From Exiguobacterium sp. FSL W8-0210 (GTDB taxonomy: Bacteria; Bacillota; Bacilli; Exiguobacteriales; Exiguobacteriaceae): 64,000 nucleotides of DNA. A model generated the notes under the pieces. That model had not been told where the DNA came from, did no database searches, and saw only the letters and a list, made by a program, of their open reading frames with translations. Below, one piece after another: positions 1 through 64,000 of the stretch. How positions within the stretch are numbered: the stretch's first letter is position 1; each line of letters begins with the position of its first letter. The translations under genes and the position numbers were made by a program. The stretch is taken from contig NZ_JBBOUK010000001.1 in assembly GCF_038006045.1 (NCBI RefSeq), positions 785,001-849,000 of the forward strand, given 5' to 3'.

Positions 1-3000
1 CGATCCTTACCTGACCCAGAAGCGTTTTACGCGCATTTGATCAGTCAGTACGATCAGCCGATTGACCCGGACGATTCGCCACTTATGCAACGATTGGTCG
101 AACTGGAATGGGAGACATTGTCGAATCTGTTGGGACGTTACCGAGAACTAGCGTTTGAATTGGAACAGTCCGGATATACGGAAATGGGACAGATGATGCG
201 ACAGGATATGGCTCCGTTTGGAGTACTTGAAACGTCAGCGCGGCGATGGTCGATGGTTGCGTTTGCCTTTCAAGCAGTGGAGTTCGGTCGCTGGAAAAGT
301 CCGCGTGGGGATGAAGGAATCAAACCGTTCCAGACAGAGCGAACACGTCTTGTTGCAGAGTTTAAAAAGATGAAGGAACTGTTCGTTCAAAAAACAGGTG
401 TCGATTACTTGGAGGATTTACGATCCCAGTTACGACACGTAGAGACGATCGTCACACTCGTGCGTCAATTCGCAAATGATTATCTCGAAGCGAAACAACA
501 ACGAGGAATCGTTGATTTTTCAGATCTTGAACATTTTGCATTAGAGATCTTGACGGATGAAGGACAACCGTCAGACGTAGCAAAGCTTCTGAAGGAGCGC
601 TTCGTTGAGGTACTCGTTGACGAATACCAAGATACGAATGAAGTACAGGAACGCATCATCCAACTGGTCTCAAAAACGGATGAGGCGACAGGGAATTTAT
701 TCATGGTCGGAGATGTCAAACAATCCATCTATAAATTTCGTCATGCTGAACCAGGATTGTTCCTAGAAAAATTCAAACGATTCCAGCAGACGGACGTCGG
801 AACACGGATCGATTTAACGAAAAACTTCCGAAGTCGTCTTGAGGTGCTGGATGGAACGAATCAAATCTTTCGACAAGTCATGGATGAGACGGTTGGAGAA
901 ATTGATTACGATGAAGCCGCCCATCTTCGACTCGGTAATCTGAGTTATCTCGAATCGGAGCAAGTCGCACCTGAATTACTTTTAATCGATCCGCTAGATA
1001 GTGAAAAGGAAGAGGTTGAAGCACGAGCGATTGCGACGCGGATTCTAGAACTCGTCGACTCCAAACATCCACATCTGATCTATGATGCGAAAGCGAACCG
1101 ATTCCGAACTTGTGAATACCGCGATATCGTCGTCTTAGCACGGTCGCGTGGTAAGCGTGTCCAAGCACTTGTCGAGGTACTTGAACAGTATGAGATTCCA
1201 GTTTATGCGGATACGACGGGTGGATATTTCCAAGCGACGGAAATTCAAATCATGATGGCGTTGCTTAAGACGATCGATAATCCGCTTCAAGACATCCCGC
1301 TCGCGAGTCTGTTACGATCGCCGATTTTCAGTGTGGCGGATCGCGATTTGGGACGGATTCGAGCAAAACAAAAAGAAGGAAGCTTTTATGAGGCGGCACT
1401 TGCGATGGCGTCAGAGGAGTCGGAACTCGGTATTCGAATCGATGAGATCATCCGTCAGATTCAAGCATGGCGAACCGAGGCGCGTGGGAGTGCGCTTCCA
1501 ACCTTCATTCGGTCGTTGTTTGATCAGACCGGCTATTTTGAGTATGTCGGCTGTCTCGCCGGAGGCAGAAGTCGTCAAGCTAACTTGAATGCCTTATATG
1601 AGCGGGCGAAGCAATATGAGACGTCCGGCTATCGTGGGTTGTATCGTTTTCTCCGTCTAATTAATCGGTTGATCGAACGAGGAGAAGACTTCGCGGAAGC
1701 TCGTTCACTCGGTGAAGACGAAGATGTTGTCCGCATCATGACGATTCACCAGTCAAAAGGACTCGAGTTCCCAGTGACGATTGTCAGCCAATTGACGAAG
1801 CAATTCAATAAACAGGATCAGATGCAAGCGATCCAGTTGCATAAGACGTATGGTATTGCTCTGGATGCAATCGATCCAATCCGTCGTTTGCGATCCGGAA
1901 CGTTGCTGAAAGAAGTCATCCGCCGGGAAATGGATCGAGAAATGAAGGCGGAAGAGATGCGGGTTCTGTATGTCGCGATGACCCGGGCAAAAGAAAAGCT
2001 GATTCTCGTTGGAACAGTCAAGGATTTAGAAGATCAAATGGCGACTTGGCAGATGACACCACCCGATGAAGTCCTGTTACCGGAAAATGATCGGCGCCAA
2101 GCGAAAAGTTATGCGGAATGGGTCGTCCCGGCAGTCTTGCGCAGCAGCTTACTGCGTCCGGATGAGACGAACTGGTCGATTCGCGCGATGTCGTTGGAGG
2201 AATTAGCACCGTACCAAGAGATTTCAACGCTTGTGGAGCAACTTGAGCACGTCCAGCAGCTTGAAAAAATCGACGTCCCGGTCAATTCACACGTCAAAGA
2301 AATTGTCGAGTCGGCGTTTTCGTATCAGTATCCGCATCTACTCGCGACAGAGACGGCAGCGAAACAGACCGTCACGGAACTGAAGCGTGCGGAACAACTC
2401 GAGCGCGCAGCCTTTGAAACAACGTATCGTCAAACGACCTATTATCGAACACCACAATTTCTCGGACCCGTACTCAGTGGAGCGGAACGAGGAACGGTCT
2501 TACACTTAGCGATGCAATTATATGAACCGGATATAGCGCTTACGCAACAGATCGATCAATGGGAAGCGACGGAACGGATTACGCCCATCGAAGCAACGAC
2601 GATGCGAGAAGCAACAGCACAATTACAAGGATTCCTCGATTCCGAGATCGGGCGATTGTTCGATGAACGACTACGGACGAATCATGTCTATCGAGAGTTG
2701 CCGTTTACGTATAAAATCGAGGCGGCACGTTTCCGGAAAGACTGGACGGGTCCTTCAGACGATGCTGTCATGCAAGGAATCGTCGACTGCTTGATTCAAG
2801 ATGGAGAGTCGTATATCTTGCTCGATTATAAATCGGATCAAATTGTTACGACGGAAGTCGGACAGACACCTGCTGATATGTTACGAGAACGATATGCGAC
2901 TCAGCTGAACCTGTATCAAGAAGCGTTAGAAGCCATTCTTCATATTCGAATCTCGCGGAAAGCCATCTATGCTTTTGCTTTAGGAGAAACGATTGATTTA

Positions 3001-3006
3001 GTTTAA
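1..3006 (+). CDS. addA: AddA helicase-nuclease subunit, 5' end cut by window edge
   Basis: ATP-dependent helicase/nuclease subunit A, which with AddB processes double-strand breaks for recombination. The frame is open from base 1, so the true start and the Walker A region lie upstream; roughly 1000 residues are present of an expected 1150-1250. Visible are the UvrD-type Walker B motif VLVDEYQDTNEVQ, the motif GDVKQSIYKFRHAEP, the C-terminal helicase motifs MTIHQSKGLEFP and VLYVAMTRAKEKL, and near the C terminus the RecB-family nuclease core (GIVDCL followed by LLDYKSDQ). addB is expected just upstream. A strong terminator follows the stop, so it ends a transcription unit. Confidence 0.95.
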   Translation, partial: RSLPDPEAFYAHLISQYDQPIDPDDSPLMQRLVELEWETLSNLLGRYRELAFELEQSGYTEMGQMMRQDMAPFGVLETSARRWSMVAFAFQAVEFGRWKSPRGDEGIKPFQTERTRLVAEFKKMKELFVQKTGVDYLEDLRSQLRHVETIVTLVRQFANDYLEAKQQRGIVDFSDLEHFALEILTDEGQPSDVAKLLKERFVEVLVDEYQDTNEVQERIIQLVSKTDEATGNLFMVGDVKQSIYKFRHAEPGLFLEKFKRFQQTDVGTRIDLTKNFRSRLEVLDGTNQIFRQVMDETVGEIDYDEAAHLRLGNLSYLESEQVAPELLLIDPLDSEKEEVEARAIATRILELVDSKHPHLIYDAKANRFRTCEYRDIVVLARSRGKRVQALVEVLEQYEIPVYADTTGGYFQATEIQIMMALLKTIDNPLQDIPLASLLRSPIFSVADRDLGRIRAKQKEGSFYEAALAMASEESELGIRIDEIIRQIQAWRTEARGSALPTFIRSLFDQTGYFEYVGCLAGGRSRQANLNALYERAKQYETSGYRGLYRFLRLINRLIERGEDFAEARSLGEDEDVVRIMTIHQSKGLEFPVTIVSQLTKQFNKQDQMQAIQLHKTYGIALDAIDPIRRLRSGTLLKEVIRREMDREMKAEEMRVLYVAMTRAKEKLILVGTVKDLEDQMATWQMTPPDEVLLPENDRRQAKSYAEWVVPAVLRSSLLRPDETNWSIRAMSLEELAPYQEISTLVEQLEHVQQLEKIDVPVNSHVKEIVESAFSYQYPHLLATETAAKQTVTELKRAEQLERAAFETTYRQTTYYRTPQFLGPVLSGAERGTVLHLAMQLYEPDIALTQQIDQWEATERITPIEATTMREATAQLQGFLDSEIGRLFDERLRTNHVYRELPFTYKIEAARFRKDWTGPSDDAVMQGIVDCLIQDGESYILLDYKSDQIVTTEVGQTPADMLRERYATQLNLYQEALEAILHIRISRKAIYAFALGETIDLV

Positions 3007-3027
3007 TCGGTTCATCTTACGATTGAG

Positions 3028-3071
3028 ACCTCCCTTGTCCTCCTACTTCTGGTGGAGACAAGGGAGGTTTT
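3028..3071 (+). terminator. Terminator of addA
   Basis: A perfect 12-bp stem (ACCTCCCTTGTC at 3028-3039 with its complement at 3057-3068) is followed by a short T run. It sits 22 bases after the addA stop. Confidence 0.85.
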
Positions 3072-3212
3072 AGTATAGGTCGAAAGAGGGATGAGGAATA
3101 AAGGAACAAAATCAGCGTATGAAGTGATTTCCGTTTCTTATTGTGAAGGAACTGTGTAAAATAAAGAAGATATGTCACTTTAATGATGGATAATTTTGGG
3201 AGGTTTTAATAG

Positions 3213-3590
3213 ATGGCACGTATTTTATTAGCAGAAGACGAAGATGTCTTACGAATGTTGGTACTTGATACACTGGAAGATGAAGGGTATACGATCGATG
3301 AAGCGACGGACGGGGACGAAGCGTATCAAAAAATCATGAACGCTGAATACGATCTTGTTCTACTCGATTACATGATGCCTGGAATGACAGGAATTGAAGT
3401 CATCGAAAAAGTCAGACAACATCCGGATAAGCAACATTTAAAAATCATGATGCTGACGGCTAAAAGTCAACAATCCGACCGGGAACGCGCGGAAGAAATC
3501 GGTGCGAACTATTTCTTCTCAAAACCTTTTAGTCCTCTAAAGTTGATTGATGTAGTAGGAGGAATACTGAGTGATTACAAAGTGGATTAA
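3213..3590 (+). CDS. Single-domain CheY-like response regulator
   Basis: A 125-residue protein that is only a receiver domain. The acidic pocket is E8-D9, the phosphoacceptor is D52 in LLDYMMPG, and the switch and lysine residues are T82 and K104 (FSKPFSP). There is no DNA-binding or enzymatic output domain, so the signal must pass by protein contact. The ATG is preceded by GGGAGG at a good distance. The last 20 bases overlap the start of the histidine kinase gene, which implies translational coupling and that the two are partners. The output target is unknown. Confidence 0.9.
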   Translation: MARILLAEDEDVLRMLVLDTLEDEGYTIDEATDGDEAYQKIMNAEYDLVLLDYMMPGMTGIEVIEKVRQHPDKQHLKIMMLTAKSQQSDRERAEEIGANYFFSKPFSPLKLIDVVGGILSDYKVD

Positions 3591-6114
3591 TCGAAAAATC
3601 GGACGCCAACTCATGGCTTCCTTTTATGTCGTATTAGCTACATTGATGATTTCATCATTGATCGTCTACAACTACACCGACACGAAACTGCAGGCGACCC
3701 GGGCGAAGTTAGAAGACATCCGTGATCGAAGTGCACGCGCAGGTGCCTTATGGGAAGAGTGGCAAGATGTCCAGTTCAACATGCGCGGATATGCCTTGAT
3801 GGGAAATGCGGATTTATATAATCAGGTCATGGCCCAACAAGATAAGATTGATCAGCAGACAGAATGGTTCGAAAAAAATGCGATCTATGATCAAGGAAAG
3901 GCATTCGCCAAGTCCTCGAGAGAATTATATGGTTATTATTTCGATGCCATCTTGCCGCTTGTTCAATCCTATGTCAAAGCGAAAGAATCAGGAGATGTCA
4001 CGGAATCTTTCTTAAAAGGAACGACGCTTGCTGAACTACCACTCGGTCAAAAGTTGTTAGCTGAAGGTCAAATCCAGTTAGATAGTCAAGGAAACATCGA
4101 TGTATTATCAGAGATTAATAAAAGTGAATTAGCACTCGGTGGCTATCGTGAATTTTTGGAAGATTGGGCACAACGGACAAGTAATCAATTAGAACGGGAA
4201 ATCCGAACGACACAACTGATTTGGTTAGCGAATATCGTCGTCTTGATTGCCGTCTTGATCTTCTTCATCTACCCCTTCATCCGCCGGATCACGATAGGAT
4301 TATTGTCTCTCGTCAAAAACAGTCAACGGCTTGCGAATGGTGAGGATGTCTCGAGCGTCAAAGTACCAAATCGTAAAGATGAAATTGGTATTCTGGCGTT
4401 ATCATTCAACCAGATGGCGAGTTCGATTTCTGAAAACAAACAGCACCTATTAGCAAAAAATGAAGAGTTGCAGGCGCAGCAGGAAGAACTGCAAGCTCAG
4501 CAAGAAGAATTGCAAGCACAACAGCAAGAGCTTGAAGAAGCATTGGAGCTGACGATGCGAAATGAACAGCATCTCCAGTACCGGAATGATTTAACCGAGA
4601 CACTTGCGGCACGTGAGTCATTGACCGCTTATCCCGAAATCATCGAGAAGCTCGTCACGATCACGGATTCGGAGATCGGTGCATTGGTGTTCGTGGATGA
4701 GGAAGATAGTTATTCTGTCGTCACTTACGGGATGACGGATGAACTGGCAGAACAGTTGCTTCAAAATGATGCGTCACTGTTGAAACGAGCAGAATCGCTG
4801 AAGACCCCAGTTCATTCTTCTAAACAAGTCGCGAGCAATCATCCATTACCGTATCCGTACTATATGTATGAAACGGCTGTGCCGATTCTCGATCCAACGG
4901 CAGATGATATCATCGCGTATATTTACCTTGTCCGTTACCGCGATCAGTTCACGAATGAACAGATGCGAGACGTCATGTCCTTCTCTCGTCAACTGTCACT
5001 ATCGCTCTTGCGAATGCGTTTATTTGACGAGATGACGAAAGAAAAAGCGAAGACGGAGCGAATTCTCGATTCGATTCGAGAGGCCGTCATCTATCTCGAG
5101 CCAGGAAAAGAAGAGGTCTTCGTCAATCGACCGTTATACGATCTTTTCCCGGAATTACGATATGGTGTTCACACGGAGCAAGAAACGCTTCAAACATGTC
5201 TTGAAGTCATTCGATCTGTCGTCGATGAACCTGAAGTCTTCAGCAGATATGTCGATTCAGTTCTCCGTGGAGAATTACCGACGGATAGTCTACAATTCTC
5301 GATTCGAAATGAGACGGTATTCATTCAATTTTATGTCGAGGTGATTCAGATTCATCAGGTGCATAAAGGAACGATGCTTGTCATGCGTGATGTGACGAAA
5401 GAGACTGAAATGGACCGTTTGAAATCAGAGCTCGTTTCGACCGTGTCTCATGAACTTCGGACGCCGCTCTCTTCGATTTACGGCTTTACAGAGCTCATGC
5501 TCAACCGAGATATTGAAGAATCGCGCCAAGATCGGTATTTGCGGACGATCCATTCCGAAACGGAACGTCTTGCGAATCTCGTCAATGATTTCTTAGATGT
5601 CCAGCGCATGGAGTCGGGCACACAATCCTATAAGAAAGCATCCGTGAACGTTCATGCGATTGCTGAAGAAACGACACAATTTTATGCCGCTTCGACACAA
5701 GCCCATCGGATTACGTTCCGTCATGAAGGAGATCAATTGCCTGTCATTGAAGCAGATGAAGAAAAAATCAGGCAGTTACTCAATAATTTATTGAATAATG
5801 CAGTGAAATATTCACCATCTGGTGGTGCGATTGATGTTGTACTGACGACATCGCTTGATCAAGTCATTCTTCAAGTCCGGGATGAGGGAATCGGGATTCC
5901 GGAACAATCGCTCAGTCGTCTCTTTGAAAAATTCTATCGCGTCGACAATTCGGACAGTCGCAAAATCGGTGGTACGGGTCTTGGTCTAGCCATCTGTAAG
6001 GAAATCGTAACCGGTCATGGTGGAGAAATTCACGTGGAATCGGTCGTAAGGGAAGGAAGTCTCTTCACCGTCAAATTTCCACTCGTCCAGTCCACACATG
6101 TGACAATCTCCTGA
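3571..6114 (+). CDS. Membrane sensor histidine kinase with HAMP, coiled coil, GAF and PAS-like parts
   Basis: An 847-residue kinase that probably phosphorylates the preceding receiver. The GTG start has AGGAGG 8 bases upstream. Order: short cytoplasmic tip, membrane segment (about 12-32), extracytoplasmic sensor of some 180 residues, second membrane segment (about 215-237), HAMP (about 238-290), a Gln-rich coiled coil of near-identical 7-residue repeats (about 297-325), a GAF-like domain, a PAS-like domain, the HisKA box VSHELRTPLSS with H627, and a HATPase with N box (LLNNLLNNAVKYS) and G boxes (DEGIGIPE, GGTGLGLAI). The sensed signal cannot be told from sequence. Confidence 0.9.
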   Translation: MITKWINRKIGRQLMASFYVVLATLMISSLIVYNYTDTKLQATRAKLEDIRDRSARAGALWEEWQDVQFNMRGYALMGNADLYNQVMAQQDKIDQQTEWFEKNAIYDQGKAFAKSSRELYGYYFDAILPLVQSYVKAKESGDVTESFLKGTTLAELPLGQKLLAEGQIQLDSQGNIDVLSEINKSELALGGYREFLEDWAQRTSNQLEREIRTTQLIWLANIVVLIAVLIFFIYPFIRRITIGLLSLVKNSQRLANGEDVSSVKVPNRKDEIGILALSFNQMASSISENKQHLLAKNEELQAQQEELQAQQEELQAQQQELEEALELTMRNEQHLQYRNDLTETLAARESLTAYPEIIEKLVTITDSEIGALVFVDEEDSYSVVTYGMTDELAEQLLQNDASLLKRAESLKTPVHSSKQVASNHPLPYPYYMYETAVPILDPTADDIIAYIYLVRYRDQFTNEQMRDVMSFSRQLSLSLLRMRLFDEMTKEKAKTERILDSIREAVIYLEPGKEEVFVNRPLYDLFPELRYGVHTEQETLQTCLEVIRSVVDEPEVFSRYVDSVLRGELPTDSLQFSIRNETVFIQFYVEVIQIHQVHKGTMLVMRDVTKETEMDRLKSELVSTVSHELRTPLSSIYGFTELMLNRDIEESRQDRYLRTIHSETERLANLVNDFLDVQRMESGTQSYKKASVNVHAIAEETTQFYAASTQAHRITFRHEGDQLPVIEADEEKIRQLLNNLLNNAVKYSPSGGAIDVVLTTSLDQVILQVRDEGIGIPEQSLSRLFEKFYRVDNSDSRKIGGTGLGLAICKEIVTGHGGEIHVESVVREGSLFTVKFPLVQSTHVTIS
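4460..4532 (+). repeat. 21-nt tandem repeats inside the kinase gene
   Basis: About three and a half imperfect copies of a 21-base unit encode consecutive LQAQQEE heptads in the coiled-coil linker between HAMP and GAF. Copies differ mainly at third codon positions. Confidence 0.8.
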
Positions 6115-6205
6115 AAAAACCATATAGCAACAAAATAACACTAGGTGTTCGTACGGAAATCAGATACGATGAGAGATGAGATAGGAAAAGAAAGGAGGAA
6201 ATGAA

Positions 6206-6574
6206 ATGCCAATCACAGCATTTGTTCACACACACGTCTTACTTTGGGTACTTTTGTTGGTCACGTTCTTCGTTGCGTTTTCGATGTACAAGAACAATAA
6301 AAAAGCCGCAAAAGGCATTCATATGGCGTTCCGTCTTCTGCTTTTATTGACGTTCGCGACAGGTCTTTATCTGTACATTGAAATTCCTAACAAGGAAGGC
6401 TTATATCATGCGAAGATCACAGCAGGTCTTCTGACGCTCATCTTCGGAGAATTGACACTCGTTCGTGTCAAAAAGGGTAAAGCCTATTCCGGTTTCGTCA
6501 TCGGATTCATCGTGCTCGTTCTTGTCACAGTATTCCTTGGGTATTCGCTCCCATACGGTATGAAGTTCTTTTAA
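6206..6574 (+). CDS. yisL: YisL-family (DUF1516) membrane protein
   Basis: A 122-residue integral membrane protein with four hydrophobic segments and Lys-rich turns (KNNKKAAKG, RVKKGKAYSG). Length and segment pattern fit the YisL/DUF1516 family of Bacillales, whose function is not known. It starts at an ATG with AAAGGAGG upstream. It appears to be monocistronic, ending in a strong terminator. The family name is from recall of the motif pattern. Confidence 0.75.
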   Translation: MPITAFVHTHVLLWVLLLVTFFVAFSMYKNNKKAAKGIHMAFRLLLLLTFATGLYLYIEIPNKEGLYHAKITAGLLTLIFGELTLVRVKKGKAYSGFVIGFIVLVLVTVFLGYSLPYGMKFF

Positions 6575-6588
6575 GTGCATGCGAAATC

Positions 6589-6630
6589 AAAGAGTCCTTT
6601 TCGACCTCACAGGTTGAAAGGACTCTTTTT
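6589..6630 (+). terminator. Terminator of yisL
   Basis: A perfect 12-bp stem (AAAGAGTCCTTT at 6589-6600 pairing with 6617-6628) is followed by T residues. Confidence 0.85.
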
Positions 6631-6713
6631 GTCGTGTCCGCTAGTAATTTTTGTTTACAAGTGGTTGTTATTTGGGAAAAGGGATGTATTACACAGTAGA
6701 GAGGGGAACGCTT

Positions 6714-7712
6714 GTGGCACAGTTGAAGGAATGGACGAAAGTCTTCCGGGCACGGAAATGGATGAAACGCGCAGAACCGGTGTTACCACTTTGGCATGGA
6801 TACATCGGTTATAAATATGGTTTATTTGATGCTCTTCAAACGGGAGCGACGCAAGCAGAGGCTCAACTGCGGATGCAACGTCCGCTGACACAGGAAGCGT
6901 TATCCCGCTGGTTCGAGGTCGGCGTAGCTGTTGGTCACTTAAAGAAAAAAGATTTACGTTACACAGCGACGCGTCATGTATTGCCGGAACTTTCTCAATC
7001 AGACGATCGCAGTATCGGATTCATGTTATCGGAAATGATGGAGTTACATTTACCCGCATTATTCTCTTATCCACAGTTTCTAGAAGAAGGTCAACAGAAA
7101 GTTTTCAATGGTGAAGAACACGGCGACATCGTTGCCGAAACGTCGGCACTTGTTGAGACCGTCGCTTTTCCAGCCGTACGTCATATCATTCGTAGTCGCA
7201 ATCTGACATCACTTCTTGATATCGGCTGTGCCTATGGCGGATATCTCCGCAAAATCCATGAGGCGTTGCCTGATTTGCGACTCGCTGGAATCGATATCGA
7301 AGAATCGGTCATTGCAGAAGCAAAACGACGAGATACAAGCGGAGAAATTGACTTTGTCGTCGGAGACATTAAGACATTCGATGTCAAAGAGACCTATGAC
7401 GGAGTCATGATGAATAATATTTTATATTACTTCCCACAACCGGAACGTCTTGCGCTTCTAGAAGGCGTTCGCCGTTTCGTTAAAGATGACGGGACAGTCA
7501 TTCTGGTAACACCACTTCGTGACAGTTCGCATGGTGCGCCGTTCTCGGCAGCATTTAATGCTTTCATGACGTTGCATGAGAATCTGTATCCATTACCAAG
7601 CAAAGAAGAACTGAAAGAGGATTTATCGAAAGCTGGGTTTGAAAACATTTCGATCACACCATTCTTAAAAGAAGGTGCCTGGTATATCGTGACTGCAAAC
7701 GCCACTTCCTAA
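6714..7712 (+). CDS. Class I SAM-dependent methyltransferase next to carotenoid genes
   Basis: A 332-residue methyltransferase. An N-terminal helical part (about 1-140) is followed by a Rossmann fold whose motif I is LLDIGCAYGG, with acidic motif II (AGIDIEES) and motif III (VVGDIKTF). The chosen GTG start has GAGGGG at 6701-6706; an in-frame ATG at 6684 with GGGAAAAGGG upstream is an alternative. It lies just upstream of, but is separated by a terminator and promoter from, the carotenoid desaturases. Methyl esters of C30 carotenoic acids are known in some bacilli, so a role in pigment tailoring is possible, but the substrate is not shown by sequence. Confidence 0.75.
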   Translation: MAQLKEWTKVFRARKWMKRAEPVLPLWHGYIGYKYGLFDALQTGATQAEAQLRMQRPLTQEALSRWFEVGVAVGHLKKKDLRYTATRHVLPELSQSDDRSIGFMLSEMMELHLPALFSYPQFLEEGQQKVFNGEEHGDIVAETSALVETVAFPAVRHIIRSRNLTSLLDIGCAYGGYLRKIHEALPDLRLAGIDIEESVIAEAKRRDTSGEIDFVVGDIKTFDVKETYDGVMMNNILYYFPQPERLALLEGVRRFVKDDGTVILVTPLRDSSHGAPFSAAFNAFMTLHENLYPLPSKEELKEDLSKAGFENISITPFLKEGAWYIVTANATS

Positions 7713-7733
7713 GCGAAGTCTGGCGTTTTTACA
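7698..7733 (+). terminator. Terminator overlapping end of methyltransferase gene
   Basis: AAACGCCA pairs with TGGCGTTT, extended inward by CTTC/GAAG with a small bulge, then five T residues. The left arm lies in the last codons of the methyltransferase gene. Confidence 0.75.
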
Positions 7734-7752
7734 GTTGGAAGACAGTTTAAAT

Positions 7753-7782
7753 TTGTCGCTCTTACTATGTGCTTAGTATAAT
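7753..7782 (+). promoter_or_regulatory. Sigma-A-type promoter of the + carotenoid operon
   Basis: TTGTCG (7753-7758), an 18-base spacer and a perfect TATAAT (7777-7782), 35 bases before the first desaturase start. Confidence 0.7.
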
Positions 7783-7817
7783 AGTTGAAACGATGAGAGA
7801 TAAAAGGAGAGATTTGG

Positions 7818-9308
7818 GTGAAGCGACGCGTAGCAGTGATAGGAGCAGGACCAGGGGGACTTGCATGTGCCTTATTATTAGCGGGAAAAGGAATAGATGT
7901 CACCGTCTATGAAAAACAAACGCAGGTCGGCGGGCGTACTTCTGCCGTCAAGATAGATGACTATACGTTTGATCGAGGACCAACATTCCTCAATATGCCG
8001 CACATTCTAGAAAACGTTTTTCATGAAGCCGGTCTACGATTAGAAGATTATCTGAATCTTAAAGCGCTTGATCCGATGTACACGCTTTATTTTAAAGGTG
8101 GAACAGAGCAATTCACGATGACGACGGACCGGGACCGGATGAAAGAGACGATTGAACAGCACTTTCCGGGAAACGGAGAGGGATATGATCGATTCATGGC
8201 AGAGCAGGCGCTAAAACTCGGTAAGTTGATGCCCATTCTCCAGACACGTCATGACCGATTAACAGACTACTTATCACCGCGTGTCTTAACAGCACTTCCG
8301 CGTCTTTCACTTGGGCGATCCCTTTATGATGTCTTATCCGACTATTTCACGAGTGAAGAACTAAAGTATGCGTTTACGTTCCAAGCCAAATATTTAGGCA
8401 TGTCAGCTTGGGAATGTCCAGGTGGCTTTTCAATCTTGTCCTACATGGAACATGCTTACGGTGTCCATCATCCGATTGGTGGGATGCATCAGGTGCCGCT
8501 TGCGATGCAACGCGCGATTGAAGAACTCGGTGGAACAGTTCAATTAGGTACAGGCATCAAGCAGTTGATCTTGAACGGGAAAACTGTCGAAGGAGTCATC
8601 CTTGAGTCAGGTCAACATGAGTTATTCGATGAAGTCATCATCGGTGCCGATTTCGCACATGCGATGAATCATTTGGTGCCGGAAGGGGTTTTGAAAAAAT
8701 GGTCCCGACCAAAAATTGACCGTAAAAAATTCTCATGTTCGACGTTCATGTTATATCTTGGTGTCAACCGGACGTTTGATGCACCACACCACACGATTTA
8801 TTTTGCGGAGGACTATGAGAAAAACGTTCGTGAGATGACACAGACGCTTGAGCTATCTGATGACTTTTCATTCTATGTCCAAAATCCATCCGTGATTGAT
8901 CCAACGCTAGCACCTGAAGGCAAGTCTGCTATGTATGTACTAGTGCCGGTACCGAACAATTACTCTGAACTTGATTGGTCGATCGAAGGACCGAAACTAC
9001 GTCGTCGTGTTCTTGACGCCCTTGAAACGCGTTCGCCGTATCAAGGGATTGAAGCAGCAATCGAAGTCGAAGAGATGTTCACGCCAGACGACTGGGAAGC
9101 GATGGGGATCCATCAAGGCGCGACGTTCAATCTCGGTCATCAGTTGACGCAGATGATGTATTTCCGACCGCATAATCAATTTGAAGAGCTCGATCATCTG
9201 TATCTCGTCGGAGGTGGCACACATCCAGGTAGCGGATTACCAACGATCTTCGAATCCGCGCGTATCACGGCAGAACTTGTGCTCAAAAAAGAAGGGGTGC
9301 GGACATGA
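7818..9308 (+). CDS. CrtN-type carotenoid (diapophytoene) desaturase/oxidase, first copy
   Basis: A 496-residue FAD-dependent amine-oxidase-fold enzyme of the phytoene desaturase family. It has the N-terminal dinucleotide fold VIGAGPGG, the GGRTS segment, the FDRGPTF motif and the C-terminal YLVGGGTHPGSGLP motif. In C30 pathways such enzymes desaturate 4,4'-diapophytoene or oxidise end groups; which step this one does cannot be settled by eye. The GTG start has AAAGGAGA upstream. Its stop overlaps the next start by 4 bases (ATGA). Confidence 0.85.
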   Translation: MKRRVAVIGAGPGGLACALLLAGKGIDVTVYEKQTQVGGRTSAVKIDDYTFDRGPTFLNMPHILENVFHEAGLRLEDYLNLKALDPMYTLYFKGGTEQFTMTTDRDRMKETIEQHFPGNGEGYDRFMAEQALKLGKLMPILQTRHDRLTDYLSPRVLTALPRLSLGRSLYDVLSDYFTSEELKYAFTFQAKYLGMSAWECPGGFSILSYMEHAYGVHHPIGGMHQVPLAMQRAIEELGGTVQLGTGIKQLILNGKTVEGVILESGQHELFDEVIIGADFAHAMNHLVPEGVLKKWSRPKIDRKKFSCSTFMLYLGVNRTFDAPHHTIYFAEDYEKNVREMTQTLELSDDFSFYVQNPSVIDPTLAPEGKSAMYVLVPVPNNYSELDWSIEGPKLRRRVLDALETRSPYQGIEAAIEVEEMFTPDDWEAMGIHQGATFNLGHQLTQMMYFRPHNQFEELDHLYLVGGGTHPGSGLPTIFESARITAELVLKKEGVRT

Positions 9309-10786
9309 AGATAGGATTCGTAGGAGCCGGTGTCGGTACACTGCATGCAGCGCTTTTGCTGACAGCAAGACATCCCGGAGTCGAGATTACGATTTTTGAA
9401 AAAGAAGCGCATGTCGGTGGTCGATTACGATCCGTCGATTTTGAATCAGGTGGCCGCATCGATGAAGGTCCGACGATCGTCCTGATGCCAGGCAAGTTAA
9501 AAGAGCAGTTGGCAGAAGCCGGCGTGACGGGAGTAGAACTTGAACGGGTCGATCCATTGTATGACCTTCACTTCGACGACGGTACCGTCGTCACGAAAGT
9601 AGCCGATGTCGTGGATCAAGCGATCGCAATCGAACGTCAATTCGGTGAAGGGCGTGGATTTTATGAATTCATGCATCAAAAAGAAAAGGATTATGAGACG
9701 AGTGTATCGAAATTTTTAGAACGTGGTTATCGTCGAAAGACAGAGTTGTTGCACCCAGACATGATGCGTCCATTATTACAGATGCATGCTCTAGAAACTG
9801 CACATGACCATTTGAAGCGATACTTCAAGAGTAAATATTTGCGCATGGCATACAGTTTCCCGACATTTTATATCGGCGGAAATCCTTATACAACACCATC
9901 GATTTACGGTTTGATTCCGTACCGGGAACAAGCAGAAGGTGTCTGGTATGTAAAAGGTGGCTATTTCTCGCTTGCTGAACGCATGTATGACACATTAGTC
10001 GAACGTGGTGTCCGATTTGTCTTCGAGGCACCCGTTGAACGAATCGTTGTCGACCAAGGACAGGCGAAAGAAATCATCTTACAAGATGGAACACATGAAG
10101 CCTTCGATCAAATCGTACTAAATGGAGAGTTTCCATTGATGGAACGTCTTGTGGAAGGTAAACAACCTAAAACCTATACGCCTTCAGGCGGTACGCTACT
10201 GCTGTATTTCAAAATGAAAGGGAAAGTCGATTTACCAGTGCATCGCTTTTTGATGCCAAACGACTTGGAACCGCTCATGACGAATATCTTTAAAAAGGGA
10301 CGATTACCTGAACATCCGGCAGTCTATCTGTTCCATCCAAGTCAGATTGACCGTAGTTTGACAGGAACGGACGATAGCGTCGTCTATTCATTAATTCCTT
10401 CTCCACGTGGCTATGGTGTAGAAGATTATGAAAAAGTAGAGTTCGTTGAGACCGTACTTGAAAAAATCGAGCATCATCATCCGGGATTCCGGGAAAAGAT
10501 ACAAGAAATGAAGATTCGTACACCGAATGATGCACAGACCTTTGGATTGTATCAGGGAGGGAGTTTTGGGATTGCGCCGACGATTCGCCAATCCGCTGCC
10601 TTAAAGACACAGGCAAAACCGTATCCGGATATCGATCGATTATATGCCGTCGGTGCATCGGTGCATCCGTGTGGAGGAGTACCAGTCGTCATGATGGGCG
10701 CAACGATACTCGTAAACCGAATGGAACAAGAGATGGGGTGGAAACATGAATTCAGTGACGATCCAGAACGCGTATATCAAATGTGA
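9305..10786 (+). CDS. CrtN-type carotenoid desaturase, second copy
   Basis: A 493-residue phytoene-desaturase-family flavoprotein paralogous to its upstream neighbour. The dinucleotide motif is the slightly degenerate FVGAGVGTLHAA, followed by GGRLRS, DEGPTIVLMP and, near the C terminus, YAVGASVHPCGGVPVV. The sequence FLERGYRRK resembles the staphylococcal CrtN segment, so this copy is a good candidate for diapophytoene desaturation. It overlaps the next gene, crtM, by 41 bases, which implies coupled translation. Specific activity is inferred only. Confidence 0.85.
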   Translation: MKIGFVGAGVGTLHAALLLTARHPGVEITIFEKEAHVGGRLRSVDFESGGRIDEGPTIVLMPGKLKEQLAEAGVTGVELERVDPLYDLHFDDGTVVTKVADVVDQAIAIERQFGEGRGFYEFMHQKEKDYETSVSKFLERGYRRKTELLHPDMMRPLLQMHALETAHDHLKRYFKSKYLRMAYSFPTFYIGGNPYTTPSIYGLIPYREQAEGVWYVKGGYFSLAERMYDTLVERGVRFVFEAPVERIVVDQGQAKEIILQDGTHEAFDQIVLNGEFPLMERLVEGKQPKTYTPSGGTLLLYFKMKGKVDLPVHRFLMPNDLEPLMTNIFKKGRLPEHPAVYLFHPSQIDRSLTGTDDSVVYSLIPSPRGYGVEDYEKVEFVETVLEKIEHHHPGFREKIQEMKIRTPNDAQTFGLYQGGSFGIAPTIRQSAALKTQAKPYPDIDRLYAVGASVHPCGGVPVVMMGATILVNRMEQEMGWKHEFSDDPERVYQM

Positions 10787-11579
10787 GGAAGTCATTCAGT
10801 CCGGATCTAAAACGTTCTATAAAGCCTTCTCACTCTTACCAAAAGCAGATCGACAAGCTGTTTATGCCATCTATACATTTTGCCGATTCCTCGATGATAC
10901 CGTCGATGAATCAGAGACACCAAAAGAGAGCTTAATGGCTTTCTTGAATGAATTCAAACGATTCCGTGATGGCGAAGTACTAGATAAACCGTTATGGATT
11001 GCTTTAGCAGATGTATTTGAACGTTATGAAATGGATGAGACACCATTTCTTGAGCTCGCAGAAGGGATGCGTTGGGATATCGAGAAAAATCGTTATCAAA
11101 CGCTTGAGGAGACAGAGCAATACAGCTACTACGTAGCGAGTACTGTCGGTTTGATGCTGTTACCCATCCTTGCACCGCAACAGCCTGATCTCCGTAAATC
11201 AGCTATCGATCTTGGAATCGCGATGCAACTGACGAACATTTTGCGCGATGTCGGTGAAGATGCAAAACGCGGCCGCATCTACTTGCCCCATTCATGGATG
11301 GAGACATACGGTGTCACAGCGGAGTCGTTACTCGCTGGTCGTCCTTCAGGAGACTTCATCGGTCTCTGGGAAGAAGTTGCCCTTCGAGCAGAGCATCTAT
11401 ATGACGCGGCGATTCCATCGTTTGAACGATATCCACGTGAGAGTCGGTGTGCTCTAAAAGCTGCTGCCTTCCTATACCGCGGTATTCTTGATGCAGCGCG
11501 GGATAATCACTATGACGTCTTTACGAAACGCGCGTACGTCAGCCGTTGGCAAAAAATGAAGTTACTTGCTACGATTTAA
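10746..11579 (+). CDS. crtM: 4,4'-diapophytoene (dehydrosqualene) synthase
   Basis: A 277-residue member of the squalene/phytoene synthase family, which condenses two farnesyl diphosphates, the entry step of C30 carotenoids. Both Asp-rich Mg-binding motifs are intact: D50-D51-x-x-D54 (FLDDTVDE) and D168-x-x-x-D172 (RDVGEDAKRGRIYLP). Assignment to crtM rather than C40 crtB rests on the neighbouring crtP/crtQ-like genes and general resemblance. It is the last gene of the + operon, and a 22-bp terminator stem starts 6 bases after its stop. Confidence 0.88.
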   Translation: MNSVTIQNAYIKCEEVIQSGSKTFYKAFSLLPKADRQAVYAIYTFCRFLDDTVDESETPKESLMAFLNEFKRFRDGEVLDKPLWIALADVFERYEMDETPFLELAEGMRWDIEKNRYQTLEETEQYSYYVASTVGLMLLPILAPQQPDLRKSAIDLGIAMQLTNILRDVGEDAKRGRIYLPHSWMETYGVTAESLLAGRPSGDFIGLWEEVALRAEHLYDAAIPSFERYPRESRCALKAAAFLYRGILDAARDNHYDVFTKRAYVSRWQKMKLLATI

Positions 11580-11584
11580 TACAT

Positions 11585-11634
11585 GACCATAGAAAAAAGA
11601 CCTTGGCGGGGACCAAGGTCTTTTTTCTATGGTC
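11585..11634. terminator. Bidirectional terminator, 22-bp stem with CGGGGA/TCCCCG loop
   Basis: A perfect 22-bp inverted repeat (11585-11606 with 11613-11634) has a 6-base loop. A-rich and T-rich tracts inside the stem flank the GC core (GACCTTGG), so it can end crtM transcripts on + and the hairpin RNA or crtP transcript on -. The loop is the same hexamer found in three further hairpins downstream. Confidence 0.85.
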
Positions 11635-11938
11635 TGAGACCGGGGAGTCTCAGATTACTTCTACACCAGAGCGAACATCTGGACTACGAGATAGGTCTGT
11701 TTCGACCACGGGGATGGTCTTTTCTTTATCGAGCTATCTGTGGACCATTCGGATGAGACGATCTAAGGGGGAACGTCGTAAGTCATGCGAATGGACACAC
11801 GATGAGTCACGTGATGAAATGGGTGGGTCCCATTTGATTTCGCTGGTTAGAAAAAGTAAGTTCTTCAACGCTCTTGACTCGGGGAAGTCACCTTGCGCTT
11901 GATTGAGGATGTGGGGTCAATCACTACCTCTTGAACTC
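11585..11938 (-). ncRNA. Candidate multi-hairpin regulatory RNA with C-rich loops
   Basis: This is a non-coding stretch of about 350 bases between two convergent carotenoid operons. Read on -, it folds as hairpins at 11900-11923 (loop with ACCCCACAUCC), 11875-11890 (UCCCCG), 11817-11835 (ACCCA), 11745-11794 (UUCCCCC), 11704-11719 (UCCCCG), 11666-11682 (no C-run), 11633-11654 (UCCCCG) and 11585-11634 (UCCCCG, terminator). Seven of the eight expose three or more C. A weak promoter precedes it and the terminator ends it. C-rich UCCC loops are the Shine-Dalgarno-pairing element of staphylococcal RNAs such as RNAIII. It could instead be the 3' UTR of the crtP transcript. Function is inferred. Confidence 0.55.
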
Positions 11939-11944
11939 GAAGTA

Positions 11945-11973
11945 ATCGTATCAAATCTTAGTTGTCCGTACAA
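11945..11973 (-). promoter_or_regulatory. Possible promoter of the hairpin RNA
   Basis: On the - strand TTGTAC, a 17-base spacer and TACGAT, placing a start near 11938, just before the first hairpin. Box matches are only 3/6 and 4/6, so this is tentative. Confidence 0.35.
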
Positions 11974-12000
11974 GTGATTGATATGCAATTCACATAACGT

Positions 12001-13473
12001 TCACAGGGTAGCGGCGACAGCAGAGACGATTCGTTCACTTGCTAGTTTTCCTGAAAGCGTCACCATTGGACTACCGCCACCAGGATGCGTTGATCCACCG
12101 GCAAAAAACAAATTGTGAACATTCTTTGAACGGTTGCTCGGACGGAGGAAAGACGACCGGATGCCATTGGATGACAAGCCATATAACGAGCCGTGATAAG
12201 CAAAGAAGGTTTGTTCGATATCCTGTGGTGTGATCCGTTGTTCGAAGACGACATCAGATGAAATATCAATTCCAAATGACTGCAATCGTTGATTGATCAG
12301 TTGATCATACGTATCAAAATCAATCGCATGTCCAGTATCCGTTGCGGGTGCATTGACGAGCACGAATAAGTTGTCACCCGCTTGTCCCATTTCTGGTGCT
12401 GTGACGGAAGAATTCGAGATATAGATCGTCGGCTCCTCAGCGTAACGTTTTTCATCAAAGAGTGCCTTGAACTCAGCTTCGTAATCCGAAGAGAAGAAGA
12501 CGTTATGATGAGCCAGTCCTTCGATCCGACGTGAGAGACCGATACATCGGACGTAGGCAGAAATTGATGGTTCGACTTGAGCAGGTGTCGGATTTTTAAA
12601 ATCAGGTCGTGCCGTTTCTGAGATCAGGCGTGGATATTGTGTCAATAAATCGCCGTTCATGACGACGAAGTCGACCGGTAGATATTCCAAATGATTCAAT
12701 TCGATTTCCGTTGCTTGTCCATCTACGACTTCGATCTGTGTCACCTCATCGCCAAGACGGAAGACGACACCTAGTTCTTTTGCACGTCGAGCGAATCCTT
12801 CTGCGATTGCTGTATTGCCGCCATTCGTGAAGTAGACGCCGTCATTTAGTTCTAAATGAGCGATGAGACTGAAGGTAGCGGGTGTTTGATAAGGACTACT
12901 CCCGATATAGGTCGCATAACGATCGAGTGCCTGAATCAACCCTTTATCCTTAAAGTAGTGCTTATGCAGCCCATGAAGGTTTTGGAAGGGATGCACTTTC
13001 AACATGTCTCGCCAGAGGGAAGGGCGGATGAATGAATCTATATTCGTAAAGAATTGTTGTTTTGCAATCGTATGCAACTTCGCCACTTCTTCTTGATAAC
13101 CTGTAATATCGTTTTTTGCCAACTGACCGTTCGTGAAACGATCTACTTCTGTCCGCATCGCTTCACGTCCAGACGAGAACGTTAAGGTGCGTCCGTCAGA
13201 AAAGTGATTGACCGTGTGACGCTCAAGTTTCGTGAATGTAAAGTATTCATCAGGATCCGCACCAGATTCAAGAATGACAGATTGAAAAACTTCCGGCATC
13301 GTGATCGTGTTCGGACCAAAGTCGAAGCGATGTCCTTCTGTGATGATCGGCATCATTTTGCCACCGATATGTGTATTGCGCTCGATGACCGTGACACGAA
13401 ATCCTTTTGCAGCTAATGAGATGGCAGCGCTTAGTCCTCCAAGACCAGCTCCGATGACAGCTATATGTTTCAT
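12001..13473 (-). CDS. crtP: CrtP-type C30 carotenoid oxidase (CrtNb-like)
   Basis: A 490-residue FAD-dependent enzyme of the phytoene desaturase family that best fits staphylococcal CrtP, the diaponeurosporene oxidase that makes terminal aldehyde or acid groups. It has VIGAGLGGLSAA, HIGGKM, FDFGPNTITMP, the segment YIGSSPYQTP, the HHNVFFSSDYEAEF stretch and the C-terminal LFFAGGSTHPGGGSPMVTLS. It is the last gene of the - carotenoid operon, 15 bases after the glycosyltransferase gene; no terminator lies right behind it, so transcripts may run through the hairpin region to 11585. The ATG has AAGGAGGAAT upstream. Confidence 0.82.
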   Translation of the reverse strand: MKHIAVIGAGLGGLSAAISLAAKGFRVTVIERNTHIGGKMMPIITEGHRFDFGPNTITMPEVFQSVILESGADPDEYFTFTKLERHTVNHFSDGRTLTFSSGREAMRTEVDRFTNGQLAKNDITGYQEEVAKLHTIAKQQFFTNIDSFIRPSLWRDMLKVHPFQNLHGLHKHYFKDKGLIQALDRYATYIGSSPYQTPATFSLIAHLELNDGVYFTNGGNTAIAEGFARRAKELGVVFRLGDEVTQIEVVDGQATEIELNHLEYLPVDFVVMNGDLLTQYPRLISETARPDFKNPTPAQVEPSISAYVRCIGLSRRIEGLAHHNVFFSSDYEAEFKALFDEKRYAEEPTIYISNSSVTAPEMGQAGDNLFVLVNAPATDTGHAIDFDTYDQLINQRLQSFGIDISSDVVFEQRITPQDIEQTFFAYHGSLYGLSSNGIRSSFLRPSNRSKNVHNLFFAGGSTHPGGGSPMVTLSGKLASERIVSAVAATL

Positions 13474-13488
13474 GATACTGATTCCTCC

Positions 13489-14565
13489 TTATGAATAGGT
13501 CCTACCCTTCCATGTGATTTCCCGTTTCCTAAAGCTTCGAATCATCGCACTTGCTAGCAAGATGACATAAAAGAATACAGCTAGTGGATGGAGCCACCAA
13601 ACATGTCGGATTCGTGCCGCACGATCAATCCGGAATCGTGCTAAGTAAAGAAGAATCAGTGCACCACCCATCTGCCAGGATGGGTGAAGGATGAGATAAG
13701 GTAGGACACTTGCTTGAACCAAGTAAAAGAGTAGAAAGTATGATCCGACAACATAAGAATCGTTCATCCCACGAAAGACATTCTTTAGAAAACCTTGCCA
13801 GACCTCTTCATTCGTGGCGTACATATCACAAGAGACTGCTGGAGCGACTTCGACGAGCGTCGTCGTCCATCCGTATTTTTTAAATGTGCGACAAAGTTCT
13901 AAATCGTCAACGAGAGCCGATTGAATACTTTCATGTCCACCGACTTGATCATACGCACGTCGTTCGACGAGAACGACCATTCCGTTGGCTGCAGCAAACG
14001 CTGGATGCTTCACCTTGCGAAAAGGAATCGGAAGATGTTGTGCAATAAGAACATGTTGCATTGGAATCAAACACTTTCCAAGAAACGTCGGTACAGGAAA
14101 GGACGGGAAACCGGAAAGGAAAACGGCTCGTTCTGTTCGTAACGTTCCGTATAAGCGACAAATTGCATCAGGTGTCAGTGTCACATCAGCGTCGAGAAAT
14201 AACAAGTAGTCCTCTGTCGTTCGTTTCGCGAGTTGATGACACGCATGGACCTTTCCTGCCCAGCCTGTTGGTAAGGGAAGACCATCAATCACTGTAAAAC
14301 GGTCGTCTTGACCAATCCGATCGAGCAATAACTCGCGCGTCCGATCGGTCGAGCGGTCTTCATATAAGTAAACGTGCATCCCAGGTGTCAGAGCATGTTC
14401 TAGTGCGTCTAATAATTTTCGTACATTACGCTCCTCATTACGTAAAGGGATGCAGATTGCTAGACTATCTGGTTGAACGGGATCCGTTAATCGTGGTAAA
14501 AAAGCTAAATTGATCCATGTATAGAGACAGACAGCTAGAGCGAAGAAGAGAAAGAACCAACTCAT
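13489..14565 (-). CDS. crtQ: CrtQ-like family 2 glycosyltransferase
   Basis: A 358-residue membrane-linked GT2 enzyme. An N-terminal membrane segment is followed by the nucleotide-sugar domain (ICIPLRNEE, YLYEDRSTD, LLFLDADVTL) and two or three C-terminal membrane segments. The C-terminal ITWKGRTYS resembles the end of S. aureus CrtQ, which glucosylates diaponeurosporenoic acid. It sits between the acyltransferase and oxidase genes and overlaps the former by 4 bases, as expected for tailoring of a glycosyl carotenoid ester. The sugar and acceptor are not provable here. Confidence 0.8.
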   Translation of the reverse strand: MSWFFLFFALAVCLYTWINLAFLPRLTDPVQPDSLAICIPLRNEERNVRKLLDALEHALTPGMHVYLYEDRSTDRTRELLLDRIGQDDRFTVIDGLPLPTGWAGKVHACHQLAKRTTEDYLLFLDADVTLTPDAICRLYGTLRTERAVFLSGFPSFPVPTFLGKCLIPMQHVLIAQHLPIPFRKVKHPAFAAANGMVVLVERRAYDQVGGHESIQSALVDDLELCRTFKKYGWTTTLVEVAPAVSCDMYATNEEVWQGFLKNVFRGMNDSYVVGSYFLLFYLVQASVLPYLILHPSWQMGGALILLYLARFRIDRAARIRHVWWLHPLAVFFYVILLASAMIRSFRKREITWKGRTYS

Positions 14566-15263
14566 GACCGAAATGCCCGTAACCAGCGCTCCGTTCGCGC
14601 AGGAAGTGGTTCCCTTCGGGTAGAGAGACAGCGATACAAATCAACACGTTCCGCAATTGCATCTGCTCGAATGTCGTCGTATAAATCAGTTAGTTCTGTT
14701 GTCAGTCGTTTTGCCTGAGCACTTGACCGTTCGTCAGGTAATGGATGAAAGCGACGCGTCCGGATATAGACGTCCGGTTGCTGTTCATGACCATATGAAT
14801 AATAAAAGGCGACGAGAGACACGTGATCCGTATGACGCGTCAAATGTGTGGCACCACTTGCTAAGCGAAGCGGACGGTCCTCTTGATGACGTTCCTCGCC
14901 TTGAGGAAACATCCAGACGCTGCTGCCATTTTGAAGTCGTTCTTTTGCATAATGAAGGCTTGTCTTAATATCAGCGAATGATGTCCGGTCAACAGAGAAA
15001 GCTCCAAGACGGGAGAAGAACGGGAAACGAGCAAGCCCTGCTTGATCAATCATGACATAGGGGTCGTGATGGAAACAGGTCTGATCTAAATGAAAAAGAA
15101 TCATACCGTCCCACCAAGAACTGTGTGTAGCAAGCATGAGACCAGGGACAGGTAAATCGTCTGCTCGATATAAGACACGGTGGAAATGACGTCGGATCAA
15201 AGCATGATCGACATACGTATGAAATACGGATTCAGCTAATTTGCTTTTGTTTGCTTCTTTCAA
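14562..15263 (-). CDS. PlsC-type acyltransferase of the carotenoid operon
   Basis: A 233-residue member of the 1-acylglycerol-3-phosphate acyltransferase superfamily. It has the catalytic HX4D motif as HSSWWDG and the FPQGEE block in place of FPEGTR. Its place in the crt operon, overlapping cruF by 32 bases and the glycosyltransferase gene by 4, suggests it adds the fatty acid to the sugar of a glycosyl carotenoid, the job CrtO does in staphyloxanthin synthesis. CrtO itself is a shorter, different-looking protein, so that symbol is withheld. No membrane segment is obvious. Confidence 0.75.
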   Translation of the reverse strand: MKEANKSKLAESVFHTYVDHALIRRHFHRVLYRADDLPVPGLMLATHSSWWDGMILFHLDQTCFHHDPYVMIDQAGLARFPFFSRLGAFSVDRTSFADIKTSLHYAKERLQNGSSVWMFPQGEERHQEDRPLRLASGATHLTRHTDHVSLVAFYYSYGHEQQPDVYIRTRRFHPLPDERSSAQAKRLTTELTDLYDDIRADAIAERVDLYRCLSTRREPLPARTERWLRAFRS

Positions 15264-15987
15264 CGGTAACCCCTCGTTTCACAATGAAATAGACGATGAA
15301 TGCACTTAAGCTGACCAAAGTGACGCCATAGAGACCAGCAACTCCTGCTGTTACACCGAATAAAGTGTGCAATATCAAAAAGAGATACTGATTGTTTTGT
15401 TCGAGTGCGGCATCCGTCGCTTTGACTTGATAGCGATTGATGAAAAAGGAAAAGACGAGCGCCGTTCCATACCACCCGAAGAAATTCTGTGTCGGAATAT
15501 CGTAATACCAGCCACCGTCTTGCCAAAGCCAATACGATTTCACGTTAGCAGCAACAGGATCGATCGCTAAATCGAGCCAGACGGCAAACAATGGAACGAG
15601 AATCAATGTACTATAGCGAAACGAGAACAAACGGGAGAAAGCGAGACTCGCCCCCATGACCGATAGCCATGCAGCCCCGATCGTAATCGGCACACCTAAT
15701 AATTGGACACCGAAATCCGACTCGTAACGATATGTTCCAAACGGCCAACCGGTATGGACCCCAATCGACTCAATGATGATCGAACCAAAGAAGATAAAGG
15801 GGATGACAAGACGCCCCTTCGGTAAGACATGCCAAAAATAGAGAGCTGCGTATAAGCCGGAAGCGAATAAAAAGACGGCATTGGCCCACTCGAGCCAAGG
15901 GGGAAGTAACGAAAAACCGACTAAGATCAAGCCGATGGTGAACCAAATCGAAAAGAAAATCCAAAGACGTTTATGAAACTGCTCCAT
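15232..15987 (-). CDS. cruF: CruF-like carotenoid hydratase (DUF422 membrane protein)
   Basis: A 251-residue polytopic membrane protein with seven or so hydrophobic segments and the DUF422 signature around IESIGVHTGWPFGTYRYES and VWLDLAIDPVA. Characterised relatives hydrate a carotenoid end group, giving the hydroxyl that is then glycosylated. The start is placed at the ATG at 15987, which has GGAGG at a good distance; the frame stays open further upstream but would run across the pssA terminator. It is the first gene of the - carotenoid operon. A TATACT hexamer with a weak -35 lies about 35 bases upstream. Confidence 0.75.
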   Translation of the reverse strand: MEQFHKRLWIFFSIWFTIGLILVGFSLLPPWLEWANAVFLFASGLYAALYFWHVLPKGRLVIPFIFFGSIIIESIGVHTGWPFGTYRYESDFGVQLLGVPITIGAAWLSVMGASLAFSRLFSFRYSTLILVPLFAVWLDLAIDPVAANVKSYWLWQDGGWYYDIPTQNFFGWYGTALVFSFFINRYQVKATDAALEQNNQYLFLILHTLFGVTAGVAGLYGVTLVSLSAFIVYFIVKRGVTVERSKQKQIS

Positions 15988-16072
15988 GCGTGACACTCCT
16001 CCATTTCCAAAATAGCTTCTGTCATAAGTATACCCATATATCTTGAAAACGAGCGAGGGAGAAGCGGTCTTG

Positions 16073-16116
16073 TAAAAAAAGTGGTCCGGCTTCTCGCAAG
16101 AGAAACCGAACCACTT
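16073..16116 (-). terminator. Terminator of pssA
   Basis: On - a stem of about 17 bp (AAGTGGTTCGG with CCGGACCACTT, continued by TTCTC/GAGAA) has a GC-rich core and is followed by seven T residues. It separates pssA from the carotenoid operon. Confidence 0.85.
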
Positions 16117-16123
16117 CCTATCA

Positions 16124-16831
16124 TCATCCGTTTGAATGTTGTTTTTGCTTCTTCTTTTTGATGAACGAGAAAAGGAGAAACGCGATATACAACGGAACAG
16201 CAACGAACCAAAACGTCGACCACTCATTGCTACGAGCAATCATGACATACGTCACGTACAGCAATGTAAAGGTGATGACGAACGTATGGCGCGGAACGGG
16301 AATGTCTTTAAAACTTGGAATCTTGACACGACTGACCATCAAGAAGGCAAGACCTGTAAAGACGAGTGGGACCATCAAGTCGTTCATTCGTCCGCTAAAC
16401 AACGTGACGACGGCCAAAATACCACCAGCCGCTGTAATCGGTACACCTGAAAAATAAGCAGATGCCACATTCGTTGCCGATAAATTAAACCGAGCAAGAC
16501 GGAATGCGCCAAACAACGGGAACAGAGCAGAGATTAGTAAACCAACTTCTCCGAATTCATAGAAATACGTATAGTAGGCCATCATTGCAGGTGCGACACC
16601 GAATGTCACGATATCTGCTAATGAGTCCAGTTCTTTTCCGAAGTCGCCTGCTACACCAAGCATCCGAGCAAGACGTCCGTCCAGACTATCAAGCATCATC
16701 GCGATGACGATTAGTAAGGTGGCATTTTGAAAATCACCTTTTGCTGCCATGACGATGGCTAAAAAACCACAATACAGATTTCCGAACGTAAATAGGTTGG
16801 GTATTGAATTACGAACACGATCTTTCCACAA
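16124..16831 (-). CDS. pssA: CDP-diacylglycerol-serine O-phosphatidyltransferase
   Basis: A 235-residue membrane enzyme that makes phosphatidylserine. It has the full CDP-alcohol phosphatidyltransferase signature DGRLAR followed by GDFGKELDSLAD, and about seven membrane segments. The start is taken as the TTG at 16831 because AGGAGG lies 7 bases upstream and the protein then begins MWKDRVRNSIPNLFT, typical of the family; an ATG further upstream has no site. The decarboxylase psd, acting on its product, is in this window at 37.4 kb but not linked. Confidence 0.88.
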   Translation of the reverse strand: MWKDRVRNSIPNLFTFGNLYCGFLAIVMAAKGDFQNATLLIVIAMMLDSLDGRLARMLGVAGDFGKELDSLADIVTFGVAPAMMAYYTYFYEFGEVGLLISALFPLFGAFRLARFNLSATNVASAYFSGVPITAAGGILAVVTLFSGRMNDLMVPLVFTGLAFLMVSRVKIPSFKDIPVPRHTFVITFTLLYVTYVMIARSNEWSTFWFVAVPLYIAFLLFSFIKKKKQKQHSNG

Positions 16832-16891
16832 AATGATTCCTCCTACCACTTCATCGATACTACTCATCATACCATAATTAGGAGACGGAAT

Positions 16892-17359
16892 TCAGCCGTT
16901 CGTAAAGAGAATCCCCTGAGTGAAAGATAAAAAATCATGAGGATTCAATCGAACTTGATGTCCACGTTTTCCAGCGGATATGATGATGAGTGGTTCATGG
17001 ATAGCACGATCCGATAAAAGAACCGGAAAGTTCTTCTTAGCACCGATGGCAGAGACACCACCTCGAATATAGCCAGTCAGGCCTTCTAACTCCTTCATCG
17101 GAACAAGCGCGACTTTTTTTGAATGCAATGCTTTGGCCGCTGCCTTTAGAGAGAGTTCTTCTTCCCCCGAAATGACGACGAAGACATATTTATTTTCGAC
17201 CATTTTCAAAACAAGGGTTTTAAAAATGGTCGAAAGGGGGTAATTAATCTTTCTAGCGACGGCTTCAGCAGATAAATCATCAAGATCAACAGGATAAGTG
17301 AGGGATTCGAAGTCAATCTTAGACTGCTTCAGAAGCCTCTCGACGTTCGTTTTGCTCAT
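16892..17359 (-). CDS. ybaK: YbaK/EbsC-family aminoacyl-tRNA deacylase
   Basis: A 155-residue protein of the YbaK/EbsC editing-domain family; relatives hydrolyse Cys-tRNA(Pro). Family features seen are the FKTLVLK segment, the VVISGEEELSLKAAAKAL helix, GYIRGGVSAIGAKK and the C-terminal ISAGKRGHQVRLNP. The start lies inside the end of the MATE gene (41-base overlap), so the two are co-transcribed and probably translationally coupled, though no functional link is evident. Confidence 0.85.
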   Translation of the reverse strand: MSKTNVERLLKQSKIDFESLTYPVDLDDLSAEAVARKINYPLSTIFKTLVLKMVENKYVFVVISGEEELSLKAAAKALHSKKVALVPMKELEGLTGYIRGGVSAIGAKKNFPVLLSDRAIHEPLIIISAGKRGHQVRLNPHDFLSFTQGILFTNG

Positions 17360-18701
17360 GTGTTTCTCCTTTGACGAGTGAGTATTGGACCCATTTCCGT
17401 CCGTGCCAACGTTTCATGGCGAAAATGCCACGGAACCATTCGTCAGCAGAGAAGGCAATCCAGATTCCAAGTAATCCAAGACCGAAACCAAGACCAAGTG
17501 TATAACTGAGGACGACCGCGATTCCCCACATCGATAGAATACCGATGGCGACAGGGAAACGAACATCTCCTGCCGATTTAAGAGTTCCCATGAGCACGAT
17601 GTTCATCGCGCGACCTGGTTCAAGAATGACGCTTGCCCAGAGTAGTGGGATACCGATTGCAATGATTTCAGGACTCGATGTGAACACTGATAGAATCGAT
17701 GAACCGAATGAAGCAAGAGCGACAGCTGAGATGAAGCTTGCGAAAACAGCAATCTTCAATGTTTTCACAGCACGTCCATATGCTTGTTCAAATTGTTGCG
17801 CACCAACTTGGCGTGCGACGAGTAATTGCGTTCCTTGAGCGATGGCAAGCGTGAATAGGAAACAAAGCATCGTGATGTTTGATACATAAACACGAGCAGA
17901 CAACGCTGCTTCACCAATTGTTGCGATGAATCCTGTGATGATGAGTTGTGAGAATTGATAGGCGATTCCTTCACCAGCAGATGGGATTCCGATGTTCATG
18001 ATTCGTTTCACATCCTCACGATTGAAATGAATCAAGTCTTTTACTGTAAAACGTAAAGAAAGTTTGCGGTAAACGACAAAGAACAAGACAAGGACAGCGA
18101 TTGTCCGGGCGATGACGATCGACCAAGCGACACCAGCAACACCGAGAACGGGAATGCCGAAGAGTCCAAGAACAGCGATGACGTTACCAAAAGCACTAAC
18201 GAAATTCATGAGTAGCGTGACGTACATAGCATTTTTTGTGAATCCATGACTCCGGAGAATTGCACCCAGTGTCAATGAGATGGCTTCTAAGAAAAGGAAT
18301 AGACCAACGATCTTAATGAACGTTTCGCCATAGACGAGCGTCTCTCCTTCTAACGAGAAAAATCCAAGGAGTTGTCTTCCGAACAACACCACGGTCAGAG
18401 AAACGATGAGACCGGTATACAAGTTAATCGCAAAAGCAGAACGAGCCGTTTGACGAGCGTTTTGCGTCTTTCTTGCACCGAGGTACTGACCAATGATGAT
18501 CGTTGCACCGACCGAGGTGATGTTAAAGAGAATAATGAAGATATTCAAAATTTGATTGGATACACCGACTGCTGCAGCAGCGCTATCTGAGTAATAACTT
18601 AAAATCAACGTTGCAATGATCCCGAGGCTCATATGCAATGCAATCTCGATGAATAATGGCCACGTAATGTGGAATAAGCTTGGTTGCTTGACTGTTTTCA
18701 T
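17319..18701 (-). CDS. MATE-family efflux transporter
   Basis: A 460-residue protein with twelve predicted membrane segments in two homologous halves, of the multidrug and toxic compound extrusion family: proton- or sodium-coupled export of cationic drugs or metabolites. Features include GVSNQILN, IIGQYLGARK in the first half and GEGIAYQFSQL, VARQVGAQQ in the second. The substrate is unknown. It is first in an operon with ybaK and divergent from the enoyl-CoA hydratase gene across 193 bases. Confidence 0.85.
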   Translation of the reverse strand: MKTVKQPSLFHITWPLFIEIALHMSLGIIATLILSYYSDSAAAAVGVSNQILNIFIILFNITSVGATIIIGQYLGARKTQNARQTARSAFAINLYTGLIVSLTVVLFGRQLLGFFSLEGETLVYGETFIKIVGLFLFLEAISLTLGAILRSHGFTKNAMYVTLLMNFVSAFGNVIAVLGLFGIPVLGVAGVAWSIVIARTIAVLVLFFVVYRKLSLRFTVKDLIHFNREDVKRIMNIGIPSAGEGIAYQFSQLIITGFIATIGEAALSARVYVSNITMLCFLFTLAIAQGTQLLVARQVGAQQFEQAYGRAVKTLKIAVFASFISAVALASFGSSILSVFTSSPEIIAIGIPLLWASVILEPGRAMNIVLMGTLKSAGDVRFPVAIGILSMWGIAVVLSYTLGLGFGLGLLGIWIAFSADEWFRGIFAMKRWHGRKWVQYSLVKGETHEQNERREASEAV

Positions 18702-18894
18702 AAATAAATCCCCTTTGTTTCATAAAACGAATAGTGTTTCTTTATCTTTTTGAAACTATACGCCTTCGATTTTCATAATGAAAGAGGGTTTTTTGTCTTT
18801 CATCGAAAAAAAAGAGATTTAAAAGGATTTTCATAAAATATCACGAATACATCATAATGAACAATCATTCATTTTTTAAAGGTAGGGGAATCCG

Positions 18895-19668
18895 ATGAAA
18901 CGAGAGATGCATTATGTCGTCAAGGATCAAATTGCAACGCTAACGCTAGCTCGACCCAAACAACTGAATGCATTAACGTCGAATTTACTAGAGGAATTGG
19001 CAGACGCTCTAGAAGAAGCGAATCAGGATGAAGAAGTACGTGTCATCGTCTTGACTGGTGAAGGACGTGGATTTTGTGCAGGGCAAGATTTGAAAACCGT
19101 CTCGTCTGAGCTCGATCATGGTGAATATCTACAGCAGTATTACCATCCTGTCGTTCGGGCACTCGCTAAATCGAAGAAACCGACGATCGCTGCCATCAAT
19201 GGTGTAGCGGCAGGTGCTGGGTTATCACTAACGCTCGCCTGCGATTTCCGCCTCGTCCACGCTGAAGCGAAATTGTCGCTCGGATTCATCAATATCGGTC
19301 TTGTTCCGGATGCAGGAGCGCCGTATTTCTTACCTCGGCTAATCGGTGCGGCAAAAGCAACGGAGCTTGCGTTACTCGGTGACACGATTTCAGCAGACGA
19401 AGCCGTTTCGCTCAACCTTGCAACACGAAGCATCGAATCAGAGCAATTTGTAGAAGAGGTCACAGCGTTTGCTCGTCAGCTGGCGGATCGTCCGACGAAA
19501 GTAATCGGGTACATCAAGCAGCTGCAAGCAGCGAGTTACGAAAATAACTTAGAAGAGATGCTTACTCAAGAAATCATCTATCAGTCACGTGCTGGAAAAA
19601 CGGAAGACCATCGTCATGCTGTTGAATCCTTCATCGAAAAAAAACGCCCTGTTTTTGTCGGACGATGA
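18895..19668 (+). CDS. Enoyl-CoA hydratase/isomerase family protein
   Basis: A 257-residue crotonase-fold enzyme acting on acyl-CoA. The oxyanion-hole segments are seen as GRGFCAGQDLK and AAINGVAAGAGLSLTLACD; the C-terminal SFIEKKRPVFVG resembles PaaG-type isomerases, but the genes around it are not phenylacetate genes, so the substrate is open. The ATG is preceded by GGTAGGGG. It appears monocistronic, with a convergent terminator shared with the antiporter. Confidence 0.82.
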   Translation: MKREMHYVVKDQIATLTLARPKQLNALTSNLLEELADALEEANQDEEVRVIVLTGEGRGFCAGQDLKTVSSELDHGEYLQQYYHPVVRALAKSKKPTIAAINGVAAGAGLSLTLACDFRLVHAEAKLSLGFINIGLVPDAGAPYFLPRLIGAAKATELALLGDTISADEAVSLNLATRSIESEQFVEEVTAFARQLADRPTKVIGYIKQLQAASYENNLEEMLTQEIIYQSRAGKTEDHRHAVESFIEKKRPVFVGR

Positions 19669-19689
19669 ATCGAAGAACATATATAGAAG

Positions 19690-19727
19690 AAAGACGTCGG
19701 AAACGCACGATGCGCCGACGTCTTTTT
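19690..19727. terminator. Bidirectional terminator between hydratase and antiporter genes
   Basis: AAAGACGTCGG (19690-19700) pairs with CCGACGTCTTT (19715-19725), with T or A tracts on both sides. It overlaps the antiporter stop codon. Confidence 0.85.
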
Positions 19728-20877
19728 AATTCAATTTCTTTTTGATTTTTCGTGCGGTCGCATGTGTGCGATTCGTCAATCCTGTAGAGATTCGGAATAA
19801 TAGAATTCCAAGAAAAGCAGAAACAAAAATGTATATCCCGGTCAACGTCACGAATGCGCCACTAGCGAGCGTGATGAAGAGAATCGAAAATTCACCACGT
19901 GGACCAAGACAGAATCCTGATTCGATCGCATGATAATTCGATAGACCGAACGATTTTCCGCCGAGATAACCGACTAAGAATTTAGAGGCGACTCCCCAAA
20001 TGACAAGAGCGAAGAAAAATAGATCAATCGGTAATCCGTCAGTCAACTCGAATGACATGCCGAACGTGATAAAGAACAATGGTAATAATAAGTCTTGGAA
20101 CGGCGTGACTAGTCGTCTAAGATAACGCGTCTCATCCAGTTCGGTTAACAGAATACCGATGATAAAGGCGCCAAGTACTTCTGACAAGCCGAATAAAATA
20201 CCGACACCGGAAAATAACAAGATTAACCCGATGATTCCGATGCCGGCATCAGGATGACGGTAGAGTGAATCGACGAGACGTTTCCGTCTTCTGATGAACA
20301 ACGTCATGATGATTAAAGCAATGAAGAAGAAGGCGAACCCGAGAAAGATGATACTAATTTTTGCTACCGAGAACGTCTCAGTCCCTAAAACGAACGGTGC
20401 CGTCGTCAGTAGGATCGGTGCCATCAAATCTTCGAAGACGAGCAGGGACAGCACGAAGCGATTCACATCCTGATGTTTATCCGGTTCCCGATCGAGCAGT
20501 CGAGCTGAAATCGAAGAACTCGTCGCGTACAAGACACAGCCGATCAAAAACGATTCGGCGATGGAAAAACCGAACGATAAAGTCAACAGGATTGTTCCAC
20601 CAAACGAAAGTAGAATATCGATGACTCCTGCTTTCCAAATGGAACGGAGCTGAATCAGCAAGTCCGCCACTGAAAATTTTAGACCGAGTAAAAAGAACAG
20701 GACGATGATGCCCGCTTCTCCTCCGAGTTTCAGCTCTTCGGGAGGATCGTAATAAAATCCAAGGACGATTCCAATCAAGATGAATGCCAGAATACTCGGG
20801 ACGTGGAATCGTTCACTCAAGTAACTGATCGTAAACAAGCCGATGAGGATGAGACCGGCGTAAAAGAAAATTTCCAT
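19726..20877 (-). CDS. CPA2-family monovalent cation/proton antiporter
   Basis: A 383-residue membrane protein of the KefB/Na+-H+ exchanger family with eleven to twelve segments. Typical motifs are FILIGIVLGF, LFFLLGLKFS, the unwound-helix region ATSSSISARLL and CLGPRGEFSIL. It ends right after the transport domain with no RCK (TrkA-N) domain, so any nucleotide gating would need a separate subunit, as in the KhtSTU system of Bacillus; none is adjacent. K+ or Na+ as substrate cannot be decided. ATG with AGGAGG upstream. Confidence 0.82.
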   Translation of the reverse strand: MEIFFYAGLILIGLFTISYLSERFHVPSILAFILIGIVLGFYYDPPEELKLGGEAGIIVLFFLLGLKFSVADLLIQLRSIWKAGVIDILLSFGGTILLTLSFGFSIAESFLIGCVLYATSSSISARLLDREPDKHQDVNRFVLSLLVFEDLMAPILLTTAPFVLGTETFSVAKISIIFLGFAFFFIALIIMTLFIRRRKRLVDSLYRHPDAGIGIIGLILLFSGVGILFGLSEVLGAFIIGILLTELDETRYLRRLVTPFQDLLLPLFFITFGMSFELTDGLPIDLFFFALVIWGVASKFLVGYLGGKSFGLSNYHAIESGFCLGPRGEFSILFITLASGAFVTLTGIYIFVSAFLGILLFRISTGLTNRTHATARKIKKKLN

Positions 20878-20960
20878 GGAGGATGTCCTCCTTTCTGTAC
20901 TCTATACCCTAATTCGATGGCATTCATTAACTTGTTTCTATCCTGGAGAACGGATACAGA

Positions 20961-21011
20961 AAAAAGCCTGTACACAAAACTTCTTTTTTAGAAGGTGAGT
21001 GTACAGGCTTT
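20961..21011 (-). terminator. Terminator of the intracellular maltodextrin hydrolase gene
   Basis: A perfect 13-bp stem (AAAGCCTGTACAC at 20963-20975 with 20999-21011) has an A/T-rich loop and is followed on - by T residues. Confidence 0.85.
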
Positions 21012-21017
21012 AGATAG

Positions 21018-22805
21018 TTATAAGACTTGAACGATCGTTCCAGAATACGCAGGGAGAGAAACGTCAAGTGTCTGCTGGTGCGTGTTCGTCAATAAATCAA
21101 GCCCTCGACCAGCTTGTGGAGCGGTCAATGAAACAGGAACATCTGAATTGTTGAAGTAGATATAATACAATCCTTCCGGGCTCATGCGACGCATGATGAT
21201 CGTATTCGTCTCATCATTCGCATGAACGAAAGAGATATGCCCTTTGTTCGCGAGTGTCTTATGCTGCTTTCGAAGCTGTAACAAGTGTCGTGTATAGGCG
21301 AATAACTCCTGATCCTGCTCTTCAGGATCCCACGGCATACATTTTCGGCAGCCTGGATCTTGATCGCCATCGAGACCGATCTCATCACCATAATAGATGA
21401 CGGGACTACCTGAGAACGTCAACATCGATAACAAGAGAAGACGAAGCTTCTGTTTGTTATTCCCAGCACGCGTCAACGCACGCGGTGTATCGTGTGATCC
21501 GATCAAATTAAAGGTCACTTCATTGACATTCATCGTGTTTGAGAACAACACATGCGACATATCGTTCGCATACGAGCTTGCTTTAGTCTTATCTAAGGCA
21601 AAGAAGTTCAAAGCGGCATTCGTAAATGGATAGTTCATGACGGCATCAAACTGGTCACCGAGCAACCATTCCTGTGAGTCATGCCAAATTTCACCAAGGA
21701 TATACGTGTCAGGGTTGACTTCCTTGACGACTTGACGGAAATCACGCCAAAATGCGTGATCGACCTCGTTGGCGACGTCGAGTCGCCAGCCATCGATTCC
21801 GAATTCTTCGACCCAGTAGCGGGCGACATGGAGTAAGTATGACTTTACTTCATCGTTCTCGGTGTTGAATTTCGGCATTTCAGGTACGAAAGCAAACGTA
21901 TCGTAGTTCGGCAATGGTTCTGTCACGAGCGGGAAATCACGCAGATGGAACCATTCTTTATAGGTTGAATGACTACCATGTTCACGGATGTCAGCGAATG
22001 CTTTATGGTGGAAGCCGGCATGATTGAAAACGGCATCTAACATGATGCGAATCCCGTGTGCGTGTAACAGATCGACCATTTCTTTGAACTTTTCTTTTGT
22101 GCCAAACTGTGGATCAATTTCTAAGTAATCGATCGTATCGTATTTATGGTTCGATTTTGCTAAGAAGATCGGACAGAAGTAAATACCAGTGATGCCGAGT
22201 TCAACAAGGTAGTCAATATGATCGATGACACCTTGGAAATCTCCACCGAAGAGATTCGTCGTTGTCGGTGCCGTACTATTCCATGGAAGTGTACCAGCCG
22301 GATCGTTCGTCGCATCGCCATTTGCAAAGCGATCTGGGAAGATTTGATACCAAACTGTATCCTGGACCCAATCCGGTGCAGTGAATACGTCGACTGCATT
22401 AAGGAAAGGAACACAGAAATAGTAGCCTGTATCATCGAGCGGTTTTTCATCGAACCATCCACGCTCTGTAAAGACTTGGCTTGTTGCACTGTCATGGAGA
22501 CGGAAACCATATCGTAGACGACGGAAGGGTGGAACGACATCGATGAACCAATAATCATATAGTTCATCTGATCCACTTCGCTTCATCGGTGTTTCGAATG
22601 TATTCCAGTAGTTGGATTTTGAGGGATCGAAGTTCCAATCGGCAGCATCTGGGTTTTCGGTATGCCAATCATATGGGTCGCCCCAAATCAAATCGACGTG
22701 ATCAACGTCATTTTTTTTCGTTTGTAAACGGATGTGGATTGTTCGCTCATCATATTTATAGACGAACGGAGACATCGCGCGGTGAAACACAGCTTCTTTG
22801 AACAT
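21018..22805 (-). CDS. GH13 cyclomaltodextrinase/neopullulanase-type hydrolase, cytoplasmic
   Basis: A 595-residue alpha-amylase-family enzyme with no signal peptide, so it acts inside the cell on imported maltodextrins. An N-terminal CBM34-like beta domain (about 1-120), typical of maltogenic amylases and neopullulanases, precedes the barrel. Catalytic blocks: nucleophile Asp in DGWRLDVANE, acid Glu in YILGEIWHDS, third Asp in LIGSHDTPRAL, plus DAVFNHAG. The start is the ATG with AAGGAG 8 bases upstream. It is transcribed away from malE; its promoter carries a cre in the spacer and a regulator operator downstream. Confidence 0.88.
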   Translation of the reverse strand: MFKEAVFHRAMSPFVYKYDERTIHIRLQTKKNDVDHVDLIWGDPYDWHTENPDAADWNFDPSKSNYWNTFETPMKRSGSDELYDYWFIDVVPPFRRLRYGFRLHDSATSQVFTERGWFDEKPLDDTGYYFCVPFLNAVDVFTAPDWVQDTVWYQIFPDRFANGDATNDPAGTLPWNSTAPTTTNLFGGDFQGVIDHIDYLVELGITGIYFCPIFLAKSNHKYDTIDYLEIDPQFGTKEKFKEMVDLLHAHGIRIMLDAVFNHAGFHHKAFADIREHGSHSTYKEWFHLRDFPLVTEPLPNYDTFAFVPEMPKFNTENDEVKSYLLHVARYWVEEFGIDGWRLDVANEVDHAFWRDFRQVVKEVNPDTYILGEIWHDSQEWLLGDQFDAVMNYPFTNAALNFFALDKTKASSYANDMSHVLFSNTMNVNEVTFNLIGSHDTPRALTRAGNNKQKLRLLLLSMLTFSGSPVIYYGDEIGLDGDQDPGCRKCMPWDPEEQDQELFAYTRHLLQLRKQHKTLANKGHISFVHANDETNTIIMRRMSPEGLYYIYFNNSDVPVSLTAPQAGRGLDLLTNTHQQTLDVSLPAYSGTIVQVL

Positions 22806-22822
22806 GGCAGTCACTCCTTAAC

Positions 22823-22834
22823 GCAATCGCTTGC
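22823..22834. promoter_or_regulatory. Operator 1 (GCAA-N4-TTGC) after the hydrolase start site
   Basis: GCAATCGCTTGC lies about 20-31 bases downstream of the inferred transcription start of the hydrolase gene, a position suited to repression by the LacI-type regulator. Confidence 0.6.
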
Positions 22835-22860
22835 ATCATATTGATTATGTCTTCGACCTA

Positions 22861-22889
22861 AGAATAGTAAAGCGCTTTCTTAAAGTCAA
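22861..22889 (-). promoter_or_regulatory. Promoter of the hydrolase gene with a cre in its spacer
   Basis: On -: TTGACT (22889-22884), a 17-base spacer and TATTCT (22866-22861). The spacer contains a near-consensus CcpA site, GTAAAGCGCTTTCT on + at 22867-22880 (12 of 14 to the usual cre pattern), so catabolite repression by blocking polymerase is expected. Confidence 0.7.
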
Positions 22890-22933
22890 TTGCAATCCCG
22901 TGAAATCAAGGATTCCTGATAAAAGTCGAGAGT

Positions 22934-22955
22934 ATGATGCAATCGTTTGCATCAT
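22934..22955. promoter_or_regulatory. Operator 2, 22-bp palindrome in the divergent region
   Basis: Arms ATGATGCAA (22934-22942) and TTGCATCAT (22947-22955) are exact complements around TCGT. This is the most symmetric of the maltose operators and lies between the two divergent promoters. Confidence 0.65.
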
Positions 22956-22974
22956 GTTGTGCAAACGATAAAAA

Positions 22975-22988
22975 TGAAAACGTTTTCT
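22975..22988. promoter_or_regulatory. Catabolite-responsive element (cre)
   Basis: TGAAAACGTTTTCT matches every position of the cre pattern TGWAARCGYTWNCW. It is about 95 bases upstream of the malE -35 box and 90 upstream of the hydrolase promoter. Confidence 0.65.
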
Positions 22989-23082
22989 TTTTTATGTACT
23001 TATTCTCTACAGCATTTGATTCAAATAATGAAATCAAAAATAAAAAGTTTTGAAATGTAAGAAAATAATTGAATAAAAGGAC

Positions 23083-23110
23083 TTGTCAAAAGGATTTTAG
23101 ATTGTATAAT
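23083..23110 (+). promoter_or_regulatory. Promoter of the malE operon
   Basis: TTGTCA (23083-23088), 16-base spacer, perfect TATAAT (23105-23110). It leaves a leader of about 140 bases that carries two further operator-like sites. Confidence 0.78.
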
Positions 23111-23126
23111 AAAAATGTAAAGGTGA

Positions 23127-23140
23127 TGCAAACGTTTTCA
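23127..23140. promoter_or_regulatory. Combined cre/maltose operator just after the malE start site
   Basis: TGCAAACGTTTTCA fits the cre pattern at 13 of 14 positions and carries the GCAAACG half of the maltose operator. It spans about +10 to +23. Confidence 0.55.
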
Positions 23141-23192
23141 TAAAACGCTTACAAACACTCGGTTGTTATCATGAGAAAATGGTTGTGCCTTT

Positions 23193-23209
23193 ATGCAAAC
23201 GTTGTGCAT
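23193..23209. promoter_or_regulatory. Operator-like site in the malE leader
   Basis: ATGCA and TGCAT arms flank AACGTTG (GCAAACGTTGTGC), with one base more between arms than the other sites. Weak candidate. Confidence 0.4.
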
Positions 23210-23254
23210 TAAAACTTATCATTCATAAGTTAACTTGGGGAGGAAATTTCAATC

Positions 23255-24517
23255 ATGGAAATGAAAAAATTCGTAGCAGGTCTTTCTGTATCTGTCATGG
23301 CAATCGGTGCTCTTGCAGCATGTGGCGGTGGATCAGACTCTGATTCATCATCTTCAGAATCAGGTAGTAAAAAACCAAGCAAGATCGTCATCTGGGAAGA
23401 CACTGACAAAGCTGAAACAACTAAAGCGGCAGCTAAAGCATTCGAAGAAAAAGAAGGCGTCAAAGTTGAAGTCAAAGAAGTCAAGATGACGGATCAGCAG
23501 AAAAAAGTAGCACTTGATGGACCAGCAGGTAAAGGACCAGACATCATGCTTCTTCCTCACGATCAAATCGGTACAGTTGTTGACCAAGGTTTGATCGCGG
23601 AACTCAAAGACGGCGAAAAAGCACTTGAGCCATTCATCGATACAGCGAAATCGGCAGTAACGTTTGATGGTAAAGTCTACGGATATCCAAAAGCAGTTGA
23701 AACACCAATCCTCCTTTTCAATAAAGATGAATTAAAAGAAGCGCCAACTTCAATGGATGACCTATACAAGCTTTCTACTGAAAAGAAAAAAGACGGTCAG
23801 TACGGTTTCCTCGCACTTTGGGATAACTTCTACTTCGCACACGGTCCAATCGGTGGCTACGGTGGTTATGTCTTCAAAGATAACGGTGGCAAATTGGATC
23901 CGGCAGATATCGGCTTGAACAATAAAGGTGCCGTCGAAGGTATGGATTACATTGGAAAATGGTACAAAGAAGGTCTCTTCCCGAAAGGTCTCATCGGTGG
24001 TGGCGGTGCTCAAGCGATGGATCAACTCTTCGGTGATAAAAAAGCAGCAGCTGTCATGAACGGTCCTTGGGCTGTTGCAGGATATAAAGAAAAAGGCATC
24101 AATCTTGGAGCGTCTGAACTTCCGAAACTTCCAAACGGTGAGCCAATCAAAACATTCGTTGGTGTAAAAACGTACGCGATTTCAGCATACTCGGAAAATG
24201 CAGAGTGGGCTGAGAAGTTCTTGGCATCACTCACTGGTGAAGAAAACGCTAAGACAATGTTCGAAAAATACAACGAGATCCCACCAGTCACTGCACTTCA
24301 AGAAGATGCAGCAATCAAGGACAACGAAGTCGCAGCAGCAGTGTTCGCACAAGCGAAAAACGGTGTACCAATGCCAAACATCGCTGAGATGGGTCAAGTT
24401 TGGGAACCAATGGCAGCAGCACTTCAGCTTGTTGCAACAAACAAACAAGACGCGCAAAAATCAGCTGATGACGCTGTCAAACAAATCAAGCAACAAATTG
24501 AAGCTAACAATCAATAA
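23255..24517 (+). CDS. malE: Maltodextrin ABC transporter substrate-binding lipoprotein
   Basis: A 420-residue solute-binding protein of the MalE/MdxE family. It has a lipoprotein signal peptide with lipobox LAAC (Cys at about 23), a Ser/Asp-rich linker, then the binding domain starting KIVIWEDTDKAE with the typical GKGPDIMLLPHDQIG and VMNGPWAVAGYK segments. It is tethered outside the membrane and delivers maltodextrins to MalF-MalG. GGGGAGG lies upstream of the ATG. Codon use is strongly biased, as for a highly expressed gene. A hairpin separates it from malF. Confidence 0.92.
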   Translation: MEMKKFVAGLSVSVMAIGALAACGGGSDSDSSSSESGSKKPSKIVIWEDTDKAETTKAAAKAFEEKEGVKVEVKEVKMTDQQKKVALDGPAGKGPDIMLLPHDQIGTVVDQGLIAELKDGEKALEPFIDTAKSAVTFDGKVYGYPKAVETPILLFNKDELKEAPTSMDDLYKLSTEKKKDGQYGFLALWDNFYFAHGPIGGYGGYVFKDNGGKLDPADIGLNNKGAVEGMDYIGKWYKEGLFPKGLIGGGGAQAMDQLFGDKKAAAVMNGPWAVAGYKEKGINLGASELPKLPNGEPIKTFVGVKTYAISAYSENAEWAEKFLASLTGEENAKTMFEKYNEIPPVTALQEDAAIKDNEVAAAVFAQAKNGVPMPNIAEMGQVWEPMAAALQLVATNKQDAQKSADDAVKQIKQQIEANNQ

Positions 24518-24551
24518 GCGTAAGTGGAACGCATGAATCCATGACAAAGAG

Positions 24552-24590
24552 ATAAAGAGAGGGGGATCTTGGATTCCCCCTCATCTTTAT
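24552..24590 (+). terminator. Intercistronic hairpin between malE and malF
   Basis: Arms 24552-24566 and 24575-24590 pair over 15 bp (ATAAAGA plus GAGGGGGA against TCCCCCTC and TCTTTAT) with one bulged A. There is no T run, so it more likely protects the malE 3' end or attenuates read-through than fully terminates. Confidence 0.7.
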
Positions 24591-24643
24591 GGTTGGAAGA
24601 GAAGCCTGAGGTCAGACATGACCTTTGGAAAGGAGAACGGACG

Positions 24644-25999
24644 ATGGCTGCGATTGCAACACCACACCCGACGAATCCAACGCCTGAAAAAAAGACGAAC
24701 CACCGCACGATTGCGGCGCTGATGTCAATCATTCCAGGAGTAGGACAACTATACAATAAACAGTTCCTTAAAGGCGCGACGTTTTTCGTCGTCGTACTAT
24801 CATATTTTCTCGTCAACTTTGAACTGTTCTTCAAAGGAGCCGGAAATGGTCCTGGCGATCGCGGAGCGATCTGGGGCTTGATTACACTCGGTGAGGTACC
24901 AGGCGTAAGAGGGGATCACTCGATCTTCCTGATGGTCGAGGGCATCATTGCCTTGATTTTACTTATCTTTGGTATAGCCATTTACGTCTGGAACTTTATC
25001 GATGCGTATCGAATCGGTAAGTTACGTGACATGAACCTCGAAGTACCTTCCTTGAAGATGCAACTACGGAACTTCCGCGATAACGGGTTCCCGTACGCGA
25101 TGTTGATTCCTTCATTAGTGCTTTTAGTGTTCACGGTCGTCTTACCATTGATCTTTACTTTCTTGATTGCCTTTACAAACTATAAGTTCAACAACTCGCC
25201 TCCAGCGAAATTAGTCGACTGGATTGGGATTCAAAACTTCTTGAATATCTTCACGGTCGATATTTTCCGCGATACGTTCGTCAGCGTTCTCGGCTGGACG
25301 CTTGTCTGGACCGTCGCTTCAACGACAGGAGTCATCGCGATCGGTATCGGTCTCGCAGTCTTACTGAACCAAAAAGGACTCAAAGGAAAACGATTCTTCC
25401 GTTCCATCTTGATCCTGTCATGGGCAGTACCAGCTTTCATTACAATCTTGATCTTCCGCTCGATGTTTAATGAAACATTCGGTGTTTTCAATACGACGTT
25501 ACTACCAGCAATTGGTCTTAATAATGGTATCGAGTGGATGACAGATCCAACGTATACGAAGCTTGCCTTAATCGGGATCCAGTGGTGGTTAGGTTTCCCG
25601 TACATCATGACGCTGACGACAGGGATCTTGCAGTCGATTCCAGAGGATCTCTATGAAGCAGCAACAATCGACGGAGCAACTTCTGGCGAGAAATTCCGTT
25701 TGATCACATTGCCGATGATTCTTTTCGCAACAGCACCGATCTTGATCACACAGTATACGTTTAACTTCAATAACTTTAATATCATCTATCTATTCAACAA
25801 TGGTGGACCGGCAGTACCAGGTCAATCAGCTGGTGGAACGGATATCTTGATTTCGTGGATTTACAAATTGTCGCTTGGCTCGAACCCGCAGTATGGATTC
25901 GCAGCAGCGATCACGCTTGTGTTGTCGTTCTTCATCATGACGATTGCCGTCATTCAGTTCAAGCGTTCAAAATCATTCAAAGATGAGGATATGATCTAA
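24644..25999 (+). CDS. malF: Maltodextrin ABC transporter permease MalF
   Basis: A 451-residue inner-membrane permease. An N-terminal extension with segments around ALMSIIPGVGQLYNKQFLKG precedes the usual MalF core with about six segments and the EAA loop YEAATIDGATSGEKFRLITLPMI, where the ATPase docks. The start is the ATG with AAGGAG 9 bases upstream. It forms the pore with MalG. No ATPase gene is present in the cluster, so a shared MsmX-type ATPase encoded elsewhere is expected. Confidence 0.92.
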   Translation: MAAIATPHPTNPTPEKKTNHRTIAALMSIIPGVGQLYNKQFLKGATFFVVVLSYFLVNFELFFKGAGNGPGDRGAIWGLITLGEVPGVRGDHSIFLMVEGIIALILLIFGIAIYVWNFIDAYRIGKLRDMNLEVPSLKMQLRNFRDNGFPYAMLIPSLVLLVFTVVLPLIFTFLIAFTNYKFNNSPPAKLVDWIGIQNFLNIFTVDIFRDTFVSVLGWTLVWTVASTTGVIAIGIGLAVLLNQKGLKGKRFFRSILILSWAVPAFITILIFRSMFNETFGVFNTTLLPAIGLNNGIEWMTDPTYTKLALIGIQWWLGFPYIMTLTTGILQSIPEDLYEAATIDGATSGEKFRLITLPMILFATAPILITQYTFNFNNFNIIYLFNNGGPAVPGQSAGGTDILISWIYKLSLGSNPQYGFAAAITLVLSFFIMTIAVIQFKRSKSFKDEDMI

Positions 26000-26000
26000 T

Positions 26001-26834
26001 ATGAGAAAACAAAACCGAATCAACATGGCGTTGTCATATCTCATTTTGACGGTCGCCTCCATCATTATCGTCTATCCACTCCTTTGGGTCGTTGGTACTT
26101 CACTTAACCCAGGGAAAAGTATTACATCGGATATCTTCCCAAGTAATCCGACTTTGATTCACTACTTCGATTTGTTCGATCCGTCAAAAACGGATTATGG
26201 CATGTGGTATTTAAACACAATCAAGATTGCCGTCATCACGATGGTCGTCTCCGTCTCGCTAATCACGTTAACAGGATACATTTTTTCACGCTATCGCTTC
26301 GTTGGTCGGAAAAATTCACTCATCTTGTTCCTCGTGTTGCAGATGGTACCGCAATTCGTTGCCATTATTGCGATTTATGTCTTGCTTAATATGTTAGAAT
26401 TGTTTGATACGCATCTGGCGCTCATCCTACTCTACTCGGGTGGCGCGATTCCAATGAATACGTATCTTGCAAAAGGATATTTCGATACGATTCCAAAAGA
26501 ACTCGATGAGGCGGCACGGATGGATGGTGCCGGTCACTTACGAATCTTCTGGCAAATCATCTTACCGCTCGCAAAACCGATGGTCGCCGTCATCGCGTTG
26601 TTCAACTTCATGGCACCATTCAACGACTTCATTTTAGCATCGCTCGTCCTGCGTTCTCCTGAGAAACAGACACTTGCGGTCGGGTTGTACAACATGGTGT
26701 CGGAGCAGTTCGACAATAACTTCACGTTATTTGCGGCAGGTGCCGTATTATCAGCAGTTCCAATCGTTCTTCTCTTCTTCGCATTCCAGCGCTTCTTCGT
26801 GTCTGGATTGACAGCAGGTGGAACGAAAGGATAA
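26001..26834 (+). CDS. malG: Maltodextrin ABC transporter permease MalG
   Basis: A 277-residue permease with six membrane segments and the EAA loop LDEAARMDGAGHLRIFWQIILP. The start follows the malF stop by one base, so translation is coupled. It pairs with MalF in the maltodextrin importer. Confidence 0.92.
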   Translation: MRKQNRINMALSYLILTVASIIIVYPLLWVVGTSLNPGKSITSDIFPSNPTLIHYFDLFDPSKTDYGMWYLNTIKIAVITMVVSVSLITLTGYIFSRYRFVGRKNSLILFLVLQMVPQFVAIIAIYVLLNMLELFDTHLALILLYSGGAIPMNTYLAKGYFDTIPKELDEAARMDGAGHLRIFWQIILPLAKPMVAVIALFNFMAPFNDFILASLVLRSPEKQTLAVGLYNMVSEQFDNNFTLFAAGAVLSAVPIVLLFFAFQRFFVSGLTAGGTKG

Positions 26835-26856
26835 TCATAAGGGGGAAATCAGCGGC

Positions 26857-28380
26857 ATGAGACGAGGCATAATGCTTCTCCTCTTGCCGCTTCTCTTGTC
26901 TATCGGGCTTCAACCGATGACGGGTGAAGCAGCAGGTTGGGAAAAAGAACGAATGTATTTCATCATGGTGGACCGGTTCGAGAATGGCGATCCGAGTAAT
27001 GACCGAGAGGCGGATCCTGAAAATCCAAAAGCGTTTCAAGGTGGCGATCTAGCAGGCGTGACGAAACGTCTCGATTACATCAAGGAAAAGGGATTCACGT
27101 CGATTTGGTTAACGCCGATCTTTAAGAACCGTCCGAATGGTTATCATGGATACTGGACGGATGATTATTACGAGATTGATCCGCACTTCGGAACAAAGGA
27201 AGAGTTTAAACGTCTCGTCAAGGAAGCACATGAACGGGATATCAAGGTCGTCCTTGATCTTGTCGTCAATCATTTAGGACCAAATCATCCAATGGTGAAA
27301 GAAAAACCGGAGTGGTTCCATAAAAATCAACCAATCATGAACTGGAATAACCCGTCGGAAGTCGAGAATAACTGGCTGTTCGATTTACCGGACTTCAATA
27401 CGGAAAATCCGGAAGTCGTCGATTATTTAGTTGATGTCGCAAACTACTGGGTCGATGAAACGGGTATAGACGGATACCGGCTCGATACGGTTCGCCATGT
27501 GCCAGCCTCATTTTGGGAAACGTTTATCCCAGCAGTCAAAGAAAAGCATCCAGACTTATTCTTGTTGGCTGAAGTGTTCGATGGAGATCCGCGAAAAATC
27601 GCGTCCTATTCAAAATTAGGTTTTGATTCCGTGACGAACTTCCCGTTTTATTATGGAGTCAAGGATCAGTTTGCCCGCAAAAATGGTTCAGCGGAAGAGC
27701 TCGATTCAGTTTATAATCGAGATACTACGTTTAATCCGAATGCCAAGGGACTTGCAACCTTCATTGATAATCATGATGTCAAGCGCTTCATCACGGAAGC
27801 AAAGATTGGTGGAGCAGATGAAGAGGAGCGGCAGCTTCGATTAGCGCTGTTCGCACTCTATGCTGCACCAGGGATGCCGATCGTCTACCAAGGAACAGAG
27901 GTGGCGATGCCAGGTGGTGAGGATCCCGGAAACCGGATGATGATGACATTTGATCAAAATAAGAAGATGCAACAGTACGTAAAAACGTTGAACGAGATGC
28001 GTCAGGACTACCCAGCGTTTGCAACAGGGAAGCAACGCTTGATCGCAAAAACCGATCATATGGCAGTCTACTCACGGGAGACGAAACAACAAAAAGTCAT
28101 TTACGCGATTAATCTTGGAGAAAAAAAGACGAGCTTACGCGTGTCTGCGAAAGAAGTCGGTGATGATCAGCGTCTAAGAGGACTTTTATTCTCAGACTTG
28201 GTGCGTCAAGATGGTGACGCCTATGAGATCACGCTTGATGCAAATAGTGCGAACAGCTATGTCATCGAAAAGTCACAAGTCAACTGGTGGTCGATCATCG
28301 CAATTGGTGCGATTGCTCCGATTTTAGCGCTCATACTTCTTCTCGTTCACCGTAAACGCATGCAACGTCAAACAAAATAA
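26857..28380 (+). CDS. Surface alpha-amylase with signal peptide and C-terminal membrane anchor
   Basis: A 507-residue GH13 enzyme. The signal peptide (MRRGIMLLLLPLLLSIG, cleavage near GEAAG) exports it. Catalytic blocks: Asp in DGYRLDTVRH, Glu in FLLAEVFDG, Asp in TFIDNHDVKRF. The C terminus carries one membrane segment (about 478-498) followed by HRKRMQRQTK, so the enzyme should stay on the outer face of the membrane. The ATG at 26857 with AAGGGGG upstream is chosen because it directly precedes the signal peptide. It probably trims starch to dextrins for the adjacent importer. Confidence 0.88.
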   Translation: MRRGIMLLLLPLLLSIGLQPMTGEAAGWEKERMYFIMVDRFENGDPSNDREADPENPKAFQGGDLAGVTKRLDYIKEKGFTSIWLTPIFKNRPNGYHGYWTDDYYEIDPHFGTKEEFKRLVKEAHERDIKVVLDLVVNHLGPNHPMVKEKPEWFHKNQPIMNWNNPSEVENNWLFDLPDFNTENPEVVDYLVDVANYWVDETGIDGYRLDTVRHVPASFWETFIPAVKEKHPDLFLLAEVFDGDPRKIASYSKLGFDSVTNFPFYYGVKDQFARKNGSAEELDSVYNRDTTFNPNAKGLATFIDNHDVKRFITEAKIGGADEEERQLRLALFALYAAPGMPIVYQGTEVAMPGGEDPGNRMMMTFDQNKKMQQYVKTLNEMRQDYPAFATGKQRLIAKTDHMAVYSRETKQQKVIYAINLGEKKTSLRVSAKEVGDDQRLRGLLFSDLVRQDGDAYEITLDANSANSYVIEKSQVNWWSIIAIGAIAPILALILLLVHRKRMQRQTK

Positions 28381-28414
28381 AATACTTAACTAGGGGAAAT
28401 GTGAGGTGAAGGGG

Positions 28415-29446
28415 ATGCAGGTAACAATCAAGGATGTAGCACGGGAAGCGAATGTCGCACCCTCGACGGTATCACGCGTCATTGCGAATAGTTCACGCAT
28501 CAGTCAAAAGACGAAGGAACGGGTGCGGCAGGCGATGGATGAGCTCGGGTATTATCCGAACGTTCATGCGCGCAGTCTCGCGAATCGAACGACACAAGCG
28601 ATCGGTCTCGTCATGCCAAGTGCTGCAACAAAAACGCTACAAAACCCGTTCTTTTCGGAGGTCATTCGAGGAATCAGTACAAAAGCGCATCAAAATGGAT
28701 ATTCGTTATATATGACGACAGGTGTCTCGGAAGAAGAAGTATATGAAGGTGTCGTCTCGATGGTTCAGGGCCGTCGTGTCGATGGTGTCGTCGTACTGTA
28801 TTCCCGTACGGATGACAAAGTCGTTCAATTTCTGCAAGATTCGAAGTTTCCGTTCGTCGTCGTCGGAAAACCATTCAGTGATTCATCACATGTCACGTAT
28901 GTCGATACGGATAATTATCTAGCCGGTCGCGAAGTGACGAAGTACTTGCATCAACTTGGGCATGAGTGTATCGCATTCGTCGGAGGCGCACAGGACTTAG
29001 CTGTGACGCAAGAACGTGTCGGGGGTTACAAGACGGCTCTCATGGAAGAGGGCATCCCGATTCAAGAATCCTACATCGTCAGTGCACCATTCATGACGAC
29101 AGGAGGCGCTGAGGCAGTCAAACGACTGATGTCGCTTGAACATCCGCCGACGGCTGTCGTCGTCAGTGACGACATGATGGCACTTGGTGTCATGAGTACC
29201 CTGAATGAGATGGGGATCGGTGTGCCGGATCAAATGGCCGTCGTCAGTTTCAATAACTTGTTCATCGCAGAATTCTCAAGCCCACCGTTGACTTCTGTTG
29301 AAATCAATATCTTTGGACTTGGTTTTGAAGCGACGAATTGTTTGATTGAACAAATCAATGAAGATGCGACCCCTTATGGGAAGCGCGTCATCGTTCCACA
29401 TTATCTCGTCGTCCGTCAGTCTTGTGGCGGAAAATCTGAAGCGTGA
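28415..29446 (+). CDS. malR: LacI-family regulator of maltose genes
   Basis: A 343-residue repressor. The N-terminal helix-turn-helix is VTIKDVAREANVAPSTVSRV, followed by the hinge (YYPNVHARSLANRTT) and a periplasmic-binding-like sensor domain. It is the last gene of the malE operon, so its site count and level rise with induction. The GCAA-N4-TTGC operators around the hydrolase, malE and phosphorylase promoters have the form LacI-family proteins bind. The ATG at 28415 has GAGGTG upstream; a GTG at 28406 is an alternative start. Confidence 0.85.
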   Translation: MQVTIKDVAREANVAPSTVSRVIANSSRISQKTKERVRQAMDELGYYPNVHARSLANRTTQAIGLVMPSAATKTLQNPFFSEVIRGISTKAHQNGYSLYMTTGVSEEEVYEGVVSMVQGRRVDGVVVLYSRTDDKVVQFLQDSKFPFVVVGKPFSDSSHVTYVDTDNYLAGREVTKYLHQLGHECIAFVGGAQDLAVTQERVGGYKTALMEEGIPIQESYIVSAPFMTTGGAEAVKRLMSLEHPPTAVVVSDDMMALGVMSTLNEMGIGVPDQMAVVSFNNLFIAEFSSPPLTSVEINIFGLGFEATNCLIEQINEDATPYGKRVIVPHYLVVRQSCGGKSEA

Positions 29447-29451
29447 AACAG

Positions 29452-29493
29452 AAGTCTATTTTTAAACCGATTGGTTTGAAAATAGACTTTTTT
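29452..29493 (+). terminator. Terminator of the malE operon
   Basis: AAGTCTATTTT pairs with AAAATAGACTT, extended by AAACC/GGTTT, then a run of T. It separates the operon from the phosphorylase gene. Confidence 0.85.
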
Positions 29494-29557
29494 TGATTCA
29501 AATGGATGTCGATTTCTAGTAAAAGGAAGCGGTTGCAGAAAAAGAAATTTATTTTCG

Positions 29558-29594
29558 TGCAAACGATTGCATTGATGCTTTTTATGTGTACAAT
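29558..29594 (+). promoter_or_regulatory. Maltose phosphorylase promoter with overlapping operator
   Basis: TTGCAT (29567-29572), 16-base spacer, TACAAT (29589-29594). The operator GCAAACGATTGC (29559-29570) covers most of the -35 box, so the LacI-type regulator should exclude polymerase. A partial cre (GAAACGCTTACA) lies near 29615. Confidence 0.7.
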
Positions 29595-29674
29595 AAAGAA
29601 TGTAGAGTATAGATGAAACGCTTACATGTTCAGATTGACTGACATGCGTAGCATAAAAAAGGAGCGACTTGACG

Positions 29675-31975
29675 ATGAAACGACTTTTTGAGGTCAATGA
29701 GTGGAAAATTACAGAGCTTGGTTTTCATCCAGAAGATAATCGATTGGCAGAATCGATGACATCGATCGGAAACGGTCATATGGGAATGCGCGGAACGTTT
29801 GAAGAAGAATACACAGGCGACACGCATCAAGGCATGTATGTCGCAGGTGTTTATTATCCGGATAAGACACGTGTCGGCTGGTGGAAAAACGGTTATCCGG
29901 AGTACTTCGCGAAAGTACTCAATGCTGTCAACATCATGGGTTTGAAAGTATCTGTCAACGGAAAAACTGTTGATTTGAATACGTGGGAAGTCATCGACTT
30001 CAAACGTGAACTTGATATGCAACATGGTGTGTTGACGCGGGCGATGTTGTTGAAGCATGGAGAAGAAGAGATAAAAGTCGAATCCAAGCGTTTCTTCTCG
30101 ATCGTCGATAAAGAAATTGCTGCCTTGCAATATACGGTAACACCTGTCAATTTCGAAGCAGAGGTCATCATTGAATCATATCTCGATGCGGATGTTGAGA
30201 ATGAAGACTCAAACTATGATGAGAAGTTCTGGCTTCCCGTTGAACACGGAATTGAAGAACGGTTTGGTTATGTCACATCAAAAACGAAAAAGCTCGATTG
30301 GCATGTGACAGCAGCGATGATCACGGACGTCGAAGGCGCACGGTGTGAGGTCGTCGATGGCAATACGCAGTACGTCGCGAATCGTTTCACGAAACAAGCC
30401 GCAGTAGGTGAGGGTGTCACTGTCGAGAAATTCGTTGCGCTCGTAACGAATCGCGATCATGAAATCGATGCGTTACTGGAGCAAGCGATGAAACGGGTTC
30501 ACGTCGCATTCGAATCAGGCTTTGAACCATTGCTTGCGACACATGAAGCAGCGTGGTTGCACCACTGGGAAGAAGCGGATGTGAAGATTGAAGGTGATGT
30601 CGAGGCACAGCAAGGGATTCGTTTCAACATCTTCCATATGTTCCAGACCTACACAGGTGAAGACTCACGCCTGAACATCGGACCAAAAGGCTTCACGGGC
30701 GAGAAGTATGGTGGTGCGACGTATTGGGATACAGAAGCGTACTGCTTGAACTTTTACCTTGCGACGTCGAAACCGGAAGTGGCTTGGAATTTACTCAAGT
30801 ATCGCCACAATCAATTACCGCAAGCAAAAGAAAATGCGGATAAGAATGTTGGGATGAAGGGTGCGCTTTATCCGATGGTGACGATGAACGGAGAAGAGTG
30901 CCACAACGAGTGGGAAATTACACATGAAGAAATTCACCGGAACGGCGCGATTGCGCATGCGATTTATAATTACACGAACTACACGGGGGACACATCGTAT
31001 CTCGGACAATACGGATTTGAAGTGTTAGTCGAGATTGCTCGTTATTGGGCAAGCCGTGTCAATTATGTGGCGCATAAGGATGTCTATATGATTCTTGGGG
31101 TGACGGGACCAAATGAATACGAGAACAACGTCAACAACAACTGGTATACGAATTTGATCGCAGCATGGTGTCTCGAATATACGCAGACCGTTCACCGTCA
31201 TTTGGCACAAGAAGAACCAGAACGTTTGCAAGAACTCATGCATCAATTAGCGTTGACGGATGAGGAACTGGCGAAGTGGGCAGATATCGACGCGAAGATG
31301 TATTATCCAAAAGATGAAGCAGCTCCTGGTATCTTCATGCAACAGGATGGCTTCATGGATAAGGAACAAATCCTGGTCGCTGAACTCGATCCAAAACATC
31401 TTCCGCTGAACCAGAATTGGTCTTGGGACCGGATCCTTCGCTCTGTCTTCATCAAACAGGCAGATGTCCTGCAAGGTCTCTACTTCTTGACGGATCGCTT
31501 CAGTCTAGAAGAGAAGAAAGCGAACTTCGATTTCTATGAACCACGTACGGTTCACGAATCATCATTATCTCCGTGTATCTACTCGATCATTGCAGCGGAA
31601 GTCGGCTATGAGGAAAAAGCGGTCGAACTGTACCAACGTTCGGCACGACTTGACCTTGATAACTACAACAATGATACGGAAGACGGATTACACATCACGT
31701 CGATGGTTGGATCTTGGATGTCGATCGTCCACGGGTTCGCCGGATTACGGGTGGCGAACGATACGTTGTCCTTTAAGCCGATGTTGCCAAAAGGCTGGAC
31801 GAGCTATGCGTTCCGGATGCAGTGGCGCGGTCATCATATCCATGTCCATGTTCAGCCAAACGCCGTCGAAATCACTCAGACGGAAGGCGAAGCATTCAGC
31901 TTAAACGTTCATGGAACGACTGTAGAAGTTCCGGCAGGAGGAAAGATTACGGTGCCTGCTTCGATGACAGTATAA
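29675..31975 (+). CDS. mapP: Maltose phosphorylase (GH65)
   Basis: A 766-residue cytoplasmic phosphorylase converting maltose and phosphate to glucose and beta-glucose 1-phosphate. It has the family N-terminal block ESMTSIGNGHMGMRGTFEE, the WWKNGYPEYFAKV segment, and the catalytic acid E481 in VTGPNEYENNVNNN. Size and motifs fit maltose rather than trehalose or kojibiose phosphorylases, but specificity is inferred. The ATG is preceded by AAAGGAG. The usual partner beta-phosphoglucomutase is not next to it; an IS element follows instead. Confidence 0.88.
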   Translation: MKRLFEVNEWKITELGFHPEDNRLAESMTSIGNGHMGMRGTFEEEYTGDTHQGMYVAGVYYPDKTRVGWWKNGYPEYFAKVLNAVNIMGLKVSVNGKTVDLNTWEVIDFKRELDMQHGVLTRAMLLKHGEEEIKVESKRFFSIVDKEIAALQYTVTPVNFEAEVIIESYLDADVENEDSNYDEKFWLPVEHGIEERFGYVTSKTKKLDWHVTAAMITDVEGARCEVVDGNTQYVANRFTKQAAVGEGVTVEKFVALVTNRDHEIDALLEQAMKRVHVAFESGFEPLLATHEAAWLHHWEEADVKIEGDVEAQQGIRFNIFHMFQTYTGEDSRLNIGPKGFTGEKYGGATYWDTEAYCLNFYLATSKPEVAWNLLKYRHNQLPQAKENADKNVGMKGALYPMVTMNGEECHNEWEITHEEIHRNGAIAHAIYNYTNYTGDTSYLGQYGFEVLVEIARYWASRVNYVAHKDVYMILGVTGPNEYENNVNNNWYTNLIAAWCLEYTQTVHRHLAQEEPERLQELMHQLALTDEELAKWADIDAKMYYPKDEAAPGIFMQQDGFMDKEQILVAELDPKHLPLNQNWSWDRILRSVFIKQADVLQGLYFLTDRFSLEEKKANFDFYEPRTVHESSLSPCIYSIIAAEVGYEEKAVELYQRSARLDLDNYNNDTEDGLHITSMVGSWMSIVHGFAGLRVANDTLSFKPMLPKGWTSYAFRMQWRGHHIHVHVQPNAVEITQTEGEAFSLNVHGTTVEVPAGGKITVPASMTV

Positions 31976-31983
31976 ATACGATG

Positions 31984-31995
31984 AAAAAGAACCGA
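31984..31995 (+). terminator. Left half of mapP terminator, split by the IS element
   Basis: AAAAAGAACCGA here is the exact complement of TCGGTTCTTTTT at 33446-33457, which runs into further T. Removing 32001-33440 and one CCA copy rejoins a 12-bp stem with a 7-base loop. Confidence 0.8.
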
Positions 31996-32037
31996 TGCCA
32001 TGAACTGAACCAAAAAAGTTAGACAATAAATAATTTG

Positions 32038-32868
32038 TCAGGCGACCTTGAGGACCTGAGTCCGGTATTCAACCGGGCTCAGGTTTTTTAGTCGTCTCTT
32101 GATACGACGATGGTTATAGTACTCGATGTAACGCTCGAGCTCACATTTGAAGTGGTCCATGTCATCGAACTCCTTGAGATACAGGAGCTCTGACTTGAGC
32201 ACGGCGAAGAAGCTTTCGATGGCTGCGTTGTCGAGACAGTTGCCCTTACGGGACATGCTTTGCGTAATGCCGTGCTCGTGGAGCGTACCAGTGAACGCTC
32301 TGTATTGATAATGCCACCCTTGATCGGAATGAAGGATTGGGCGCGCCTCTCCGTCGAGCTTCCCGATTGCCTGATCTAACATTTCGCCAACGAATCGATA
32401 TGTAGGACGGTCCGATAGGGTATAGGCGATGATCTCACGGTTTCCCAAGTCCATCATCGGAGAAAGGTAGAGCTTCTCTCCGAACAGGTGAAATTCAGTG
32501 ACGTCAGTCACCCATTTCTGGTTCAGACCGGTGGCCTTGAAGTCACGTTGAAGAAGATTCGGTGCGACCTTTCCGACCCGTCCTTTATAGGAGCGGTATC
32601 GCTTCATGCGGACGAGACATTTGAGACCGAGTTCGTTCATGAGACGGCGCACGGTCTTCGGATCGTGCCGGAAGCCCTGGCGTTCGAGAAGTGCGTGGAT
32701 GCGACGATAGCCACATCGTCCTTCGTGTTCGTGGAAGAGGGTATGGATGGCCGCCTTCACTTCCGCATACTTGTCTTCGCCCGTCAGGCGCGTCCGCCAA
32801 TAGTAATAAACGCTTCGTGCCATACCGAGCACGCGGAGGAGTCCCGGAACGGGATAGATTGATCGCAA
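32038..32868 (-). CDS. IS3-family transposase OrfB (DDE catalytic part)
   Basis: The integrase-core half of the transposase. The catalytic triad is visible: first Asp in [13 protein letters not shown], second Asp in [11 protein letters not shown], Glu in [14 protein letters not shown]. An N-terminal HTH_21-type stretch ([21 protein letters not shown]) precedes it. It is read mainly as an OrfAB fusion; the reading frame is open back to the slippery heptamer at 32934-32940, and the coordinate given is only the first possible independent start (TTG). Confidence 0.92.
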
Positions 32869-32876
32869 TTCATCGA

Positions 32877-33386
32877 TTACTTGTGCCTTGATCCGGTTCG
32901 TCGCGCATTCTCTTCTTGAACCAAGGCTTTCAATTTTTTTAACGCAGCGTTCTCCATCTCGAGATACTCGATCCGCTCTTTGAGCTTCTCGACTTCTGTC
33001 ATCTCTTCAAATTCCTTCTTCTTGCGTCTCGCCATCGGGGCACGTCCTTTCGGTCTGGCGACCAGACCTGCGGTCCCTTCCCGATCATACGTCGATCGCC
33101 ATCTCGAGATCATCCCCGGGGAGGAAATTCGGTATTTTACGGCCGTCTCTCTATTGGACAGCTTATTGGTCGCCATGTCGTTTAATACCTCCAGTTTAAA
33201 TGCCAGCGAGTGTGTTGTATAGGAAGGATCGAAGATCGTTTCCCCCCAACGCTCATAGAGACGTGACCACTCACGGACCAGGTTATGCGCTATCCCGAAT
33301 TCTTTCGCCACACCTCGGTATCCGTCTCGTCCTGTTAGATAACGCTCAGCGACTTGGACTTTAAACGCCTTTGTATATTTGACCAT
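32877..33386 (-). CDS. IS3-family transposase OrfA (DNA-binding part)
   Basis: A 169-residue protein with two helix-turn-helix regions (about 10-50 and 65-110) and a C-terminal leucine-zipper-like helix ([19 protein letters not shown]). It recognises the element ends. The start is the ATG at 33386 (MVKYTKAF); an upstream ATG would lie in the terminal repeat. Confidence 0.9.
32934..32940 (-). other. Probable -1 ribosomal frameshift heptamer of the IS
   Basis: A run of seven A on -, in the A_AAA_AAA phase of orfA. Slipping back one base leads into [10 protein letters not shown] and on without a stop into OrfB, as in other IS3-family elements. Confidence 0.75.
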
Positions 33387-33445
33387 AAAAAACACCCCAT
33401 AAAAGTTGGATTTTATGTCCAACTTTTATGGGGCAGTTCACCAAG

Positions 33446-33459
33446 TCGGTTCTTTTTTT
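33446..33459 (+). terminator. Right half of mapP terminator, beyond the IS
   Basis: TCGGTTC followed by seven T; complements 31984-31995 on the other side of the insertion sequence. Confidence 0.8.
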
Positions 33460-33606
33460 GTGTAACACGAATTAGAGGACACCTTTGTCACAAATGAAAA
33501 CGCCATCATGAAAAAGAACATCAATCTTTGGAAATCTTGACTATCCGGCGACATTTGAATGTGCTAAAGTGTTTCAAGATAGTTATGAATGAGAGGAGAA
33601 CGGCGT

Positions 33607-34458
33607 GTGACAGCAGTAGTAAAGGAAAGTATGTTAAAAGTGATTGTGGCTACGATTGGAGGATTCGTCATTGCCGTTGCCATGAACTGGTTTTTGATTC
33701 CAAGTGGTGTTTATTCGACTGGATTTACAGGACTTGCCCAAATCTTGACGCAAGTCCTTCAAAATACAGCATTTGCGTTTGGTGAAAACGTTTGGTTCTT
33801 AGCGCTGAACATCCCTTTGATCGTGCTTGCATGGATCATGTTAGGTCGGAGTTTTACAATCGTCACGTTGATTTCGGTTCTGGCAACGACGATTTTTATT
33901 GGCCTTATTCCTCAATATGCTGTCATACCAGGTGATCAGACACTGAATGCAGTGTTTGGAGGGGTCTTGCTTGCGATTGGTACCGGTATCACGATTAAAT
34001 TCGGTGCTTCGACGGGTGGGTTTGATATCGTTGCCCTCATCTTTGCCCGTTTTTCCGATCGCAGTGTCGGCTTATATCTGTTCGTCTTGAACTTTTTGAT
34101 CGCACTATTGGCAGGTGCCTTGTTCGGCTGGTCGACTGCCTTATATACGATCGTCTTCATCTACGTGACTTCTAAGGTCGTCGATGAGATTCATACAAGT
34201 AACCAACGCTTGACGATTTTTATCGTCACGAATCATGCGGATGACATCACGACGGCTCTGCATCAGCACATCATTCGAGGCATCACGCAGATTCCTTCGA
34301 TCGGTACGTATTCACGAGCTGAGAAAGCGACGTTGATGATGGTCATTGAGCGTCACGAATTGCGGGATATCGAACGGATTTGTCGGGAAGCGGACGAGAC
34401 GGTCTTCATCAACGTCGTCGCGACAGACTCGGTTGTCGGATACTTCCGAAAAGGATAA
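33607..34458 (+). CDS. YitT-family membrane protein with DUF2179 domain
   Basis: A 283-residue protein. Five or six membrane segments (about 8-165, with GGFVIAVAMNWFLIPSGVYS and KFGASTGGFDIVA) are followed by a cytoplasmic DUF2179 domain (about 200-283, ending VVATDSVVGYFRKG). The family is widespread in Firmicutes with no settled function. The GTG start is chosen because AGGAG lies 8 bases upstream. A possible promoter is TTGAAT-N17-GATAGT at 33555-33583. Confidence 0.82.
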   Translation: MTAVVKESMLKVIVATIGGFVIAVAMNWFLIPSGVYSTGFTGLAQILTQVLQNTAFAFGENVWFLALNIPLIVLAWIMLGRSFTIVTLISVLATTIFIGLIPQYAVIPGDQTLNAVFGGVLLAIGTGITIKFGASTGGFDIVALIFARFSDRSVGLYLFVLNFLIALLAGALFGWSTALYTIVFIYVTSKVVDEIHTSNQRLTIFIVTNHADDITTALHQHIIRGITQIPSIGTYSRAEKATLMMVIERHELRDIERICREADETVFINVVATDSVVGYFRKG

Positions 34459-34461
34459 TGA

Positions 34462-34500
34462 AAAAGGCACTTGCTCTGCGATATGCAGCAAGTGCCTTTT
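34462..34500. terminator. Bidirectional terminator
   Basis: AAAAGGCACTTGCT (34462-34475) pairs exactly with AGCAAGTGCCTTTT (34487-34500). It serves the YitT-type gene and the convergent Cof hydrolase gene. Confidence 0.87.
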
Positions 34501-34508
34501 ATCTGTTT

Positions 34509-35318
34509 TCAGGCGAGCCCGAGGACGTGTCTCAAGTAATACGCGATCCCGTCATCCTCGTTTCGCTTCGTCGTGCCGTTTGCCAGATGTTTCAGCGCGG
34601 GGATGGCATTGCCCATCGCGACACCATGTCCAGCATATTCGATCATCTCTAAATCGTTTTCCTCATCACCGAAAGCAATGATTTGTTTAGAGTTAATACC
34701 AAGGTGGTCGGCGATATGGGCAAGACCGACCGCTTTGCTTGTACCTTTTCGCATCACTTCGACCATGAATTCAGGTTTCACCCATTGACGATTGAGTACC
34801 GTCTCGGCATGGATACCAGATAGTTCGGAGCGGATCTCATCGACGTGTTCTCCTTTGGCATGAATTAAAAGAGAGGTTGGTTCATGCATAAGCACCTTTC
34901 GTAAATCTCCGGTCGTGACGGATAAGGCATGGTCGGTATAGAATTCGTAAATACCAACCGGATCATATTGAAAATAGACATGATCCGTGACTTCGCAGAC
35001 GATGTTTTGTGTTTTCGTCTCAGCGACAGATTCTAAAATATGTTGAACAGTTTTTAATGGAATCGGATGATGCTGAACTTCAAAGTGGATGTCTTGTGGA
35101 TGATGGACGAGACCACCGTTAAAGTTAACGATCGGTGTCGTTAAACCGAGCTGTTCGTAATATTTTCGAGCGTGACGAAACGGTCGTCCGGTTGCGATGA
35201 CGACTTCGTGACCATTCGCACGCGCACGCTGGAGCGCAGCGATGTTCGCAGCGCTGATTGTCTTATCATCTTTTAAAAGGGTGCCGTCGAGATCGACAGC
35301 GATTAAGTGACGGGTCAT
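34509..35318 (-). CDS. Cof-type HAD-superfamily phosphatase
   Basis: A 269-residue HAD hydrolase of the Cof (IIB) subfamily. Motif I is DLDGTLLKDD, motif II VIATGRPFR, and the C-terminal metal motif IAFGDEENDLEMI. These enzymes dephosphorylate sugar or nucleotide phosphates or FMN-type compounds; the substrate is not evident. It is not the beta-phosphoglucomutase missing from the maltose cluster, which belongs to a different HAD subfamily. Confidence 0.87.
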   Translation of the reverse strand: MTRHLIAVDLDGTLLKDDKTISAANIAALQRARANGHEVVIATGRPFRHARKYYEQLGLTTPIVNFNGGLVHHPQDIHFEVQHHPIPLKTVQHILESVAETKTQNIVCEVTDHVYFQYDPVGIYEFYTDHALSVTTGDLRKVLMHEPTSLLIHAKGEHVDEIRSELSGIHAETVLNRQWVKPEFMVEVMRKGTSKAVGLAHIADHLGINSKQIIAFGDEENDLEMIEYAGHGVAMGNAIPALKHLANGTTKRNEDDGIAYYLRHVLGLA

Positions 35319-35457
35319 GATGAAATCCTCCGCTTTCTTTTCGTTAATTCTACTGTAGCATATGAAGCGATTGTCCTTCGTATGAAACGATTAAGTTTTT
35401 CAAGGAAAAGAAAGCGCTTGAAAAAATTAGAGAAAAGCTGTTGCTTGGTTTAAAAAA

Positions 35458-35466
35458 TGGTATACT
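35458..35466 (+). promoter_or_regulatory. Extended -10 promoter of the small membrane gene
   Basis: TGG-TATACT, with no convincing -35. A cre-like sequence (AGAAAGCGCTTGAA, 12 of 14) lies about 40 bases upstream near 35410-35423. Confidence 0.5.
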
Positions 35467-35516
35467 ACAAATCGTAGGATAACTCTATAGTACGTTATGG
35501 AAACGGAGGGGAAATC

Positions 35517-35711
35517 ATGCGTTTTCTCGTTACATTCTTTTGGTCATTCTTACTCGTGAACACGGCTGTGTTCATCGTATCGGCAGTTGATGCAGTAACG
35601 TATAGCTTCGGATTCGCGACAGCTATGTCTGTCGTCACTTCACTTGTCGTCTTCGCACTCGATGCCGTCAATGAAGATTTAGGTCTTGGTCAAGGGACTA
35701 AGGCAGAATAA
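35517..35711 (+). CDS. Small DUF2929 (YjzD-like) membrane protein
   Basis: A 64-residue protein with two membrane segments (about 3-22 and 28-48) and an acidic tail (NEDLGLGQGTKAE). Size and layout fit the DUF2929/YjzD family of bacilli, whose role is unknown. The ATG has GGAGGGGAAAT upstream. Confidence 0.65.
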   Translation: MRFLVTFFWSFLLVNTAVFIVSAVDAVTYSFGFATAMSVVTSLVVFALDAVNEDLGLGQGTKAE

Positions 35712-35774
35712 GGAAAAGCGAGATGTCGTCACATGGGCGATAGGCTCGCTTTTTGTCTTAAGGAGGAATGATCG

Positions 35775-36908
35775 ATGATCGTCATCGAACAGGTTCTGTG
35801 GCAACAGATGCCGCAAAATATCTACATCGCAGGAAATCAGATCATCGGAATCGGTTCCTATACCATAGATGAAGCAATGATTACGCATCGGATCGATGGT
35901 CGCGGCAAACAGCTAGTTCCTGGATTCATCGATGGACACTTACATCCAATCGGTGGGGGAGGAGAAGGCGGATTTGCAACGAGAACAGCATCGCTGACCG
36001 TTCGAGACATATTCGAAGGTGGTGTCACGACGGTCGTTGGATTACTCGGAACGGATGGTTGGACACGAACGGGAATCGATCTACTGGCACATATACGAGG
36101 ATATGCTGCATCTGGTATCCGCCCCTTTCTATTAAGCGGAAGTTATATGGTTCCACCGGTCTTCCTGACGCAATCGACAGGACATGATATCGTCCTCATC
36201 AATGAAGTGATCGGTATCGGGGAAATTGCCATCAACGATCATCGGTCGACACAACCGACAGCCCATGAACTCGCACGATTAGCGTCAGAAGCCCGAATTG
36301 CCGGCATGGTCAAAGGCGTGTCGGGAACGATGAACGTCCATATCGGAGACGGGAAACAAGGACTCGATCTATTACATGAAGTGATTGACACGACTGATAT
36401 CCCCATCGGACAATTCCTTCCGACGCATATCAACCGGAGTGAACGTATTTTTGAAGCGGGACTCGCCTGGGCGAAACGGGGAGGAAGGATCGATTTCACG
36501 ACGTGTACGACGGAAAGCTTCATTGCGGAAGGCGAAATTCCAGCAGGACAGGCTGTCGCCCGTGCTTTAGCAGCAGGAATCCCACCTGAACAGATTACGA
36601 TGTCGAGCGATGCTGGTGCCAGTCTTCCGGCATTTGATGATGCAGGTCGTCTAGTTCGGATTGATACAGGAAAGCCTTCTTCTCTGATACAAGCCGTGCG
36701 CGATGCAGTGGCGCATGGTGTTGCTTTTGATCAGGCAATCACGACGATCACGCGACATGTCGCGGATGCATATGGTATACCGGGCGGGCGAATAGCGGTC
36801 GGAGAACGAGCGGATCTGTTACTGATTGATGACGCTTTGCAAATCGATACGATTCTTGCGAATGGTCATGCTATAATGGTTCAGAAAAAATGGCTAATAC
36901 CAGAATGA
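35775..36908 (+). CDS. iadA: Isoaspartyl dipeptidase
   Basis: A 377-residue amidohydrolase of the beta-aspartyl peptidase family, which cleaves isoaspartyl dipeptides left from degraded damaged proteins. Metal-binding motif GFIDGHLHPIGGGGEGG near residue 55, the GSYMVPPV segment, the bridging region GEIAINDHRS, the His ligands around FLPTHINRS, and the catalytic Asp in MSSDAGASLP. Length fits the family. ATG with AGGAGG upstream; the thioredoxin-like gene follows 13 bases later. Confidence 0.85.
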   Translation: MIVIEQVLWQQMPQNIYIAGNQIIGIGSYTIDEAMITHRIDGRGKQLVPGFIDGHLHPIGGGGEGGFATRTASLTVRDIFEGGVTTVVGLLGTDGWTRTGIDLLAHIRGYAASGIRPFLLSGSYMVPPVFLTQSTGHDIVLINEVIGIGEIAINDHRSTQPTAHELARLASEARIAGMVKGVSGTMNVHIGDGKQGLDLLHEVIDTTDIPIGQFLPTHINRSERIFEAGLAWAKRGGRIDFTTCTTESFIAEGEIPAGQAVARALAAGIPPEQITMSSDAGASLPAFDDAGRLVRIDTGKPSSLIQAVRDAVAHGVAFDQAITTITRHVADAYGIPGGRIAVGERADLLLIDDALQIDTILANGHAIMVQKKWLIPE

Positions 36909-36921
36909 CGGAGGGATAGAC

Positions 36922-37410
36922 GTGTCAAAGAAAACAAAACGTAAAAATACGAAAAAACCGCAATCCAAGGCGAATTGGATTACAGCGGGAGTCATCGGCT
37001 TAATCGTATTGGTGGGAGGATTACTTCTTGTCTTCACGGATCGAGAAGATTCTGCATCGAAGAACGGCAATCTAACGGCTACACAAGTCGCAGATAAAGT
37101 AAAATCCGGTGATGAATTCTATACGTATTTCTATCAAACGGGTTGTTCCCACTGTGAAAAAGTAAAACCATATCTCGTCCCGCTTGGTGAAAAACAAGAT
37201 ATCCCATTCGAACAGATCGACCTTGCTGTCGAACAGTCGGCTTGGGATACGTTTGGTATCGAGGGTACACCGACTGTCGTTCACTTTAAGGACGGTAAGG
37301 AAGTTGGACGTGTCGCAGGTGAGCAAACGGAAGACAGCTATAAAGAGTTCTTCGCTGGAAAAGACGTAGAGGACTCAAAAGAAGAATCATCTGGTGATCT
37401 CAATGATTAA
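36922..37410 (+). CDS. Membrane-anchored thioredoxin-like protein
   Basis: A 162-residue protein. A Lys-rich cytoplasmic tip and one membrane segment (about 19-39) place a thioredoxin fold outside the membrane. The active site is C75-S-H-C78 (TGCSHCEKVKPYL), with the cis-Pro loop EGTPTVVHF. CSHC differs from thioredoxin CGPC and suggests a disulfide-handling protein rather than a general reductant. GTG start. Its end overlaps psd by 8 bases. Confidence 0.83.
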   Translation: MSKKTKRKNTKKPQSKANWITAGVIGLIVLVGGLLLVFTDREDSASKNGNLTATQVADKVKSGDEFYTYFYQTGCSHCEKVKPYLVPLGEKQDIPFEQIDLAVEQSAWDTFGIEGTPTVVHFKDGKEVGRVAGEQTEDSYKEFFAGKDVEDSKEESSGDLND

Positions 37411-38182
37411 AAAATGGTTTTACTCTCGTGTGTTCGAATTAAATGGACACCCGCTTGTTGCCAAACAACTGAAACGTTTTGCGATGAGCCGTATCAGTCG
37501 TCCGTTTATCCGTCCGTTCGTTCAGGCATACGATTTAAATATGACAGAAGCGACTCGGAGCCTTGAAGAGTATTCGAGTTTACATGACGTCTTCGTTCGT
37601 CATGTCAAACCGGAAATGCGACCGATCGATCAAGCAGAAGGCGCATTCGTCAGTCCGTGTGACGGTGTGCTATCCGTCGTTGACGATTTGACGGCTGATA
37701 GCCGCTTTACCGTCAAAGGACAATCGTATACGGTATCCGAGTTACTCGGTTCCCATCATGAAGCACAGCAATATGTCGGTGGACGTGTAATGATCTTTTA
37801 CTTAAGTCCGCAAAACTACCATCGTGTTCATGTACCGATGGATGGAACGGTCCGGACGAGTTATACGCTCGGTCGCGATTCGGCACCAGTAAATGAGATT
37901 GGTCTCACACATGCGCTTCGCCCATTGACTCGGAACTACCGTCGTGTGACACGCATCGTCCAAGGGAAACATGCTCTTGAACATGTCATGGTCGGTGCAC
38001 TCAACGTCAACTCGATCGTTCGGACGAACGAGTCGAAGGACCTTCGTCGCGGGGATGAGTTCGGATACTTCTCATTCGGTTCGACGGTCGTCCTGATTTG
38101 TCCGAAAGATGCATTGACGTTAGACAGTCAAGCAATCGGACCAGTTTTAATGGGGCAACGCCTCGGACAATGGCATTCATGA
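37403..38182 (+). CDS. psd: Phosphatidylserine decarboxylase proenzyme
   Basis: A 259-residue proenzyme producing phosphatidylethanolamine. The self-cleavage site is in SFGSTVVLIC near the C terminus, where the Ser becomes the pyruvoyl group; the segments VSPCDGVLSV and YHRVHVPMDG are also typical. The ATG start lies inside the end of the thioredoxin-like gene, implying coupled translation. Its substrate is made by pssA at 16.1 kb. Confidence 0.9.
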   Translation: MIKKWFYSRVFELNGHPLVAKQLKRFAMSRISRPFIRPFVQAYDLNMTEATRSLEEYSSLHDVFVRHVKPEMRPIDQAEGAFVSPCDGVLSVVDDLTADSRFTVKGQSYTVSELLGSHHEAQQYVGGRVMIFYLSPQNYHRVHVPMDGTVRTSYTLGRDSAPVNEIGLTHALRPLTRNYRRVTRIVQGKHALEHVMVGALNVNSIVRTNESKDLRRGDEFGYFSFGSTVVLICPKDALTLDSQAIGPVLMGQRLGQWHS

Positions 38183-38186
38183 AAGC

Positions 38187-38209
38187 GAGACGCCCGTTTT
38201 GGGCGTCTC
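38187..38209 (+). terminator. Hairpin after psd
   Basis: GAGACGCCC and GGGCGTCTC form a perfect 9-bp stem, but only a weak T-rich tail follows, so termination may be partial. Confidence 0.5.
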
Positions 38210-38232
38210 CTTACGTTTAGGAGGAATGAATC

Positions 38233-39582
38233 ATGCCGGCACTGGCATTAGCAGAAATCGGAAGTACACAGGTCCAAACGTATATCGCACTCATCATTTT
38301 TTTAGTGACCTATGGCTTCATCATCAGTGAAAAAGTAAGTCGGGCGATCGTCGCCTTGCTTGGAGCTCTCGCGATGGTCATCATCGGCATCGTGGATCTC
38401 GAGACTGCATTATTTGAATACATCGAGTGGGGAACGATCGTCTTATTGATTGGCATGATGATTCTCGTCACGATTGCCAACCAATCTGGCTTGTTCGAAT
38501 ACATCGCAATCCGTGCGGCGAAGACGACGAAAGGTGATCCGATCAAGGTGTTGATTCTACTGTCTGCATTGACGGCACTTGGATCTGCTTTTCTTGATAA
38601 CGTCACGACGGTTCTATTGATCGTTCCAATTACGTTTTCGATTACGAAGATACTTAAGATTGCGCCGTTTCCGTTCTTGCTCGCAGAAGTATTGTTTGCA
38701 AACATCGGTGGGACGGCGACCTTGATCGGCGATCCACCGAACATCATGATTGGTGCTGCGAATCCACACTTAACGTTTAACGCCTTTTTAGTGAATCTCG
38801 CACCGATTATTCTCGTCATCACGGTTGTAACGATTGGCATTCTGTACTTCATCTTCCGCAAACAACTGCATGTCGAAGCGGAAGATCGACAGAAACTGAT
38901 GGAAATCGATGAGAAGAGTTATATTGTCAGTCACAAATTGGTCACGCGAAGTAGTATCGTCCTCGTCAGTACGATTGCGTTGTTCGTGTTGCATCCGGTG
39001 CTTGATCGAATCGGACTCCATCTCGAAGCACCGGCCATCGCGATCCTTGGAGCGACGGTCCTAATGTTGCTGACGATCGAAAACGATCATCAGCTCGAAG
39101 GAATTTTTGCCCGCATCGAATGGACGACGATCTTTTTCTTCGCCGGACTGTTCGTGCTCGTCGGCGGGATTCAGGAGGCGGGTATCATTCGCTACCTTGC
39201 GGAAAAGACGATTGATTTGACGGGCGGTGACATTCAGACGACAGCGACTGCTGTGCTTTGGTTGTCCGGTATCGCCAGTGCGACGATCGATAACATCCCG
39301 TTCGTCGCGACGATGATTCCACTCATCAACGATGTGGCTGCTGGGATCGGATTGTCACCAGCAGATGCGAAAGTGGACGTGTTATGGTGGTCCCTCGCAC
39401 TCGGTGCCTGTCTCGGTGGTAACGGAACATTGATTGGTGCGTCGGCGAACGTCATCGTCGCGGGTCTTGCAACACGACAAGGTGAAAAATTCACCTATAT
39501 GCGCTTTTTGATTTACGGAGCACCGATCACGATCGTAACGTTGATTCTATCCCAACTCTATCTGTGGATTCGGTATTATTAA
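38233..39582 (+). CDS. ArsB/NhaD-type ion transporter
   Basis: A 449-residue membrane protein of the ion-transporter superfamily, with eleven to twelve segments. It shows the two repeated hairpin regions NVTTVLLIVPITFS with GGTATLIGDPPNIMIG, and DNIPFVATMIPLI with LGGNGTLIGASANVIVAG. Relatives move sodium, arsenite or dicarboxylates. No ars genes are near, so sodium/proton exchange or an anion is as likely as arsenite. Confidence 0.8.
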   Translation: MPALALAEIGSTQVQTYIALIIFLVTYGFIISEKVSRAIVALLGALAMVIIGIVDLETALFEYIEWGTIVLLIGMMILVTIANQSGLFEYIAIRAAKTTKGDPIKVLILLSALTALGSAFLDNVTTVLLIVPITFSITKILKIAPFPFLLAEVLFANIGGTATLIGDPPNIMIGAANPHLTFNAFLVNLAPIILVITVVTIGILYFIFRKQLHVEAEDRQKLMEIDEKSYIVSHKLVTRSSIVLVSTIALFVLHPVLDRIGLHLEAPAIAILGATVLMLLTIENDHQLEGIFARIEWTTIFFFAGLFVLVGGIQEAGIIRYLAEKTIDLTGGDIQTTATAVLWLSGIASATIDNIPFVATMIPLINDVAAGIGLSPADAKVDVLWWSLALGACLGGNGTLIGASANVIVAGLATRQGEKFTYMRFLIYGAPITIVTLILSQLYLWIRYY

Positions 39583-39614
39583 GAAAACGGAAGGTCCGCC
39601 TTCCGTTTTCTTTT
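39582..39614 (+). terminator. Terminator of the ArsB/NhaD-type gene
   Basis: AGAAAACGGAAGG and CCTTCCGTTTTCT are exact complements around a 4-base loop, followed by T residues. Confidence 0.87.
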
Positions 39615-39639
39615 GTGCGTCGCTCTTACTACCTGATTG

Positions 39640-39648
39640 TGCTATAAT
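39640..39648 (+). promoter_or_regulatory. Extended -10 promoter of the yqeG operon
   Basis: TGC-TATAAT. The -35 region (TCGCTC, 17 bases upstream) is poor. It leaves a leader of about 65 bases. Confidence 0.6.
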
Positions 39649-39718
39649 CGAACGATAAGAGCATAACTGTTTCTTAAACTTAACTATAGAGCTAGACCAT
39701 TATCTGGAGGTTTTATTC

Positions 39719-40303
39719 TTGTTCAAACGACTTTATCCGAAACATTTCGTGGCTTCGATCTACGATATCGACCTTGAAATGCTCAAACGAAACGGTGTCA
39801 AAGCTATTTTGACCGATCTTGATAATACACTCGTCGCATGGAATATCGCAGATGCTCCAGACGAATTGGTTGCTTGGCTGGATATGGTGAATAATCAATA
39901 TGGTTTCGACGTCATCATCGTATCGAACAACAATGGAGATCGCGTCAAGAAGTTCGCGGATCCACTCGGATTGCACTACATTGCACCTGCTCGAAAACCG
40001 CTTCCTATCGGGTTTAAACGGGCATTGACGGAATTCGGTTATCACGCGAAGGAAGTTGTCTTTTTAGGAGATCAACTCTTTACGGATGTACTCGGTGCAA
40101 ACTCCGTTGGAATCGAAGTCATCCATGTTCAACCCGTCGTTAAGACGGACGGTGTCGTCACGAAATTCAATCGCCTGATGGAACGTGTCATTTTCCGCCG
40201 GATGAAACGCAAAGGAATCTATAAATTGACACAACGCGTCAAAGAAGATCCTTCTGTGCTGGAACATCCGATCGAAACACTTCGTCAGGATAAGCAACAA
40301 TAA
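39719..40303 (+). CDS. yqeG: YqeG-family HAD phosphatase
   Basis: A 194-residue HAD (IIIA) phosphatase. Motif I is LTDLDNTLVAWN, motif II IIVSNNN, motif III VFLGDQLFTDVLGAN. Relatives include phosphatidylglycerophosphatases. The start is a TTG with GGAGG upstream, beginning MFKRLYPKHFV. First gene of the conserved yqeG-yqeM block. Confidence 0.88.
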   Translation: MFKRLYPKHFVASIYDIDLEMLKRNGVKAILTDLDNTLVAWNIADAPDELVAWLDMVNNQYGFDVIIVSNNNGDRVKKFADPLGLHYIAPARKPLPIGFKRALTEFGYHAKEVVFLGDQLFTDVLGANSVGIEVIHVQPVVKTDGVVTKFNRLMERVIFRRMKRKGIYKLTQRVKEDPSVLEHPIETLRQDKQQ

Positions 40304-40446
40304 CCCTGTCAGATCGGTAGATGAAAGGGAAGGCAGCAGTCGCAACATGTACGGCGAGAGGTCGGAAGTTACGCTCTTGGAGTAGCGAGCAGGGCGCTAC
40401 GGTGAAAAGAGAAGGGATATCGTTCCCGCATGCGGCTCAACATAAT
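40304..40446 (+). other. yqeG-yqeH interval, open in the yqeH frame
   Basis: These 143 bases carry two small hairpins (GTAGCG with CGCTAC near 40382-40400; GGGA with TCCC near 40415-40428). The yqeH frame is open through it back to an ATG at 40321, with a GTG at 40402. No strong Shine-Dalgarno sequence precedes any of the three candidate starts. Confidence 0.4.
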
Positions 40447-41556
40447 ATGATCGAAGAAATCCACTGCGCTGGTTGTGGTGTCGCCATTCAAACGGAAGAC
40501 ACAAAAGCACCAGGATACGCACCTAAATCTGCACTTGATCGTGAAATGGTCATTTGCCAACGTTGCTTTAAATTAAAGCACTACAATCAAATTCAAGATG
40601 TATCGTTATCGGACGATGATTTCGTTAAAATCTTAGACGGAATCGGTCAAAAAGATGCACTTGTCGTTAAAATCGTTGATATCTTCGATTTTAATGGAAG
40701 CTGGTTACCGGGATTACATCGGTTCGTCGGTAAAAACGACGTCTTACTCGTTGGGAACAAAGCCGATTTATTACCGAAGTCACTAAACCCGAATCGTCTC
40801 ATGAACTGGATGCGTCAAGCATCGAAAGAACTCGGATTACGTCCAGTCGACGTTCATCTGATCAGCGCGAAAAAAGGGCACGGAGTTGATGAACTTGCTG
40901 AAAAAATCGATTATTATCGAAAAGGCCGCGACGTCTATGTCGTTGGTTGTACGAACGTCGGGAAATCGACGCTGATCAACCAAGTCATCAAACGCTTCGG
41001 TGAAGAAGATGAGGCCGTCATCACGGTCAGTCACTTCCCAGGTACGACACTTGATTTGATCGATATTCCACTCGATGATAACTGTAACCTATATGATACA
41101 CCAGGGATCATCAATCACCACCAAATGGCTCACTATGTGGATGCAAAAGACTTGAAGCTGATCACACCGAAAAAAGAGATCAAGCCACAAGTCTTCCAAA
41201 TCCATCCGCAACAGACGCTTTTCTTTGGAGGTCTTGCGCGATTGGACTATATGGAAGGGAACAAGCGTTCATTCGTCATCTACATGTCGAACGAATTGAA
41301 AGTTCACCGGACGAAGCTTGAAAAGGCAGACGATCTATATGCGAACCACAACGGTGAGCTGTTGTCTCCGCCAAACGAAAAGACGCGTGAGATGCTACCG
41401 CCGCTTGTCCGTCATGAATTCAGCCTCCGCGACAACATGAAGACGGATATCGTCTTCAGTGGACTCGGGTGGGTTGCGGTTCACGGAAAAGGTGGACGTG
41501 TCGCTGCTTACGCCCCGAAAGGTGTCGCTGTATCCTTACGTGAGGCGCTCGTCTGA
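40447..41556 (+). CDS. yqeH: Ribosome biogenesis GTPase YqeH
   Basis: A 369-residue circularly permuted GTPase needed for 30S assembly. An N-terminal zinc finger (CAGC and CQRC) is followed by G4 (GNKAD), G5 (ISAKKG), G1 (GCTNVGKST), G2 (PGTTLD) and G3 (DTPG). The ATG at 40447 is chosen because the protein then begins just before the zinc finger as in B. subtilis; the GTG at 40402 would add 15 residues and cannot be excluded. Its stop overlaps the aroE start by one base. Confidence 0.9.
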   Translation: MIEEIHCAGCGVAIQTEDTKAPGYAPKSALDREMVICQRCFKLKHYNQIQDVSLSDDDFVKILDGIGQKDALVVKIVDIFDFNGSWLPGLHRFVGKNDVLLVGNKADLLPKSLNPNRLMNWMRQASKELGLRPVDVHLISAKKGHGVDELAEKIDYYRKGRDVYVVGCTNVGKSTLINQVIKRFGEEDEAVITVSHFPGTTLDLIDIPLDDNCNLYDTPGIINHHQMAHYVDAKDLKLITPKKEIKPQVFQIHPQQTLFFGGLARLDYMEGNKRSFVIYMSNELKVHRTKLEKADDLYANHNGELLSPPNEKTREMLPPLVRHEFSLRDNMKTDIVFSGLGWVAVHGKGGRVAAYAPKGVAVSLREALV

Positions 41557-42344
41557 TGCGCTTTGCCGTCATCGGTCATCCGATTGCCCATTCACTTTCA
41601 CCTGAGCTGCATACAGCTTGGCTGGAAGCGGCTGGGCTTTTCGGCTGTTATGACCTCATCGATGTAACGGAGCAGCAATTGCCGCAAATCATTACGAAAT
41701 TACGCATACATCAGCTAGACGGAATCAATGTGACGATTCCGCATAAAACAGCAATCATTCCGTATCTGGATCGGCTAGAGCCGGCAGCTCAAAAAGCAGG
41801 CGCCGTGAACACGGTGTACCGGCAGGATGGGCAGTTGATTGGTGCGAATACAGATGGAATCGGATTCGTCCGCGCGTTGACAGAACGTCGTCCTTCATTT
41901 CAAAAAACGCTCGTTCTTGGTGCGGGCGGTGCGGCGCGAGGCATCATTGCTGCGTTGCCCGGAGATGTGACGATCACGAATCGAACAGAAGAACGCTCTA
42001 AGGCAGTTGCAGATGAATTTGGAGCAAACGTTCTACCGTGGCAAGAAACATTTGATTTAACGAGTTACGACGTCATCATCAATACGACTTCTGTCGGGAT
42101 GGCTCCACATATCGAGGCACGTCCAATCGAATTGACAGAGACGCACGCCTTGATTTGTGATATTATTTATCGACCGACGCCGACCCGTCTATTGCGTGAA
42201 GCGACCGAAAAAGGGCTCGACACACTTGACGGCGTCCCGATGTTCGTCTTACAAGCGGCTGAAGCATTTGAACGCTTCACCGGACAAGCACCTGACTTTG
42301 CACTTGGCGAGCAGGTGATACGAAAGCAATTGGAGGAATTTTAA
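41556..42344 (+). CDS. aroE: Shikimate dehydrogenase
   Basis: A 262-residue NADPH enzyme of aromatic amino acid synthesis. Substrate motif GHPIAHSLSPELH at the N terminus, the catalytic Lys in NVTIPHK, and the cofactor loop VLGAGGAARGI. It is translated from an ATG overlapping the yqeH stop (TGATG). Confidence 0.93.
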   Translation: MRFAVIGHPIAHSLSPELHTAWLEAAGLFGCYDLIDVTEQQLPQIITKLRIHQLDGINVTIPHKTAIIPYLDRLEPAAQKAGAVNTVYRQDGQLIGANTDGIGFVRALTERRPSFQKTLVLGAGGAARGIIAALPGDVTITNRTEERSKAVADEFGANVLPWQETFDLTSYDVIINTTSVGMAPHIEARPIELTETHALICDIIYRPTPTRLLREATEKGLDTLDGVPMFVLQAAEAFERFTGQAPDFALGEQVIRKQLEEF

Positions 42345-42346
42345 TC

Positions 42347-42640
42347 ATGTTAACAGGTAAACAAAAACGTTTTTTACGCGCGACAGCTCACGATTTAAAC
42401 CCGATTTTCCAAGTCGGTAAAAATGGAGTCGGCGAAGCGATGTGTGCTGATTTGATGGATGCGCTCGAAAAACGGGAACTCTTAAAAGTACAAGTATTGC
42501 AAAACTGTGCGGACGCACCGAAGGATGTCGCACAAGAACTCGTCGCAGGAACGAATGCTGAACTCGTTCAAGTCATCGGAAAAGTCATCGTTCTTTATAA
42601 AGAATCAAAAGAGAACAAGACGCTCGAATTGCCACGATGA
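42347..42640 (+). CDS. yqeI: CRM-domain RNA-binding protein YqeI/YhbY
   Basis: A 97-residue single CRM domain associated with pre-50S particles. It has LTGKQKRFLRATAHDLNP and the conserved GKNGV loop. It overlaps nadD by 4 bases. Confidence 0.9.
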   Translation: MLTGKQKRFLRATAHDLNPIFQVGKNGVGEAMCADLMDALEKRELLKVQVLQNCADAPKDVAQELVAGTNAELVQVIGKVIVLYKESKENKTLELPR

Positions 42641-43206
42641 AAATCGGACTGATGGGCGGAACGTTCGATCCTCCGCATATCGGTCATCTCCTGATTGCCG
42701 AACAAGCGCAGGAACAACTCGAACTCGATGCGGTCTGGTTTTTACCGGCGAATGTGCCACCGCATAAACAACGTACTGTCACAGAAGCAACCAAACGTCT
42801 ACGTCTTGTTGAAGAAGCGATTGCATTGAATCCGACCTTCTCCGTCTCAGCGATCGAGTTTGAGCGCGAAGAGCCTTCCTATACGTATGATACGATTCGT
42901 GCACTCAAGCACCGGTACCCAGAGCATGAGTTTCTGTTTCTCATTGGAGCGGATTCACTCGTTAGTCTCGATACGTGGTATCAAGCCGAACAGTTATACG
43001 AGGAAGTCGTCTTTGGTGCCGTCGCTCGACCGGGCAGTCGGTATCTGATTCCACGCGGTGCTCATGTGAAAGCAGTCGATATGCCATTACTAGAAATTTC
43101 TTCAACGGATATCCGGCAACGGGTCGCGCGCGGACGGAGCATTCGCTACCTTGTACCGGAAGCCGTTCGACAACGGATTGAGGAGTGGGATCTATATGCG
43201 CCTTGA
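42637..43206 (+). CDS. nadD: Nicotinate-nucleotide adenylyltransferase
   Basis: A 189-residue nucleotidyltransferase that makes deamido-NAD. The signature GGTFDPPHIGHLLIAEQ contains the HxGH motif, and the C-terminal ISSTDIRQR matches the family. ATG overlaps the preceding stop. Confidence 0.93.
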   Translation: MKIGLMGGTFDPPHIGHLLIAEQAQEQLELDAVWFLPANVPPHKQRTVTEATKRLRLVEEAIALNPTFSVSAIEFEREEPSYTYDTIRALKHRYPEHEFLFLIGADSLVSLDTWYQAEQLYEEVVFGAVARPGSRYLIPRGAHVKAVDMPLLEISSTDIRQRVARGRSIRYLVPEAVRQRIEEWDLYAP

Positions 43207-43771
43207 AGAAGCACGTCAAATCATTGAGCGTACGTTGCCTGAACGACGCTATGTGCATACATTAGGTGTCGTCGAGACAGCGCGACACTTGGCTCTTAAA
43301 TATGGTGTTGATGAAGAAGAAGCAACACTTGCTGCCATGCTCCATGATTATGCGAAATACCGCGATACGAATGAGATGCGTTCGATTGCCGTTGAGTTGA
43401 ATCAACGTGTTTTACTCGATTATGATGACGAACTGCTTCATGCGCCAGTGGGTGCGGAGCTTGTCCGTCGAGAACTTGGTCTTGATTCAGATGTGATTTA
43501 TCAAGCGATCGCAAATCACACGACGGGGGCACCCGGTATGCCGTTGCTTGATCAAATCATCTTCGTCGCGGATGCGATTGAACCGAATCGCAGTTATTCA
43601 GGTGTCGAAGCGCTTCGTGAAGTAGCGGAGCAGGATTTGACGGACGCCGTCATCGCAACACTCAGTCAAACGATTCATTTTTTATGTAAGAAACAAGCCA
43701 TCATCTTTCCGCGAACGATTGAGACTTATAATGCCTTCGTCGCGGCCAAACGAAAGGGGACCGTCCTATGA
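43196..43771 (+). CDS. yqeK: YqeK HD-domain phosphohydrolase
   Basis: A 191-residue HD-domain enzyme; relatives hydrolyse Ap4A symmetrically. The metal ligands are seen in RRYVHTLGV, LAAMLHDYAKY and AIANHTTGAPGM. The start is the ATG at 43196 inside the end of nadD, with GAGGAG upstream. Confidence 0.9.
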   Translation: MRLEEARQIIERTLPERRYVHTLGVVETARHLALKYGVDEEEATLAAMLHDYAKYRDTNEMRSIAVELNQRVLLDYDDELLHAPVGAELVRRELGLDSDVIYQAIANHTTGAPGMPLLDQIIFVADAIEPNRSYSGVEALREVAEQDLTDAVIATLSQTIHFLCKKQAIIFPRTIETYNAFVAAKRKGTVL

Positions 43772-44115
43772 CAGTCGAACAAGAATTACAATTAATCGTA
43801 AATGCCATCGACGATAAACGCGCTGAAGATATCGTCGTCCTGAATATGTCGAGCATCTCACCAGTTGCCGATTATTTCGTCATCTGTGAAGGGAATTCAG
43901 AAAAACAAGTACAGGCGATTGCACGTGAACTCAAAGAAATCGCGCACGAACATAACCTGCCGATCAAACGTCTCGAAGGATTCGATGCGGCACGTTGGGT
44001 GTTAGCGGATCTTGAAAACGTCGTCGTTCATGTGTTCCACCGTGACGATCGTGATTACTATAACCTCGAAAAACTCTGGGCAGATGCTCCAAAGGTTGAA
44101 GTCGAGGTCAACTAA
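43768..44115 (+). CDS. rsfS: Ribosomal silencing factor RsfS
   Basis: A 115-residue protein that binds uL14 and blocks subunit joining when nutrients are short. Family segments VADYFVICEGNSEKQVQAIA and RLEGFDAARWVLADLENVVVHVF are clear. It overlaps both neighbours by a few bases. Confidence 0.93.
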   Translation: MTVEQELQLIVNAIDDKRAEDIVVLNMSSISPVADYFVICEGNSEKQVQAIARELKEIAHEHNLPIKRLEGFDAARWVLADLENVVVHVFHRDDRDYYNLEKLWADAPKVEVEVN

Positions 44116-44843
44116 TGGCATACGAACAGTTCGCCTACATCTATGATGAATTGATGCAAGACGTCCCGTACGATCAATGGGTCGACTGGGTCAAAGCATA
44201 TGTTCCGACTGGAAGTACGATTGCTGATATCGGATGTGGAACGGGTACGGCGACGCTTGCATTAGCGGCACACTATGAAATGCTCGGGATCGATTTATCG
44301 GAAGAGATGCTAGAAGTCGCGCAAGAGAAGGCGATGGAAGAGGGATTAAGCATTCAATTCTGGGCGCAAGACATGCGCGAAATCGAATTGCCGACACCTG
44401 TCGATGCTGTGACAATACTATGCGACTCCTTGAACTATCTCCGGACGGAAGAGGATGTCAAACAGACGTTTACACATGTAGCAGCAATCCTCAAAGAGGG
44501 TGGACGTCTCTTATTCGATACACATTCTCCTTACAAGATGGAAACGTTGTTCAATGGAAAGACATACGCGACACATGCCGAGCAAAGTTCGTATATCTGG
44601 TTCGCGGATCCTGGTGAAACACCGCTTTCTGTCGTCCATGAACTGACTTTCTTCATCGAGGAAGAGGACGGTCGCTATGAGCGTGTCGATGAAACGCATC
44701 ATCAGCGGACATATCCTCCGGCACAATACGTGACGTGGTTACGCGAAGCGGGATTCCGTGTCCTTGCCGTCACAGGCGATTTTGGACCGGATGCTCCTTC
44801 TGAGACAGCCGAGCGGATTTTCTTCGTTGCTGAAAAAATGTAA
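44115..44843 (+). CDS. yqeM: YqeM class I SAM-dependent methyltransferase
   Basis: A 242-residue methyltransferase with motif I ADIGCGTGTATL, acidic LGIDLSEEML and the VTILCDSLNYL segment. The substrate is unknown. It is the last gene of the yqe operon and is followed by a terminator. In B. subtilis comER lies beyond it; it is missing here. Confidence 0.87.
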   Translation: MAYEQFAYIYDELMQDVPYDQWVDWVKAYVPTGSTIADIGCGTGTATLALAAHYEMLGIDLSEEMLEVAQEKAMEEGLSIQFWAQDMREIELPTPVDAVTILCDSLNYLRTEEDVKQTFTHVAAILKEGGRLLFDTHSPYKMETLFNGKTYATHAEQSSYIWFADPGETPLSVVHELTFFIEEEDGRYERVDETHHQRTYPPAQYVTWLREAGFRVLAVTGDFGPDAPSETAERIFFVAEKM

Positions 44844-44854
44844 AAGTGATCTCA

Positions 44855-44906
44855 TCCGTCTTCTTTAAGCGATACACGTTCGTGTTGCTTAAAGGAGACG
44901 GATTTT
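44855..44906 (+). terminator. Terminator of the yqeG-yqeM operon
   Basis: A long stem (CATCCGTC, CTTTAAGC and ACACG pairing with CGTGT, GCTTAAAG and GACGGAT, with small mismatches) is followed by six T. Confidence 0.85.
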
Positions 44907-45071
44907 TTGTTCGTCAAACAGATGATAATTCAAAGTAACAGTATGGATGTTATGACCTTCATCCGACCTAACACATAGTATCGTGTTGTAAAAGAGTGGT
45001 TAGTACGTATTCCTTCGTTTCCTGAAGTCCGTAGCGACCTGTTAGAGTCGTGGGAAAAGGAGGGATTCGTC

Positions 45072-45680
45072 TTGACCGTTCCACGTTTGCAACAAATCGC
45101 AGGTCTCGTCGTCGTCCTGCTACTCATCGTTTTATTGTTCGTACCATTACCCTCTTGTTCGAATGAAGCGATGGTCGATCAACCGTCCTTAACGGATAAA
45201 CAACAAGAGGCAAAAGCAGAGCCAGCAGAAAAGGAGACCTCGATTCGTGACAAACTCATCATGGTCGATGTGAAAGGGGCGGTAGAAGCACCTGGACCCT
45301 ATCAATTCCACCTCGGTGATCGAGTGAAGGATGCAATCGAAAAAGCAAAGACGACTGCGAAAGCGGACATTCGACAAATGAATCTTGCGGCACGTCTCAT
45401 TGATGGACAGGAAGTCATCGTGCCGGTAAAAAAGACGAAAGATCAGCCGAAATCAACGAAACGCTCAAAAGCAGAGATACCAAAAGGATTGATTGATCTC
45501 AATGCGGCAACAGCGGAACAGTTGATGGAGGTTCCGGGAATCGGTCCTGCCAAAGCAGAAGCGATCTTGACCTATCGGGAGGAGAAGGGAGGATTTTCGA
45601 CGTATGAATCACTCGGAGATGTGAAGGGTTTTGGGGAAAAGACGTTAGAGTCGCTTAAATCCTACCTGATCGTCTACTGA
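45072..45680 (+). CDS. comEA: Competence DNA receptor ComEA
   Basis: A 202-residue membrane-anchored DNA-binding protein for transformation. One membrane segment (about 9-28), a linker, an SLBB-like domain (IMVDVKGAVEAPGPYQF), then two helix-hairpin-helix motifs (LIDLNAATAEQLMEVPGIG). The TTG start has AAGGAGG 7 bases upstream. Its stop overlaps the comEC start, with no comEB between. Confidence 0.92.
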   Translation: MTVPRLQQIAGLVVVLLLIVLLFVPLPSCSNEAMVDQPSLTDKQQEAKAEPAEKETSIRDKLIMVDVKGAVEAPGPYQFHLGDRVKDAIEKAKTTAKADIRQMNLAARLIDGQEVIVPVKKTKDQPKSTKRSKAEIPKGLIDLNAATAEQLMEVPGIGPAKAEAILTYREEKGGFSTYESLGDVKGFGEKTLESLKSYLIVY

Positions 45681-47842
45681 TGCCGCTATATGCCCTGTTT
45701 GTGCTCTTACTCGTTGTTGCCATTAAAGAATCAATCTGGTGGTTAGTAACGTTGATGTTGTTTGCTGTCATGAAATCATGGTCTTTTTCAATTGGTCGTC
45801 TCTTCTGTTTGCTCATTCTGAGTTGCCTTTTCATCGGAATGGGTCATCTGTCACCTGAACCGCATGACGTCTCGTCTGTTGACATTTTATCAGGTAAGCG
45901 TAATGGGGATCGAATTCGCTATGAGGCAGAGAGCAACGATCAATCGGTTCTGTTGACGGCGACGATTGCAGAAGAAAAGACAGGATACGAACGAATCGGG
46001 TACTCCTGTCGTGTCAATACGGAGCCGCTCGACGTCCGGCAACAATCGAATGCGGGAGGTTTTGACGAACAGCAATTCATGCATACACATCGTTACGCTG
46101 GAAAGTGGGAAGTCCGTTCATTTGATTCCTGTCATCCGACACCTGGGTATGCGGCAGAAGGAAGACGGGTACGTGAAGCATGGTTGAAACGGATTGAAGA
46201 ATTGCTACCAGAAAAGCAAGCCTTCTACGTCGAAGCGCTCGTATTTGGTGAGGATCGACTAATGGATCAAGTGACGCTCGAACGGTTTAAGAAATTCGGC
46301 TTATTACATGCAATCGTCATCTCAGGATCACATATCGCTTTTTTAGTGTTTAGTCTGTTGTATGTCTTACGAAAAATCAGAATGACCAAAGAAAAACGAC
46401 TTGATATCGTTCTTGTCTTACTGCCGATTTACGGATGGTTGACGGAGTGGAGTCCACCAGTCACACGAGCTGTTCTTGTCGCGATCATTCTGTTGCTCGG
46501 TCGTCGTTTCCATAAACCGTTAGATCCGGTGGAGGTCATTGCGGGGGTCGCCGCTTTTCAATTGGCGATTCAACCAACTGTCATTTACGATATCGGATTC
46601 CAATTGACGGTCGGACTGACGCTGTTTCTTGTGCTGTCGAGACGACTCATGGGTTCGGTTCGTCGTCCTTGGAACTGGCTGCTCATCAGTGCTTGGGCAC
46701 AGTTTGGAACCCTCCTCTTTTTGCAAGGTATTGAACAGACGACTGTTTCCATTTGGTCGCCATTGTTGAACCTATTGATTGGTAGCTGGATTGAATGGGT
46801 GATTCTTCCGGGATCATTCATTCTTGCGACCCTTCCGTTCTTACCGATTCGTTCAACGTTTCAGATCGCGCATCAGTATGCGATTCAATGGATGGATCAA
46901 GCGTTACGACTGGCGGAGGATCTACCGTTGGCGATGGTTGCCGTTCCAGCATTTTCTCCTATCGTCTTGACGATCGTCGTTGTCGGAACGGGGATTGCTT
47001 GGTTCATTGCTGAGCGGAGATGGTGGGGGCATGCTCTCCCATTGATCCTTTTACTTGCGGCATGGGGCTACACGGAGTGGCGCGCACCCGAACAAATCAC
47101 GTTTTTAGATGTCGGGCAAGGCGATAGTATCGTGCTTGAGAAAGCAGGAGAGACATTCGTCGTGGATACGGGTGGCGTTTATCAACAAACGACGCATCCA
47201 CTGCTTCGTCCGTTTGATCCAGGTAGTCATATCGTCGCGCCCTTTTTATTCACACGAGGAGAAGCAGAAATCGACGGTCTCATCGTGACACATGCTGATC
47301 ACGATCACGTCGGTGGACTTCTAGGTGTACTGCGTCAAGTTCGCGTGAAAACCATTTATTTAGGTGCGTATGACAACACGGATGAGAAGCGAAACGATTT
47401 GATTCGTTCCATCGAAGCAACTGGGACGCGTGTTGAGTTCGTTCAAAAGGGACAAACGATTCGTCCTTGGTTGCAGGTTCTTGCACCGACTGGACGAGAG
47501 GAAGAAGAGAACGATCGGTCTATCATATTACTTGCACAGATCGCCAAGCAACGTGTTTTGTTGACGGGCGACGCTGGTTTAGCAATCGAGGACGAGTTAA
47601 CGATTGATCCGATCGATATTCTAAAAGCAGGTCATCATGGGTCGTACACGTCGACCGGTGAAGAACTCTTGCGGAAGACGAATCCGAAAATTGTCATCTT
47701 GTCAGTCGGACGGAAAAATCGATACGGGCATCCGCATCCGGACGTCCTCGAACGAATCGGAACAGATCGAATCGTCTTTCGAACGGATGAGGACGGGAGT
47801 GTAACTTGTTCTTCAGCGGGCTGTGAACCTATGATAAAATAA
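45680..47842 (+). CDS. comEC: DNA uptake channel ComEC
   Basis: A 720-residue membrane protein. Several N-terminal segments flank an OB-like extracytoplasmic domain (about 50-160), then the competence channel domain (HAIVISGSHIAFL, PPVTRAVLVAI) and a C-terminal metallo-beta-lactamase-like domain (FLDVGQGDSIVLE, THADHDHVGGLLG, AGHHGSYTST) thought to degrade the non-transported strand. All expected parts are intact. ATG overlaps the comEA stop. Confidence 0.93.
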   Translation: MPLYALFVLLLVVAIKESIWWLVTLMLFAVMKSWSFSIGRLFCLLILSCLFIGMGHLSPEPHDVSSVDILSGKRNGDRIRYEAESNDQSVLLTATIAEEKTGYERIGYSCRVNTEPLDVRQQSNAGGFDEQQFMHTHRYAGKWEVRSFDSCHPTPGYAAEGRRVREAWLKRIEELLPEKQAFYVEALVFGEDRLMDQVTLERFKKFGLLHAIVISGSHIAFLVFSLLYVLRKIRMTKEKRLDIVLVLLPIYGWLTEWSPPVTRAVLVAIILLLGRRFHKPLDPVEVIAGVAAFQLAIQPTVIYDIGFQLTVGLTLFLVLSRRLMGSVRRPWNWLLISAWAQFGTLLFLQGIEQTTVSIWSPLLNLLIGSWIEWVILPGSFILATLPFLPIRSTFQIAHQYAIQWMDQALRLAEDLPLAMVAVPAFSPIVLTIVVVGTGIAWFIAERRWWGHALPLILLLAAWGYTEWRAPEQITFLDVGQGDSIVLEKAGETFVVDTGGVYQQTTHPLLRPFDPGSHIVAPFLFTRGEAEIDGLIVTHADHDHVGGLLGVLRQVRVKTIYLGAYDNTDEKRNDLIRSIEATGTRVEFVQKGQTIRPWLQVLAPTGREEEENDRSIILLAQIAKQRVLLTGDAGLAIEDELTIDPIDILKAGHHGSYTSTGEELLRKTNPKIVILSVGRKNRYGHPHPDVLERIGTDRIVFRTDEDGSVTCSSAGCEPMIK

Positions 47843-47843
47843 A

Positions 47844-47873
47844 AAAACAGCAACCCCCCAAGGTTGCTGTTTT
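47844..47873. terminator. Terminator between comEC and yqzM
   Basis: AAAACAGCAACC (47844-47855) and GGTTGCTGTTTT (47862-47873) form a perfect 12-bp stem usable in both directions. Confidence 0.87.
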
Positions 47874-47878
47874 ACTGA

Positions 47879-48040
47879 TTATAGACTTAAGAACTTAATT
47901 GCGACACCGATGATGAACAAGACTGCGAAGAAGCCGAATGATGCACCAAAACCAACGGCAGAGTCGAGCGCATCGTTGCGTTTTGATTGAATATCGTTCT
48001 CGAACGCGTTTTCACTTGGTGGGCGTACTGAATGTGCCAT
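47879..48040 (-). CDS. yqzM: YqzM-like 53-residue membrane peptide
   Basis: A 53-residue protein: a charged N-terminal part with FENDIQSKRNDALDSAVGFG, then one hydrophobic segment (about 32-50) and a short LSL tail. It starts at an ATG at 48040 with AAGGGGGAA upstream. The sequence and its place between comEC and holA match YqzM of B. subtilis, whose function is unknown. Confidence 0.82.
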   Translation of the reverse strand: MAHSVRPPSENAFENDIQSKRNDALDSAVGFGASFGFFAVLFIIGVAIKFLSL

Positions 48041-48140
48041 GCTGCATTCCCCCTTAATAGATTCCGCTTCTAGTATAGCGGAATAAAAGAGGATTATCTA
48101 TGATGAAGTTAAGAACAAACTGTGAAATGTGGTGGGAATG

Positions 48141-49142
48141 ATGAAAACTCCTTGGCTCGTCAACGGAAAATTAGCGAATTTATACTTATTATATGGAACA
48201 GAACGACACCTGTTAGAAGAATGGGAACGGGAAATCGTGAAAGCGGCTCTTCCGGACGGAGAACGCTTTGATTATATGAAAATCGATTTGAACGACCAAC
48301 CGCTTGATGCAGTACTCGATGAGGCGGAGACAGTACCCTTTTTAAGTGACTATCGCGTCGTCGTTGCAAAACCTGCAACGTTTCTGACAGGGGCAAAAGA
48401 TAAAAAACAACATAACCTCGAACGGTTAGCGGATTATATCCTACAACCGGCGGACTACGCAGTCGTTGTCTTGATTGTCGAAGCAGAAAAGCTCGATGAA
48501 CGAAAAACCGTCGTCAAACGATTGAAGGAGCGCGCGACGGTACTAGAGGCAAAAAAACCGACGACCGAAGAGTTGTTCCGCTTCGTTCTGGATGCTGTCA
48601 ACGACAAAGGATACCGGATGGAACGTCCGGCAATCGAGCGACTCATTTTCTTGACTGCTGAGATGTGGGGAACATTAGCCCATGAACTTGAGAAGTTGAT
48701 GTTGTTTGCAGGGGACCGACCAACAATCGAAATCGAGGATGTCGATTTGCTTGTTCCGCGGACATTAGAGGACAACGTCTTTCAATTAACGGACTACTTG
48801 ATGAAGCGTCAACTCGAACCAGCGATCCGCTTGATTCGCGACCTTGAAAAACAAGGACAGGAAGTGTTGGCTCTCCTTGGACTGATGGCACGCCAATACC
48901 GGATGATGTTGCTGTCGAAACGATTAGCAGAACAAGGATACGGAGAACGACAAATCGCATCAAAAGTCGGAGCTCATCCGTATGCGATCAAATTGGCACT
49001 CCAGTCTGCCAAACGGTTTACGTTTGCGCAGCTCGAGCAAGCACTCATCGCCATCACGACGACAGATGAAGGTATGAAAACAGGACGCGGTGATAAGAAA
49101 ATTTTATTCGATGCGTTGATTGTTCGCTTAGCGACGCTATAA
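48141..49142 (+). CDS. holA: DNA polymerase III delta subunit
   Basis: A 333-residue clamp-loader subunit that opens the beta sliding clamp. Family features are the N-terminal LYLLYGTERHLLEEW, the EAETVPFLSDYRVVVAK segment, and the C-terminal YRMMLLSKRLAEQGY and TDEGMKTGRGD. Start between two adjacent ATGs (48138, 48141); the second has better spacing from GGTGGG. Confidence 0.9.
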   Translation: MKTPWLVNGKLANLYLLYGTERHLLEEWEREIVKAALPDGERFDYMKIDLNDQPLDAVLDEAETVPFLSDYRVVVAKPATFLTGAKDKKQHNLERLADYILQPADYAVVVLIVEAEKLDERKTVVKRLKERATVLEAKKPTTEELFRFVLDAVNDKGYRMERPAIERLIFLTAEMWGTLAHELEKLMLFAGDRPTIEIEDVDLLVPRTLEDNVFQLTDYLMKRQLEPAIRLIRDLEKQGQEVLALLGLMARQYRMMLLSKRLAEQGYGERQIASKVGAHPYAIKLALQSAKRFTFAQLEQALIAITTTDEGMKTGRGDKKILFDALIVRLATL

Positions 49143-49155
49143 GAGGAGGCAAACG

Positions 49156-49599
49156 ATGATGGAAGTCCAGATCATTACAGCAGAAGAGGTCATCCCATTA
49201 CGGCATGATGTGTTACGTCCACATCAACCACGTGAAGCATGTGTTTATCCAGACGATGCCTTGCCATCGACGTTTCATCTCGGCGGGATAAAAGCACAAC
49301 AAATTGTCGCAATCGGTAGTTTCTCGGAACAATCGCATGCACAAGCGCCAGGAGCGACGTATCAGCTTCGTGGCATGGCGTCGAGTGAAGACGTGCGTGG
49401 TGAAGGGTATGGTCGGGCGCTGATCGAAGAAGCCCGTCGTCTATTGAAAGAACGACAAGTGACAGCTTGGTGGTGTAACGCCCGCGTCACGGCACTTCCT
49501 TTTTATGAACGCCTCGGACTGGAACGTGTTGGAGAACCGTTCCTCATTGAAGGGCTCGGTCTTCACTATGTCATGATCGATCGTCTAGACGACAAGTAA
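49156..49599 (+). CDS. GNAT-family N-acetyltransferase
   Basis: A 147-residue acetyltransferase. Acetyl-CoA loop SSEDVRGEGYGRALIEEA and the C-terminal FYERLGLERVGEPF are typical; the acceptor is unknown. ATG with GAGGAGG upstream. It follows holA by 13 bases and may be co-transcribed. Confidence 0.85.
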   Translation: MMEVQIITAEEVIPLRHDVLRPHQPREACVYPDDALPSTFHLGGIKAQQIVAIGSFSEQSHAQAPGATYQLRGMASSEDVRGEGYGRALIEEARRLLKERQVTAWWCNARVTALPFYERLGLERVGEPFLIEGLGLHYVMIDRLDDK

Positions 49600-49605
49600 G
49601 ACAAG

Positions 49606-49655
49606 AAATGGCGGACGAAGGAATCGTTTTACACGAGTCCTTCGTCCGCCATTTT
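49606..49655. terminator. Terminator after the acetyltransferase gene
   Basis: AAATGGCGGACGAAGGA and its exact complement (49638-49654) form a 17-bp stem flanked by T-rich sequence. Confidence 0.85.
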
Positions 49656-49664
49656 AGATCATAT

Positions 49665-49699
49665 AAAAAATCGCCACTGGAGAACCCTCCTAGTGGCGA
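49665..49699 (-). terminator. Terminator of rpsT
   Basis: On - TCGCCACT pairs with AGTGGCGA (with AGG/CCT inside), followed by six T. Confidence 0.82.
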
Positions 49700-49725
49700 C
49701 CCATCACCGTATTCTTCGGAAAGAA

Positions 49726-49986
49726 TTAAAGTGCGTTTACGAGTTTAGCGAGACGTGATTTGTCACGACCAGCTTTGTTGCTGTGGATGAGACCTTTAGC
49801 AGCAGCTTTGTCGATTTTTTTAGAAGCTGTAGCGAAAGCAAGGACCGCTTGGTCTTTGTTACCTTCAGCTGCGAAAGTTTCGACTGCTTTAATCGCTGAA
49901 CGCATTGCCGATTTACGTTGTACGTTAGCGACGCGGCGTTTTTCAGCTGTTTTAACGCGTTTGATTGCTGATTTAATGTTAGCCAT
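49726..49986 (-). CDS. rpsT: 30S ribosomal protein S20
   Basis: An 86-residue, Lys/Ala-rich helical ribosomal protein beginning [18 protein letters not shown]. The start is the ATG at 49986 with GGAGGTGA upstream. It is transcribed alone, opposite to its neighbours, as in B. subtilis. Confidence 0.95.
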
Positions 49987-50064
49987 GGATGATTCACCTC
50001 CAATAAAACTCATTCGAGATTTATATTCGCATATCTGCAGTTATCGTTCAACAGAACAAACACA

Positions 50065-50093
50065 ATTGTAGCAAACGTTTTTCTTAAAAGCAA
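50065..50093 (-). promoter_or_regulatory. Promoter of rpsT
   Basis: On - TTGCTT (50093-50088), 17-base spacer, TACAAT (50070-50065), giving a leader of about 70 bases. Confidence 0.65.
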
Positions 50094-50166
50094 TACGACG
50101 TCTAGGGAATCTTCACATTTTGTTTTTCGGGTAAAACAAAACGAGATAGTACAGTGAAGCGCTTTT

Positions 50167-50175
50167 TGGTATAAT
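50167..50175 (+). promoter_or_regulatory. Extended -10 promoter of lepA
   Basis: TGG-TATAAT with no good -35. The sequence GTGAAGCGCTTT just upstream resembles half a cre. Confidence 0.55.
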
Positions 50176-50218
50176 GAACCGTATGTACGTTTGAAAATAA
50201 GGTAAGGTGACTCTAAAC

Positions 50219-52042
50219 ATGACGAATGAAGACCGTTTAAAGCGGCAGAAGAGTATTCGTAACTTCTCGATCATTGCCCATATCGATCACGGGAAGTCGA
50301 CACTCGCTGACCGAATTTTAGAAAAAACTGGCGCGTTGACATCGCGCGAAATGAAAGATCAGACACTTGATGCCATGGATCTCGAACGTGAGCGTGGCAT
50401 CACGATTAAACTCAACGCTGTTCAATTGAAGTATACAGCAAAAGATGGGGAAGATTACATTCTTCACCTCATTGATACACCTGGACACGTCGACTTCACA
50501 TATGAAGTCTCGCGTTCACTTGCAGCTTGTGAAGGGGCTGTCCTCGTCGTCGATGCGGCGCAAGGAATCGAAGCGCAGACGCTTGCGAACGTTTACTTAG
50601 CACTCGACAACGATCTCGAAATCCTTCCGATCATTAACAAAATCGATTTACCTTCTGCGGATGTCGAACGCGTCCGTCAAGAAATCGAAGATGTCATCGG
50701 ACTTGATGCATCTGAAGCCGTTCCGACTTCTGCGAAAGCAGGGATCGGTATTGAAGAAATTCTCGAACAAATCGTCGAGAAAGTACCAGCGCCGACGGGT
50801 GATCCGTCTGCACCACTCGAAGCATTGATCTTTGACTCCTATTATGACGCTTACCGTGGTGTCGTAGCATCGATTCGAATCGTCAACGGAACAGTTAAAG
50901 TCGGCGATAAGATTCGGATGATGTCGACAGGTAAGGACTTTGAGGTTCTGGAACTTGCCGTTGCGACACCAAAACCATTACGTCAGCAAGAATTGACGGT
51001 CGGTGATGTTGGGACGTTGTCTGCTTCGATCAAAACGGTCGGCGACGTACGTGTCGGGGATACTATTACGCTTGCGAAACAGCCAGCTACTGAAGCACTG
51101 CCAGGATACCGTAAGATGAATCCGATGGTATACTGCGGACTCTATCCAATCGATGCTGCGAAATACAACGATTTACGAGAAGCGCTTGAAAAACTACAAC
51201 TTAGTGACGCGGCGCTTGAGTTCGAACCAGAGACATCACAAGCACTCGGATTCGGATTCCGTTGTGGATTCCTCGGGATGCTCCATATGGAAATCATCCA
51301 GGAGCGGATCGAACGTGAATTCAACATCGATATGATCACGACGGCGCCATCGGTTATCTATCACGTGACGACGACAGCGGGTGAAGTCTTGCACGTCGAT
51401 AACCCATCGAAGATGCCGGATCAGCAAAAAGTCGAATTCATCGAAGAGCCGTTCGTTAAGGCTGCTGTCATGACACCAAATGACTACGTCGGTGCGATCA
51501 TGGAGTTGTGCCAGAAGAAGCGTGGGACATTCGTTGACATGCAATACATCGATACGACACGTGTCAAAATCACGTATGAGTTACCGTTATCTGAGATCGT
51601 CTACGACTTCTTCGATCAGTTGAAATCGAGTACGAAAGGGTATGCGTCACTTGATTATGAATTGATCGGCTATCAACAGTCGCGTCTCGTCAAGATGGAC
51701 ATCCTGCTCAACAACGAGAACGTCGATGCGCTCAGCTTCATCGTTCACCGTGACTTCGCGTACGAACGCGGGAAAGTCATCGTTGATAAGTTGAAAGAAC
51801 TGATTCCGCGGATGCAGTTTGAAGTGCCGATCCAGGCAGCAGTCGGAACGAAGATTGTCGCTCGTTCGACGATCAAAGCATTACGGAAGAACGTTCTCGC
51901 GAAATGTTACGGGGGAGATATCTCTCGGAAACGGAAGCTGCTCGAGAAGCAAAAAGAAGGTAAGAAACGCATGAAGATGGTAGGCTCAGTAGAGGTACCG
52001 CAAGAAGCCTTCATGTCCGTTCTATCCATGGACGAAGATTAA
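50219..52042 (+). CDS. lepA: Elongation factor 4 (back-translocase)
   Basis: A 607-residue translational GTPase. G1 AHIDHGKST, switch [11 protein letters not shown]4 NKIDLP, and the LepA-specific C-terminal domain ([24 protein letters not shown]). The ATG at 50219 is chosen with TAAGGTGA upstream. The spore genes gpr and spoIIP, between rpsT and lepA in B. subtilis, are absent. Confidence 0.95.
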
Positions 52043-52046
52043 ACAG

Positions 52047-52072
52047 GTGGGGGGCGCTTGCGTCCCCTTTTT
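52047..52072 (+). terminator. Terminator of lepA
   Basis: GGGGCGC pairs with GCG(T)CCCC over about 7 bp, followed by five T. It lies between lepA and hemW and may be partial. Confidence 0.7.
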
Positions 52073-52100
52073 GGTTTTTATAGAGAAAGGATGAGGCGAA

Positions 52101-53246
52101 ATGGGAATACGCGCCGCATATGTCCACATCCCTTTTTGTGAACATATTTGTTATTACTGTGATTTCAATAAAGTCTTTTTAAAGAATCAGCCCGTCGATG
52201 AATACCTCGATGCGCTCGAACGCGAAATCGAACTGACGTTGAAACAATACCCGACGGATCATCTCGAGACGATCTTCATCGGTGGCGGGACACCAACCGC
52301 TTTGAATGAACCACAGATGCAACGGTTGATGGAAATCATCCAGAAGCACTTGTTGCCACTGACAGGCGATGATTTAGAGTACACGGTCGAGTCGAACCCG
52401 GACGGTGTATCGGAAGAGAAACTCGATATCATGAAAGCGGGCGGTGTCAACCGCGTCAGTTTTGGTGTCCAATCATTTGATGACGGGTTGCTCGAACGCA
52501 TCGGTCGGACGCACCGGGAAGCGAAAGTCGCGCAGACGCTCGACGCAGCAGCAAAACGGTTTGATAACATCTCCGTCGACTTGATGTTCGGGTTACCGAA
52601 TCAGACGCTCGATCAGGTCCGCTACGATGTCACGCGGGCACTTCAATTGCCGATCACGCATATCTCTTCTTATTCATTGATTTTAGAACCGCATACGGTC
52701 TTTGCGATTCAAGAGCGAAAAGGAAAGTTACCTTTACCAACGCAAGATCTCGAGGCTGAGATGTATCAAGTGATGATTGATACGATCGAAGCAGGTGGAT
52801 ATGCGCAGTATGAGATCTCGAATTTCGCACAAACAGGAAAAGAGAGTCGCCATAATCGCGTCTACTGGGAAAACGATGAGTACTACGGATTCGGTGCAGG
52901 ATCACACAGCTACATCAATCAGACGCGTCGTGCGAACATCGCACCAATTCCGCACTATATCAAGGCGGAAGGGTTACCGGTTCGAAAAGAGACGCCGTTG
53001 ACGAACGTAGAGCGGATGGAAGAAGAGATGTTCCTCGGACTTCGAATGAAGGATGGCGTATCACTCGAACGTTTCCGGACAAAATATGGAGTAGCGTTTG
53101 AAGATGTGTTTGGTGATGTCATGAAACGTTTATTGCCAAACGGTCTCGTCGAACAGACGGAGACACATATCCGTTTAACGCCAGCGGGTATTCCGTTAGC
53201 GAACGAAGTCTTTGCAGAGTTCATCGGTGAAGCGCAGGTTCAATGA
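52101..53246 (+). CDS. hemW: HemW, radical SAM heme chaperone
   Basis: A 381-residue radical SAM protein resembling coproporphyrinogen III oxidases but of the HemW type, which handles heme. The cluster motif is CEHICYYC (CxxxCxxC), lacking the extra N-terminal features of HemN. FIGGGTPTAL and the VESNPDG segment are typical. Confidence 0.9.
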   Translation: MGIRAAYVHIPFCEHICYYCDFNKVFLKNQPVDEYLDALEREIELTLKQYPTDHLETIFIGGGTPTALNEPQMQRLMEIIQKHLLPLTGDDLEYTVESNPDGVSEEKLDIMKAGGVNRVSFGVQSFDDGLLERIGRTHREAKVAQTLDAAAKRFDNISVDLMFGLPNQTLDQVRYDVTRALQLPITHISSYSLILEPHTVFAIQERKGKLPLPTQDLEAEMYQVMIDTIEAGGYAQYEISNFAQTGKESRHNRVYWENDEYYGFGAGSHSYINQTRRANIAPIPHYIKAEGLPVRKETPLTNVERMEEEMFLGLRMKDGVSLERFRTKYGVAFEDVFGDVMKRLLPNGLVEQTETHIRLTPAGIPLANEVFAEFIGEAQVQ

Positions 53247-53260
53247 GTCTTGAATAAATG

Positions 53261-53306
53261 AAAGGAAGCGGTGTTCCCTTAAAAAAAGAGGAATACCGCT
53301 TCTTTT
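53261..53306 (+). terminator. Terminator of hemW
   Basis: AAAGGAAGCGGTGTTCC pairs with GGAATACCGCTTCTTTT with one mismatch, followed by T-rich sequence. It abuts the stop of the convergent small gene. Confidence 0.8.
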
Positions 53307-53410
53307 CATTTTTTGGATTTCCTTAAAAAATACGCAGTCGTTCCGATGACCGCGATGAACAGCCAGACAAAGACTCCCGCCATTGCCAATAATTCAATCA
53401 TCCGATTCAT
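53306..53410 (-). CDS. Hypothetical 34-residue membrane peptide
   Basis: The frame encodes a 34-residue peptide with one hydrophobic segment (about 10-28, AGVFVWLFIAVIGTTAYF) and a basic tail RKSKK, so an N-out/C-in membrane peptide. An AAAGGA sequence precedes the ATG at 53410; the ATG at 53401 is an alternative. A strong promoter lies just upstream and the hemW terminator just downstream. No family is recognised. Confidence 0.5.
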   Translation of the reverse strand: MNRMIELLAMAGVFVWLFIAVIGTTAYFLRKSKK

Positions 53411-53429
53411 CCTTTCCATTCTTTGTTTC

Positions 53430-53458
53430 ACTGTATCGCAGAATGGGAAACTGTTCAA
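53430..53458 (-). promoter_or_regulatory. Promoter of the small membrane peptide gene
   Basis: On - TTGAAC (53458-53453), exactly 17 bases, TACAGT (53435-53430). The start would fall a few bases later, leaving a leader of about 15 bases. Confidence 0.65.
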
Positions 53459-53475
53459 AGGGACACGTAATTCAG

Positions 53476-53504
53476 TTGACATCGGGCGGACAATTCCTTA
53501 TAGT
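53476..53504 (+). promoter_or_regulatory. Sigma-A promoter of the hrcA operon
   Basis: Perfect TTGACA (53476-53481), 17-base spacer, TATAGT (53499-53504), directly followed by the CIRCE operator. Confidence 0.9.
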
Positions 53505-53515
53505 AAAAGATGTAA

Positions 53516-53542
53516 TTAGCACTCGTTAAAAGTGAGTGCTAA
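53516..53542. promoter_or_regulatory. CIRCE operator for HrcA
   Basis: TTAGCACTC, nine bases, GAGTGCTAA: an exact CIRCE element, at the transcription start of hrcA. It makes the heat-shock operon self-repressed. Confidence 0.97.
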
Positions 53543-53563
53543 CAAAATAAGGTGGTGAAGAAG

Positions 53564-54598
53564 GTGCTGACGGATCGTCAATTGTTGATTTTACGTGCAA
53601 TCGTCGATGATTACATCAAGACTGCTCAACCCGTCGGCTCACGGACGCTCTCCAAGCGAGACGACGTGACGTTCAGTTCCGCGACCATTCGTAACGAGAT
53701 GGCGGACCTCGAAGAGATGGGTCTGATTGAAAAGCCACACACTTCCGCAGGACGGATTCCTTCCGAACTCGGATATCGTTTTTATGTCGACCATCTGATT
53801 CGTCCGGAAAGCATCACACCAAAAGAAGCGCAGGCATTGAAATCACTCTTTGCCCATTCCGTGAATGAGAATGATCGGTTGATTCGGCACACAGCAGACC
53901 TGTTGAGCGATTTAACCCATTACACGACGCTTGTACTTGGACCAAAAGAAGAGGGGCAACGCTTGCATCATCTGGAATTGATTCCTCTTGCCGAAGGTCG
54001 TGTCGTCATCGTTCTCGTAACGGAGACGGGACATGTCGAACACAAGACCCTGCAATTGAATCAAGCGTTGTCCCAGGAAGCAGCGAGCCGGCTGATGGAA
54101 CGTCTGAATCAGACGTTACGCGGTACGCCGCTCTCAGCCTTACGCAGTCGCCTGCTCGAGGAAATCCGTCGCTTCCGTTCAGAGCATTCTGAACAGACGG
54201 TATTGCTTTCGAAGGCACTTGATCTCGTCTTGACGGATCAAGAGGAGCGACCGCTCATCTATCTGGGCGGGAAAGCCAACATGTTCGATCAACCTGAATT
54301 TCAGGACGTCGCAAAACTACGACCTGTTCTCGAGTTGATCGAACAGCAAGAAGCCGTTCTCGATTTCCTCCGACCGAATCTCGATAATCAAATCCTGATT
54401 ACGATCGGGAGTGAGAACAATGTGGATGCATTAAAAGATTGTAGCGTCATCCGGGCCCATTATTCGGTCGACGGTGTCTCGATCGGGACACTCGCCTTGA
54501 TCGGACCGAAACGGATGGATTACAATCGGGGAATCAACTCGATCATCCATCTACTTCAAGCATTCCAAACCGAATTGCATAAGAACAATTTGGATTGA
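53564..54598 (+). CDS. hrcA: Heat-inducible transcription repressor HrcA
   Basis: A 344-residue repressor of the CIRCE regulon. N-terminal winged helix ([35 protein letters not shown]), then GAF-like and dimerisation parts. The GTG at 53564 is chosen since GGTGG lies about 8 bases upstream and the protein then begins MLTDRQLL as usual; two more GTGs upstream overlap the ribosome site. Confidence 0.93.
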
Positions 54599-54622
54599 AT
54601 ATAGAAAGGGGCTCGATTCAGA

Positions 54623-55180
54623 GTGGAAGAAAAAGAACAGAATCAAAACCTCCAACAAGAAGAAAACGTGACAGAGCCGACTGAAACCGTCGAAGTCACA
54701 GAAGAAGAAGTCATCCAAGCGGATCTCGTCGAAGATGAGAAACCAGACTTCGAAGCACAACTCGCAGAAGCGAAAGCTTCAGAATTACGCCTCCGTGCGG
54801 ATTTTGAGAACTTCAAACGTCGCAACCGTGTCGAAGCAGAGAATCGCGCGAAGTATTCTTCACAAGCCATCGTCGAAAAGCTATTGCCACTCGTCGATAA
54901 CTTGGACCGTGCGCTCCAAATCGAGACGGAAAACGAAGAAACGAAATCCGTCTTGACGGGTGTCGAAATGGTGAAACGTCAACTCGTCGAAACGCTTCAA
55001 AATGAAGGCGTCGTCGAGATTCCAGCTGTCGGTGAAGCGTTCGATCCGAACTTACACCAAGCGGTCGTTCAAGAAGCGAGCGAAGAACACGAATCAGGCG
55101 TCGTCATCGCTGAATTCCAAAAAGGGTACAAATTGCACGATCGTGTGATTCGTCCGAGTATGGTTAAAGTAGCTGAGTAA
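54623..55180 (+). CDS. grpE: Nucleotide exchange factor GrpE
   Basis: A 185-residue DnaK co-chaperone. An acidic Glu/Gln-rich N terminus, the long coiled-coil helix (FENFKRRNRVEAENRAKY) and the beta-wing with GYKLHDRVIRPSMVKV. GTG start with AAAGGGG upstream. Confidence 0.95.
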   Translation: MEEKEQNQNLQQEENVTEPTETVEVTEEEVIQADLVEDEKPDFEAQLAEAKASELRLRADFENFKRRNRVEAENRAKYSSQAIVEKLLPLVDNLDRALQIETENEETKSVLTGVEMVKRQLVETLQNEGVVEIPAVGEAFDPNLHQAVVQEASEEHESGVVIAEFQKGYKLHDRVIRPSMVKVAE

Positions 55181-55225
55181 CCAGCTTGCACTTTATTATT
55201 CCAATCATTGAAAGCGAGGAAATAG

Positions 55226-57055
<1,830 letters not shown>

Positions 57056-57085
57056 TTCATCCGACCGATTTTTCGGGCGCTAGAG

Positions 57086-57117
57086 AGAGCCAAAGCGTAT
57101 CCGCGCTTTGGCTCTTT
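57086..57117 (+). terminator. Hairpin between dnaK and dnaJ
   Basis: AGAGCCAAAGCG (57086-57097) pairs with CGCTTTGGCTCT (57104-57115), with only a short T tail. It probably lowers, rather than stops, dnaJ transcription. Confidence 0.65.
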
Positions 57118-57187
57118 CCATGTCGCACGAAGTTCGGTAAAATCAAACAGTATGAAATGAATCGGAATAGAGAGAGGAAGACTGCAC

Positions 57188-58294
57188 GTGGAAAAACGCG
57201 ATTATTATGAAGTACTAGGCGTCGCGCGCGATGCCTCATCAGCGGAAATCAAACGCGCGTACCGTAAGCTTGCCCGGACGTATCACCCGGACGTCAACAA
57301 GGAAGCAGATGCGGATGCGAAATTCAAGGAATTATCGGAAGCGTATGAAGTGTTATCCGATGACAATAAACGAGCACGTTACGACCAATTCGGTCACCAA
57401 GATCCATCGCAAGGTGGCGGTGGATTCAGTGGAGCTGAAGGATTCGGAGACATTTTCGACATGTTCTTCGGTGGCGGACGTCGTCAAGATCCAAACGCAC
57501 CACGTAAAGGACAGGATTTACAATACGTCGAGGAAATCGACTTCATGGAATCGGTCACAGGCGTCGAGAAGACGATCACGATCCCAGTCGAAGAAGATTG
57601 CGGTACATGTCATGGTTCTGGTGCTAAACCAGGAACACATCCAGAAACATGTAAACGATGCGGTGGTTCGGGTCACATCAACGTCGAACAAAACACGATG
57701 TTCGGTCGTGTCGTCAACCAAACGACATGTTCAACGTGTCATGGCCGTGGACAAATTGTCAAGGAGCCATGTGAAACATGTCGTGGAGCCGGTCGCGTTC
57801 GTAAAAACAAAGATGTCCGTGTCAAAATTCCAGCAGGGATCGACAATGGGCAACAAATCCGCTTAGCAGGAAAAGGGGAAGCTGGTGTCAACGGTGGACC
57901 AGCGGGTGACTTGTATGTCGTCGTTCGTGTCGCAGCACATGAACTGTTCGAACGTGTCGACGATCATATCGTCATGGATATGCCACTTACATTCGCGCAA
58001 GCAACACTTGGCGATGAGATCGAAGTGCCAACTGTTCACGGTAAGGTCAGTCTGAAGATTCCAGCCGGAACACAGACAGGATCACGATTCCGTCTCCGCG
58101 GAAAAGGGATGCCGAACGTTCGGTCCGGTCACCATGGCGACCAGTACGTCAATGTCGTCGTCATTACACCGAAGAATCTGACGGAACGTCAAAAAGAACT
58201 CTTACGGGAATTCAATGAAATCAGCGATGAAAAAGGTGTCGAAGAGCAACACGAAGGTGTCTTCAGCCGGATCAAGACATTCTTCACAGGGTGA
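57188..58294 (+). CDS. dnaJ: Chaperone DnaJ (Hsp40)
   Basis: A 368-residue type I J-protein. J domain with HPD (YHPDVNK), Gly/Phe-rich region with GGGGFSG, four CxxCxGxG zinc repeats ([32 protein letters not shown]) and the C-terminal substrate domains. GTG start with GAGAGGAAG upstream. Confidence 0.96.
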
Positions 58295-58319
58295 TCACTA
58301 CAGAGGAGCGTGACAAGAA

Positions 58320-59267
58320 ATGAAATGGTCAGAGATCTGTGTCCATACGACACAAGAAGCCATCGAAGCAGTTTCAAACATCTTACATGAAGCGGGAGCA
58401 AGCGGAGTCGTCATCGAGGACGTCGAAGATTTCGAGATGATGTCCCACCGCGAAGATAACTTCGGTGAAATTTGGGATGAGACGAAACGAGACGAGTATC
58501 CGACACAAGGTGTACTCGTGAAGGCGTATCTTGCAGAAAGCAGCGATTTGACGGACACGATCAAAGGCATCGAACATGACATCCAACAGTTGACGAACTT
58601 CGGTCTGTCGATTGGCACGGGTGCTGTCACGCTGACTCAAGTAGATGAAGAAGATTGGGCTCATTCATGGAAACAATTCTATAAGCCAGTCAAGATCAGT
58701 CGCCATTTGACGGTCGTCCCGATGTGGGAAGACTACACGCCACAGCCGGATGAAAAAATCATCGAGCTCGATCCAGGTATGGCATTCGGAACGGGAACAC
58801 ACCCGACGACGGTTCTCTGTATTCAAGCGATTGAGAACTACTTGCAAGAGCAAGACCGTGTCGTCGATGTCGGAACGGGATCCGGTGTCCTCGCGATTGC
58901 AGCAGCGAAGCTTGGAGCAAAGGATGTCTTTGCACTCGATTTAGACGAAGTCGCTGTCAAATCAGCGACGGAAAACGTCGCTTTGAACGAAGTCAGTGAG
59001 CAGATCACGGTTCGCCAAGGCGACTTGATGAAGGAATTGAGTGAGCCGGTCGAGTTGATCGTCGCGAACATCTTAGCGGAAGTCATCCTCCTTTTCGTCA
59101 AGGATGCCTATACTTTGACGTTACCAGGTGGTCATTTCATCGCTTCCGGTATCATTAGTCAGAAGAAGGATATGGTCGTCCAAGCGATGCAAGAAGCAGG
59201 ATTTACGATCGTCGAGACGACGAAGCTTGAGGACTGGGTCGCGATCATCGCGAAACGGGAGGCGTAA
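58320..59267 (+). CDS. prmA: Ribosomal protein L11 methyltransferase
   Basis: A 315-residue methyltransferase. The N-terminal L11-binding domain precedes the catalytic domain with GMAFGTGTHPTT, VVDVGTGSGVLAIAA and VANILAEVI. It overlaps no gene but is 4 bases from rsmE. Confidence 0.93.
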   Translation: MKWSEICVHTTQEAIEAVSNILHEAGASGVVIEDVEDFEMMSHREDNFGEIWDETKRDEYPTQGVLVKAYLAESSDLTDTIKGIEHDIQQLTNFGLSIGTGAVTLTQVDEEDWAHSWKQFYKPVKISRHLTVVPMWEDYTPQPDEKIIELDPGMAFGTGTHPTTVLCIQAIENYLQEQDRVVDVGTGSGVLAIAAAKLGAKDVFALDLDEVAVKSATENVALNEVSEQITVRQGDLMKELSEPVELIVANILAEVILLFVKDAYTLTLPGGHFIASGIISQKKDMVVQAMQEAGFTIVETTKLEDWVAIIAKREA

Positions 59268-59271
59268 ACAC

Positions 59272-60018
59272 ATGCAACGGTATTTCGTCGAGCCCTCGAT
59301 GCGTCAGGGAGATGTATTTCATCTCCCGAAAGACGACGCACACCATATGAAAAACGTCATGCGGATGGAAGTCGGCGGAGAGATTCTCGTACTCGACGGG
59401 ACAGGTCTTTACCGGTGCCGTCTGGAAGCACTCGATAAACAAGCGGCTTCTGCCCGGATCGAAGAGACTCTACCGATCGAGACGGAATTACCGATTCGTG
59501 TGACGATCGCCCATGGATTGCCAAAAGGCGATAAGATCGAACTCGTTGCCCAAAAAGCAACAGAACTCGGGATCCATCATCTACGAATTTTCGAAGCCGA
59601 CCGTTCCGTCTCGAAATGGGATCAAAAGAAGGTTCCGAAAAAGATTGAACGACTCGAAAAAATCGTCAAGGAAGCAGCGGAACAATCGTACCGTGCCCAC
59701 TTGCCGACAGTCGACTTCGTGGCGTATGATGAAGTCTTACAGGATGCATCGAACTATACGGCTTGTCTGGTTGCCTATGAAGAATCAGCAAAACAAGGGG
59801 AGACCTCCGTCCTCGCTACGACGCTTGCTGGATTGAAAGAGGGTGATTCCCTTCTTGTCGTCATCGGACCTGAAGGTGGGTTCGCTGAAGCAGAAATCGC
59901 ACGTTTGACGGATGCCGGTTTTAAAAAAGCCGCTCTAGGGCGTCGCATCTTACGGACGGAAACGGCACCATTTTATGTCCTTTCCGCCGTCTCGTATCAT
60001 TTTGAATTGAAAGGGTGA
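59272..60018 (+). CDS. rsmE: 16S rRNA m3U1498 methyltransferase
   Basis: A 248-residue SPOUT methyltransferase. PUA-like N terminus, then the trefoil-knot region with VVIGPEGGFAEAEI and LGRRILRTETAP. The ATG at 59272 is used, with GGGAGG overlapping the prmA stop. Confidence 0.93.
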   Translation: MQRYFVEPSMRQGDVFHLPKDDAHHMKNVMRMEVGGEILVLDGTGLYRCRLEALDKQAASARIEETLPIETELPIRVTIAHGLPKGDKIELVAQKATELGIHHLRIFEADRSVSKWDQKKVPKKIERLEKIVKEAAEQSYRAHLPTVDFVAYDEVLQDASNYTACLVAYEESAKQGETSVLATTLAGLKEGDSLLVVIGPEGGFAEAEIARLTDAGFKKAALGRRILRTETAPFYVLSAVSYHFELKG

Positions 60019-60023
60019 ACGAA

Positions 60024-61358
60024 ATGGCAACTGTTGCCTTTCAAACGCTTGGCTGTAAAGTCAACCATTACGAAACAGAAGCTGTCTGGCAACTGTTCAA
60101 GGACGCTGGCTACGCACGCGTTGATTTTGCGGATCATGCGGATGTGTATGTCGTCAATACATGTACGGTCACGAATACCGGAGATAAGAAAAGTCGCCAA
60201 GTCATCCGACGGGCGATTCGCCAAAATCCGGATAGTGTCATCTGCGTAACGGGTTGTTATGCTCAAACGTCTCCTGCTGAGATCATGGCGATTCCTGGCG
60301 TCGATGTCGTCGTCGGAACACAAGATCGGCATAAAATGATTGGATACATCGAACAATTCCGTGAAGAACGCATGCCAATCAATGCGGTCGGAAACATCAT
60401 GAAAGCAAAAGTCTATGAAGAACTGGATGTACCGGCCTTTACGGACCGGACACGGGCTTCCCTGAAAATTCAAGAAGGTTGTAACAACTTCTGTACGTTC
60501 TGTATCATCCCATGGGCACGTGGTCTCATGCGGTCTCGTCAACCGGAAGATGTCTTGAAGCAAGCACAACAGCTCGTTGATGCGGGTTACAAAGAAATCG
60601 TCTTGACGGGAATCCATACAGGTGGATACGGTGAAGACTTAAAAGACTACAACTTAGCGAAACTACTTAAAGCACTTGAATCCGTTAATGGACTTGAACG
60701 CTTACGGATTTCGTCGATCGAAGCGAGTCAAATCACGGACGAGGTACTCGATGTCCTGAAGGACTCACCGATCGTCGTTCGTCACTTGCACGTTCCGATC
60801 CAGTCTGCATCCGATACGGTCCTTCGCCGGATGCGTCGTAAATATACGATGGCGGAATTCGGAGAACGGATCACGCGTCTGAAGGAAGTCCTGCCTGACT
60901 GTGCAATCACGTCAGATGTCATCGTTGGTTTCCCAGGCGAGACGGAAGAAGAGTTCATGGAAACGTTCAACTTCATCAATGATCATAAGTTCAGTGAATT
61001 GCATGTCTTCCCGTACTCGAAACGGACAGGAACACCGGCTGCGATGATGGACGATCAAGTCGAGGAATCAATCAAAGAAGAACGCGTCGCGCGTTTGATC
61101 GCCTTATCGGATCAACTCGCGAAGGAATATGCTTCGAAATATGAGGGAGAACTGCTTGAAATCATTCCGGAAGAATTCTCGGAAGAAGCAGGCGGTCGTC
61201 TCGTCGGTTACACGGATAACTATCTACGTGTCGCAATCGAAGGCGATGAGTCAATGATCGGACAACTCGTTCGTGTCAAAATCACGAAAGCGGGCTATCC
61301 GATGAACGATGGTCAATTCGTCCGCATCATGCAGACACTTAAAGACGCTGCAGTCTAA
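60024..61358 (+). CDS. mtaB: tRNA t6A37 methylthiotransferase MtaB
   Basis: A 444-residue radical SAM methylthiotransferase. The N-terminal domain holds the first cluster Cys residues (TLGCKVN, VNTCTVT, VTGCYAQ), the radical SAM motif is CNNFCTFC, and a TRAM domain ends the protein. ATG chosen over a GTG 9 bases upstream for family fit. Confidence 0.93.
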   Translation: MATVAFQTLGCKVNHYETEAVWQLFKDAGYARVDFADHADVYVVNTCTVTNTGDKKSRQVIRRAIRQNPDSVICVTGCYAQTSPAEIMAIPGVDVVVGTQDRHKMIGYIEQFREERMPINAVGNIMKAKVYEELDVPAFTDRTRASLKIQEGCNNFCTFCIIPWARGLMRSRQPEDVLKQAQQLVDAGYKEIVLTGIHTGGYGEDLKDYNLAKLLKALESVNGLERLRISSIEASQITDEVLDVLKDSPIVVRHLHVPIQSASDTVLRRMRRKYTMAEFGERITRLKEVLPDCAITSDVIVGFPGETEEEFMETFNFINDHKFSELHVFPYSKRTGTPAAMMDDQVEESIKEERVARLIALSDQLAKEYASKYEGELLEIIPEEFSEEAGGRLVGYTDNYLRVAIEGDESMIGQLVRVKITKAGYPMNDGQFVRIMQTLKDAAV

Positions 61359-61365
61359 TCGAAAG

Positions 61366-61404
61366 GGCAAAGGGAACCTCTGGTTTTCTTTGCCACTTTT
61401 TTTG
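61366..61404 (+). terminator. Terminator of the hrcA-mtaB block
   Basis: GGCAAAGGGAACC pairs with GGTTTTCTTTGCC (one G-T and one mismatch), then seven T. Confidence 0.82.
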
Positions 61405-61465
61405 TTTTCATTTCAGGAATGCGCTACACTGAATACAGTTCAATTAAGGAAAGAGGATATCATTC

Positions 61466-62161
61466 ATGCGAATCAACAAATTCATTAGCGAAACAGGCTT
61501 TTGCTCAAGACGTGCTGCCGATAAACTGATCGATGCAGGTCGTGTGACGATCAACGGTCTGACAGCAGAACTCGGCTCGCAAGCTGAAGAAACGGACGTC
61601 GTCGAAATCGACGGTCAGCCGCTCCAGACAAAACCAAAACCTGTCTACATCGTCTTAAATAAACCAGTCGGCATCACGTGTACGACAGAGCTTGATATCG
61701 AAGGAAACATCATCGATTTCGTCAATCATCCGAAGCGGATTTTCCCAATCGGTCGCCTCGATAAAGATTCAGACGGCTTGATTCTTTTGACGAATGACGG
61801 TGATGTCGTTAACCGGATCTTACGAGCAGAAAACAATCACGACAAAGAATATATCGTAACCGTCGATGCACCAATTACGGATACGTTCATTCAAGGGATG
61901 GCGAGTGGTGTTGACATTCTCGGTACGACAACGAAGGAATGCATCGTTGAACCACTTGAGACACGGACGTTCCGGATCATTTTGACGCAAGGATTAAATC
62001 GTCAGATTCGCCGTATGTGTAAAGAGTTCGGCTACCGAGTTAAGCGTCTCCAACGCGTCCGGATCATGAATATCGAGCTTGGCGATTTACCGATTGGTTC
62101 TTGGCGTGATTTGACAGAAGAAGAATTACGCGAGTTGTTTACGACGCTTGACGGGCAATAA
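61466..62161 (+). CDS. rluF: 23S rRNA pseudouridine synthase of the RluF type
   Basis: A 231-residue RsuA-family enzyme. An N-terminal S4 domain (RINKFISETGFCSRRAADKL) and the catalytic loop GRLDKDSDGLILLTNDGD with the essential Asp. The segments DFVNHPKRIFPIG and MASGVDILGTTT match RluF rather than RsuA or RluB. ATG with GGAAAGAGG upstream. Confidence 0.87.
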   Translation: MRINKFISETGFCSRRAADKLIDAGRVTINGLTAELGSQAEETDVVEIDGQPLQTKPKPVYIVLNKPVGITCTTELDIEGNIIDFVNHPKRIFPIGRLDKDSDGLILLTNDGDVVNRILRAENNHDKEYIVTVDAPITDTFIQGMASGVDILGTTTKECIVEPLETRTFRIILTQGLNRQIRRMCKEFGYRVKRLQRVRIMNIELGDLPIGSWRDLTEEELRELFTTLDGQ

Positions 62162-62168
62162 GGTTCAA

Positions 62169-62191
62169 TGAAAGTCGCCACTGGCGGCTTT
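62169..62191 (+). terminator. Short hairpin after rluF
   Basis: AAAGTCGCC and GGCGGCTTT pair with one G-T around ACTGG... and lead into CTTCTT. A weak terminator at most. Confidence 0.5.
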
Positions 62192-62214
62192 CTTCATACA
62201 TAAGGGGGATGACC

Positions 62215-63090
62215 GTGGATAAACGGGGTATGAGTGCGACATTCGTCGCCTACGTGATTGGTGGACTGTTGCCGATCTACAAAGTATTTGCTGCTGGTAT
62301 TCCAGCATGGACGGTCGTTTCAATTCGGATATTGAGTGCGTTCATCTTCGTGACGTTGTTACTACGCCTGACGAAGAAATTCCAATTCGTTCGTCAATTA
62401 TGGCAAAACAAACGCCAGCGCTATACCGTGCTTGCGGCAGGGCTCGTATTAGGTGGGAACTGGTCGCTCTATCTGTATGCCATCGGGGAAGGCTATATCG
62501 TTGAGTCGTCACTCGGGTATTACATCAATCCGCTCGTCAGCGTCTTGTTCGGCCTGATCTTTTTTAAAGAACGATTGACGCGTCCGCAAGTGATCGCGAT
62601 TTTATCAGCAATCACCGGTGTGATGATTTTAACGCTCGGTTATGGTCAATTTCCGATCATCGCCTTCTCACTTGCCGTTTCGTTCGCGTTTTACGGTGTA
62701 CTAAAGAAAAAGGCAGCAGCCGAACCATTATCCGGATTATTTTTAGAGACACTCGTCACGCTTCCGTTCGCTCTCTTGACGCTTGGTGTGACAGATAGTC
62801 AACCGCTTGCGATGCCGACGAGTGCATTGATTGCGATCATCATGCTCGGAATCGCAACAGCAGTCCAATTGATGTTATTCGGATACGGAATGCCGAAAAT
62901 CCCGTTCGTCTACGTCGGGATTCTCCAATACATTGCCCCGACGCTGACGCTGCTCCTTGGAATTTATCTATTTAATGACGTCTTTACGACGATTCACTTC
63001 ATCGCTTTCCTGTTCATTTGGATTGCTGTTGCTCTCTTTACGATCAGCGGTTTATCGGCAGGGAAAATGCGAATGAAAAAGGTATCATAA
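62215..63090 (+). CDS. RarD-type EamA/DMT transporter, first copy
   Basis: A 291-residue protein with ten membrane segments in two EamA halves. The RarD-type motif ESSLGYYINPLVSVLFG is present. The GTG at 62215 is chosen because AAGGGGGA lies 7 bases upstream; an ATG at 62209 is too close to it. Substrate unknown. Lacks the early Trp residues (WGLLPLYWK) of its neighbour. Confidence 0.8.
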   Translation: MDKRGMSATFVAYVIGGLLPIYKVFAAGIPAWTVVSIRILSAFIFVTLLLRLTKKFQFVRQLWQNKRQRYTVLAAGLVLGGNWSLYLYAIGEGYIVESSLGYYINPLVSVLFGLIFFKERLTRPQVIAILSAITGVMILTLGYGQFPIIAFSLAVSFAFYGVLKKKAAAEPLSGLFLETLVTLPFALLTLGVTDSQPLAMPTSALIAIIMLGIATAVQLMLFGYGMPKIPFVYVGILQYIAPTLTLLLGIYLFNDVFTTIHFIAFLFIWIAVALFTISGLSAGKMRMKKVS

Positions 63091-63106
63091 TGAAAGAGGG
63101 GATTAC

Positions 63107-63991
63107 GTGAATCTACCAGGATTCTTTGCGACGCTTGTCGCGTATATCATTTGGGGACTCTTACCGCTCTACTGGAAGATGCTCGCCAATGTACCGAGTG
63201 AAGAGATACTGGCACACCGGATCATCTGGTCATTCTTATTTCTGCTCATCTTATTATCATTTCAAAAAGCGCTTGGGAAGTGGAAGACGGCGCTGCGCGA
63301 TCCGTTCACGCGCCGACTCTTTTTCTTAAACGGACTGATCATCAGTCTGAACTGGTTCATCTATATCTGGGCCGTCAATCACCAATTCATTGTCGAGGCA
63401 TCACTTGGCTATTATATCAACCCGCTCGTCAGCATCGTCTTTGGTGTCTTCTTCTTTCGGGAAAAGCTTTCACGGATCGAGTGGATCTCGATTGTCCTTG
63501 CAACGATCGGTGTCTTGATTTTGACGATTGGCTACGGCGAGTTTCCATGGATTTCGATCGCACTTGCCTTAAGCTTCGGCTTTTACGGCGTCGTCAAAAA
63601 GCGGCGACCACTCGAATCAACGGTCAGTCTGACGCTCGAGACGATGGCGCCGCTTCCGCTTGCTTTAATTTTCCTCGGCTATTGGCAAGTACAAGGGACG
63701 TCTTCGATGACCGAATCTGTCGGTACGACGACCGGACTCATCTTGACCGGGATTGTCACCGCTGTTCCACTTTTGTTATTCGGATTCGGGGCACAACGGA
63801 TTCCGTTCACATGGGTCGGATTCCTCCAATTCGTCGCACCAACCTTGTCGCTTGGACTCGGTGTTTTGCTCTATCATGAACCGTTTACTAAAACACACAT
63901 GGTGGCGTTTACATGTATTTGGACAGCAGCGATTGTCTTTACACTCAATGGAGTCTGGATTCGAAAAAAACAGCTTCGAAAAGTCGCGTAA
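63107..63991 (+). CDS. rarD: RarD-type EamA/DMT transporter, second copy
   Basis: A 294-residue ten-segment transporter, the more typical RarD, with YIIWGLLPLYWKML at the N terminus and EASLGYYINPLVSIVFG. GTG start with GAGGGG upstream, 16 bases after the paralogue, so co-transcribed. The stop lies a few bases before the window end. Confidence 0.83.
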   Translation: MNLPGFFATLVAYIIWGLLPLYWKMLANVPSEEILAHRIIWSFLFLLILLSFQKALGKWKTALRDPFTRRLFFLNGLIISLNWFIYIWAVNHQFIVEASLGYYINPLVSIVFGVFFFREKLSRIEWISIVLATIGVLILTIGYGEFPWISIALALSFGFYGVVKKRRPLESTVSLTLETMAPLPLALIFLGYWQVQGTSSMTESVGTTTGLILTGIVTAVPLLLFGFGAQRIPFTWVGFLQFVAPTLSLGLGVLLYHEPFTKTHMVAFTCIWTAAIVFTLNGVWIRKKQLRKVA

Positions 63992-64000
63992 AAAGATAGA

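Follow-up and report, generated by a model that had tools for sequence, protein, structure and literature searches.

Insertion of an IS150-subgroup element and its relatives at the axis of terminator hairpins

Group IIC introns insert adjoining terminator hairpins; they are retroelements and their mechanism differs from that of the element described here. IS1272 and TnSha1 belong to the IS1182 family, whose transposase is unrelated to the IS3-type. Their target hairpins are without sequence specificity and several of these have been identified as terminators by RNA-seq, according to parts of two reports (PMC4923244, PMC5678879). These elements generate no target site duplication (TSD) and replace or delete part of the hairpin, whereas the present element shows a clean loop insertion with a TSD. 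Within the IS3 family, IS1397, ISKpn1 and ISPsy8 are described as inserting in REP/PU palindromes; for ISPsy8 the insertion point is the symmetry axis of a REP hairpin, with a 3-bp repeat (PMC1525189, in part). The targets of these three elements are REP-type repeats, whereas those of the present element are free in sequence, have the form of intrinsic terminators and are spread widely over phyla. In IS200, one stem-loop ends impinging transcripts and another hides the ribosome site (PMC3196728, in part). This element belongs to a different family and its stem-loops have no link to the target site. Escherichia coli IS150 resembles the present element in its OrfB (55% identical), its two open reading frames, its TG...CA ends, its 3-bp TSD and its length of about 1.44 kb, and differs from it in that 0/16 loci were found in a hairpin loop and that no terminator was found at either of its ends.

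Precedents are thus known for IS3 elements in REP palindromes and for IS1272 in terminators, and what appears to be new is the sequence-independent targeting of terminator loops, across several phyla, by a clade of IS150-type elements that also have terminators at their edges. No report of terminator-loop targeting by IS150-type elements was found in the literature searched; most subscription papers and the ISfinder and TnPedia texts were outside its scope, and prior notice is possible.

The element and its empty sites

The window, by which we mean the whole stretch of 64,000 nucleotides that was analysed, contains an insertion sequence located between a GH65 family gene and a gene for a YitT-type membrane protein (Table 1). 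The original prediction, made from the letters of the window, had placed an IS3-type element with a CCA duplication in the loop of a terminator, and element, coordinates, arms and duplication were all found to be exact to the base. When the flanks were rejoined, the predicted 12-bp stem with loop TGCCAAG was reproduced, with one part of the loop (TGCCA, 31996-32000) to the left of the element and the other (AG, 33444-33445) to the right. The host hairpin begins 9 nt past the GH65 gene, which had been called a maltose phosphorylase gene. The gene models (Pfam PF03632, PF03636 and PF03633; NCBIfam PRK13807 family) bear out the GH65 family and make this enzyme identity plausible, and fall short of proving it.

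Table 1. Coordinates of the element, its parts and its neighbours in the window.
Feature	Position	Strand	Remarks
GH65 family gene (maltose-phosphorylase-type), owner of the split terminator	29669..31975	+	Pfam and NCBIfam
Split host terminator, 5' arm	31984..31995	+	AAAAAGAACCGA
Target duplication CCA, left	31998..32000	.	CCA single in empty site L168
Insertion sequence, IS3 family (IS150 subgroup by sequence), 1440 bp	32001..33440	-	ends TGAACTG...CAGTTCA
orfB (rve, rve_2, HTH_21; DDE-type integrase core)	32038..32868	-	frame open further upstream past the A7 run
Putative element-borne antisense terminator in the 3' end of orfB, facing the GH65 gene	32055..32089	+	CCTGAGTCCGG-TATTCAA-CCGGGCTCAGG-T6
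orfA from ATG (HTH, HTH_28/HTH_Tnp_1)	32877..33386	-	
Putative element-borne left-end terminator	33387..33435	-	hairpin of IRL and an inverted copy of it; T6 follows, adjoining the ATG of orfA
Target duplication CCA, right	33441..33443	.	CCA single at empty sites
Split host terminator, 3' arm and T run	33446..33459	+	arm TCGGTTCTTTTT 33446-33457, T run 33453-33459
YitT-type membrane protein gene, downstream of the element	33589..34458	+	

The frames of orfA and orfB overlap, with a run of seven A within the overlap, and OrfB is probably made by frameshifting. OrfB scored 328 bits against the IS3-family model NF033516 (cut-off 160), and its nearest named relatives among the 60 plasmid records listed were ISKpn8 and IS150, at 55% identity. 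Placement in the IS150 subgroup was also consistent with the tree described below, and the element has the IS3/IS150 traits of terminal inverted repeats ending in TG...CA, which are imperfect and start with TGAACTG, and of a TSD in the range of 3-4 bp. Judged by these sequence characters, the element is a member of the IS3 family, IS150 subgroup. A scan for sigma-70 promoters gave a single promoter-like site, outside the element.

The rejoined hairpin had a p-value of 0.002 when compared with 40,000 random positions in the window, and 0.46% of the window positions are at most 4 nt away from the centre of symmetry of a terminator-like hairpin; chance placement at this site was rejected on the basis of these two figures. 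The two arms of the host terminator are now 1440 bp apart and neither folds alone, so that the GH65 gene has lost its own terminator, as had been proposed.

The site was compared between the 3.35-Mb genome of the window and 18 sister genomes of the genus, and the end of the GH65 gene was located in 18 of these 19 genomes. Two close sister genomes (L167 and L168) had the orthologous site without the element, with the hairpin and one CCA; the hairpin in L168 was identical to the rejoined one and that in L167 had one mismatch in an arm. The single CCA and the hairpin in these two sister species prove both the CCA duplication and the existence of the hairpin before insertion, which was the expectation for strains lacking the element. 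The same terminator with different loops was found at L169-L173, and the farther sister genomes had other sequences at the end of the gene, many with a terminator-like hairpin. For a second insertion site of the element (L003), L205 and others keep an intact hairpin with a single CAAG. The empty site therefore equals the flanks with one copy of the TSD, which is not the pattern left by IS1272-type elements.

Copies in the genus and relatives in other phyla

The genome holds five identical full copies of the 1440-bp element, which suggests that the element was recently active. All five split terminator hairpins; once rejoined, the sites gave hairpins of terminator type (12 to 18 bp, stem scores 14-21). 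The axis was 1.5 nt or less from the centre of the TSD in four of them, and the fifth was off axis by 6 nt, in the 3' arm. The copies in sister species were 89-95% identical. Within the genus, 10 of the 16 listed copies, the five above included, passed the narrow test at p<0.01, and the off-axis copy makes 11; L051 and L060 share one site, and the truncated copies L061 and L064 were left out. Among the others, L055 (p=0.04) and L058 (p=0.056) were weaker, and neither the shared site L051/L060 nor L052 had a significant hairpin score in the narrow test. Three more copies, split over contig ends of the sister genome G006 and paired by eye, also rebuild hairpins; these contig-end copies and the decayed copy L068 were judged by eye only. 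The assembly of G006 breaks at copies of the element in contigs C3, C4, C5, C6, C9 and C10, and its contig ends can be matched via TSD and hairpin arms.

Hairpins were scored on stems without gaps, against empirical null distributions. Counting junction-spanning pairs in the RNA minimum free energy fold had been tried as a statistic and was dropped, as 44% of random positions passed (at least 7 pairs). A site passed when it reached the 99th percentile of scores at random positions of its own flanks; a wide test admitted off-axis positions and larger loops. A first sample of relatives comprised 80 loci with an OrfB identity of 53-95% from Bacillota, Pseudomonadota, Bacteroidota and others, of which 69 with enough flank were examined. 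Inverted repeats and TSD were the sole criteria for placing the ends and left 42 usable loci, among them L070, a duplicate of the genus copy L054. The narrow test was passed by 29 of these 42 sites and the narrow or the wide test by 32 (25/41 in an earlier version). A second sample comprised 60 loci from other Bacilli with an identity of 44-67%, of which 50 were usable under a relaxed end rule (inverted repeat score 12 and TSD, GGT...ACC ends also admitted); here 25/50 passed the narrow test and 35/50 either test. With the stricter end rule first applied to this second sample (inverted repeat score 17) the result was 14/32; this rule discarded ends of correct look, and both results are reported. 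In the two samples together 67 of 92 sites were in hairpins, compared to about 2 expected (about 2%). The targeting recurs across phyla. The loci L328-L337 form a related subgroup with ends that seem to be GGT(A/G)...ACC, outside the usual TG...CA.

Both the narrow and the wide test were failed by 10/42 and 15/50 usable sites, respectively. Inspection by eye showed a bulged or off-axis terminator at several of these 25 misses (e.g. L076, L077, L316, L337 and L361), no hairpin arms were seen even by eye at L091, L094, L136 and L328, and the four loci L324-L327 of one genome (G226) have their sites in a different kind of sequence. In a tree of the elements the targeting trait was found in all main branches, and no single origin was obtained, the 10 changes being no improvement on shuffled labels; one reason is the scatter of misses among identical elements. 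Two of the labels in this tree, B_L010 and E_L244, were assigned the trait on the basis of some of their copies.

Two further IS3 elements were scored in the same way. Of 10 copies of type B (1677 bp, ends TGATATGCTCCCC / TGAACTGCTCCC, 89-100% identical; L009-L016 in the genome of the window, L036 and L048 in a sister species), 6 were in terminator hairpins. So were, by score, 2 of 4 copies of type E (1291 bp, ends TGGGCTAACC; L243-L246), and the remaining two looked off axis. For IS150 in E. coli, examined with one ISKpn8 at 16 loci (some sites shared), none had p<0.05, 0 of 10 loci with a TSD were in a hairpin by the wide test, and a search for inverted repeats with long loops at the IS150 sites gave nothing significant. 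This indicated that the habit is common to several IS3 lineages and not to IS150, and given that IS150 belongs to the same subgroup, it is not a trait of all its members. Of the 15 IS150 loci L150 and L152-L165, 11 adjoin type I toxin genes (hok/mok/ibs), and GAGGC is often found a few bases to the right of the insertion. The other copies of the element were not at random sites, and the suggestion that hairpin DNA is the target was strongly supported, also for most relatives across a wide clade.

Anatomy of the target

For the anatomy of the target 55 sites were pooled, of which 42 had a TSD, and a hairpin was present at 33 of these 42. The TSD was 3 bp at 22 sites, 4 bp at 18 and 5 bp at two, with 36 different sequences among the 42 and no consensus; the targets vary by site and are not one repeated palindrome sequence of the REP type. 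At 27 of the 33 hairpin sites the axis was at most 1 nt from the centre of the TSD, and the commonest loop length was 4 (13 sites).

A gene 3' end faced the site within 120 nt in 40 of 45 cases (five own copies and 40 relatives). Such a distribution could result from random insertion if selection kept only the harmless intergenic copies, and terminators are harmless places. Selection cannot, however, set an element within 1 nt of the centre of a palindrome, and other elements in the same genome, which are under the same selection, are found elsewhere. Among 19 copies of the elements C and D (L223-L241), which we take from their ends and domains to be IS1182-like, two were in a scored hairpin, as was one of 8 examined copies, out of more, of element F, presumably IS30-like on the same grounds. 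We regard survivorship as extremely unlikely. The IS1182-like copies have ends GAGGCTGGGACATAA and no TSD, and their flanks often finish in an A run / T run. The IS30-like copies (L265-L272), which have a 4-bp TSD, tend to be flanked by a T run on one side and an A run on the other, the reverse of the order in a terminator.

The targets had the anatomy of terminators. Of 33 targets, 28 had at least 4 consecutive A or T adjoining the stem, which was true of 48 among 271 strong hairpins of these flanks (p=1.6e-14), and the runs were on both sides in 17 of these 28 targets, compared to 12/48 hairpins of the same loci (p=0.003) and 2/32 hairpins of the window (p=6e-6). The excess of two-sided runs indicated that the whole palindrome matters. 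Of the 33 sites, 12 had the longer run on the A side, 12 had it on the T side and 9 had runs of equal length, which indicated that there is no transcription polarity. These observations bear on the possibility that what attracts the transposase is not palindromic DNA but transcription at terminators, through paused or terminating RNA polymerase, R-loops or supercoils. The terminator anatomy and the location at gene 3' ends agree with such transcription-coupled targeting, whereas the coincidence of the insertion axis with the palindrome centre, the absence of polarity and the over-representation of palindromes with two-sided runs argue against it, and we consider it possible, if rather unlikely. 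We infer that the palindrome is recognised as a DNA structure, such as a cruciform or a sharply bent axis.

The targets also have a strong and symmetric composition profile (A tract, C-rich, AT, G-rich, T tract), and the transposase might read this profile indirectly with no need for the arms to pair. When positions were matched for composition at three cut-offs, hairpins were found at 13/163, 12/53 and 5/10 flank positions and at 23/27, 18/18 and 9/9 sites, respectively; with looser matching the values were 28/1510 flank positions and 27/36 sites. Hairpins at the targets are thus in excess over base composition. Given that at an equal score (the second cut-off, set at the median composition score of the sites) a hairpin was present in 12/53 flank positions and in 18/18 sites, readout of composition is very unlikely to be the explanation.

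Predicted terminators carried by the element

Both ends of the element contain a predicted terminator. The left-end hairpin has 18 pairs (-28.7 kcal/mol, z -7.7) and the antisense hairpin near the right end a folding energy of -27.5 kcal/mol (z -6.4), and for each of them 0 of 200 shuffles were as good. The antisense hairpin was missing from a generic terminator scan, probably because pairing of its stem can extend into the T run. The first terminator finder missed stems of this kind and a corrected finder was used for the counts. Among 44 elements (41 relatives, the window element, type B and IS150) a terminator was detected at the left end in 27 and antisense at the right end in 12, with both in 6, so that most elements have at least one edge terminator and a minority has both. 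Interior matches numbered only 5 across the 44 elements, one of them a duplicated left end. Neither IS150 nor type B gave a match for the right-end antisense terminator, and in IS150 none was found at the left end either.

It had been suggested that transcripts of the GH65 gene, deprived of its terminator, may run into the element antisense to the transposase gene. The separation of the two arms, neither of which folds alone, would permit this. The antisense hairpin with its T6 faces such transcripts, however, and read-through should therefore stop about 90 nt inside the element, so that this part of the original prediction was not upheld and transcription across the whole element is unlikely. 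The left-end hairpin covers a GGGGTG motif resembling a ribosome site before orfA. By analogy with IS200, this hairpin may both terminate transcripts from outside and hide the start region, so that such transcripts would also be translated poorly.

Taken together, we consider it very likely that the IS150-subgroup transposase selects palindromes with the anatomy of terminators and inserts at their axis, and that the element then replaces the terminator that is lost. The target would be a palindrome consisting of an A tract, a GC-rich arm, a short loop, a second GC-rich arm and a T tract, in which the complementarity of the arms decides and the sequences of loop and TSD are irrelevant. The transposase complex would capture a palindrome with pairable arms and join the element ends at its axis, usually in the loop, with a 3-4 bp duplication, and the host terminator would be abolished as its arms are forced apart. 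The hairpin and T run at the left end would stop transcripts entering toward the transposase gene, and in the window element and some others the antisense terminator at the right end would act as a second replacement. Both neighbouring genes and their 3' ends would be left intact in this exchange of terminator for terminator, a safe haven whose insulation is predicted from sequence only. Palindromes are present at so many gene ends that they would offer many harmless landing sites. Whether this extends to a clade of IS3/IS150-type elements across phyla, which would use terminators as universal, sequence-independent safe havens and swap in their own edge terminators, making the insertion transcriptionally neutral and shielding the transposase from outside promoters, is a matter on which we lean neither way.

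The axis of terminator hairpins provides a simple landing rule for a very common type of insertion sequence and accounts for multiplication of the element without gene disruption. It also offers a route to how a DDE transposase reads the shape of DNA rather than its sequence. Gene ends located beside such copies should be annotated as terminator exchanges and not as losses, and the same preference could be used to steer insertion tools toward gene 3' ends.
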